Shown in pieces: positions 1 to 38,276 of a stretch of 38,276 nt of DNA. The first letter of the stretch is position 1. Each line of letters opens with the position of its first letter. Source of the stretch: Elusimicrobiota bacterium (GTDB taxonomy: Bacteria > Elusimicrobiota > Elusimicrobia > FEN-1173); assembly GCA_022703335.1 (NCBI GenBank), contig JAKLDV010000010.1, positions 1-38,276 of the forward strand, read 5' to 3'. Position numbers and translations under genes: made by a program. The notes under the pieces were generated by a model that was not told the origin of the DNA, searched no databases, and saw only the letters and a program-made list of their open reading frames with translations.

Positions 1-60
1 ATTCAAAACGTTCTTCAACAGCTGGTGGACCCCCGCATCCACGTCTCTCCGGAATTTTAA
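1..60 (+). CDS. 3' end of a plus-strand gene (possibly ABC transporter permease)
   Basis: An open frame enters the window and stops at TAA 58-60. Its last 19 residues include the string LVDPRIHV. This resembles the C-terminal tail of peptide/nickel ABC transporter permeases (DppB/DppC type), where a DPR motif followed by hydrophobic residues is common just before the stop. It converges on the kinase gene at 57-1376, and the two stop codons overlap by four bases. Only the tail is visible, so the family call is weak. Confidence 0.4.
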   Translation: MQNVLQQLVDPRIHVSPEF

Positions 61-1376
61 CCGGCCGACGGCGCCTTTCCCTCCTCCATCAGCGGCAGGA
101 CCGTCCGCACGACGGTCCCTTTCCCCCTCTCGCTCTCCATCGACAACCGGCCGCCGTGGCTCCGGATGATCTCCTGGGCGATCACCAAACCCAGGCCTGT
201 GCCGTCCTCCTTGGTCGAATGGAACCCTCCCAAAATCTTTTGAATCCTCTCCTCGGAAATGCCGGGGCCGTTGTCGCAGAACTCGATGACGCATTCCCCC
301 TTCTCCCGGCGAAGCGCCACCGTCACCCGCCGGACCTTCTGCCCTTCCAGCGCCTCGACGGCATTCTTGGCGATGTTGAAATACACCTGCTGAAGGCTGT
401 CCTTGTTGCCGAAAACACGCAGATCGCCGTCCCCCGGAAAAGCCGTTTCGAACCGGACGCCCTTTGATTTGGGGTGGAACTGGATCACGGTGACGATCGT
501 CTCCAGGAGCCCCGCCGGACGGATCTCGCTTTTTTCCTCCTCCCCCGGTTTCACAAAATGGAGCATCCGCTGTATCAGCTTGGAGATGCGGTCGGCCTCG
601 CCGACGATGATCTCGAAATCCTTCCGGGCCTCCGCGTCGAGATTCTCGTTCTGTCGATGGATCTCGACGAAACTGCTGATGGAAGAGAGGGGGCCGTGGA
701 TATCGTGGGCGATCTTGGTCACCATGGCGCCGATCTGCGACGTGGCCTCCAAATGCCCCATCCGCTGCACCAACTGTTCTTTCTCCCTCTGTTCATCGGC
801 GACGCGTTTCTGCACATTTCGATAAATGATGTCGTAGTAAAGGGCCGAGACGATGAGAAACCCGACGGTCGTCACCATCACCAGGAGCGTGGCGAACCAA
901 CTGCCGTACACCAGTTCCGGAGAAACCGTCCGATACGGGATCCGCCCCGAAAACTGCGCCAGGAGGACCGCCACGTACGTCAGGATGGTCGCCGGTAAAA
1001 TCCACCGGTGGCGCAATTCGCTGACGCTTCCGAGGATGATGATGCAGGAAAAAACGAACACGAAGGGGGACAGGATGCCGCCGGTGTAAAAAACGGCGAC
1101 CCCGAGAAGGAAAACGTTGAGGTAACTCATCCACAAGGGGACCCAGGACTTCAACCGGGGATAGAAAACATACAGGATCAGGTGGAGGACCGCCGACACC
1201 ACCGCCACGATCCCGAACCGCCGGTCGAACGGCCACCGGGGAAGGAACACCAGCAGGGAGGCGGAGGCCGTCAGAAGCACATTGAAGAGGATGTGGTTCC
1301 GCATGATCTGCGGAAACGGGACCTGGAATTGATTTGCGATGGGCGACGGTTTTGACGGCGAGTCGGGCTCTGTCAA
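57..1376 (-). CDS. Membrane sensor histidine kinase, HisKA/HATPase_c
   Basis: A 439-residue inner-membrane histidine kinase. About five or six hydrophobic segments lie between residues 28 and 182, with no clear large periplasmic domain, so the membrane domain itself may sense. The dimerisation/phosphoacceptor region has H224 in an HDIHGPL H-box. The ATPase domain shows an N-box (NIAKNAVEAL, N334/N338), a G1 box DNGPG at 368-372 and a G2 box GTGLGL at 392-397, so it should be catalytically competent. The chosen start is TTG at 1376, three bases after the stop of the lycopene-cyclase-domain gene and behind an AAGGG; ATG at 1304 (M25) is the alternative. It is the last gene of the operon headed by the HTH-receiver regulator at 3415-3987, which is its likely partner. 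Class sure; signal unknown. Confidence 0.9.
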   Translation of the reverse strand: MTEPDSPSKPSPIANQFQVPFPQIMRNHILFNVLLTASASLLVFLPRWPFDRRFGIVAVVSAVLHLILYVFYPRLKSWVPLWMSYLNVFLLGVAVFYTGGILSPFVFVFSCIIILGSVSELRHRWILPATILTYVAVLLAQFSGRIPYRTVSPELVYGSWFATLLVMVTTVGFLIVSALYYDIIYRNVQKRVADEQREKEQLVQRMGHLEATSQIGAMVTKIAHDIHGPLSSISSFVEIHRQNENLDAEARKDFEIIVGEADRISKLIQRMLHFVKPGEEEKSEIRPAGLLETIVTVIQFHPKSKGVRFETAFPGDGDLRVFGNKDSLQQVYFNIAKNAVEALEGQKVRRVTVALRREKGECVIEFCDNGPGISEERIQKILGGFHSTKEDGTGLGLVIAQEIIRSHGGRLSMESERGKGTVVRTVLPLMEEGKAPSAG

Positions 1377-1379
1377 CTT

Positions 1380-2129
1380 TTACCCTTTTGAATCCTGTTT
1401 TTTCGTGTATTTGACCGCCAACAAATACAGCGAAAGTCCCGCCGGAGGAGCATAGAGGTAGAAATTCACGTCTTCCACGGGGATCCCCCAGAACTTGATC
1501 CCCATGATGGGATTGTAGATCCACCAATCGTATTTGAACGCGAAATAGTCCCAGATCAACCCCACGAGGAACATGAACCCCGTGATGAGCGCCATCGCCC
1601 GGGGGTTCACGTACCGCCAGACGGCCTCGCACAGAACGATGGCCAGGCCGTTATAGACGATAAAATGGCTGTAGAGGTAGTAGGGCTTTTCGTCGCGATA
1701 GAGGAACGCCAGGACGGCGAAGACCAGCGTGCCGGAATAGAGATAGAGGCGGTAGGACCAGGGGGATTTCAAGGTCTGCGGGCGGGCGCGGTCGATGACG
1801 TTATAAAAACCGATCATGAACAGCATCACCATGGGGTAAAAAAGCATCTCCTCCAGGGGAAGGTTCGGCAAGAGCCAGATGCCGATGAGCCATTTGCGCG
1901 GGAAGATCCACCACTGCTGGGCGGAGAGGGTAATGCTCCAGGCCCACCCGATCAGCGTCACGAGGGCAAAGCCGAGGAAGACCGCCTTCGCGTTGGCGCC
2001 CCTGAAAAGCCACCGCCACAACACCAGCAGCGGCAGGATGAAAACCCCGACCAGGACCTGAAGATAGCGGGGCCGCGGCGTATCGGCGGCCGTCGTGGGA
2101 TCTCGACGATAGTCGCGGCGTTCCGGCAT
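1380..2129 (-). CDS. Lycopene cyclase-domain membrane protein, two-domain (CrtYcd-like)
   Basis: A 249-residue multi-pass membrane protein with two copies of the CrtYc/CrtYd lycopene cyclase domain. The first copy has W-rich helices leading to LPNLPLEEMLFY (about residues 86-98). The second has the pattern GLIWDY...WWIYNP...GIPVEDVNFYLYAPP (about 190-232). The acidic P-x-E-E/D motif is the family signature and is thought to be catalytic. In actinobacteria the two domains are separate subunits that cyclise lycopene to beta-type rings; fused forms exist in haloarchaea and some Bacteroidota. The gene lies 15 bases after its upstream neighbour in an operon with other proteins of this type. Whether it still cyclises lycopene is uncertain, since no phytoene synthase or desaturase gene is in the window. 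Confidence 0.8.
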   Translation of the reverse strand: MPERRDYRRDPTTAADTPRPRYLQVLVGVFILPLLVLWRWLFRGANAKAVFLGFALVTLIGWAWSITLSAQQWWIFPRKWLIGIWLLPNLPLEEMLFYPMVMLFMIGFYNVIDRARPQTLKSPWSYRLYLYSGTLVFAVLAFLYRDEKPYYLYSHFIVYNGLAIVLCEAVWRYVNPRAMALITGFMFLVGLIWDYFAFKYDWWIYNPIMGIKFWGIPVEDVNFYLYAPPAGLSLYLLAVKYTKKQDSKG

Positions 2130-2144
2130 GGCGGGACTTACCCC

Positions 2145-2693
2145 TCAGGGAAGATCGGTCCGGGTGTGGCGTCCTTCAAAAGCCCCCTGCCAATAGCGGA
2201 CGAACGTCGGACCCAGCAGCATCAGCAGGCAATAGCCCATCAGCGCCTCGTAGGGCATGTTGAAAAACGGGATGGTTCCCCAGTTCCACTGCAACACGTC
2301 GTAATTGTAATCCCAAACGCCCGACTTGAGCCCGACGGTTTCCAGCGGAAGCCCCACCAAAGCGGCCCCCAAGACGTCGAAGAGAAATATCTTTTTGTCG
2401 TAGGGGTCGATGGCGGTTTTTTTCAATATCCAGCAATACAGTTTCTCGGAAACAAAAACGACCAGCGTGAACATCACGCCCCAGCCCAGGACCACGGACA
2501 ACGGCACGTCCTTGTAAATGGTGAGGCGGAAATGATAGGTCCAGAGGGGCTCGGTGGAAAATTCGATGAACGCCCCGATCATGGCGCCGGCCACCATGTC
2601 CCCGAAAACGTTTTTCTTCGCAAAACGGCGAAAGAGATACCAAATGACCGGAAGCTGAAGATAGGACCATATTTCCCATACGATCAGTTTCAT
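2145..2693 (-). CDS. Multi-pass membrane protein, divergent carotenoid-enzyme-like (CruF/lycopene cyclase-like)
   Basis: A 182-residue protein with about five predicted membrane helices. It lacks the clean P-x-E-E motif of its neighbours. It does contain W/Y-rich stretches of similar design: EPLWTYHFRL followed by VPLSVVLGWG near residues 48-73, and SGVWDYNYDVL followed by IPFFNMPYEALMGY near 124-152. These recall the lycopene cyclase domain and, more weakly, the CruF/DUF422 carotenoid family (glycine/tyrosine-rich loop, then a VP helix). Its ATG overlaps the stop of the upstream gene by four bases (ATGA), which implies coupled translation within the set. I infer a carotenoid- or isoprenoid-related membrane role from context; the fold resemblance is by eye and unconfirmed. 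Confidence 0.55.
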   Translation of the reverse strand: MKLIVWEIWSYLQLPVIWYLFRRFAKKNVFGDMVAGAMIGAFIEFSTEPLWTYHFRLTIYKDVPLSVVLGWGVMFTLVVFVSEKLYCWILKKTAIDPYDKKIFLFDVLGAALVGLPLETVGLKSGVWDYNYDVLQWNWGTIPFFNMPYEALMGYCLLMLLGPTFVRYWQGAFEGRHTRTDLP

Positions 2694-3079
2694 GAATTTT
2701 TCCTCCCTTCAATCTTGTGTTTCACAAACAGCATAAAAACGATGACGAAGAGCCCCGGGAACCAGTAATAGAGGAGGGGTTCCTCGAGGGGGACGCCGAA
2801 GACCTTCGGGCCCCAAATGCGGGCCTCGTTGTAGACCCAGTGGCCGCGTTTGAGGCTGTAATGCTCGGCGAAAAGCATGAAGGTCTCAAAACAGAGGATG
2901 GTCGCCAGGGCGGCCCGGCCGTTGAGCTCTTTGCGCGCCACGGAGTAAAAAGGCTTGAAGAGGAACAGGAAGGGCAGGAGGAGGAGCGAGAACGCCGGCC
3001 ACCAGGCGCCGCGGCGGTAGGTGGGGAACTCCTCCTTCTTTTTCCCCTCCGGCGGCAGGGGTTGTATGTGTTCAGGCAT
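2690..3079 (-). CDS. Lycopene cyclase-domain protein, small subunit type (CrtYd-like)
   Basis: A 129-residue membrane protein with a charged N-terminal tail of about 28 residues and three hydrophobic segments. Residues about 79-106 give GHWVYNEARIWGPKVFGVPLEE, followed by a hydrophobic aromatic run. This is the standard layout of a single CrtYc/CrtYd domain: aromatic loop, glycine, then P-L-E-E at the head of the last helix. Single-domain cyclase subunits act as heterodimers, so the natural partner is the 113-residue protein encoded just upstream, whose gene it overlaps by eight bases. The gene downstream overlaps it by four bases. Family confident; enzyme activity inferred. Confidence 0.78.
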   Translation of the reverse strand: MPEHIQPLPPEGKKKEEFPTYRRGAWWPAFSLLLLPFLFLFKPFYSVARKELNGRAALATILCFETFMLFAEHYSLKRGHWVYNEARIWGPKVFGVPLEEPLLYYWFPGLFVIVFMLFVKHKIEGRKNS

Positions 3080-3413
3080 GGGGGACCCTCCTGAAAAACC
3101 GCCGGTCCAGCAGATCGAAGGCCAGGTAAAGCAGCATGATGACGCCGCAGGCGCCGAGCCAGAAGAAGAATTCCTCCACGGGGGCCCCGAAGAGCGTCCA
3201 GCCGATCAACGGGTCCCACGCCTCGGAAAAGTTCCACACGTCGGCCCAGAGATAGACGTATTCCACCACCAAGGAGGTCGGAAGGCAAAGGCCGAGGAAC
3301 GTGATCCAGAAGGCTTTCCGGGTGGATTTTTCCAGGAACGGCCAAATCGCCGGCATCAAGACAAAGGACGGCACCCAGAACCCGAAAAAATAGAGGAGGA
3401 AATAGCGCGGCAC
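3072..3413 (-). CDS. Lycopene cyclase-domain protein, small subunit type (CrtYc-like)
   Basis: A 113-residue protein with three hydrophobic helices. The motif WNFSEAWDPLIGWTLFGAPVEEFFFW (about 61-86, listed here as key residues W, N, G, P, E, E, F, W) matches the CrtYc/CrtYd cyclase domain, with the P-V-E-E acidic pair intact. The start is GTG at 3413, one base after the TAA of the HTH-receiver gene. No strong Shine-Dalgarno is visible, which suits translation coupled to the upstream gene. Together with the next gene it could form a heterodimeric cyclase, while the 249-residue two-domain protein downstream would be a second, fused version. That is an unusual redundancy. Confidence 0.78.
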   Translation of the reverse strand: MPRYFLLYFFGFWVPSFVLMPAIWPFLEKSTRKAFWITFLGLCLPTSLVVEYVYLWADVWNFSEAWDPLIGWTLFGAPVEEFFFWLGACGVIMLLYLAFDLLDRRFFRRVPHA

Positions 3414-3414
3414 G

Positions 3415-3987
3415 TTAGAGAAGGGCTTTTATTTCGGAAAGGAAGGTCTTGGGATTGACGGGTTTGGCCATGAAGAAATCCACCCCCGACTTCTTGATGG
3501 CGGCGATCTCCTCCGGATCCTTGGCGGCGGTGAGCGCCACGATCTTGGTGGTGCTCAGAGTGGCGTCGGCCCGCACGAGGCGGACGATCTCCCGGCCGTC
3601 GGTCTCGCCCAGATAAATATCCAAAACGACGAGTTCCGGCCGGAACACCTGCATGAGGAAACCCGCCTTGAACCCGACCTGGGTGGTTTGCACCTCCAGG
3701 AACGGGTCCTTCTCCAGCAGACGCTTGATGAGGCGGAGTTCGACGGCGTTGTCCTCCACCACCAGGATTTTCTTCCGCCGGGTGTGTTCGGGGGTGTAGG
3801 GCAGGCCGTTGTCCTTGGCGAATTTCTCCAAATCAGCCGGGGCGATGCGGAAATGCCCGCCGGGAGTGGAATACGCGTTCAACTTTTTCTGCAGGGCGGC
3901 GCGGAAAATCGTGGAGTGGCTCACATGGCACAGCCGGGCGGCCTCCGCCGTTGTGTAATATTTCTCAAATTGCTTTTTGGAATCCAT
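3415..3987 (-). CDS. HTH-receiver response regulator (excisionase-type HTH, C-terminal REC)
   Basis: A 190-residue response regulator with inverted domain order. Residues about 10-58 form an excisionase/MerR-like helix-turn-helix: YYTTAEAARLCHVSHSTI, then a wing with TPGGHFRI. Residues 72-190 are a receiver domain with acidic pair E78-D79, phosphoacceptor D123 (VVLDIYLGE), T153 and K175. Most response regulators put the receiver first; here DNA binding is N-terminal. It heads the operon with the lycopene-cyclase-domain genes and ends with the kinase at 57-1376, so it is the likely transcriptional output of that kinase. It faces the FadL-type porin gene across 119 bases and may control both directions. 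A paralogue with the same architecture is at 23483-24055. Confidence 0.88.
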   Translation of the reverse strand: MDSKKQFEKYYTTAEAARLCHVSHSTIFRAALQKKLNAYSTPGGHFRIAPADLEKFAKDNGLPYTPEHTRRKKILVVEDNAVELRLIKRLLEKDPFLEVQTTQVGFKAGFLMQVFRPELVVLDIYLGETDGREIVRLVRADATLSTTKIVALTAAKDPEEIAAIKKSGVDFFMAKPVNPKTFLSEIKALL

Positions 3988-4011
3988 ATCCCCATCTCCC
4001 TCTATTTACAG

Positions 4012-4028
4012 TCTATTGACAAAATAGA
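4012..4028. promoter_or_regulatory. Inverted repeat in the divergent promoter region (candidate operator)
   Basis: TCTATT at 4012-4017 and AATAGA at 4023-4028 form a perfect 6-base inverted repeat with a 5-base spacer. It sits between the HTH-receiver gene and the FadL-type porin gene and covers a TTGACA hexamer (4016-4021). The position suits an operator for the adjacent regulator, but a 6-base palindrome in AT-rich intergenic DNA can occur by chance. Confidence 0.35.
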
Positions 4029-4044
4029 TCAACCGTGTTAAGTT
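4016..4044 (+). promoter_or_regulatory. Candidate sigma70-type promoter for the FadL-type operon
   Basis: A perfect TTGACA at 4016-4021 is followed, after 17 bases, by TAAGTT (4039-4044). The -10 match is poor (3 of 6). It lies about 65 bases upstream of the ATG at 4107, which has GGAGGG at 4096-4101 as ribosome binding site. Confidence 0.35.
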
Positions 4045-4106
4045 TACCATAATTCCGCGACAACACGACAGATTCGCTCCATTCCATCGGTTTCTGGAGG
4101 GTCTCC

Positions 4107-5354
4107 ATGAGAAAACGTTCGTCCATCCTTTTCTGTCTTCTTTTTTTCCTCGCCTCCCTGCCCCGCATGGCCCGCGCCGCCGGATACGAATTCGAAGGGA
4201 TCGGCGCAAGGCAGGTCGGGCGGGCGGGCGCGGCCGTGGCCGACGTGTCCGATTGGACGGCCATTTATTGGAACCCGGCGGGCATGGCCGCCCCCCGACT
4301 CGACGGCGAAACGAACGCGGGACAGGTGGGGTTCGAAGCCTTCGGCGGGTATGCCCGCACGAAAGACGGCAACTCCCTCTCGCGCCTGGCCGGCCCCCTG
4401 TTCAACGAAAAACATATGGCGTCCTCCTTCATCCTCGGCGCGTTCGGCGTCCGGGTCCCCCTTGAATCCGGATGGGTCCTGGGAACGGGCGTCTACACCC
4501 CCCTCATCCAGGGAGCCGACTTCAACGACACCGCCAACGGAATGACGCTCGATTATTTCGCGCAGGCCGGCATCGCCGTGGTCAATTTCTCCGTGGCCCG
4601 GGTCCTCTGGAACGACGTCACCCTGGGGGCCGGGGTGAACGCGGTGTACGCGCAGATGCGGAGCAACTCCCGCCTCACCAATTCCCTGAGCGGCACCGTG
4701 GCCAACTCCGACATCGCCGGGGACGGCTGGGGGCCGGAAGGCATCCTCGGGTTGCAGTGGCGGATGTCCTCCGCCTGGCGGTTCGGCGCGGTCTATCGCA
4801 CGGGGTCGCGCATCCCCCTCAAAGGGGACGCCGACGCCTCCATGACCGGCCTCCCCGACGAGCGTTCCACCTTCGGGTACGATTTCAACCACCCGGCCAC
4901 CGCCGCCGTGGGGGTCTCCTTCACGCCCGTGCCGAAGGCCACGCTCTCCTTCGACATCAACCACACCAACTGGCGTTCCTTCCGTGGAGACATGGACTTT
5001 GAAACCAGCGGCCCCCTGTTGAGCGACATCCGGAACTCCTACGCCTGGAAAAACACCTTCAAGTTCCGGCTGGGCGGCCTCTATCGCCTGACGGACAAAA
5101 CCGACCTGCTCGCGGGACTCTCCTACGACAACTACGCCCTGGACAGGAACAGCATCGATTTTTCCACCACCATCGACGTCCCCATTTTCCGTTATTTCGG
5201 CGGGGTGACCCGCCGGCTCCCGAAAGGATGGGAAATGAGCGCCAGCCTGCTGGCCGCCAAGGGCCGCCGCGAAAAGAACGGGGTGGATTACTCCATCGGC
5301 GGATGGCAGGCGATGGTGGAAACCGCCTGGAATTTCTCGACGAAACATCCATAA
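4107..5354 (+). CDS. FadL/OmpP1-family outer-membrane transporter
   Basis: A 415-residue outer-membrane beta-barrel with a signal peptide (basic n-region, hydrophobic core, cleavage after ARA near residue 24). The mature N-terminus reads GYEFEGIGARQVGRAGAAVAD, then AIYWNPAGMA, which is the hallmark of the FadL/OmpP1/TodX family (the NPAG hatch motif, about 56-60). The rest alternates in beta-strand fashion up to the last strand, MVETAWNFSTKHP. FadL proteins let long-chain fatty acids or hydrophobic aromatics cross the outer membrane. The length is typical of the family. GGAGGG lies five bases before the ATG. It heads a three-gene plus-strand unit and is divergent from the carotenoid-like operon, so a hydrophobic substrate shared by both sides is possible but speculative. 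Confidence 0.88.
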   Translation: MRKRSSILFCLLFFLASLPRMARAAGYEFEGIGARQVGRAGAAVADVSDWTAIYWNPAGMAAPRLDGETNAGQVGFEAFGGYARTKDGNSLSRLAGPLFNEKHMASSFILGAFGVRVPLESGWVLGTGVYTPLIQGADFNDTANGMTLDYFAQAGIAVVNFSVARVLWNDVTLGAGVNAVYAQMRSNSRLTNSLSGTVANSDIAGDGWGPEGILGLQWRMSSAWRFGAVYRTGSRIPLKGDADASMTGLPDERSTFGYDFNHPATAAVGVSFTPVPKATLSFDINHTNWRSFRGDMDFETSGPLLSDIRNSYAWKNTFKFRLGGLYRLTDKTDLLAGLSYDNYALDRNSIDFSTTIDVPIFRYFGGVTRRLPKGWEMSASLLAAKGRREKNGVDYSIGGWQAMVETAWNFSTKHP

Positions 5355-5367
5355 ATCCGGAGGCGCC

Positions 5368-5733
5368 ATGAACGACCTGATCCAGACCATCGAATTCTTC
5401 GCCGTCTTCTCCATGGCGATCGAAATGGGGTTCGCCACGCTGTTTTCCCTGCCTCCCGTGTACGCCTTTTTCAAAAAGAACCCGGACAAAAAGTATCTGA
5501 AACGCCTGCTGGTGCTGGCCTTCTGTCTCCTCCTCTGCGCCGCCCTTTACAAAGCCGTCTCCGCCGACAAGGGCGCCCTCTTCCTGGAGAGGATCTTCGG
5601 CCAAAAAGTGCCCGTGGTGGACGTCCTCCTCTCCGCCCTGATCCTCGCCGGCGGGTCCCGGGCCATCCACGACATCCTTAAAAGACTCAGCGGCGCCACC
5701 GCTCAGAAACTCCTACAACAGGGAAAACCCTGA
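5368..5733 (+). CDS. Small three-helix membrane protein, function unknown
   Basis: A 121-residue protein with three hydrophobic segments (about residues 9-33, 44-63 and 80-97) and a short basic tail. GGAGG lies a few bases before the ATG. It sits 13 bases after the FadL-type gene, and its stop overlaps the proposed start of the next gene, so it belongs to the same transcript. I do not recognise a family. Placement suggests an inner-membrane role related to the porin or the phosphatase-like enzyme, with no direct evidence. Confidence 0.72.
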   Translation: MNDLIQTIEFFAVFSMAIEMGFATLFSLPPVYAFFKKNPDKKYLKRLLVLAFCLLLCAALYKAVSADKGALFLERIFGQKVPVVDVLLSALILAGGSRAIHDILKRLSGATAQKLLQQGKP

Positions 5734-6809
5734 TTCCCGCACCCGCCGTTTCTGGGGCGCGCCGAACCTCTCGGCACCCGAGGCTCCTCAAAATATCCAG
5801 CGCCCTCCTCCTGGCGGCGTTCGGCACGGCCACCGCCCTGCAGGCCCGTCCCCGCCCACCGAAAAACATCATCCTCCTCGGCTGGGACGCCTGTCAACGG
5901 AACCATCTGAAGGAATGCCTGTCCCGCGAGGAACTCCCCCACCTCAAAAAACTGATCTCCGAGGGGACCGTCGTGGCGATCGACGTCCTCCGGCACACCG
6001 ACACCAAGGCGGGCTGGACCCAGATACTGACGGGCTACGAGCCGGAAATCACCGGGGTTTATTCCAACAACAGATTCGGGCCGATCCCCCCGGGTTATTC
6101 CGTTTTCGAACGTCTGGAAAACTTCTTCGGGCGCGACAACATCGTCACCATGGTCTTTTCCGGGAAAAGGATCCATTTCGACTCGACCCCCCCGGCCAAA
6201 ATCCCCTATAAGGACGCCGATCAACTTCCTCCCGACGATGTGTCGATGTACAAAACGGACACCGGCGGCGGCGCGCTCATCACCGAAGGCGGCGAAAAAT
6301 ACTGGGACGTCCCCGCCCAACCCTATCATCTCATGGCCAAGGCCGTGGACGTGTGGGAAAACGCGCTGGGGCTCAACGACGACGTCACGTCTCCCCTGCT
6401 GGAAGCGATCCGTCGCCACAAAAACGAACGTTTCTTTATCTTCGCCCTGTTCAACGACATCGACTATTTCGGCCACGAGTTCGGCGAGAACTCCCCGCAG
6501 TACAACGACGCCATCGTCTCCGCCGACGCGTGCCTCGGCCGGATCGTTTCCACCCTCCGGGAGCTGGGGCTGTACGACGACACGCGCATCTACATCACCG
6601 CCGACCATGGATTCGACGAGGGGAAGAAAAATCACAACGACGCCCCTTATGTCTTCCTCGCCACCAACGATCCCCGGGTCATTCGGCGGGGCGAACGGAG
6701 GGACATCACCCCCACCCTGCTGGACCGCCTGGGGGTCCCTCTGGAAGGGATCACCCCGCCCCTCGACGGCCGCCCCCTCACGAAACGTCATAAACCGCCC
6801 CGCTGGTAA
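5730..6809 (+). CDS. Secreted type I phosphodiesterase / alkaline phosphatase-superfamily hydrolase, non-ATG start
   Basis: The frame is open from 5682 to 6809, but the first standard start codon (GTG 5973) would cut off the first metal-site motif. Reading from CTG 5730 (or ATT 5733) gives about 359 residues. These begin with a basic, hydrophobic signal peptide (RRTSRHPRLLK, then ALLLAAFG, ending near ALQA at 39), followed by NIILLGWDACQ with metal-binding D53. A Thr-rich loop (about T90-T97), in the style of the nucleophile region, precedes LTGYEP. Later come NDIDYFGHEFG (D245/H249), ADHGFDE (D292/H293) and H302, in family order. GGGA at 5721-5724 is a usable ribosome binding site, and the start overlaps the previous stop. 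It should act in the periplasm or be exported; the substrate (phosphodiester, nucleotide or sulfate ester) is unknown. Confidence 0.8.
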   Translation: MIPAPAVSGARRTSRHPRLLKISSALLLAAFGTATALQARPRPPKNIILLGWDACQRNHLKECLSREELPHLKKLISEGTVVAIDVLRHTDTKAGWTQILTGYEPEITGVYSNNRFGPIPPGYSVFERLENFFGRDNIVTMVFSGKRIHFDSTPPAKIPYKDADQLPPDDVSMYKTDTGGGALITEGGEKYWDVPAQPYHLMAKAVDVWENALGLNDDVTSPLLEAIRRHKNERFFIFALFNDIDYFGHEFGENSPQYNDAIVSADACLGRIVSTLRELGLYDDTRIYITADHGFDEGKKNHNDAPYVFLATNDPRVIRRGERRDITPTLLDRLGVPLEGITPPLDGRPLTKRHKPPRW

Positions 6810-6819
6810 GTCTTCCCCC

Positions 6820-8106
6820 TCAAAACACCCAATCGGCTTTCGATTTCTCCTCTTCCAATATCTCCGCGATCCGTCGACGGCATTCCTCCGGAAGTCCCGT
6901 CCCGTCGTTCCGTAATTTTTTCAGATGTTTCAAAACTTCCCTCTGCACCTCGGGGCTTTCGTCCCGTTCCAGCTCGAAAAGGACGTCCACGGCCGCCGGA
7001 TCGCCGGTTTCCGCCAGCGCCGGCACAATGAGGAGCCGCGTGGTGGGATTGGCGTCCTTCGACAGCCCCCGCAGGAAGCGGAGGGCCTCCCGGGGCGCCG
7101 TTTCGTAGAGGTTCCTGACCTGGGCGGATATCCGGCCGGCCTCCACCTCCCGCTCCGGAGGGGTCACGTCCACCAACACGTCCCGGATCTCCTGTTCTCT
7201 CCGATGTAAAAACATCTGTTCCAGGAGGGTGCCCCGTTGTTTGCCCGCCGGCCCCTCTGTTTTTCCGGGAACCGGCGCGGCCTCCTGTTCCAATCCCCGG
7301 TCAAACCGACGCATCAACCGTTCCAGTTCCTCCTTATGCGTCGCCTCCATCCGACGCAGCATGTCCGACTGGGTCTCCGATTTCGCCTGAAGGGCGGCCC
7401 GTTCCGTGTCCAACCGGTTCAGTTTCTCCCGCACCGACTTCATCTCCGTTTCCAAAGCCTTCTGCCGGTTTTTCTGCAGGAGGACGGCGACCCCCAAAAA
7501 CAGGATCACTCCCAGGGACACATAACGGCCTTTTGTCTCTTCCGCCTTCTCGCGTGACGAGGAAGGAGCCGGGGCGGGCGCGGGGGACGGGACGGAAGCC
7601 GGCGCCGTCCGGACGACCGCCGGCCCTGTCGCCGCGCGGGGCGCCGCCTTGGGCGGGGCGGGCGCGGGAGGAGGAGCGGCGGGAGGAGGAACCGCCTTGC
7701 GGACGGAGTCCGAAAGGGCGGACAACTCCGAATCGAACGGAAAATATCTTTTCGCCTCCTCCACGTATTCCCACGCCCGCCGGTAGTTGCGTTTCTCGAA
7801 CTGGTCGTGGATGGCCCGAAAATAGACCTTCAACAGAAGCCGCTGGGCCTTCTCGTCGCCGCCGTTGGCCTCCAACGCCTTCTTCAACGATCCGATGGCG
7901 GCCTCATCGTTGCGGTCGATGTATTCCTTCACGCCCTGCTGAAAAAAACCCGCTCCTTCCGGTTTCACCGGGGTGTCCCCCCCGACGCGCGACGCGATCG
8001 GGACGGAAGGGACCGCCAAGAGGCCCGTCTGTTGGTCGTCGGCGAGAAGCCCGGCGACCGACAAGAAGAGAACCCCTGCCAAAAGAAACGACCGTTTCCG
8101 TTTCAT
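6820..8106 (-). CDS. TPR / proline-rich / membrane / coiled-coil / HEAT repeat protein
   Basis: A 428-residue modular protein. A signal-like N-terminus (residues 1-22) is followed by TPR-like helices (about 50-135), a proline/alanine-rich linker (about 139-185), a membrane helix (about 193-210, LGVILFLGVAVLLQ), a charged coiled coil (about 212-275) and C-terminal HEAT-type helical repeats (about 335-425). With a cleaved or anchored N-terminus, the TPR and the HEAT parts would lie on opposite sides of the inner membrane, so it may be a scaffold. Its ATG overlaps the stop of the PorV-like gene by four bases (ATGA), which ties it to that outer-membrane unit. There are no catalytic motifs. It could be an accessory factor for export or assembly of the upstream-encoded surface protein; this rests only on context. 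Confidence 0.75.
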   Translation of the reverse strand: MKRKRSFLLAGVLFLSVAGLLADDQQTGLLAVPSVPIASRVGGDTPVKPEGAGFFQQGVKEYIDRNDEAAIGSLKKALEANGGDEKAQRLLLKVYFRAIHDQFEKRNYRRAWEYVEEAKRYFPFDSELSALSDSVRKAVPPPAAPPPAPAPPKAAPRAATGPAVVRTAPASVPSPAPAPAPSSSREKAEETKGRYVSLGVILFLGVAVLLQKNRQKALETEMKSVREKLNRLDTERAALQAKSETQSDMLRRMEATHKEELERLMRRFDRGLEQEAAPVPGKTEGPAGKQRGTLLEQMFLHRREQEIRDVLVDVTPPEREVEAGRISAQVRNLYETAPREALRFLRGLSKDANPTTRLLIVPALAETGDPAAVDVLFELERDESPEVQREVLKHLKKLRNDGTGLPEECRRRIAEILEEEKSKADWVF

Positions 8107-9608
8107 GGCGTCCCCTTGGCGGCCGCCGGCTCCGAAAGTTCCAAAACGTCGCGGAGCCTCTCGTAGAGCCGTTGGGCCTCCTGATTTTCCGGCGAAATCC
8201 TAACGACTTTCAACAAATGTTTTTCGGCCCCCTCGTAATTCAGTTCCTCCAGGTAGATCTGCGCCTGCGTCAGGCTGGCCAACACCTGGGCGTCGGCGAA
8301 TTCGCGGTCGCGGAGGAGGGCCATTTTGGCCATCTCCAAAGCTTCCCGGTACTGTCCGGCGTCGTAGAAACCCTTCGCCTGCCGGCAAAACCCTTCCGCG
8401 GCGATCCGGGCCTCGCGCCGCTCGATCTCCCGGCGGAGATTCAACGCCGTTGGATCCTCCGGCCGTTCGTCCAGCACGCGCCGGAGCCGTCGTTTGCTCT
8501 CGTCGTATTTCGCGTTTTCGAAAAGGAGCTGGGCCTCCAAAAGGAGGGTCCTCAACTCCGCCTCGCGCGCCAACCGGACTTTTTCCTTTTGGACCTCGTC
8601 CTTCATGGCGTCCAGTTCGGCCTCCCGCGCATGGACTTTCCGCCATTCCGACGCCAACTTCTTCTCGGCGAGAGGCGAGAGGACGCCGTAGCGCAGGCTG
8701 ATGCCGAAATGATGAACGACCGCCAGCTCATGAAAAGAGGCGGCGTAATCAAAACGCGCCGGCCCCTTCTCGATCCCCCATCCGAAAGAGTATTCCCTGT
8801 GGTTGAACCCCACGCGCAAGGTCAGAGGCAGGGGCGCGGTGGGCAACAGCAGAGCCTCCAACCCGCCGCCCCAACGGGCGATCCGCCGGCCCCCCAAGCC
8901 GTGATAGACGTCGTATTCGCCGGTCCAGGAAAAATGCCGGCCGAAAATCCGGTAGCCGTACGTCCCTCCCAGGCGCATCACCGCCGGGAACCGATCGGTG
9001 GCGGTATTGAGCCGAAGTTCGGGCGGCACGAGGTTCTGAACGGCGGCGCCGCAGGAAAAAGATTCGGAGAGTTTCACCCTCACCCCCGCGTCCAGCCCCA
9101 CGCCGGTGGCCGAATATTCCGCCACCGACTGGGACACCGCTTTCAAGTTGACCCCCCCGCTCCATCGCTCTGAAACCTGCGCCCCGTAGGAAAGGAGGAA
9201 CGCGAAATCCTGCTCGTCGAAACTTCCCTGGGACTGTCCCAGGAAATCCGTTTTCTCCGCCTCACCCGAGCCGAGATGAAGGAGCGTCACGCCGACGCTC
9301 TGTTTCGGCGTGAGGGGATGCGCCACCGCCAGGCTCTGGAATTGGCCGGCGGAGAAAAGCGGCGACATGGAGAACACCGCCTCTCCCATGGGATTCCCCG
9401 CAATGCCCGCGGGGTTGGCGTAAGCGGACGCCGCTCCCGGAAACGACACCGAGGCGTTCCCCAACCCGGCGTCCCGGGCGCTGGCGGCCAACGCCGTGAG
9501 CCACTCGCCGGCCAAACCGGCGTTGGCCGGCCGGTCGCGGAACGGCACATTCACGCCGGCCCAGACGGGGACGCCGCAAAAGAGAAGCAGGGGCAAAAGC
9601 CGCCTCAC
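8103..9608 (-). CDS. PorV/PorQ-like outer-membrane beta-barrel with C-terminal coiled-coil/TPR region
   Basis: A 501-residue protein. The start is taken as GTG 9608, which overlaps the preceding TGA by four bases (GTGA) and gives a clean signal peptide (RRLLPLLLFCGVPVWAG); the longer frame upstream is just the antiparallel reading of the neighbour. The mature N-terminus has GLGNASVSFPGAASAYANPAGIAG, the start pattern of the PorV/PorQ family. Strand-like repeats run to about residue 300. A charged coiled coil (about 315-365) and TPR-like helices (about 375-490) follow. PorV works in the type IX secretion pathway, carrying substrates with a C-terminal signal to the surface; PorQ is its relative. 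Here the gene directly follows one for a protein with a FlgD-like C-terminal domain. The barrel-TPR fusion suggests a periplasmic or peptidoglycan-side contact. Confidence 0.78.
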   Translation of the reverse strand: MRRLLPLLLFCGVPVWAGVNVPFRDRPANAGLAGEWLTALAASARDAGLGNASVSFPGAASAYANPAGIAGNPMGEAVFSMSPLFSAGQFQSLAVAHPLTPKQSVGVTLLHLGSGEAEKTDFLGQSQGSFDEQDFAFLLSYGAQVSERWSGGVNLKAVSQSVAEYSATGVGLDAGVRVKLSESFSCGAAVQNLVPPELRLNTATDRFPAVMRLGGTYGYRIFGRHFSWTGEYDVYHGLGGRRIARWGGGLEALLLPTAPLPLTLRVGFNHREYSFGWGIEKGPARFDYAASFHELAVVHHFGISLRYGVLSPLAEKKLASEWRKVHAREAELDAMKDEVQKEKVRLAREAELRTLLLEAQLLFENAKYDESKRRLRRVLDERPEDPTALNLRREIERREARIAAEGFCRQAKGFYDAGQYREALEMAKMALLRDREFADAQVLASLTQAQIYLEELNYEGAEKHLLKVVRISPENQEAQRLYERLRDVLELSEPAAAKGTP

Positions 9609-12600
9609 TTGACCACCCCGATCCGGCGGATCTCCCGACGCGCGCCGGAAGACGATTCCGCCCGGATCTCGGCCAAATACATGCCGTCGGCCACCACCTC
9701 GTCCCGGCCGTTCCGGCCGTCCCAAAGGACCTCGTTGGTATATCCCACCGCCGTTCCGACGCCGCCGGGGGCCCCTTTCTCCGCTTCATATTCGCGCACC
9801 AAATCCCCCCACAGCGTGTAGATGCGGAGGGTGACGTGGGCGTCCTCCGTGAGCGCGTACCGAATGCGCGTGGTCTCCCGGCCGGCGGCGAACGGATTGG
9901 GGAAATTCGTCACGCTCGAAAGCGGCGCCAAGACCGAAGGGGAGGCCACAAGGCTGAACACGGAAAAGCCCCGGACCGAACCGCGCGCCTCGCCCGAACC
10001 CGCCGCCTCCTGGCGGGGGATCAGTTCCCAGCGCCCCTGCGGACCGTTGAGCGAAACGATCTTCACGTAATCCGCCTCCAGCACCGGCGCGCCCCGAGCA
10101 GCCGATGGCGACGCGGAATACCGGAAGACGAGGCGGCTTTCCACATCGTCGCTGGGGAGCACGCGGCCGGAGAGATCCCGCACCTGCACGTTCCAGGCGG
10201 GACTGCGGATCGTCCGGAGCAGCCGGTCACCGAGAGAATCCCGGTTCGCCCGCTGGATCAACTCCCCTTGGGAGACCCGGGCGTCCTCAAAAAAAAGATA
10301 CCCGTCCGGAGGCCGTCCCGAGACCGTCTCCACGGACAGGAGCCGGTCCGGACTCTTCGCCTTATGTCGGAAAAGGCGGAAATTTTCCACCGCGCTGTCC
10401 GTCTCCGCCGAATACACGTCCCGCGCCGTCACCCGCCAGTAATAGGTGGTGTCCATGGCCAGACTGCCGAGCGGCGGGGTGTAGAGAGGATCGCGCAGAT
10501 CGACGACGGCGGCGCCGGCCAGGGCGGGGTCCGTGGAATACCGCAGGGTATAAAACACCGCGTCTCCGTCCGGATCCACCCCGGCCTCCCACGCGAACGA
10601 CACGTCAAAAACGGCGGGGTCGTCGTCCGCCAGCGGACGGAGCAATCGGAATGGCCGGGGTGGGTTGGAATTATGGACGGCGAACTCCGGCGTCACGACC
10701 GTATGCCCCAGCGGCGGTTCCCCGGAATCCGTGGCCTCCAACATGAGCCGGTAGCCGGCCTTGTTGGGCCATTCTCTCGTTCTCAAAACATACGTTGTGG
10801 CGGAGGTGTTCAGCACCAAGGGGATAAAACCCGCGCCGGTGTGGGTGGAAAAGTAGAGGTTGAACGTGTGGGTGTTGAACGTGTTGGGGTCGAGCGCCCG
10901 CCATCGCACGGCGAAATCGCCGGAAACGGGCTGGCCGTTCAGCGGAGCCAAAAAACTCGCCACCGGCGGCTCGTTCACGTTGTCCACGCGAAAGTCCCCG
11001 TCCGACACGGCGGAGGAGACGAACCCGCCCTGGTCCACCGCCTGCACCTTGACCCGGTAGGCGGTTCCGTTGGAAACGCTCCGGGAATCCCAGAGGAAAG
11101 ACGTCGTGCCCATGGGGAGGCTCGCCAACAGGGCGGGGAACCCTTGGCCGCCGTCGGGGGAGAGAGAGACCGATACGGAAAAAGTGCCGGCCGGATTGGG
11201 ATCGGAAGCGATCCAAACGATGGTGGCGATCTGCGTGACGAACGCCCCCCCGTTGGGATAAACGAGCGCCACGTGGGGCGGGGCGTTGGTGAACGCCACG
11301 GGACTGACGGAGGAAAGCGCGGAAAGGTTCCCCACCTCATCCTCGGTTTTAACGGCGAAATAATACGTGGCGGCGTCGCTCAGCCCGGAAACGGCCGTTT
11401 GCAACGCCTGGGCCGGATCCGCGGAAAAATTGAACGTCCGTTCCGCGGCCGCCTGCCAATCCGGTTCCGTGAGAATGGGACCGGAAACGGAATACCGCAC
11501 GCGGCACAACCCGTTGTCGACCCGCCCCTTGTCGTCTCCCGGGAAAATCCAGGACAGGACGACCGACCCGTTGGCCGCGCCCATGGCGGCCGCGAGCTGC
11601 GTCACCGGAGAAGGCGGGGTGTGGGTATCGAGGAGCAACTGAAACGGCGACGACCAATCGCCGTAGAGACCGGCCTCGTCCCGGCCGCGGACGCGCCAAT
11701 ACCAGGTGCCTTCGGTCAGCAACGTGGTGGTGGAGAACGAGGCGTCGGCAAGACCGTCCCGGGAAATATCGGGCGACGCGAACCCGGGATCGTCGTCCGC
11801 CTGGAACTGATAGCGCAGGGCGGTATCGCCGTCCTGGTCCGCCACGGGATTCCAGGCAAACACCGGGGTGTCGTCGTTGAGCCGAGACCGGTCGGCCGGA
11901 GAGAGCAGCGTGGGCCGGAACGGCGCCCGGTTGAAAACGATCTTGAACTGGGACGCCCAGGGTCGCGCCGGAACATCCTCGACGGAGAACGAACTTCTCA
12001 GCAAGAGGAACCGCCGGTCCCCGTGTCCCGCCCAAATGGTCTGAGCCGCGGCGGAAGCGACGTAGAAGGTCTGCGAAGACCCGTCCGGGCCGGAAAAATC
12101 GTTGAACGTCACCCCGTCGGTCGAAGAAGCCAACTGAAAAGAAACCGTGCTCCCCTCCACAACAGCCGAAAGACCTCCCCAGCGGATCGGCGCCGGCAGA
12201 CCGGCCGGAAAACTTTCCCAGGAATCCACCCGGGGCGAAGTCCACGTGCCGGTGGACGCGAAGGTGTAATACCGCAGAAGGTTGGAGCTGACGTCCCTCC
12301 TTCCGGCGAACAGCATGCCCCGCTGACGCACCGTATCGTAGGCCATGCCGTGGCCGTAACGACCGGGAGGAGCCCCGACCTCGCGGTCGAACTCCTGCCA
12401 ACGGTCTTTTCCGAAATGATAGAACCGAATGTCCCCGAGATACGTGGCGACCGCGTCACGGCCGCCGAAGAGAACCGTCTGGCCGTGGCGCGCGTCGTAC
12501 AGCAGGGCGGCCTCGCTGCGCGGCCCGGGGGGCGAGGAGGGAGACTTCTGTTCCCACCCCATGCCGGAGACGTCCAGCGCCCAAGTATCGCCGTAGATCT

Positions 12601-13372
12601 CCGAGAACTCCCATCCGTTCCGGCGGCCGCCGAACAGGATTATCCGCCGGGCGCTCCGGTCGTAAGCCATGCAGGAACCCATGCGCACACCGGGGGAAGG
12701 CGTCGGGCTCCATCGGGACCAGCTCGAGGCGGCCACGTCGAACACCCAGGTGTGGGCGTTGACCGTAATCCCCTCAACCCCCTCCCCGCCGAAGAGCACC
12801 ACTTTGTCCTGGTCCGCGTCGTAGGCCATGGCAAAGAAAGCCCGCGCCTCGGGGGCGTCCGGAGAGGCCACAAAGGTCCATGTGTCCTGAACCACGTCGT
12901 ACATCCAGGTGTCGTTTAAATAACCGCCCGACGCATCGAGCCCGCCGAAAAGGAGGAATTTATCCCCCGCCCAGACGAGTCCATGGCCGTAGCGCGCCGC
13001 CGGGCCGCCGGCCGGAACATGTTCCGTCCAGCCGGAGGAGGGATCATACACCCACGTATCATCGAATTTCAGATCGTTCTGATCGTGCCCGCCGAAGACG
13101 ACCGCTTTCCCACGGGCCTCGTCGAAGGCGAAACCCGCGTGGTAGCGCGCCGGCATGGGCGAGGAGGCGGACCCCCACAGCCCGGCCAAAGTCAAATACC
13201 CCGCCTCCACTTCCGTGTCCGATGTTTGCCCTGAAAAAAAATTTCCCGAATCGAAAATCTTTTCCGACGCCCCCTGGCCCCCGACGGGCGCCAGAAAGAG
13301 GGCGGCGGCGAAGAACCCGGTGAAACCGGCTCTCTCCAAAACGGACCTCCCTGTCTCCCGGCCGATGCCCAT
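9605..13372 (-). CDS. Large secreted Kelch / fibronectin-III-like protein with FlgD-like C-terminal domain
   Basis: A 1255-residue exported protein. A signal peptide (about 1-35, basic start, then FTGFFAAALFL) precedes a Kelch beta-propeller (about 75-370) with FGG repeats near residues 93, 142, 194, 247 and 302, each followed by a DTW-type blade end. Residues about 480-1000 hold several Ig/Fn3-like modules with repeated YYWRV or WYWRV and DPDGD strings. The last 100 residues (from NFPNPF, about 1157) match the FlgD-like Ig domain found at the C-terminus of many exported proteins: TRIRYAL, VTLRIYTLWGDLVR, LWDGRNGRDEVVADGMYLAEI. Such tails are sorting or anchoring domains in Bacteroidota and several uncultivated phyla. 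GGAG lies six bases before the ATG. Likely a cell-surface or secreted binding protein; the ligand is unknown. Confidence 0.85.
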   Translation of the reverse strand: MGIGRETGRSVLERAGFTGFFAAALFLAPVGGQGASEKIFDSGNFFSGQTSDTEVEAGYLTLAGLWGSASSPMPARYHAGFAFDEARGKAVVFGGHDQNDLKFDDTWVYDPSSGWTEHVPAGGPAARYGHGLVWAGDKFLLFGGLDASGGYLNDTWMYDVVQDTWTFVASPDAPEARAFFAMAYDADQDKVVLFGGEGVEGITVNAHTWVFDVAASSWSRWSPTPSPGVRMGSCMAYDRSARRIILFGGRRNGWEFSEIYGDTWALDVSGMGWEQKSPSSPPGPRSEAALLYDARHGQTVLFGGRDAVATYLGDIRFYHFGKDRWQEFDREVGAPPGRYGHGMAYDTVRQRGMLFAGRRDVSSNLLRYYTFASTGTWTSPRVDSWESFPAGLPAPIRWGGLSAVVEGSTVSFQLASSTDGVTFNDFSGPDGSSQTFYVASAAAQTIWAGHGDRRFLLLRSSFSVEDVPARPWASQFKIVFNRAPFRPTLLSPADRSRLNDDTPVFAWNPVADQDGDTALRYQFQADDDPGFASPDISRDGLADASFSTTTLLTEGTWYWRVRGRDEAGLYGDWSSPFQLLLDTHTPPSPVTQLAAAMGAANGSVVLSWIFPGDDKGRVDNGLCRVRYSVSGPILTEPDWQAAAERTFNFSADPAQALQTAVSGLSDAATYYFAVKTEDEVGNLSALSSVSPVAFTNAPPHVALVYPNGGAFVTQIATIVWIASDPNPAGTFSVSVSLSPDGGQGFPALLASLPMGTTSFLWDSRSVSNGTAYRVKVQAVDQGGFVSSAVSDGDFRVDNVNEPPVASFLAPLNGQPVSGDFAVRWRALDPNTFNTHTFNLYFSTHTGAGFIPLVLNTSATTYVLRTREWPNKAGYRLMLEATDSGEPPLGHTVVTPEFAVHNSNPPRPFRLLRPLADDDPAVFDVSFAWEAGVDPDGDAVFYTLRYSTDPALAGAAVVDLRDPLYTPPLGSLAMDTTYYWRVTARDVYSAETDSAVENFRLFRHKAKSPDRLLSVETVSGRPPDGYLFFEDARVSQGELIQRANRDSLGDRLLRTIRSPAWNVQVRDLSGRVLPSDDVESRLVFRYSASPSAARGAPVLEADYVKIVSLNGPQGRWELIPRQEAAGSGEARGSVRGFSVFSLVASPSVLAPLSSVTNFPNPFAAGRETTRIRYALTEDAHVTLRIYTLWGDLVREYEAEKGAPGGVGTAVGYTNEVLWDGRNGRDEVVADGMYLAEIRAESSSGARREIRRIGVVK

Positions 13373-13425
13373 CGTTCACTCCGTTCTTGATTTGCCCGCC
13401 TCCAAAACATCTTCCACGGAACGCC

Positions 13426-13806
13426 CTATCCCAACACTTCCCGCAACTTTTCCAAAAGTTGCGCCACCCGAAACGGTTTCTCCAAATAGGCGGCCACGCG
13501 AAAATCCTGCCGCACCTCCAACAACTCCCGGAGATGCCCCTTGCCGGTGACCACGAAAACGGGTATTTCCCGTGTTTCCGGGTTTTCCTTCAAGCGCGCG
13601 TTGACGGAAATGCCGTCCAATTTCGGCATCATCAGGTCCAACACGATGGCGTCGGGCCGGAGGGACGGCACCTTCTCCAAGGCCTCGACGCCGTTGGCGG
13701 CCGTTTCGGCGGCATACCCGTTCTTCTCCAAAGCCGTCTTCAACACGAACACCACGTCCGGCTCGTCGTCCACGATCAAAACCGTTTTCTTATCACCCGT
13801 CGTCAT
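13426..13806 (-). CDS. Single-domain response regulator (CheY-like receiver)
   Basis: A 126-residue stand-alone receiver domain. D13/D14 (VDDEPD), phosphoacceptor D57 (IVLDLMMPK), T87 and K110 (LEKPF) are all present, so it can be phosphorylated. There is no output domain. The start is ATG 13806, which overlaps the stop of the upstream kinase by four bases (ATGA); the longer frame to 14046 is non-coding reading inside that kinase. As the last gene of the signalling operon it may pass phosphate within the relay or act by protein contact. Confidence 0.88.
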   Translation of the reverse strand: MTTGDKKTVLIVDDEPDVVFVLKTALEKNGYAAETAANGVEALEKVPSLRPDAIVLDLMMPKLDGISVNARLKENPETREIPVFVVTGKGHLRELLEVRQDFRVAAYLEKPFRVAQLLEKLREVLG

Positions 13807-14945
13807 GTTTTCCCCTCCGCCCCCGTCGTTTCCCTGTGTTTCGGCAGCTCCACATGGAAACGGCTCCCGTTTCCCAAACGACTCTCCATCCAGACATGTC
13901 CGCCGTGCATCCGCACGATCCCGTCGACGATCGCCAGCCCGATGCCGGACCCGCCCGCCTCGCGCGTATCCGAGGAGTCCACCTGGTAGAAGCGTTCGAA
14001 TATCTTTCCCTGGTGTTCCGGTGCGACCCCCTTCCCCGTGTCCCACACGCTCAGCCTCACCCGGCCGTCCTGCTCTGACAATTCAATCCCCACCTTCCCC
14101 CCCGGCGGGGTGAATTTCGCGGCATTCCCCAGAAGATTCACCAACACCTGCTGTATTTGCCCCGCGTCCACCTCCGCCATCAGCGACGGCAGTCCCTCCG
14201 GCAGAGGTTCCACCGAAATCCCGTTCTTCGTAAACAAGGGCCTCAGGTCCTTTTCGGTTCGTCGCGTCAGCTCGGTGATGTCCACGGGCAAAAAAACCGG
14301 GCGGAGCGTCCCTCTCTCCATACGAGAGAAATCGAGCACGTTGCCGACCATTTCCCGCAGCCGGTCGTAGTTGTTCTGCACCACCTCCCGCAATTTCGCC
14401 GATGTCGCGCTGTCCGAGGGGCCGTCCCAGAGGAGTTCCAGGGCCGCCCCCATGGCGAACAGAGGCGTGCGCAACTCATGCGACACGTTCGACACGAACT
14501 CCGACTTCAGCCGGTCCAGTTCCTGATGGCGCACGATGGTTTTTCGAAGCCGTCCCATTTCCAGACGTTGTTCTTCGTGGTCCGAACAGCGTTTCGCCAC
14601 GGCCACGATCTCCTCCAGGTTGCACGGCTTGCACACATAATCGCAGGCCCCCAAATGCAGGCACTCCACCGCCCCTTCGACCGTCGCCACGCCCGTGATG
14701 ATGTTGACGCAGGAGGGGTATTGGGTGTCTTTGATGTGCTTCAAAAGATCCAGCCCGCTCATTTCAGGCATCTTTAAATCGGTGAAGACGATTTGAACCG
14801 GGTGTTCCTGAAGTTTCCGCAAAGCCTCCCGGCCGCTGGCGGCCGAAAAAACGTTGAAACCGCATTTGCTCAGGACCCGGCCCCAAACGGCGCGGATCAT
14901 CTCCTCGTCGTCCACCACCAAGACATTTTTAGAAGCATCTCCCAT
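13803..14945 (-). CDS. Receiver-first soluble histidine kinase (REC-HisKA-HATPase_c)
   Basis: A 380-residue cytoplasmic protein. Residues 7-120 are a receiver with D12/D13, phosphoacceptor D56 (VFTDLKMPE), T84 and K106. Residues about 145-210 are HisKA with H156 in VSHELRTPL. Residues about 250-368 are the ATPase domain with N270/N274, D302-x-G-K-G and GGSGIGLA (331-338). All key residues are present. Receiver-first kinases of this form commonly act as relay steps: phosphorylation of the receiver tunes the kinase, which then phosphorylates another regulator, here probably the 126-residue receiver that overlaps its stop. It has no membrane segment, so its input must come from another protein of the operon. 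Confidence 0.9.
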   Translation of the reverse strand: MGDASKNVLVVDDEEMIRAVWGRVLSKCGFNVFSAASGREALRKLQEHPVQIVFTDLKMPEMSGLDLLKHIKDTQYPSCVNIITGVATVEGAVECLHLGACDYVCKPCNLEEIVAVAKRCSDHEEQRLEMGRLRKTIVRHQELDRLKSEFVSNVSHELRTPLFAMGAALELLWDGPSDSATSAKLREVVQNNYDRLREMVGNVLDFSRMERGTLRPVFLPVDITELTRRTEKDLRPLFTKNGISVEPLPEGLPSLMAEVDAGQIQQVLVNLLGNAAKFTPPGGKVGIELSEQDGRVRLSVWDTGKGVAPEHQGKIFERFYQVDSSDTREAGGSGIGLAIVDGIVRMHGGHVWMESRLGNGSRFHVELPKHRETTGAEGKT

Positions 14946-14978
14946 GTTCGCGCCCCCCCCGGTTTTTTCAGACCGGCC

Positions 14979-16553
14979 TCATACAGGAAACTCCACCAGG
15001 AACTCGCTCCCCACCCCCAGCTCACTCCGGACGCTCAACGCCCCGCCGTGCTGCTGCACGATGCCGTAGGAGATGGAGAGACCCAACCCGGTCCCCTGTC
15101 CAACCGGCTTGGTCGTAAAAAACGGATCGAACATACGGGACATGTTTTCCTCGCTGATTCCCACGCCGTTGTCCCGAAAGACGACGGAAACGCCGGAGGG
15201 CGAGCGCCCCACAACGATCTCGATACGACCGTCTTTCCGGTCCCCCACGGCCTGGCGGGCGTTGGTCAGCAGGTTCAAAAAAACCTGCTGCAGCTGGCTC
15301 TTGTCTCCCAGAAGCACGGGAGACTCCTCCGGAAATTCTTTGACGATCCGGATCCCCGACGACGAGAAGTCGTATTTCACCAGGTCCAACGTGGCCTCCA
15401 GGAGCGCGACGACGGCGAGTTTTTCCTTCCGGGGCTCCTCGCGGCGGCTGAATTGAAGGAGGTTCTGAATGATCTGGCGGCAGCGCTGACTCTGTTTGTG
15501 AATGCATTCCAGATCCTCGCGTTGAGAGGGCGTCAGGGTCTTGTCATCCAGAAGCAACTGAGCGAAACCCATGATGCCCGTCAACGGATTGTTCAACTCA
15601 TGGGCGACCCCGGCGGCCAGCTGGCCGACGGCCGCCAACTTCTCGGTCTGAAACAACTTCGCCTGCGTTTCTTTCAACCGCAGATTCGCCTCTTCCAGGC
15701 GGCCGATGTTTTGCTCCAGCGCCCGGTAGAGCCGGACGTTGTATACGGCATGGGCCAACTGGGAACAAAAGATCCCGCATCGCTGAAGTTCATCCGACAG
15801 GAACGGTTTTTCTCCCTTCCGCTGCCCCGCGTAGAGGACCCCCAGAAGGTTCCCGTCCACCACCAGGGGACAAAAGATGCCGGGCCCCGCCGCCGAGGCG
15901 GGGTCCGGTGAAAGAGCGACCGCCAGGGGGTCCGGCGGGACGGGTTTTCCGCCGGACAGTTTCTCCTGAACCGTCCGGCGGACGAGCCCTAAGACCGCCT
16001 CGTCGCAACCCAGGGCGGCGGCGGTCGTCAGGGCTCCCGCCTCGTCCATGAGCATCAGACAGACGCCGTCGGCGGAAAAGATCTCCCGCGCCGCCTCCAC
16101 CGCGCGAGGAAAAAGAACGTCCGCCCGGATGGTATTGAACACCGAACGGCTCGTCTTATAGATCGCCGCCAGCGCCCGCAACTCTTTTTTCTCCAGGGCC
16201 TTCTCGATAAGCAAAAAAACCTCGTCCATGTTGAACGGTTTCTGCACAAAATCATAGGCGCCGTATTTCATGGCCTCCACGGCGGTCTCGATGGTGCCGT
16301 ACCCCGTGCTGATGATCACCTCCACGTCCGGGTCCAACGCCTTGACGGCCCGGAGCGTCTGGATCCCGTCGACTTTCGGCATCTTCAGGTCGCTCAAGAC
16401 CAGATGGAACTTTTCGTTCCGCGCTTTTCCGATGGCCTCTTCCCCATCCGCGGCGGTGGTTATCCGATAGCCTTTGGAAGCCAGCTCATACGAAAGCATG
16501 TCGCGCATCCCCTCCTCGTCATCCACCACCAGTATCTTCACCGGATCCGTCAT
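14979..16553 (-). CDS. Receiver-GAF histidine kinase (REC-GAF-HisKA-HATPase_c)
   Basis: A 524-residue soluble kinase. The receiver (5-120) has D11/D12, phosphoacceptor D55 (VLSDLKMPK), T83 and K105, with an NtrC-like GYGTIETAVEAMKYGAYDFVQKP region. A GAF-like domain (about 135-270) may bind a small ligand or receive conformational input. A short coiled coil (about 275-305) leads to HisKA with H318 (AHELNNPL) and an ATPase domain with N427/N431, DNGVGI from D461 and GTGLGLS from 487. AGGAGG lies at a good distance before the ATG. The H-box form HELNNPL is typical of NtrB-like kinases. It sits 33 bases before the next receiver-first kinase, and the two look like successive relay elements of one pathway. 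Confidence 0.9.
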   Translation of the reverse strand: MTDPVKILVVDDEEGMRDMLSYELASKGYRITTAADGEEAIGKARNEKFHLVLSDLKMPKVDGIQTLRAVKALDPDVEVIISTGYGTIETAVEAMKYGAYDFVQKPFNMDEVFLLIEKALEKKELRALAAIYKTSRSVFNTIRADVLFPRAVEAAREIFSADGVCLMLMDEAGALTTAAALGCDEAVLGLVRRTVQEKLSGGKPVPPDPLAVALSPDPASAAGPGIFCPLVVDGNLLGVLYAGQRKGEKPFLSDELQRCGIFCSQLAHAVYNVRLYRALEQNIGRLEEANLRLKETQAKLFQTEKLAAVGQLAAGVAHELNNPLTGIMGFAQLLLDDKTLTPSQREDLECIHKQSQRCRQIIQNLLQFSRREEPRKEKLAVVALLEATLDLVKYDFSSSGIRIVKEFPEESPVLLGDKSQLQQVFLNLLTNARQAVGDRKDGRIEIVVGRSPSGVSVVFRDNGVGISEENMSRMFDPFFTTKPVGQGTGLGLSISYGIVQQHGGALSVRSELGVGSEFLVEFPV

Positions 16554-16593
16554 GACCGCCGCCTCCTTGATTTTCAGATCGTCCCAGCCCGTC

Positions 16594-17067
16594 TCAGGCC
16601 GTCAACATGAGCAACCGGGCGCTGAGGGCCGTTTCCAGGTAGGGCAGGTCGAACGGTTTGATGATGTAGTCGCAGGCCCCCATCTCCATGGTTTTCCGCG
16701 CGATGTCCACATCCGCGTTGGCCGTGCTGATGATGACGGCGATCTCCCGGTCGATCTCGCGCACCGCTTTCAGGACCTCGATGCCGTTCATCTTCGGCAT
16801 CCACAGATCGAGGAGCATGATGTGCGGCCGTTCCTTCTTCACCAGCGACAGCGCCTCCACCCCCCCCTCCGCCACCGACACCGACAACCCCTTGCTTCTC
16901 AAAAACCGCTCCAATACCTTCCGAACCACCGGTTCGTCATCCACCACCAACACCCGCCCTTTCGGCGACGAATCTCCGGCGAAACGAGGCGGCCTTCCCA
17001 GGGGGTCCGCCACCCGCCCCACCACGCGGCCCGCTTTCGACAGTTCCTGTCCGTCGTTCTCCATCAT
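16594..17067 (-). CDS. Response regulator receiver protein with 36-residue N-terminal extension
   Basis: A 157-residue protein. The start is ATG 17067, chosen because GGGAGG lies five bases before it; the open frame continues to 17142 without support. Residues 1-36 are a polar extension rich in Gly, Arg and Pro. Residues 37-150 form a receiver with D43/D44, phosphoacceptor D87 (MLLDLWMPK), S114 and K137 (IIKPF). There is no DNA-binding domain. It lies between another receiver protein and the REC-GAF kinase in the signalling operon and probably serves as a phosphate carrier or protein-contact regulator. Confidence 0.87.
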   Translation of the reverse strand: MMENDGQELSKAGRVVGRVADPLGRPPRFAGDSSPKGRVLVVDDEPVVRKVLERFLRSKGLSVSVAEGGVEALSLVKKERPHIMLLDLWMPKMNGIEVLKAVREIDREIAVIISTANADVDIARKTMEMGACDYIIKPFDLPYLETALSARLLMLTA

Positions 17068-17095
17068 GTTTTCCTCCCGTCTCCTGCGATTTCGG

Positions 17096-17506
17096 TCAAA
17101 CGGCCAATGACAAGACTTCCCGAATCCGCGACTCGATGACATCCAGGCGGAACGGCTTCAGGATAAAATCCGCGGCGCCCCGTTTCATGGCATACACGGC
17201 GGTCTCAACGGTGCCGAATCCCGTGGTGATGATCACCGCCGTGCCCGGACACATCGTCCGGACCTTCTCCAGCAAATTCAGCCCGCTCAATCCGGGCATC
17301 ACGATGTCCGTGACGACCAGGTCATAATGCCTTTGCTCCAGAAGAGCCATCGCCTCCGCTGCGTCCCGGGCGGTCTCCACCTCACATCTCCTCCCCTCGA
17401 CGCAAGCGCGGAGAATCTCACGGAACCCCGGCTCGTCGTCCACCACCAAGATCCGCCGCCCCGGACCGTCCTGCTTTTTTTCCGAATGAGAGCCTTTCGC
17501 GGACAT
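17096..17506 (-). CDS. Single-domain response regulator (NtrC-type receiver)
   Basis: A 136-residue receiver domain after a short charged N-terminus. D23/D24, phosphoacceptor D67 (VVTDIVMPG), T94/T95 and K117 (ILKPF) are intact. The GFGTVETAVYAMKRGAADFILKP stretch (about 96-118, key residues G, T, V, A, K, P) is typical of receivers cut from NtrC-family regulators, but no AAA+ or HTH part follows. It starts nine bases after the stop of the large sensor kinase, which makes it the most likely first acceptor of that kinase. Confidence 0.88.
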   Translation of the reverse strand: MSAKGSHSEKKQDGPGRRILVVDDEPGFREILRACVEGRRCEVETARDAAEAMALLEQRHYDLVVTDIVMPGLSGLNLLEKVRTMCPGTAVIITTGFGTVETAVYAMKRGAADFILKPFRLDVIESRIREVLSLAV

Positions 17507-17515
17507 ATTTTTCTC

Positions 17516-20500
17516 CTATCCCCGGACCGACCCGTCCTTCGACTTTTCCAGCGTCGCCGCAAAAACGCGCTCCGGCTCCCGCCCCGTGCGCACGGGGAAT
17601 TTTATCGTGAAGGTGGTTTCACCGGGACGGCTTTGAAGATCGATGCTCCCGGAATGCCGCCGAACGATCTCATGCACCAGGCTCAACCCCAAACCGGTCC
17701 CCTGTCCCACCGGCTTGGTGGTGAAAAACGGCTCAAAAATATGCTGACGAAGCTCCGAAGGGACGCCGTTCCCCGTATCGCCCACTTTCAGGCAGACCCA
17801 GGAATGGATCCCCTCTTCCGCAAGCTCCGTGGCGATGGTCAATTTTCCACCGTCCGGCATGGCATCGATGGCGTTGTTGGCCAAGTTGATGATGATCTGC
17901 TGTATCTGTACTTTATTCCCCAAAATAGCCGGAATTTTCTCCGTCAATTGTTTCTCCACCTCCACCCGACTGATCCGGGCGCGAGCCTCTATCAAATGCA
18001 GAGCGCCCTCCACGGCCTGGTTCAGCTCGATCGGTCCCCTGTCCGGCTCGTGGACCCGGGAAAATGTCAGCAGATCCTGCACCAGGTTTTTGCAGCGAAG
18101 GGCCTCCCTCTCGATGGACCGCAGGGGCAGCTCCAATTTATCGCCGGCCGCGAGGCGCCGCACAACCCCCTGGGCGAACCCGAGGATGACACCCAGCGGA
18201 TTGTTGATTTCATGCGCCACGCCGGCGGCCAGCTGGCCCACCGCCGCCAGCTTCTCTTTCTGGGCCAGACCGGCCTCCATGTTCTTTCGGTCCGTGATGT
18301 CAAGACAGGACCCGATATAGCCGGCAAACTTCTTATCCATGTCATAGAACGGCCGGCCGGCGTCCAAAACCCAGCGATAAACCCCATCGTGCCGGCGGAG
18401 ACGGTATTCCATTTCAAACGGTTCGCGCTTCTTAAAGGCCTCCGAAAAAGCGTTCTGGCACTTCGCGAAGTCGTCCGGATGGAACCCCTCCGCCCACCCC
18501 TCGCCCATTTCCCGCTCCGCCGTTCGGCCGGTGAACGTGAGGAACGTCTTGTTGAAATAGTTGCACTTCCCGTCCACCCCGCACCTCCAAATGAACGTGG
18601 GGAATTCCTCGAACAGCGTAAGATAAAAATCGCGCGCCTGGCGGACCAGTTCCTCCGCGGCCCGGCGGTCCTCCTCCACGCCGATGGCCGAGGCCAGTAT
18701 TCCGATGAATTTCCGGTCCTCTTCCGTGGGGCGAACATCATGCCGATAAACGACGCACAAACTGCCGATGGACTCGCCGCGGCATTTCACGGCACGGCCG
18801 AGATAGGTCTTCAGTTCGTATTTCCTCACCGCCGGGTCCGACTCGGCGTAGGGCGTATGGGGCAGATCGGTCAGGATCACGGGCTCGTCGGCGTTCTCTC
18901 GAATGACCGAGGCGCAGATGCGCCCTTCGGCTTTCCCTTCGGAAGGCATGTCCGGCGGCGTTTTCCAACCGGAAACAAGGCACAGACTCCCCTTGTCCAG
19001 CCGCTGATAAAAAGCGCCGTCGGACACCAACAGGTTGCCGCAGAGAACCGTTAAACTCTGTATGTTCTTGACGTGGTCGGCGCCGAAGTTCAAAAAACAG
19101 TCGTTCAGGGCCTTCAACCGGTTTTCGGCCAAGTGCCGGGCGGTTACATCGTTGGCGATCCCCTCCACCGCCGCCACTCTTCCGTCCGGTCCGAAGACGG
19201 GCGTCTCCGTGACCTCCAAAAGATGAACGGACCGGTCTTTGTGATAGATCTCCACCAGATACGCCGGCTGCTGTATCCCCTGAATGCTCAGGTTCGTGTG
19301 GCGCTCCACCTCCCGGTTGATCGGGTTGTCCGTCAGGTATTCGGAGTAGTGGGTCAAGAACATCTCCGGATCGTATCCCAACACCTGTGTGATCGACGGG
19401 CTCAAGTACGTCATAACGCCGCCGGTGTCGTGCCGATAGAAGAAATAGTTCTGTCGAAGGTTTTCCACCAACCGCCGGAATTTCTCTTCGCTCGCCCTCA
19501 GAGACGATTCCGCCCTTTTCTGTTCCGTCATGTCTTTTGCCAGTGAAACGATGGCGACGGGCTTGTTGTCCCTGCCCACGAGAGCGGACATGGAATACAG
19601 CACGGGCAGCACGGTGCCGTCTTTGCGGACCATCTGCATCTCCAGGTTTTTCACCGTCTCCCCGGCCGACAGATGTTCCAAGGTGGCGTTTTTGTCGAAC
19701 TCCGCAAAAAGGACGCCGATGGGCTGATGAAGCAGTTCCGCGGCCTCATATCCCAGCGTGGACACCGCGGCCGAGTTGATTTTTTCCATATTGCCGAGGA
19801 GGTCCGTGACGATCAACATGTCCGCCACGTTCTCCAGAACCCCGTCCAGATAATTCCGGGAAACGCTGGTGACCTTCAACGCCTGGCTCATCCGGTTGAA
19901 ACTGCGGGCCAGATCCCCGAGTTCATCGTGGGACTCGGCCGAAACCATCTCCCCCAACCCGCCGTGGGCCACCTGATCCACCGCCGACGAGAGCCGGGCG
20001 ATGGGAGCCAGGAATTTGCGCGCGAACAACATCAGCGCCAAAAGGGCGACGAGGCTAATGGAGATGATGATCAGCGAAGCTCTCCGCGATTCCCGCCAGG
20101 CCACCCGAAGAGCCCGCGAGATGTCCAAACTCAGACGAATCGTCCCGAGGCGCTCACGGGCCCCCAGAAGCTCCTCCTCGGACCCCGACAAAACATGCCG
20201 CCAGACGGGGACGGTGAGCACCAGGACGGGTGGATCGTTTTCCATCAACACACGCCGCACGATCTTGTCGGAACGGATTCCTTCACGGAGGAGGGGGTCA
20301 TCCCACAGACGTCCCGTTTTCGACACGTTGGTATGCGCCAGGACCTTGCCAAGCTGATTGAACGCGCCGACGCCCGCGGCCCCGGTAACGCTCTGCATCT
20401 TCAGCAAAAGCGGAAGGAACTTACGTTCTTCGCCCGACTGAAACGCCGCCGTCATCTCGGGGCCTTTCGCCAGGGGCCGAACCAGCGCGGCGCTGCGTTC

Positions 20501-20617
20501 CCCCACCTCCGCCAAAATGGCGTTCTGAACGCCACTTTTCGCGAAATAGCCGATAAGCCCCGCCCCCACCAGCGCCGCGCCGCTCGTCACGGTCAAAAAT
20601 TTCGTCATTAATCTCAT
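17516..20617 (-). CDS. Membrane multi-sensor histidine kinase (periplasmic sensor-HAMP-PAS-PAS-GAF-PAS-HisKA-HATPase_c)
   Basis: A 1033-residue sensor kinase. The start is ATG 20617, which overlaps the TGA of the binding-protein gene by four bases. A first membrane helix (about 8-26) and a second (about 178-198) bracket a periplasmic domain of about 150 residues. HAMP follows (about 199-252). Two PAS domains lie at about 258-370 and 375-505, the second ending at IANDVTARH. A GAF-like domain runs about 515-650. A third PAS (about 660-780) has FHPDDF and ends in CLDITDRK. HisKA has H802 (AHEINNPL). The ATPase domain has N911/N915, DTGNG from D947 and GTGLGLS from 973. The periplasmic domain is well placed to read the adjacent binding protein. 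Domain limits are by eye. Confidence 0.9.
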   Translation of the reverse strand: MRLMTKFLTVTSGAALVGAGLIGYFAKSGVQNAILAEVGERSAALVRPLAKGPEMTAAFQSGEERKFLPLLLKMQSVTGAAGVGAFNQLGKVLAHTNVSKTGRLWDDPLLREGIRSDKIVRRVLMENDPPVLVLTVPVWRHVLSGSEEELLGARERLGTIRLSLDISRALRVAWRESRRASLIIISISLVALLALMLFARKFLAPIARLSSAVDQVAHGGLGEMVSAESHDELGDLARSFNRMSQALKVTSVSRNYLDGVLENVADMLIVTDLLGNMEKINSAAVSTLGYEAAELLHQPIGVLFAEFDKNATLEHLSAGETVKNLEMQMVRKDGTVLPVLYSMSALVGRDNKPVAIVSLAKDMTEQKRAESSLRASEEKFRRLVENLRQNYFFYRHDTGGVMTYLSPSITQVLGYDPEMFLTHYSEYLTDNPINREVERHTNLSIQGIQQPAYLVEIYHKDRSVHLLEVTETPVFGPDGRVAAVEGIANDVTARHLAENRLKALNDCFLNFGADHVKNIQSLTVLCGNLLVSDGAFYQRLDKGSLCLVSGWKTPPDMPSEGKAEGRICASVIRENADEPVILTDLPHTPYAESDPAVRKYELKTYLGRAVKCRGESIGSLCVVYRHDVRPTEEDRKFIGILASAIGVEEDRRAAEELVRQARDFYLTLFEEFPTFIWRCGVDGKCNYFNKTFLTFTGRTAEREMGEGWAEGFHPDDFAKCQNAFSEAFKKREPFEMEYRLRRHDGVYRWVLDAGRPFYDMDKKFAGYIGSCLDITDRKNMEAGLAQKEKLAAVGQLAAGVAHEINNPLGVILGFAQGVVRRLAAGDKLELPLRSIEREALRCKNLVQDLLTFSRVHEPDRGPIELNQAVEGALHLIEARARISRVEVEKQLTEKIPAILGNKVQIQQIIINLANNAIDAMPDGGKLTIATELAEEGIHSWVCLKVGDTGNGVPSELRQHIFEPFFTTKPVGQGTGLGLSLVHEIVRRHSGSIDLQSRPGETTFTIKFPVRTGREPERVFAATLEKSKDGSVRG

Positions 20618-21501
20618 GGCGCCACCGCCGTCGCACGCCTTTTGAGATCCTCGCTGATGTTGACCCCACACTCTCCGGCGGCGGTCATATTGAAAGCGAT
20701 GTCGAATCGAGGCGACGCGATATCACCGGACAGGCTTTCCCCGGCGAGCGCCCGACGCGCCGCGTTCGCCGCCGCCCGGCCGATGTCCCCGAAATCGACG
20801 TAGACCGCCGCGACGGAGCCGTAGTCGAGGAAACGTTTAACGGATGAATAGACGGGAAGTTTGTTCGCCCAACAAAATTCCTTGATCATCCTCACGTTTT
20901 GTTCGTTCAGGAGCAACGGGTCCGCCATGAGCCAAACGGCATCCACGCGCCCCTCCAGCCCCCGCAGGACATCGGGCAATTCATCCGACGACGTCACCTC
21001 CACCGGCAGCACCCTCACCCCCGACTCGTCCACTCTCCGGCTTTTCGCCAACCCCGAAAGGTGCGCGCTCCCCCACAAAACCGCCAGTCGTTTTAAATTC
21101 GGCTGAATCTCCTTGAGTTCCAGGATGATCGTTTGAAAAGAAGTCTCCATGGAAACCATCACGGTTTGTCCTTTTCTTTGGGCGGGATCAATCCAGGTGC
21201 CGGGGGCCAGACAATAGATCAGCGTCGTCCCCTCCGGATAGTTTTCCATCGCCGCCTTGCCGCCGAAAGCCACCACGACTTTTGCGGACGACGGCAAGGA
21301 CGGCGCGCCGTGGGATAAATCAAAAACAGCAACACCCCCCGGACCCATTCCCTCCCGAAACCCTTCCAGCGCCGCGGCGTAAGGCCCCGTGTTGGACGCC
21401 ACGACCGCCGCCACCGAGGCCTCGTCCGCGGCGGCCGAAACAGCCAGCGTCGCCGCCAGACAGAGAGAGAGCGCGGAACCGATGCCGTTTTTCCGTTTCA
21501 T
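20614..21501 (-). CDS. Periplasmic ABC_sub_bind-like binding protein (sensory)
   Basis: A 295-residue exported protein with a signal peptide (basic MKRKNG, hydrophobic core, cleavage near SAAADE). The two-lobe pattern resembles the ABC_sub_bind (DUF534/TrpX-like) family: VVVAFGGKAAMENYPEGTTLIYCLAPG in lobe one; then LKRLAVLWGS, VWLMADPLLLN and LPVYSSVKRFLDYGSVAAVYVDFGDIGRAAANAARRALAGE in lobe two (given here by position, about 140-265). No ABC permease or ATPase is nearby. Instead the gene lies between a TonB receptor and a sensor kinase with four-base overlaps on both sides. I infer that it presents a ligand to the kinase rather than to a transporter. The ligand is unknown. Confidence 0.8.
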   Translation of the reverse strand: MKRKNGIGSALSLCLAATLAVSAAADEASVAAVVASNTGPYAAALEGFREGMGPGGVAVFDLSHGAPSLPSSAKVVVAFGGKAAMENYPEGTTLIYCLAPGTWIDPAQRKGQTVMVSMETSFQTIILELKEIQPNLKRLAVLWGSAHLSGLAKSRRVDESGVRVLPVEVTSSDELPDVLRGLEGRVDAVWLMADPLLLNEQNVRMIKEFCWANKLPVYSSVKRFLDYGSVAAVYVDFGDIGRAAANAARRALAGESLSGDIASPRFDIAFNMTAAGECGVNISEDLKRRATAVAP

Positions 21502-23468
21502 GGCCTGAATTTATACTCCACGCCGACTTGGAAATTTCGCCCGTCCTGCGGGATCGTCGCCTGAACGAGCCCCCCATCGCCCGAAGCAAGGGAACTGGTA
21601 TTCGTCAGGTTATAAACGCCGAGGGTAAACCTCGGACCGTCCTCCCACGGCGACAAGGCCGCATTCAGCGAGATCACAACGTCCCCCGGCACTCGGGTGT
21701 TCTGGTAGCTGGTTCGACGACCCACATAGAAAGTTTCCAACCCCAGACTCGCCCGCCACGTTGAAAACCGCCGGGACAAACCGGCGACGCCGCTGTGGCG
21801 GGGCGAGTTGCTGAGCCGGCCGCCGCCGATTTCGCGCGTGCTTTGTCCGATGTATCCCAGACGGGCGGACAAACGGGACGAGACATCCCAGCGGGCCTCG
21901 AATTCGCCTCCCTTCGAAAGCACCTCCTCCATATTCTGAAACACCAAACTGCCGTCCGACGGGTCCACCGTCTGAGAGATCAAGTCGTGCACGTCGCTGC
22001 GATAGTAACCCGCGCTCAATTGCGGCCCGCCCCCGGCCAGCCGCCGCTCCCAGCGGGCCTCATAGGTGGTTATCCTCTCCGGCCTCAGCTGGGGGTTCCT
22101 TCGATAGCCGATGCCGTCCAGGAACATCTCGTACACCGAGGGCGCTCGAAAAGCCCGCCCATAAAGGAGTTTAAAGGAGGACCTCCGGTTCGGCTGAACG
22201 ATCACCGCCGCCCGCGGGTTGACGCTCTTGCCGAAAGACTGATAGTGGTCGTAGCGGCCGCCCGCGGTGAGGCTCAGAAAGCGCGCGGGCTTCAGTTCCT
22301 GCTGAAAGAAGACGGCCCATCGCCGGAGCGCGGCATGAACGTCCGTGTAAAGGGCATAGGGTTCCACGTCGTGGTTCCTCAACAAACCCTCCACGTTTTT
22401 CTCGAACTCCTGACCGACGAGGAACACGTTCTCCTCCCCGGCGACGTTGACGCTCAGGCGGGTTTCCTCCCCATACCATTCGGATTCGGCCAGGTCCCGG
22501 TTGACCAGGCGGGTCTCCGGAAAGGGACCGTCGTACACATAGTCGGCGACATAACGGTAATGGTCGGCGTACACCCGGCCATAGACGTTCACCGCCCCCC
22601 CCAACGGACGCTCCAGTTTCGTCTCCAGAAAACGCCGGGCATCCACGGTCCAGCTGCCGGGATCGTTGAACCGGGTCCCGAAGGACGCGGTGGGAATGCG
22701 TTTCCGGCGGCCGTTGCTGTTGCCCTGGATGGACAATCCGTCCCGGGTAAACGACGCGAAACCCGTGTAAGACTCCTCGCGATCGGCGTTTTCGGCAATC
22801 CCGCCGTTGATCGCCCCGAATTCCGGATACGACAGGTCCTGTCCCTCCATCCAGCGGTAGGACCCGGCGGCGAAAATCCCCCCTCGGGGACCGACGGGCT
22901 GGGTCCAGGAAAAAAATTCCCGGTTCGTCCCGTAGCTGCCCCCGCTCGCGTCCACGAAAACTTCCGGGGACGCGGAAGGCCTTTTGGTGAAAACGTTCAC
23001 CACGGCGAAAAAAGCGCTGTCGCCGTAGAGCGCCGACCCCGGTCCCTTCACCACCTCGATCCGGTCCACCGCCCGGATGTCCAGGTTGAAATCGTGTCCG
23101 AGGTAGGCGCCGCCATAACTGTTTTCGTTGATCCGATGCCCGTTGATCATGACCAGCACGCGGGAATTGTAGTCGCCGGGACGGCCAAACCCGCGTACCC
23201 ACAAATAGGTGTAGTTCCGGTCGTTGATGACGTAAAAACCGGGGATACTCTGGAGCGCCTCCCCCAACGTGCGGTACCCGTAAAGAGAGATCTCTTCCGC
23301 GGAGAGGACATAGGCCGCGGCCGGAACGCGAGAGATTTTCTGCGGGTGTTTCGCCGCGGTGACCACCTCGGCCTCGCTCTTGAAAAAATCAAAGACCTCA
23401 TCGCTCGGATAGGCGTTCCCCGCCGCAAAGAAGACCGCGATGAAAAAAGTTCCTATTCGCCGTTTCAC
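21498..23468 (-). CDS. TonB-dependent outer-membrane receptor
   Basis: A 656-residue receptor. The start is taken as GTG 23468, preceded by GAGGGGAG at about eight bases and 14 bases after the upstream stop; this gives a proper signal peptide (KRRIGTFFIAVFFAAG). The frame upstream to 23660 lies inside the regulator gene. After a short segment with a possible TonB box (EAEVVTAA), the plug domain (about 45-165) shows TLGEALQSIPGF, VRGFG, RVLVMINGHRINE and DRIEVVKGPGSALYGDSAFFAVVNVFTK, the classical plug signatures. The rest is a 22-strand-type barrel ending in GVEYKFRP. Such receptors import or sense siderophores, cobalamin, metals or glycans. Its stop overlaps the start of the periplasmic binding-protein gene, so both belong to one sensing unit. 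Confidence 0.92.
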   Translation of the reverse strand: MKRRIGTFFIAVFFAAGNAYPSDEVFDFFKSEAEVVTAAKHPQKISRVPAAAYVLSAEEISLYGYRTLGEALQSIPGFYVINDRNYTYLWVRGFGRPGDYNSRVLVMINGHRINENSYGGAYLGHDFNLDIRAVDRIEVVKGPGSALYGDSAFFAVVNVFTKRPSASPEVFVDASGGSYGTNREFFSWTQPVGPRGGIFAAGSYRWMEGQDLSYPEFGAINGGIAENADREESYTGFASFTRDGLSIQGNSNGRRKRIPTASFGTRFNDPGSWTVDARRFLETKLERPLGGAVNVYGRVYADHYRYVADYVYDGPFPETRLVNRDLAESEWYGEETRLSVNVAGEENVFLVGQEFEKNVEGLLRNHDVEPYALYTDVHAALRRWAVFFQQELKPARFLSLTAGGRYDHYQSFGKSVNPRAAVIVQPNRRSSFKLLYGRAFRAPSVYEMFLDGIGYRRNPQLRPERITTYEARWERRLAGGGPQLSAGYYRSDVHDLISQTVDPSDGSLVFQNMEEVLSKGGEFEARWDVSSRLSARLGYIGQSTREIGGGRLSNSPRHSGVAGLSRRFSTWRASLGLETFYVGRRTSYQNTRVPGDVVISLNAALSPWEDGPRFTLGVYNLTNTSSLASGDGGLVQATIPQDGRNFQVGVEYKFRP

Positions 23469-23482
23469 GGGATACGCTCCCC

Positions 23483-24055
23483 TCAGGCCGGAAGGAATGC
23501 CCTCAGTTTCTTTTCCAGATCTTCGACGCCGAACGGTTTCCCGAGGAAATCGTCCGCGCCCGCCGCCAACATCCGCTTCTTCGTCTGATCCACGTTGATA
23601 CCGCTGATGGCCAACACCTTCACGCCCTTTAGGTCGTCGTCGGCCCGGATCATCCGGCAAACCCTTTCGCCGTCCAGCCCGGGAAGGAGCACGTCCAACA
23701 CCACCAAGGCCGGCCGCAATTCCGTCATCTTTTTCCCAGCCTCGAAACCGTCCACGGCCTCCTCCGCCGCCACCTCGCTCCCATACACGTTCCGGAGCAC
23801 CCTCTTGATGAACTTCCGCACGCTCTCCTCGTCGTCCACGATCAGGATGGTCGGCGGTTTGACGCCCAACTCTTCCGGAACAGGCATTTTGAGGGATTTC
23901 AGGAAAACGGCCAAATCACTGTCCCACACACGGCGATGCCCGCCGGCCGTCACAAAGGACGGAATTTTCCCCTCCTCGATCCATCGACCCACCGTGGGGG
24001 GGGTCACGTGGCAGAGGCGAGCGATGTCGTGCGTCCCATAGGCCTTCTTTTCCAT
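23483..24055 (-). CDS. HTH-receiver response regulator (excisionase-type HTH, C-terminal REC)
   Basis: A 190-residue protein with the same inverted architecture as the one at 3415-3987. Residues 4-54 form a MerR/excisionase-type HTH (YGTHDIARLCHVTPPTVGRW, then a wing with TAGGHRRVWD). Residues 68-190 are a receiver with D74/D75, phosphoacceptor D121 (VVLDVLLPG), S151 and K173 (LGKPF). AAGGAG lies nine bases before the ATG, and a TTGACA promoter is upstream. It is the first gene of the nine-gene signalling operon and the only one there with a DNA-binding domain, so it is the probable transcriptional output of the whole relay and may control its own operon. Confidence 0.9.
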   Translation of the reverse strand: MEKKAYGTHDIARLCHVTPPTVGRWIEEGKIPSFVTAGGHRRVWDSDLAVFLKSLKMPVPEELGVKPPTILIVDDEESVRKFIKRVLRNVYGSEVAAEEAVDGFEAGKKMTELRPALVVLDVLLPGLDGERVCRMIRADDDLKGVKVLAISGINVDQTKKRMLAAGADDFLGKPFGVEDLEKKLRAFLPA

Positions 24056-24411
24056 GGCGAAATTCTCCTTTGTTTCGTTTTTTACTTATTTTATGTTTAA
24101 TACCTATTTTCTCTTTTGTCAAGGGGCATCTTTTGACCCCCTGAAACACCTTCATTTCTCAATATGTTTCGAATGTAAATTTTTAATAACCCCCTCGGTG
24201 ACACAAGGGCCCTCTGCGACCGCGGGACAACGTCCCGGTTTGTCGGACGGGGCACGTGTTCGGTGGCGGGAACCGAAGGAAGTCGAGAAGGGACTTCCCG
24301 TCAAGGGAATGGTTTTATTCGCGGAGAGGGATGAAACGGCGTGTGTTTATAGAGGAGGGAAACAACTAAGTAGCTATTGAAACCGGCAAAGGCGACGGAG
24401 TTCCGCGGCGG
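24056..24411. other. Intergenic region between addA and the signalling operon
   Basis: A 356-base stretch without a convincing gene. Its left third (24061-24190) is strikingly AT-rich against the GC-rich surroundings and holds the promoter of the regulator gene. GGGG/CCCC (24123-24126/24137-24140) and GTCAA/TTGAC (24118-24122/24133-24137) inverted repeats overlap the -35 box. A 6-base hairpin CGGGAC/GTCCCG lies at 24223-24237. I see no strong terminator for addA. The remaining right part shows nothing I can name. Confidence 0.5.
24094..24122 (-). promoter_or_regulatory. Candidate promoter of the nine-gene signalling operon
   Basis: On the minus strand a perfect TTGACA (24122-24117) is followed after 17 bases by TAAACA (24099-24094), with AT-rich DNA around it. 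The -10 box matches only 3 of 6. It lies about 40 bases upstream of the ATG at 24055. The -35 overlaps a GTCAA/TTGAC inverted repeat that could be an operator. The run TTGACAAAA is shared with the divergent promoter region near 4016. Confidence 0.45.
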
Positions 24412-27400
24412 TCAGGGGACTTCCACGATCTCCCCCTGGCGCAGAAAAATGAGCTGGAAACCGCACTCCCGGCCGGTGGCCCGCCGCACCGCCTCTCGGT
24501 AGACCGTGGCCTGAGGCCGGTATCTCTCCAATCGGGAGGGAATATCCTGTGGGGAGATCCGATCCGTCTTGTAGTCGGCCACCCAAAACCGGCCGTTTTC
24601 CTGATAGATCAAATCGATGCTTCCTCTCATGATGCTTCCATCGGATGAGAAAATGAACGGCAATTCCTTCCCCACCACCTCGCCGGCGGCCAACCTCTTC
24701 CCCGCGGGAGAGCCCAAAAAAGAGGCCAGCAGCGTTTGGCTTTCTTTTTCGACGCGGTCCCAGTCGGACACCGGATGATGCCGCCGCAACCGGCGGCAGG
24801 CCTGGCGTGTCAGCGCCGGGAGGTCGCCTCCCCGCCGATAATCCCACGCCTCCAGAACGCGGTGGCATACCTCGCCCACCAGCGCCGCCACGTTCTCCGA
24901 CAGGAACGCCTCCCCCGCCTCGAACACCGGCTTCTCGCGTTCGTGGGGAGAGCGGGTGGGCGAGTCGAACAGCACGCGGTCTTGCCAGCGGGAGAACTCG
25001 TCGTAACGCCGGCGCCACACAACGGCCAGGTCTTTCGCTTCCACGATCCGCGGCGCGCCGCGGATCTTCTTTTTGTAGATCTTCTCCTCCCGCTCCTTGC
25101 GTATGTTCCAAACGGGGAACCGCCCCCCGTCGCCGAACACCGCCTCCGCCGCGTCGTCCGCCGGCCAAGCGGCGGCGTCCTTCAACATCCGGCCGAACGA
25201 GCTCCGTTGCCCCCCTTCGGCGCGGCCCAGCAGGATCAGCTTCTCCTTGGCCCGGGTGAGCGCCACGTAGAAAAGACGCACCCATTCCGCCGCCTCCCGG
25301 ACTTTTTCGTCCCGTTCCAAAATCGCCATGGCGATGTCCGCGGATTTGGCCGACACGAGCCGGAACCCCGCCACCCCTTCCCCCCAATCCATACGGAAAG
25401 GCGGCCGGCCCTCTCCCCCGCCGGTCACGTCGGCGCTGATGTTCGGCAAAAAAACCACGGGATATTCCAACCCCTTGGCCTTGTGGATCGTCAACAACCG
25501 CACCGCGTCCAAATGTTCGTCCGCCAGAGGGCTCTCCCCCTCCTCCGCCGTCTCTTCCATGGACCGCACCACGAACTCGATGAACTCCTTCAGGGTGACG
25601 CCGCGGCTCTCGCCCGCTTCCGCCGCCAACCGCCCGAATTTCTGCAGGTTGGAGACCGTCTGTTCGCCGTGATAAGCCACCGAGGCCAGTTCCAAAAGGA
25701 ACGATTCCTTCAAAAGTCGGGAGATGAAAACACCCAACGGTTCCCGCCCCACCCGCGCCCGCGTCTTTCGGAGAAAATCAAAGAACGCCGCCAACCGGGC
25801 GCGCGCGCCCGCCGACAACGCCGCCTCTTCCGGCGGGTCCTGCAAATACGTGAACGCGTCCAACCCCTCCGGATCGCCCTCGTCGGTGGGCCTGGGAACG
25901 GCCGGTTTCCGGGCGAATCGAAGCCGGTAGGTGTCCTGATCGTCCAAGGCCACCAACGGCGAGCGCAGGAGCCCCAGGAACGAGACCCGGTCGTGCGGGT
26001 CGTCCAGCACCCGCAGCAGGTTGACGAAATCGATCACTTCCTGAGTGCCGTAAAAGTACCGGTCGCTCTCCACCACGTAAGGGATGTGGCTCTCCTTGAA
26101 AACGTCCAAATACACGTTCAACGGCGTGGTGGTGCGCAGCAGAACGGCCACGTCGCGGAGACGGTAGCGCGGCGCCGGCCCGTCCGCGGCGGCGAGGCAG
26201 TTCTTCTGGATCCAGCGCGTCATCCAGCGCGCCTCCATCTGCTGGCTGTCCGCCGACGATAAAACGCCGTCGTCTCCCGGCCGCGTCAACACCAGCTCCA
26301 ACGCCGCCTCCGGCGTCTTGCCCTCGCCTCGCCTCCCGGCGGCCAAGGTCTTTTCCTCGTTTTCCGGGCAGGGATAGATCGGCAGATACGCGTGCTGCAG
26401 GCCGGGATTTTTCGGGTCTTCCCGCATCACCGCGGAACAAACGGCGTTCACCGGACGGATCAATGATTCAAGACTTCGGAAATTGGTCTGCAAATCGCAT
26501 TTCCGGCCCCCCTGGGCCAGGATGCTCTCGGTGAACCTCTTGTAGGCGCGGATGTCCGCCCCGCGGAAACGGTAGATGGACTGCTTGGGGTCGCCCACCA
26601 CGAAAATCTTCCCGGGCGAGTAGCGGATGTTCTCCCACGACGACGCGCTGTCTCCGGCCGTTTCCGCCAGATACAACAAGAACTCGCCCTGCACCGGGTC
26701 GGTGTCCTGGAACTCGTCGATCAAGATCGTCTCGAACCGCGCCTTAAGCGCCTCGCGCACCTCGGGCCGGTCCCGCACCAGCGCCCGCGCCGTCAACAGC
26801 AAACCGTCGAAGGTCACGTGGCCCTTGCGGGTGTATCGCCCGCGGAACGCGCCGGCGAAGGGCCGCACCAAGTCCACCACTTTGCGCACCAGGCTCTCCG
26901 CCACCGCGGACGTCTGCATCACCACCGCCACCCCCTCCTGATAGAGCGCCTCCTCCGCCGCCGGGGTCCAGCTCTTGGGCCACTTGCGGCTTTTCTCCTT
27001 TGAGAAATCGCGGTAGGTCCGCTCGGCGGGGAGCGGCGCCTTCACGCCGTAGGAGGCGGCCAGGATCCTCAGTTCCTGCGAAATCTTCGCCAGGGATTCC
27101 GGCATCTTGCTGTTGGCGCCGGGGTCCCGCTGGCCGACGGCCAAGGCCCCCACGTCGCGGGAAAGACTTTCAATGCGTTCCTTCACCCGGGAGGAAATCT
27201 CCAACGGAATCTCCTCCGACGCGTCGCGGCAAAGCGCCCGGGCCACCAGGGCGATGTCCTCCAAGGATGTCAGCGGAAGGACTTCCAGCCACAGGCCGGC
27301 GCGGGGCGCTTCGGTCCCCAGTTCCCGATCCAACCAAGCCGCCCACTCGCTTTGAAAGAACTCGTCGAAGAACTCGCCCTTGTCCACCTTGAAGTTCGGG

Positions 27401-27855
27401 TCCACCCCGGCCTCTTCGGGATAGAGCCGCAGCACGCGGGAAGCGAAGTGGTGGATGGTGCCGATCTCCGCCCGGTCCATCTCGTGAAGGGCCTTCTCCG
27501 CCAGTTCCCGCACGCTCGCCGGCGGCCGGCCGAAATGGGTCTTCAGTTCCTCCAGAAGTCCGGCGGCCTTCCGGGTCCGTTCTTCGGTCGGGAGATCCCT
27601 TCCCTCCAAGACAGCCACCAGGTCGTTGAGGCGCGCCGAGAGGCGCACTTTGATCTCCCCCGCCGCCTTTTCCGTGAAGGTCAGCGCCACGATGCGCGGG
27701 AGGGCGATCCCCTTCTTCTCCGGCCCGCCGGCCAAAAGGAGGAACAGGAGCCGGTCGGTGAGCAGCGTGGTCTTTCCGGTCCCGGCGCCGGCCTCCACCA
27801 CCACGTTTTCGTGGAGATGCCGCCGGGCGATATTCCGAGCCTCCGCGTCCTTCAC
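24412..27855 (-). CDS. addA: AddA/RecB-like UvrD-family helicase-nuclease
   Basis: A 1147-residue helicase-nuclease subunit for double-strand-break repair. The start is GTG 27855, overlapping the addB TGA by four bases (GTGA). Translation then opens KDAEARNIARRHLHENVVVEAGAGTGKTT with Walker A at 22-30. Other superfamily-1 motifs are present in order: VALTFTEKAAGEIKVR, LIDEFQDTD, VGDPKQSIYRFRGAD, LTIHKAKGLEYPVVFLPN and FYVALTRAKEKLIL. The C-terminus is a PD-(D/E)xK nuclease with D1081 (SIDLIY) and D1094-x-K (VADYKTDR), so the nuclease looks active. With AddB it would process broken ends and load RecA. The frame further upstream to 28302 is antiparallel reading of addB and not coding. Confidence 0.93.
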   Translation of the reverse strand: MKDAEARNIARRHLHENVVVEAGAGTGKTTLLTDRLLFLLLAGGPEKKGIALPRIVALTFTEKAAGEIKVRLSARLNDLVAVLEGRDLPTEERTRKAAGLLEELKTHFGRPPASVRELAEKALHEMDRAEIGTIHHFASRVLRLYPEEAGVDPNFKVDKGEFFDEFFQSEWAAWLDRELGTEAPRAGLWLEVLPLTSLEDIALVARALCRDASEEIPLEISSRVKERIESLSRDVGALAVGQRDPGANSKMPESLAKISQELRILAASYGVKAPLPAERTYRDFSKEKSRKWPKSWTPAAEEALYQEGVAVVMQTSAVAESLVRKVVDLVRPFAGAFRGRYTRKGHVTFDGLLLTARALVRDRPEVREALKARFETILIDEFQDTDPVQGEFLLYLAETAGDSASSWENIRYSPGKIFVVGDPKQSIYRFRGADIRAYKRFTESILAQGGRKCDLQTNFRSLESLIRPVNAVCSAVMREDPKNPGLQHAYLPIYPCPENEEKTLAAGRRGEGKTPEAALELVLTRPGDDGVLSSADSQQMEARWMTRWIQKNCLAAADGPAPRYRLRDVAVLLRTTTPLNVYLDVFKESHIPYVVESDRYFYGTQEVIDFVNLLRVLDDPHDRVSFLGLLRSPLVALDDQDTYRLRFARKPAVPRPTDEGDPEGLDAFTYLQDPPEEAALSAGARARLAAFFDFLRKTRARVGREPLGVFISRLLKESFLLELASVAYHGEQTVSNLQKFGRLAAEAGESRGVTLKEFIEFVVRSMEETAEEGESPLADEHLDAVRLLTIHKAKGLEYPVVFLPNISADVTGGGEGRPPFRMDWGEGVAGFRLVSAKSADIAMAILERDEKVREAAEWVRLFYVALTRAKEKLILLGRAEGGQRSSFGRMLKDAAAWPADDAAEAVFGDGGRFPVWNIRKEREEKIYKKKIRGAPRIVEAKDLAVVWRRRYDEFSRWQDRVLFDSPTRSPHEREKPVFEAGEAFLSENVAALVGEVCHRVLEAWDYRRGGDLPALTRQACRRLRRHHPVSDWDRVEKESQTLLASFLGSPAGKRLAAGEVVGKELPFIFSSDGSIMRGSIDLIYQENGRFWVADYKTDRISPQDIPSRLERYRPQATVYREAVRRATGRECGFQLIFLRQGEIVEVP

Positions 27856-30800
27856 GATTCCTCCGCCTCCGCCGGCGTTTTTTTCTTTTTGGGTTCCACC
27901 GACTTCAGTTTTTCGTATTCTTCCCGCAGCACCGACTCCTCGGCCCGGCGGCGCGTGGGCGGATGGGACTTGCGGCACGCCGCCCCGAACGGGCAATGCG
28001 TGCAATGGCCGCCCTGCCCCTCCTTGGGAACGATGAAGAATTCCCCCCGTTCCATCTGTTGCACGAACCCCGCCAGGTTCTTCAGCAACGCGGACCGGTG
28101 CGCCTTCCACACCTCCGCCGGAAATTCCTGCACCGGCTCGGCGCCGGTCAGGGACGGGGAATCTTCCATAATGTAGTAGCACACGCCGGAGGGAGACAGC
28201 CCGCGCACCAGGCCGGATTTGGGGTGGGACACCATCTCCAGATACACCGGCGGCTGGTGCGCCTGCGACGAAAGGACGTAGGACGCGAGGGATTTCTTCC
28301 ACCCCGGCCAGCGGGTCTTATAATCGATGATGCGGAATTTCTTCTCCGAGACCTGCACGTCCACCCGGTCGGGCTGGCCGCGGAATTCCAATTTCTCCAT
28401 GGGCCCGGTCAACTCCAGCGGCGCCGGCACCCGCAGCTCCTTCTCCATCACCGATGGCACGTATCCGCTCTCCGTCAGTTCCGCCATGTCCCGCTCCAAC
28501 ACCCGCCGCACGTTCACCGCCATCTGGCGCCGCACCGACTCCCAGAACAGCGGATAGGTCCCGGTCCCTTCCCAGCTGAACTCCCGGAAAACCGACTCCA
28601 TCACTTCTTTCAAGAGGGGCACCCAATCGCCGGCGGCCGACGAGGGTTTTTTCCAATATCCCTGCGCCGCGATTTTTTCATGGAACCGTTGCATCAGAAG
28701 ATGGTAGATCCTCCCCCGCACGGTGCGGGCCAGGTCGCTGCGGTCCGTGGCCTCGTCGATCTCGCGCAAGCCCAGCACCCGGCTGGCATAAAACTGGAAC
28801 GGGCACGTCCCGAAAACGTCCATGGCCGTGGGCGAGAGCCCGCGCGTCAGGAGCCCCTCCACCACGCCCTCCGTGTGGCCCACGATGCCGTCGAGCGCGT
28901 GCGGTTCGCCGAACCGGTTCATGTCCGTCACCCGGTCGAGGCAGTCCTTCAACAGCTTCGAGTCCGTGCCCAGCGGCTCCAACAGCGGCCCCGGGTCCTC
29001 CCCGTCGCGCGCCAACAGCAGGGCGGCCTCCTTGGGAGAAAGGAAGGAGGGCGGCAGGGCGTCCAGCTTGGCCCACGGCTGGCGAGGCACGCGTTCGCCG
29101 GGATCGCTCTCCAGGTCCCGGCCCGCGGCGCGGCACAACTCCCGCAGATAGATGGACGGCACTTGCGCCTTGCCCGAATCGTCCGACCGGGCGTACAGAC
29201 AATAGAGCTTCTCCCGTGCCGACGATACCATCAAATAGAAAAGAAGTTTCTCCTCGTCATACCCGCCCAGGCGGGGCGAGATCCAGTAGCCTCCCGGCTG
29301 CTGCAGCAGCGCCCGCAGGGAATCCCTCAGCAGCGGGTCCTCGCGCACCTGACGGGGGAAGAACCCTTCCCGCAAGCCGATGAGGAAGAGGACGCGGAAC
29401 GAATCGCCCCGGGCGTCCATGGCGTTGAACACGCGCACGCCCCGGCGGCCCTCCGGCGGCTCCAACCCCGCGCGCATCAGTTTTTCCTCCAACGTCTCGA
29501 GGAAGACGTCCCAGCCGGCGTTCGGGTCCAACATGTCGAACGCCTTTAAATCCTCAAAAACCTCCAGCGTGGCGGCCCAGGCCGGGGCGTCGGGATCGCC
29601 GGCCTCCACTTTAAAATTCTCCTCCAACAGGGCGCGGGCGTAATCGGCCAGGCGCGTCCAGCCCTGCAACTCCGTCGGCGCCAATCGGCGGTGCAGGTCC
29701 TCCAGAAAATTCCACAGCGCGGCGGTGTCCTCCCGGGCGATGCGATACCCCGGCCGGCCTTCGGCCGCCAACTGGGGGAACAATTCGAAATCCTTCTTCG
29801 CCCACGGCGCCAGCTTGCCCCGCCACTGCAACCAGCCCGAATGCACCCCCAGCCGGTCGGCCAACTGTTTCCAATGGTCCAGCAGGCGGCCGCCGCGCAC
29901 GCGCCCCTGGAACCGGTCGAGACGGAAATAGGGCGACTCCAGCACATCCAACACCGCGCCGGCCGGATAATCCCGCCGGCGGAGCGTCAGGAACAAAAGC
30001 GTCAGTTTGGCGATGGGGTGCATCCGGAGGGGTTCCGACTCCCGCAGAGAGAACGGGATGCCGTTCTCCGCCAACACCTCGGCCAGCACGCCGCGATAGG
30101 GGTCCATGGACCGGGCCACGATGCCGATATCGTCGAACTCCACGGGATTTTTCGGCCGCTCCCGCAGCGCCAGGATCTCTTTGGCCACGCGCCAGACCTC
30201 GTCCCGCAGACCCGAAACGTTGATGATCTTCAGTTTCTCCTCCGGCACCGTCACCGCGGGCTGAACGGGATCGAAGAGTCCGTCCAACGCCCGCCCCAAC
30301 GCCGGCGGCCCCTCACAAGGAGCCCCCCCCGGAAGCCGAGGCCGGCTCTTTTTCTTCGCCGAACCGTCCGGCGAACGGCCGCGCAGATGGATCGGCTCGG
30401 CCCCGCCGACCGGAAGTTTCAGTTGGTAAAACCGCTCGGCGAAGGAAAAAGCCGGGTGATCCTTGCGGTAGGGGAAAAAAACCGTGGCCGGATACATACG
30501 CACCACGCTCGAAAAAAAATCCGCCTGGGTGCCGTTGAGGTTATAGAAACCGTAATAGAGGAATTCCCCGTATTTTTCCAGCGCCGACGATTTCCCTTCC
30601 TCCAACAGCCGCGTGGCCACGCGTTCCAAGCCCGCCACCGGCAGCACCGACATCTCCTCCAACCGTTCCAGGTATTTCTCCTGCAGCGTCAAGAGGAACT
30701 CCAGCCGCCGGCCGAGGTCGCCCGTCTTCAACACATCGCTGAAATGCTCCCGGAACAAGGCCGGTTCCACGCCCGCCTCGGCCAAGTCGCGAATGCTGGC

Positions 30801-31154
30801 CCGATACGCGGCCGACAACCCCGGCGACAAACGGCGCGTCTCCCGCCCCGCCGCGCGCAACAGCGAATCCACCAGCTTATCGTGGAACAATTCGTCCCCC
30901 ACCACCACGCGGTCGGGCTCGGCTGAACCGTCGAGCACCTCCATGGCCAACGTGAAAAACGTATGGAACCGGATGTTCAACAGGGGCAGGTTCTGTTCCC
31001 GAGCGATGAGCCGCTGAAGCCGTTCGGACATCCGCCGGGACGGGCTCACCACCGCCACCAAGCGGCCGGGGCCGGGCGGATGGAGGGAGAGCGTATCCAT
31101 GAGTGTTTTTTCCAGGCAGGGCTGAAACGGGGCGCAGATGATGGCGGGCGGCAT
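27852..31154 (-). CDS. addB: AddB-like PD-(D/E)xK nuclease subunit with Fe-S cluster motif
   Basis: An 1100-residue protein, the size of AddB. The N-terminus has a degenerate helicase-like fold (LVAVVSPSRRMSERLQRLIA) without Walker A, as in AddB proteins. Mid-protein motifs such as FLIGLREGFFPRQ and ARSDD match the family. The C-terminal third has LSPTAMDVFGTCPFQFYASRVLG, then RGQPDRVDV and RIIDYKTRW (nuclease core). The iron-sulfur staple uses one Cys in GTCPF and three in the CTHCPFGAAC region. The start is ATG 31154; M19 is an alternative. No Shine-Dalgarno is evident. It lies just downstream of tRNA-Leu on the same strand and overlaps addA, so the pair is coupled. Confidence 0.9.
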   Translation of the reverse strand: MPPAIICAPFQPCLEKTLMDTLSLHPPGPGRLVAVVSPSRRMSERLQRLIAREQNLPLLNIRFHTFFTLAMEVLDGSAEPDRVVVGDELFHDKLVDSLLRAAGRETRRLSPGLSAAYRASIRDLAEAGVEPALFREHFSDVLKTGDLGRRLEFLLTLQEKYLERLEEMSVLPVAGLERVATRLLEEGKSSALEKYGEFLYYGFYNLNGTQADFFSSVVRMYPATVFFPYRKDHPAFSFAERFYQLKLPVGGAEPIHLRGRSPDGSAKKKSRPRLPGGAPCEGPPALGRALDGLFDPVQPAVTVPEEKLKIINVSGLRDEVWRVAKEILALRERPKNPVEFDDIGIVARSMDPYRGVLAEVLAENGIPFSLRESEPLRMHPIAKLTLLFLTLRRRDYPAGAVLDVLESPYFRLDRFQGRVRGGRLLDHWKQLADRLGVHSGWLQWRGKLAPWAKKDFELFPQLAAEGRPGYRIAREDTAALWNFLEDLHRRLAPTELQGWTRLADYARALLEENFKVEAGDPDAPAWAATLEVFEDLKAFDMLDPNAGWDVFLETLEEKLMRAGLEPPEGRRGVRVFNAMDARGDSFRVLFLIGLREGFFPRQVREDPLLRDSLRALLQQPGGYWISPRLGGYDEEKLLFYLMVSSAREKLYCLYARSDDSGKAQVPSIYLRELCRAAGRDLESDPGERVPRQPWAKLDALPPSFLSPKEAALLLARDGEDPGPLLEPLGTDSKLLKDCLDRVTDMNRFGEPHALDGIVGHTEGVVEGLLTRGLSPTAMDVFGTCPFQFYASRVLGLREIDEATDRSDLARTVRGRIYHLLMQRFHEKIAAQGYWKKPSSAAGDWVPLLKEVMESVFREFSWEGTGTYPLFWESVRRQMAVNVRRVLERDMAELTESGYVPSVMEKELRVPAPLELTGPMEKLEFRGQPDRVDVQVSEKKFRIIDYKTRWPGWKKSLASYVLSSQAHQPPVYLEMVSHPKSGLVRGLSPSGVCYYIMEDSPSLTGAEPVQEFPAEVWKAHRSALLKNLAGFVQQMERGEFFIVPKEGQGGHCTHCPFGAACRKSHPPTRRRAEESVLREEYEKLKSVEPKKKKTPAEAEES

Positions 31155-31211
31155 AAGGGTTCGGCAAACTCCTCGGCGGACGGGTCTATGAACTCAATTC
31201 ATGAAAAAGAC

Positions 31212-31296
31212 TGGGCGGGGTGGGGATCGAACCCACATGGGCCTTGCGGCCCCCAGGATTTTAAGTCCTGTGCGTCTGCCATTTCGCCACCCGCCC
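31212..31296 (-). tRNA. tRNA-Leu (anticodon UAA)
   Basis: An 85-base tRNA on the minus strand. The acceptor stem is a perfect 7-base GGGCGGG/CCCGCCC (plus strand 31290-31296 and 31213-31219), with discriminator A at 31212. A D-arm of Leu type follows (GGCGAAATGGCAGACGC). The anticodon arm is CAGGA-CTTAAAA-TCCTG with anticodon TAA (plus-strand 31261-31263). A long class-II variable arm and a T-arm GTGGG-TTCGATC-CCCAC complete it. The CCA tail is not encoded. Confidence 0.97.
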
Positions 31297-31308
31297 GCTC
31301 CGACTGCT

Positions 31309-31340
31309 ATTTTTTCAGGCCATGCCCCGCCTGAAAAAAT
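31309..31340. repeat. Perfect 12-base inverted repeat upstream of tRNA-Leu
   Basis: ATTTTTTCAGGC (31309-31320) and GCCTGAAAAAAT (31329-31340) pair perfectly around an 8-base loop. On either strand the T tract precedes and the A tract follows the GC stem, opposite to a rho-independent terminator. It lies 13 bases upstream of the tRNA 5' end. On the minus strand TTTTCA and AAAAAT with a 17-base spacer could be the tRNA promoter, so the palindrome may overlap promoter elements. Confidence 0.75.
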
Positions 31341-31360
31341 TCCCAAAATCTTTCGGAGCC

Positions 31361-31502
31361 GGCTGCACTTGCGATTTATGCAATGTGCGCCCACTTATTT
31401 CGAAATGGGCTGTCCCTACTCGGGCGAGCAAGGACGCCCCAGATAAAATGCCCAAAAACGACTGCGGAACGGGCTGTCCTCATGCGGGGCATGGGAGCGC
31501 CC
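31361..31502. repeat. Array of three related hairpin repeats
   Basis: Three imperfect palindromes follow one another at 31361-31391, 31407-31439 and 31471-31502. Each opens with GGCTG or GGGCTG and closes with CGCCC or a close variant followed by A and an AT-rich tail (CTTATT, AGATAAA, AATAAA). In each the arms pair through the whole unit with a bulge or small internal loop: CACTTGC/GCAA-T-GTG in the first, GTCC/GGAC plus CTC/GAG in the second, TCC/GGA plus CATGC/GCATG in the third. The stems differ in sequence while pairing is kept, as in REP-like elements or structured RNA. Confidence 0.7.
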
Positions 31503-31540
31503 AATAAACCAGCGTTGCTCGCGGACCGTCCTTTCGCATC

Positions 31541-31571
31541 AAGCGGATGGCAGTTTTCGTTGCATCCGCTT
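31541..31571. repeat. 9-base inverted repeat, non-coding region
   Basis: AAGCGGATG (31541-31549) and CATCCGCTT (31563-31571) are perfectly complementary around a 13-base loop. A further short hairpin CCTGTC-GTGA-GACAGG sits at 31625-31640. An outer inverted pair TGCGGAAC (31463-31470) / GTTCCGCA (31574-31581) encloses the third repeat unit and this hairpin, so the 31463-31581 stretch could fold as one multi-branched structure. Confidence 0.6.
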
Positions 31572-31647
31572 AAGTTCCGCAAAAGGGCGCCCATTCCAAA
31601 AATTTATCGTGGAAGGGACGGACGCCTGTCGTGAGACAGGGGCTCCC

Positions 31648-31666
31648 AAAATCGTCAAGCGATTTT
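31648..31666 (-). terminator. Weak hairpin downstream of panD (possible terminator)
   Basis: AAAATCG (31648-31654) and CGATTTT (31660-31666) form a perfect 7-base stem with a 5-base loop, about 58 bases beyond the panD stop in its direction of transcription. A-tract before and T-tract after fit an intrinsic terminator, but only two G-C pairs make it weak. Confidence 0.35.
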
Positions 31667-31723
31667 AGCAAATACGGATGGATTTACTCAGGAAGCGGCG
31701 TGGAGAAAAACTTCGACGGTTGA

Positions 31724-32065
31724 CTACAAATTTTTGACGAACTTGTTCTTTTTATCCACCAAAATGTTCTTGGGAACAATGGGCTGATCGGTCATTTCGA
31801 AGCCCATGATGATGATCTCCTCCCCCACCTTGATCAAATGGGCGGCGGCGCCGTTCATGCAGATCGTGCCCGAATTCCTTTTGCCCACGATCACATAGGT
31901 TTCCAGACGCGCCCCGGTGGTGTTGCTGGCCACCAGCACCTTCTCCCCCGGCCAAATGCCCGTCCGTTCCACCAAATCCTCATCAATGGTGATGCTCCCG
32001 ACATAATTCACGTCGGCTTCCGTCACGATCGCCTTATGGATTTTTGAGCGCAGCTGCCATCTCAT
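31724..32065 (-). CDS. panD: Aspartate 1-decarboxylase (pyruvoyl-dependent)
   Basis: A 113-residue enzyme that makes beta-alanine from aspartate for pantothenate and coenzyme A synthesis. From ATG 32065 it reads [19 protein letters not shown], then [11 protein letters not shown], where Gly23-Ser24 is the self-cleavage site that creates the pyruvoyl cofactor. Downstream [12 protein letters not shown] and [17 protein letters not shown] match the conserved core. The frame is open to an ATG at 32128, but that codon lies inside the promoter proposed at 32108-32136, and the shorter start matches the usual PanD N-terminus. No other pantothenate gene is in the window. It has its own promoter, so it is probably transcribed separately from the DUF3108 gene upstream. 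Confidence 0.95.
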
Positions 32066-32107
32066 GGGATGCTTCGTCGACCCCTCTCGGAAAAATTTCG
32101 CGGTGAT

Positions 32108-32136
32108 ATTCTGGCAATATCCCGGCAATAAGTCAA
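32108..32136 (-). promoter_or_regulatory. Promoter of panD
   Basis: On the minus strand TTGACT (32136-32131) and CAGAAT (32113-32108) are separated by 17 bases, matching the sigma70 consensus at 5 and 4 of 6 positions. It would start transcription about 35 bases before the ATG at 32065, and it rules out the upstream ATG at 32128. Confidence 0.6.
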
Positions 32137-32183
32137 AACCATCCTCGGCCTCGCCCGTTCCTCGTGCCCTCGGAATTTTCCAT

Positions 32184-33005
32184 TCAGCCTTGCGGGTTGC
32201 CGGGGACGTATTCCGTCATGTCGGCCTGAAAAGCGCCCACCGCCACTTCCGACTGCAGCAACACGGGCACCTTGCGTTCGTCCCGCGTGAACCAGACCAC
32301 CAGGCGGCCCTTGCTTTTGAAGAGCCCCTCTCCCGCCAGCGTGGGCTCCACCCTCCAACATTCGAATTTCCCCGCCGGCGTCTGCACGGTCTCCACCCCC
32401 TGCACCGTCAGTTTCAGCGGCCAGTTGCGTCCGCCGGAGTTGACGTCAAAAATTATCTCCGAACCCACCGTCCATTCGCGCGTGCGCGCGTAATACAGGC
32501 TCGACAAGATGTCCTGGGTGAACGGGGGGAAGGGCTGACCCAGGCGGCTGTCGAACGGATGGTCTTTGAACACATAACTGAAAATGCCCGAGGGATGGTC
32601 GAACGCGGTGGCGGTTTCTTTGTAATAGCCTCCCTCGCGGACGCTCTGGACGAACCCCAGAGAGCAGAGACTCTCCGCGTCCATCCAGGACTCGTTGAGA
32701 TCGCGCACCTTGAACACCCTGTCCAACATTTTGTTGGTGCTGGCGCGGGAGACGATGCGGTAGGCAAGGCGACCGGCCAGGCGCTGGGGACCGCCAACCT
32801 CCATCAGCACCGAGCCGCCCGTCATCATCCCGTAACGGATGCGATAGCTGATCTTCTCGCCGGCCCCAAAAGCGCGGTTCGTTTCACGCCGCCACGCAAA
32901 AGCCGGGGCGTCGGCGCGCAAAGGAACAAAAGCCTGGAGCGCCAGCACCGCGAGGAGTCCGGCGACGCTTTTCACGCGTCTGAAACGGGGCGGGTGGATC
33001 GTCAT
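32184..33005 (-). CDS. DUF3108 family periplasmic protein
   Basis: A 273-residue exported protein. The start is ATG 33005, which overlaps the stop of the hemerythrin gene by four bases (ATGA) and yields a signal peptide (RFRRVK, then [14 protein letters not shown], cleavage near ADA). The mature part has [32 protein letters not shown] and [11 protein letters not shown], then the C-terminal [15 protein letters not shown] and [34 protein letters not shown] (positions about 195-265). This is the usual DUF3108 plan, a lipocalin- or LolA/VioE-like beta-rich fold of unknown function found in the periplasm of many Gram-negative bacteria. The family call is fairly sure; the role is unknown. Confidence 0.85.
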
Positions 33006-33406
33006 TTTTTTCGATGGATGAATCTCACGTAGTCCATGTCGGATTGCCTGATGTGATTGACGATCCAACCGGAAAACAACCGGCTCACTTTCATGGCGAT
33101 CCACATGTCGCCGCCCCGCTTGAACTGCGCGACGAGATCATTGAGGGATTGAGTGATGTCCGTGTGTTGCCAGGAATGGGCGCTGAGCTTTGGATATGCG
33201 TGCGCCCGCATGAATTTCTCTTCCGCATGGAAATGCCTTTTCACGTAGCCCATCAAGAACTGGAGGGCCTCGCCCACGGCCTTGTCGTTTTTCCCCCGCC
33301 CGACGGCCTCGAACAACCTGTTGGCCCGTTCGAAGAGCTCGCGGTGTTGCCCATCGATCAATTCAATGTCGGTCCGAAGCGAGTCGTCCCAGACGATGGC
33401 CGGCAC
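33002..33406 (-). CDS. Bacteriohemerythrin
   Basis: A 134-residue di-iron protein. The ligand set is complete: H21 (IDGQHRELF), H58 and E62 (HFHAEE), H77 and H81 (HSWQH), H118 and D123 (NHIRQSD). This is the hemerythrin pattern W-x-x-x-I-D-x-Q-H, H-x-x-x-E, H-x-x-x-H, H-x-x-x-x-D. Bacterial hemerythrins bind oxygen reversibly for sensing, storage or delivery and may interact with NO. There is no fused signalling domain. It lies 24 bases after a flavin-reductase-like gene and overlaps the DUF3108 gene, suggesting an oxygen- or redox-related small operon. Confidence 0.94.
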   Translation of the reverse strand: MPAIVWDDSLRTDIELIDGQHRELFERANRLFEAVGRGKNDKAVGEALQFLMGYVKRHFHAEEKFMRAHAYPKLSAHSWQHTDITQSLNDLVAQFKRGGDMWIAMKVSRLFSGWIVNHIRQSDMDYVRFIHRKK

Positions 33407-33430
33407 AGAAAGCCCCTCACGTCCGACCGG

Positions 33431-33925
33431 CTAACCGGCCAGACACGTGACGATCCCGCCCAGATACATGCGGTGATAGTCCTTCAGCGGATAAAAAGCG
33501 GCGATCTTCGGGTCCCGGAAATTCTTCGGGTCGAAATCCTCGAAGTAGATCTTTTCGCAGATCACGACCAGCCGCGCTTCCTTGAAATACACCGTCCCGA
33601 ATTCCTCCACCGGCGTCAGTCCGCTACCGGCGATCTTGTCGGTGTCCCGGCCGGAGTTGCTCCCGCAGTAGTTCAGCGCGGAACGATATTTCTCATCGAA
33701 GAACGAAAGGGAGAACCGGTCGTTTTTCTCCAGAAATTGATACGTGTGCCGCACGGGCCGCACAAAACAAAAACAGACGTTCTTGTCCCACAGAACGCCG
33801 AAACCGCCCCAGCTGGCCGTCATGGTGTTGCACGACTTCTTCGTGCCGGCGGTGATGAGCGTCCAATCCGACCCGAAAAGCTTGAAGGGGTTGACCCGGA
33901 TGTCGGCGGGAGAGATCTCTTTCAT
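33431..33925 (-). CDS. Flavin reductase-like / flavoredoxin-type FMN-binding protein
   Basis: A 164-residue split-barrel flavoprotein. WTLITAGTKKSCNTMTASWGGFGVLWDKNVCFCFVRPVRHTYQFL (about residues 21-65) carries the family pattern: T-x-x-M-T-A-S-W for flavin contact, then R-P-x-R-H-T. F-S-L-S-F-F follows (about 71-76), and a C-terminal G-G-I-V near the end. Such proteins bind FMN non-covalently and reduce flavin or act as flavoredoxins in anaerobes. The gene follows the GH94-like gene by three bases and precedes hemerythrin, so it is in the same transcript. Electron partner unknown. Confidence 0.85.
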   Translation of the reverse strand: MKEISPADIRVNPFKLFGSDWTLITAGTKKSCNTMTASWGGFGVLWDKNVCFCFVRPVRHTYQFLEKNDRFSLSFFDEKYRSALNYCGSNSGRDTDKIAGSGLTPVEEFGTVYFKEARLVVICEKIYFEDFDPKNFRDPKIAAFYPLKDYHRMYLGGIVTCLAG

Positions 33926-33928
33926 GAC

Positions 33929-36900
33929 CTATCTCCCGCCACGGAGAGGGCTGGATCCGAGATCGCGGACCACCTGGTTGACTTTCAGATCCCCGCGCGG
34001 CTCCTCCATGTCCAACGGAAGGATCACCTCGTTTTTGAGCAGGCTCGCCCCCGCCACCCCCTCGAAGGCCTGGCGGAACATCCAGCCGGCGGCGCCGGTA
34101 TAGCCGTGCCAGATCATGCGGCCCTGATCGAACGTGGTGAGCATGTCCGCGGCCTGTTTGTTGGGCTGGCCGCCGTAGAGTTCGATCTGGTCCGGAGTCA
34201 CGTGGTCCAACGGCGATATTTTCCGCCAGAGCCGGTAGGCGGCGGCGCGAAATTCCTTGGCCTTGGCGGCCTCGCCCTGCTGCGCGAAACGTTCCGCCAG
34301 AATGCGCGCGGCCTTGACCAGCCATTGAACCCCGTGGCTGTACATGCCGTTCTCCCGCACGCCTTCGGGGTAGTGACTGCTCCGTCCCAAAAAGGGCTTG
34401 GTGTCTTCCCGCAGGGCCGGCCAGCCGAGGAGGATGACGTTCTCTTTCTCCAGCACGCGCAGGGCGGTTTGGAACACGGTGAGGCTGCGTTCCGGGTTGA
34501 TGCCGGCCATCACCGCCCACGCCGCGGTGAGGGCGTCGATCTCCCACACGCCGCTGTCTTTGACGCCGATCTCGGTGCCGTCGTCGTGGATGGCGCGCAG
34601 ATACCGGTCCTCCCGCCACGTCTTCTCCAAGGACTCTTCGAGACTTTTCAGACGGACGGCATAGTGTTCCTTGCGTTTGGGGCCGTCCTTCTTCTCGATG
34701 AGGGGGAGCATGGCTTTCAGGATGTAGTCGAGGAAAAATCCCAACCACACGCTTTCCCCCCGCCCCTGGCTGCCGATCTCGTCCAAGCCGTCGTTCCAAT
34801 CGCCGGTGCCGATGAGCGGGAGGCCGTGCGCCCCCATGCGCTTGTCCAGAACCAGGTCGATGGCCTTCATGCAGTGCCGGTACACGGTGTCTTCTCGGGT
34901 GGAACGCTGGTAGACGGACCCCCAGCCGTGTTTCATCTTGGGGAGCGCCTGGAACGGGTTCTCTGAACGGAGATAGGAGGTCATCTCCTCGAGGAGGGTC
35001 TCATCCCCGGTGGTCCGGACGTATTCCCCCACGGCCCAGGGGAGCCAGAGGAGATTGTCGGAGGCGTGAGACCGGTTGGAAAACGCGGTGCGGCCGTCGT
35101 GGAGCGTGTGGAACCAGTGGACCACGTCTCCCTCGATGAACTGCTGCGAGGCGTGCAAAATAATTTGTTTTCGCGCCAAGGCGGGATCCACCCAGACGAG
35201 GTTGACGGAATCCTGAAGCTGGTCGCGGAAACCGAAGGCCCCGCTGGTCTGATAGAAACCGCGGCGGGCCCAGAGGCGTTCGGCGATGCCCTGATATTTG
35301 AGCCAGTTGAGGAGCTGGTCGAACTCCGGCTGGTTGGAGCGGATCTTGACCGTTTCCATGAGGCTGAGCCACCACTTGCGCGTCTCCAGCAAACGGGCGC
35401 GGGCGGACTCGACCGTCTTGTATTTCTGTATCAGCGCGGCGGCCTGTTTGCGGTCATCCACCTGCCCCAGGAGAACGACCACGGTGCGCTCGCTTTTGGC
35501 GGGGATGTCCACCGTGGCCAGGAAGCCGGCGATGGGCCGGTCCTCGTCCAACCGCAGGTCGGCCGGCACGCCCTTTTCCACCATAAAGGGATGGTCCGGA
35601 CCGCGGCCCGGCCCGAAGAATCGGCCGCGTTCGGTCTCCACCCGGTCCGACGGGACGGAGAGGGCGGCGAAAGCGGGGCCGGTGCGGAACGAGTTGCGGG
35701 GATTTTCGAAAAAGACGGCGTTGAGGGCGCGGTCGTGGGCGACCTGAAGCGGACCGTGGCGGCGTTCCGCCTGGCCGGTGAGCACCACCTGGAAATACGG
35801 GGCGAGACGGAAACGCCGCGTCTTGTCCGAATTGTTCTTGATGGTCAACAGATACACGCCGGTCGAATCCGCCGGGGGCACGAACACCGTGAGTTCCGTC
35901 GAGACCGTCCCCCGGGTCATGCGGAAGAGGGCGGTGCCGTCCACGCCGAACTCGCATTCGTGTTTGGCGGAATGGTCGTTGAGCGGGTGGAGCGTGGGAC
36001 AGTACCACTCGTTCTCGTCCCGATCGAACAGATAGATGGCCTCGGCGGATACCTCGCGCGTGACGGTGTCGGGCCAATCGGGCGTGATGGGGTTCTGCTG
36101 GGAGTTGCCGTTCATGGAGGTATGCAGACCGCGGTTGGTGACCATGACGGTGTGCCCGATGGCGTTGGACATGGCGTGGTCGTACGGCCGGGGCGTGTAC
36201 GGCGTTCGGACGAACAGCTTGTTGCCGTTCTCCGTGAACTCCGAATAGGGCTGGGGCGTGCCGGGCAGGATCTCCCCGTGACCGATCAAGGGGGCCTTCG
36301 CGCCTTTTCGGGACGCCTCGCGCGCGACGGCCTTTCGTTCGGAGGACGGCGTGGGACGGAGATATTTTTTGATGAACGCCAGGGCGTTCTCCCGGTTTTT
36401 GGCGCAGCCGATCATCAGGCGCAGGGACTCGGCGGATTTCGGCGGCAGCGCGACGGGCAGAGACAGGCTGGCGATGGGATCGAAGGTGGGATAGGCCGCG
36501 GCGGCCCGGGCCTCCAGAAAACCCAACGTTTCCAGCACGCGCGGCGTCCAGAGGCTGCGGGCGCGGCCGATGAAATCCATCCGCGAGGAGAGGAATCCCT
36601 CCGGCGACCGTTCCGACGCCAACAGGCCCATGGACTTGGAATGTTTGGACCAGGCCAGCACGGCGTTGACGTCGGCGGCGTATTCCATCTCCGGAAACAG
36701 ACGGTTGTATTGTGTGTGGCCCTTGTCCGCGTCGGGTCGGTCCAGCACCCACTCGAGATAAGGGACCACCTTGAGCTGGCGCGGCGCGTCCGTGAGGTTC
36801 TCAAGCGTCACGTCCACGATCTCCGCCGGAACGTCGGGGTCCGGCAGGGACATCGTCACCGTGGTGCGGATGCCGTTGTGGGTGTTGACCACGCGGAGGG

Positions 36901-38276
36901 CGTCCTCGGCCTGTTCCACGCGGGACGGTTCGAATTTTTCTTTGGGGAAATTCCCCATCACCGGCCAGGACCGGGAGGGGTTGCCGGGTTTTGAGACCGT
37001 ATCCACCACGAAGAGGGCGCGGCCGCAGGGATGCAGGGGGTCGTAGGACCGCCGGGTGAGGTCGTATCCCTTGGAAAGATATTCGCTGTGTCCCTCGCCG
37101 TTCTCACCGATCGCCAGCCGGTATTCCCGGTTGACCAGCTCATAGACCTTCTCGCGCCGGAGCGCGGCCCGACGACGGAACGAGCGCAGGACGAAAGAAA
37201 CCACCGTGCCCGCCGCCACCGCCGCCAGCGCGAGGACGGCCCACTGAGACAGCGTCAACGCCCGCGCCGCCGAAACCAGCCCACCGCCCTGAGCGGCGTT
37301 CTGGATTTCCTGCGATTTGTTCCAGGCGTAATCCCAGGCCTCTCCGCGCGGGATGTAGAAAGGAATGAGCAGGGGCGCCCAGGTGGTGAACCGCTTAACA
37401 CCTTCCGGGATGTATTGCTGGGCGGCCGACCGGCCGATGAACCGCGCCACGCGTTCGTCCAGCTTGTTCATGCCGATGAAACTCAGGTTCACCAACGTGG
37501 CCACGCGCAGCCCCATGTGGTCGAGCCAAATGAGAACCCGCACCAGGTCGTATGAGAGAAGCGCCACGAAAACCTGAAGGCTCCAGGCCTGAAAATCCGA
37601 CGGACTGAGCGTGATGTTGTGATACACGGCCACCAAGGTGCGAAGGGCGCCGTCTTGGTTGTACCAGGTGGCCTTGGCCATCATGCGCAGGAAGGTGTTG
37701 ATGATGGGCGACATCCACAAACCCCACCGGAGGACGTGGATCATGTTCATGGTGAGCTCCACGAACCCCGCCTTGGAGAAGAAATGTTTGATGGGCGCGT
37801 TGTCTTTCTGGAAATACGCCTCCATGAAGGTGCGGTTGACGGCGAAGAGCCAGGCGGCGATGGCCCAGCCGATGACCCCCGCGAGGGCTTCGTTGTAGAG
37901 CAGTTTGACGCCGCCGCTGAAGTGGCCCAGGTCGACCCGGCCCCACTTGCTGAGCCACGGATAGATGGTGTAGTCCTTGGGCTCCAGCCCGGCGCTGTTG
38001 TAAAGCTTGAATTTTTCGACGATCACGGGGACCTGGGAGGAATCCAGATAGAACGCCATGGCGCTGCCGATGAACCCGCCCATGAGCGCATCGATGAAGT
38101 AGAGCCGCCACGACTGGAGCCGCCCTTTCCGACGGACGGCGTTCACGGCGTCCCGGACGACGCTCACCCCCACCGAGGCCAGGAGGCCGATGGCCAGACC
38201 GAACCACAGCCGCTCCGACATCTCCCGCTGGAACAGCCCCTGCGTGAACCCATAAGCCAGACCGGCGCCGGTCACC
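33929..38276 (-). CDS. GH94 / cyclic beta-1,2-glucan synthase-like membrane protein, 5' end outside the window
   Basis: At least 1448 residues, open to the window edge, where the first visible codon is GTG 38275; the true start is probably outside. Residues about 1-360 hold around seven hydrophobic segments with sizeable loops. A beta-sandwich glycosyltransferase-36/GH94 substrate-binding region (with DHAMSNAIGHTVMVTNRG and YLFDRDENEWYCPT) leads to the GH94 alpha/alpha-barrel (from about 1000), with YGAFGFRDQLQD-like and HASQQFIEGDVVHWFH strings. GDWNDG at 1158-1163 carries the catalytic Asp (D1162). In NdvB/Cgs proteins this region trims or sizes cyclic glucans by phosphorolysis. Whether a GT84 synthase part lies upstream cannot be seen. 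The C-terminal end after GWMFRQAFEG is about 60-80 residues shorter than usual for GH94. Confidence 0.85.
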   Translation of the reverse strand, partial: VTGAGLAYGFTQGLFQREMSERLWFGLAIGLLASVGVSVVRDAVNAVRRKGRLQSWRLYFIDALMGGFIGSAMAFYLDSSQVPVIVEKFKLYNSAGLEPKDYTIYPWLSKWGRVDLGHFSGGVKLLYNEALAGVIGWAIAAWLFAVNRTFMEAYFQKDNAPIKHFFSKAGFVELTMNMIHVLRWGLWMSPIINTFLRMMAKATWYNQDGALRTLVAVYHNITLSPSDFQAWSLQVFVALLSYDLVRVLIWLDHMGLRVATLVNLSFIGMNKLDERVARFIGRSAAQQYIPEGVKRFTTWAPLLIPFYIPRGEAWDYAWNKSQEIQNAAQGGGLVSAARALTLSQWAVLALAAVAAGTVVSFVLRSFRRRAALRREKVYELVNREYRLAIGENGEGHSEYLSKGYDLTRRSYDPLHPCGRALFVVDTVSKPGNPSRSWPVMGNFPKEKFEPSRVEQAEDALRVVNTHNGIRTTVTMSLPDPDVPAEIVDVTLENLTDAPRQLKVVPYLEWVLDRPDADKGHTQYNRLFPEMEYAADVNAVLAWSKHSKSMGLLASERSPEGFLSSRMDFIGRARSLWTPRVLETLGFLEARAAAAYPTFDPIASLSLPVALPPKSAESLRLMIGCAKNRENALAFIKKYLRPTPSSERKAVAREASRKGAKAPLIGHGEILPGTPQPYSEFTENGNKLFVRTPYTPRPYDHAMSNAIGHTVMVTNRGLHTSMNGNSQQNPITPDWPDTVTREVSAEAIYLFDRDENEWYCPTLHPLNDHSAKHECEFGVDGTALFRMTRGTVSTELTVFVPPADSTGVYLLTIKNNSDKTRRFRLAPYFQVVLTGQAERRHGPLQVAHDRALNAVFFENPRNSFRTGPAFAALSVPSDRVETERGRFFGPGRGPDHPFMVEKGVPADLRLDEDRPIAGFLATVDIPAKSERTVVVLLGQVDDRKQAAALIQKYKTVESARARLLETRKWWLSLMETVKIRSNQPEFDQLLNWLKYQGIAERLWARRGFYQTSGAFGFRDQLQDSVNLVWVDPALARKQIILHASQQFIEGDVVHWFHTLHDGRTAFSNRSHASDNLLWLPWAVGEYVRTTGDETLLEEMTSYLRSENPFQALPKMKHGWGSVYQRSTREDTVYRHCMKAIDLVLDKRMGAHGLPLIGTGDWNDGLDEIGSQGRGESVWLGFFLDYILKAMLPLIEKKDGPKRKEHYAVRLKSLEESLEKTWREDRYLRAIHDDGTEIGVKDSGVWEIDALTAAWAVMAGINPERSLTVFQTALRVLEKENVILLGWPALREDTKPFLGRSSHYPEGVRENGMYSHGVQWLVKAARILAERFAQQGEAAKAKEFRAAAYRLWRKISPLDHVTPDQIELYGGQPNKQAADMLTTFDQGRMIWHGYTGAAGWMFRQAFEGVAGASLLKNEVILPLDMEEPRGDLKVNQVVRDLGSSPLRGGR

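Follow-up and report, generated by a model that had tools for sequence, protein, structure and literature searches.

To our knowledge, the membrane carotenoid cyclases of the CrtYc/CrtYd type have been described only as pigment enzymes. Heterodimeric cyclases as well as fused ones (CrtYcd, CrtYef, LitAB) are documented in Actinobacteria, Archaea and Bacteroidetes (PMC2889829). The array analyzed here, from a genome of the phylum Elusimicrobiota, resembles these enzymes in that its proteins belong to the same domain family (TIGR03462, PF18916; hereafter CarR), occur as a split pair or as fused two-domain forms, both known in the family (PMC2889829), and keep the PxEE motif intact. It differs from them in that most genomes carrying the array lack a carotenoid pathway, in that its operons contain up to four CarR-type genes including a diverged one (denoted C), and in the association with a constant histidine kinase partner and a FadL channel. 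Two groups of sensory proteins also bear on the comparison, namely Insig proteins, which are described as sterol-level sensors in a reference cited in PMC7815742, and the kinase RegB, whose heptapeptide GGXXNPF is reported to bind coenzyme Q1 (PMC10525716). In the literature searched, which lay mostly outside subscription journals, we found no earlier description of a lycopene cyclase in Elusimicrobia or of a lycopene cyclase domain associated with a histidine kinase; the work found on Insig together with lycopene cyclase concerns eukaryotic sterol and carotenoid metabolism.

Layout of the locus

The window, that is, the whole analyzed stretch of 38,276 nt, is one entire contig of an Elusimicrobiota MAG (2.66 Mb, 96% complete). 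Translation of the open reading frames places six genes at 57-3987 on the minus strand, almost without gaps and in the order RR, A, B, C, D, HK (Table 1), so that all six lie where the earlier note had put them, with the regulator first and the kinase last. The description of the genes as packed with overlaps of 4 to 8 bases holds for A/B (8 nt) and B/C (4 nt) only, whereas RR/A, C/D and D/HK are separated by gaps of 1, 15 and 3 nt, respectively. Start positions were assigned from length and homology, with uncertainty about the TTG start of HK.

Table 1. Features of the array and its divergent neighbor (coordinates within the window)
Feature	Positions	Strand	Evidence
RR: response regulator, N-terminal HTH_17 (excisionase/MerR-like) and C-terminal receiver	3415..3987	-	HTH_17 E 4.8e-9; Response_reg E 3.1e-17
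A: membrane protein with a single CarR (lycopene cyclase) domain, GAPVEEF	3072..3413	-	TIGR03462 24.8 bits, sub-threshold
B: membrane protein with a single CarR domain, GVPLEEP	2690..3079	-	TIGR03462 35.7 bits, sub-threshold
C: divergent membrane protein, two CarR/Insig-like repeats	2145..2693	-	33 homologues; AF2 model; profile match to CarR; bridging protein P0002
D: two-domain CarR protein, motifs NLPLEEM and GIPVEDV	1380..2129	-	TIGR03462 49.3 bits, above cut-off
HK: membrane histidine kinase, multi-TM N-terminus with GGILSPF, HisKA and HATPase_c	57..1376	-	HATPase_c E 4e-23; HisKA E 1.9e-11
FadL/TodX-type outer-membrane channel, divergent from the operon	4107..5354	+	PF03349 E 1.2e-24
Candidate RR operator, direct repeat TGTCAAT-N4-TGTAAAT between the RR and FadL genes	4004..4021	-	pattern TGTMAAT-N4-TGTMAAT

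FadL/TodX proteins are a channel family for hydrophobic compounds. The gene of this family that diverges from the operon (87 bits to PF03349 against a gathering score of 29.7) was left out of the earlier note and is part of the conserved module. A scan of positions 3900-4200 for promoters and terminators found none. The direct repeat in the intergenic region is a candidate operator for RR: among all fetched loci, the pattern, which was built post hoc from this site and the one in genome G009, is present only between the RR and FadL genes of this locus and upstream of the RR gene of G009, and it is absent from G030.

Relationships of the four membrane proteins

Against the curated TIGR03462 cut-off of 39.4 bits and the PF18916 gathering score of 27, protein D exceeds both thresholds (49.3 and 31, respectively). 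The A and B proteins of this genome fall below the TIGR03462 cut-off; their orthologues in other genomes exceed it in the profile search of the phylum, and A and B can thus be considered genuine members of the family. Protein C gave no match to either model. The assignment to the lycopene cyclase domain that the earlier note had proposed is therefore supported directly for D and through orthologues for A and B. The P-x-E-E/D motif at the third helix of the domain is present in A, B and D, and C retains P-x-E only (MPYEA), in agreement with the previous count of at least three intact motifs and one divergent protein. Residues P78, E80, E81 and W60 are invariant among 23 sequences of A, and P97, E99, E100, H80 and W81 among 22 sequences of B, so that PxEE is retained in 23/23 and 22/22 orthologues; a loss of the acidic motif in close homologues, which would have spoken against the assignment, is not seen. 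In the relatives of D, the motif is conserved with E/D exchange. Orthologues of D were identified only in G006, G009 and G030; no relative was detected when D was used as the query in a single-protein scan of the genome contigs through short peptide patterns, and a sequence comparison of D with the PDB returned nothing. The profile search of this genome detected no CarR domain outside the array.

The alignment of 33 sequences of C reveals conserved positions E44, E118, W127, Y129, P147 and E149, and several relatives encode a C1/C2 duplication, the double acidic motif being lost in C. The second half of C matches the combined A/B/D profile with a score of 27.4 (P 1.4e-4), compared with 22.2 for the best of 60 column shuffles. 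Furthermore, a 346 aa protein of genome G195 (P0002), whose halves are ~30% identical over 142 residues (E 6e-18), matches CarR with its N-terminal half (TIGR03462 E 9.7e-4; profile P 1.5e-4, above shuffles) and C with its C-terminal half (profile P 3.4e-6, above shuffles). Given that the profile match surpasses the shuffles and that P0002 bridges both groups, C is, on the strength of these profile comparisons, a diverged relative of CarR. The named relatives of C are almost all from Elusimicrobia/Elusimicrobiota MAGs, which places the genome studied here in this phylum; the matches from Lapidilactobacillus were discarded, the protein being soluble, methyltransferase-like and similar to C in a single motif by chance.

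In the AF2 models of C and D (pLDDT 91.9 and 75.9, respectively), each repeat consists of a helix, small beta elements and a helix that begins at P-x-E or the corresponding Pro. The top PDB fold match for both is the mycobacterial Insig homologue MvINS (4xu4, 4xu6), with probabilities of 0.97 and 1.00 and weak E-values and TM-scores (0.01-0.04 and 0.41-0.60, respectively). No Pfam match to the Insig sequence profile was obtained for C or D, and the sequence search of the PDB with C produced chance matches only; a comparison with viral structures gave no informative match. The Insig-like fold suggested by these models is accordingly a weak lead: MvINS is the best structural match for proteins of this locus, whereas the sequences do not match, the TM-scores are low and the partner is a kinase here and Scap in the case of Insig.

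Distribution of the array and absence of a carotenoid pathway

We searched 341 genomes of the phylum, mostly MAGs; the conservation counts cover Elusimicrobiota, and the wider contig scans relied on short peptide patterns. The array was detected in ~24 of these genomes, from five families (f1, f3, f6, f14 and f25), the last of which is outside the class. Protein C is encoded in 22/341 genomes and TIGR03462 proteins in 26/341, with both present in 21. The five genomes with CarR only comprise three with A and B but no C (G115, G203, G206), G195 with the hybrid protein, and G205, where the match is false and lies inside an HgcA-like protein (motif NVWCAAGK). In G177 the array is decayed.

The gene order is A, B, one or two copies of C, D in some lineages, and HK, followed in 18 loci by a FadL-type gene on the same strand. 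The genes show translational coupling: the A-B overlap is exactly 8 nt long in 17 of 23 loci, that of B and C is mostly 4 nt, and wherever C or D precedes HK (20 loci), the spacing to HK falls between -20 and +6 nt. Given the recurrence of the A-B overlap and of this spacing, the arrangement is not due to chance. The flanking genes differ from family to family, an indication that selection maintains the linkage within the module. In the tree of A and B, the sequences of f1, f3, f6 and f25 are set apart from most of those of f14. Protein D and an adjacent HTH-receiver regulator are confined to f1, f3 and f6. The kinase gene directly follows B in G203 and G206, which lack C; in G115, A and B are kept with no adjacent kinase. 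No FadL gene adjoins the f25 arrays. Hydrogenase and BtuFCD-like neighbors were considered as parts of the module and rejected, being confined to f14 and absent from the arrays of the other families, so that lineage synteny is likely.

The array could in principle encode ordinary lycopene cyclases, with the rest of the carotenoid pathway elsewhere in the genome. The family matches and motifs are compatible with this reading, as is G092, which encodes two CrtI-family proteins above the cut-off; however, CrtI does not exceed the cut-off in the remaining 20 of 21 array genomes, two of which encode full-length CrtI-like proteins below it. In the genome studied here, the search for carotenoid genes that the earlier note had suggested yields squalene enzymes instead: the SQS_PSY proteins are HpnC, at 316 bits against a cut-off of 250, and an HpnD-like protein, at 237 bits against 279, and the three full-length amino-oxidase-family matches are HpnE, a protoporphyrinogen oxidase (HemG-type) and a PRK07208-type protein. 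A phytoene synthase together with a CrtI-type desaturase, as would mark a CrtYcd enzyme, was not found. Moreover, no SQS_PSY gene was found in G327 (100% complete) and G328 (91%), both of which possess the array, and the presence of SQS_PSY in 19/21 array genomes reflects the class background (222/341 genomes of the phylum) rather than a link to the array. Given the single genome with CrtI, the identity of the synthases and these two genomes, the array does not serve lycopene biosynthesis; the ordinary-cyclase reading is largely refuted and highly improbable, and the idea that the paralogues give an endogenous carotenoid different kinds of ring is not supported.

A squalene or hopanoid connection, prompted by the 19/21 count, was rejected as well, given the same background, the lack of SQS_PSY in the f25 genomes with arrays and the failure to detect squalene-hopene cyclase in any of the 21 array genomes (controls positive). 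The module is therefore accounted for neither by lycopene synthesis nor by hopanoid synthesis.

Kinase partner and predicted sensory role

A kinase gene lies beside nearly every array, whereas an adjacent HTH-receiver regulator is present in four only (this locus, G006, where the gene is truncated by the contig end, G009 and G030). The direct two-component control proposed earlier thus captures only part of the situation. The pair itself has the parts of a two-component system, a HisKA/HATPase_c kinase and a receiver in which the D, T and K positions are retained by eye. The contrast between constant kinase and rare regulator is consistent with the kinase being a partner to the membrane proteins rather than only a regulator of them.

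The kinase resembles RegB/PrrB in its multi-TM N-terminus and in GGxxSP, which recalls GGXXNPF and is invariant, along with the phosphoacceptor His, in 27 sequences. It differs in the replacement of Asn by Ser, in a score of 80 bits (residues 59-426) to the RegB-type model NF033792, far below the cut-off of 350, which places it outside this type, and in the build of the regulator, HTH first and receiver last. In kinases of this kind, GGxxSP is probably widespread. The RegB-like motif, the location of f14 arrays near hydrogenase genes and the independence of the array from C30/C40 synthesis might indicate that another endogenous isoprenoid (a quinone side chain or a polyprenol, for instance) is modified under a redox-sensing kinase. 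Judging from the gene content, this scenario appears improbable, given that the patchy distribution (~24/341) is ill-suited to a core quinone step, the FadL association is left unexplained and the hydrogenase neighborhood is found in f14 only.

We tentatively favor a membrane sensory module in which proteins of the lycopene cyclase fold would respond to, and probably chemically process, a hydrophobic isoprenoid-like ligand and signal through the kinase, a reading suggested by several features of the sequences. First, the order A-B-C-kinase and the overlaps are kept over five families with different flanks, and the kinase stays where C is lost while the regulator is adjacent in four loci only. 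Second, 20/21 array genomes lack CrtI above the cut-off, and G327 and G328 lack SQS_PSY. Third, the best fold match of C and D belongs to the Insig proteins, sensors of sterol level, and the kinase motif (27/27) resembles the quinone-binding motif of RegB. Finally, in G195, the only genome with this pairing, the P0002 gene stands two genes upstream of one for a membrane-bound class III adenylate cyclase, which represents a different signaling output. No relation was detectable between the TM parts of this cyclase and of the kinase, which had been considered as possible homologues. The comparative data thus favor the reuse of the domain for membrane sensing or isoprenoid handling, one of the options in the earlier note. 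The weakness of the Insig match, the probable commonness of GGxxSP, the lack of an adjacent kinase in G115, and the single occurrence of the adenylate cyclase pairing with its unrelated TM part count against the sensory module.

Under the sensory reading, A and B would form a CrtYc/CrtYd-like heterodimer, to which C and, in the lineage of this locus, D would add further subunits of CarR/Insig fold. Within the inner membrane, the complex would bind a ligand of hydrophobic and probably isoprenoid-like nature, which in most lineages would be delivered through the co-encoded FadL-type channel, and the conserved PxEE acids would hold and possibly protonate it. The presence of the ligand would be passed to the adjoining multi-TM kinase, which in this lineage would signal to the HTH-receiver regulator; by binding to the direct repeat at 4004-4021, the latter may regulate both the operon and the FadL gene that diverges from it. 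A closer analogy, in which CarR is the ligand-binding part of a two-component system and its partnership with the kinase roughly parallels Insig-Scap, is doubtful; if true, carotenoid cyclases and Insig lipid sensors would join in one membrane-protein superfamily. If the sensory reading is borne out, a conserved, kinase-coupled CarR set in a phylum mostly devoid of carotenoid genes would point to a second role of the fold in signaling or lipid handling, and a "lycopene cyclase" annotation in uncultured bacteria would become poor evidence of pigments. With three or four tiny membrane proteins and one kinase, the array also offers a small system for the question of how bacteria sense oily molecules.

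The main competitor of the sensory module is scavenging, whereby FadL would import carotenoids, apocarotenoids or other terpenoids from neighboring organisms, A-B, along with D or PF04240 proteins where these are present, would cyclize or hydrate the end groups, and the two-component pair would merely induce the operon. The lack of an endogenous carotenoid pathway and the FadL/TodX gene at most loci agree with this possibility, as does PF04240, which exceeds the cut-off in 7/341 genomes, all of one genus and every one at an array, with the gene directly 3' of the FadL gene. The invariant PxEE of A and B fits sensing and scavenging alike; together with PF04240 at seven arrays, it suggests chemistry and not binding alone, which argues against pure sensing. 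On the other hand, the kinase is far more constant than any regulator, C is multiplied with loss of the double acidic motif, the f25 arrays stand apart from FadL, and a carotenoid-using partner such as rhodopsin was not seen in any of the 21 array genomes, although the control genomes likewise gave no match. Sensing is preferred because the kinase is near-universal, C is duplicated and lacks the double acid, and an adenylate cyclase is paired with the hybrid in G195; scavenging seems unlikely from the gene complement, if less so than the other alternatives. Altogether, the array more probably serves to sense and process an oily molecule than to take part in pigment synthesis. With respect to the Caroten_synth/CruF hydratases of PF04240, the locus described here differs in that this family is absent from its genome; the resemblance lies in the seven arrays that encode such a protein and in two C proteins that match PF04240 weakly (best E 0.0024).

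Neighbourhoods of the array and a decaying copy

In one array-bearing family, f14, genes for HypA and a NUBPL-like ATPase flank the array on one side (loci L070, L074, L078 and L087), joined on that side by NiFe-hydrogenase genes in L074 and L078, and the opposite flank in all four loci consists of BtuFCD-like ABC transporter genes. A locus of another genome (L088; G177:C254) carries, beside a kinase, an array in decay, in which A is truncated and C is reduced to a fragment with in-frame stops.

Squalene genes in array genomes

Genes of the squalene/phytoene synthase family (SQS_PSY) are present in 19 of the 21 array genomes, namely the genome under study and its relatives; in the former, the squalene genes are HpnC/HpnD plus HpnE. 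Squalene-hopene cyclase was found in none of the 21, which leaves squalene in array genomes without an evident role in hopanoid synthesis.

Additional loci in the window and in other genomes

Coordinates of additional features
Feature	Location	Strand
Open frame, interior, at contig start	window 1-60	+
Row of further kinase and receiver genes	window 13426-20671	-
Second regulator (HTH_17/MerR-like N-terminus, C-terminal receiver)	window 23483-24055	-
C/CarR hybrid P0002 and multi-TM class III adenylate/guanylate cyclase (G195)	L107:8058-10841	
HgcA-like protein and adjacent ferredoxin-like protein (G205)	L108:7779-9064	

The second regulator, distant from the array, scored 234 bits in a search with the profile of the array response regulator. 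Kinase-profile matches within the row include ORFs of 524 and 1051 aa. The contig starts within the first frame listed, which ends ...VLQQLVDPRIHVSPEF stop and is convergent with the array kinase gene, meeting it at its 3' end.

In G195, the C/CarR hybrid P0002 is encoded two genes upstream of the adenylate/guanylate cyclase, in a cluster that also holds UbiA-type and CDP-alcohol phosphatidyltransferase genes. The HgcA-like protein of G205, another Elusimicrobiota MAG, contains the motif NVWCAAGK and is adjoined by a ferredoxin-like protein with CMECGAC; the pair is a candidate for the mercury-methylation genes hgcAB.
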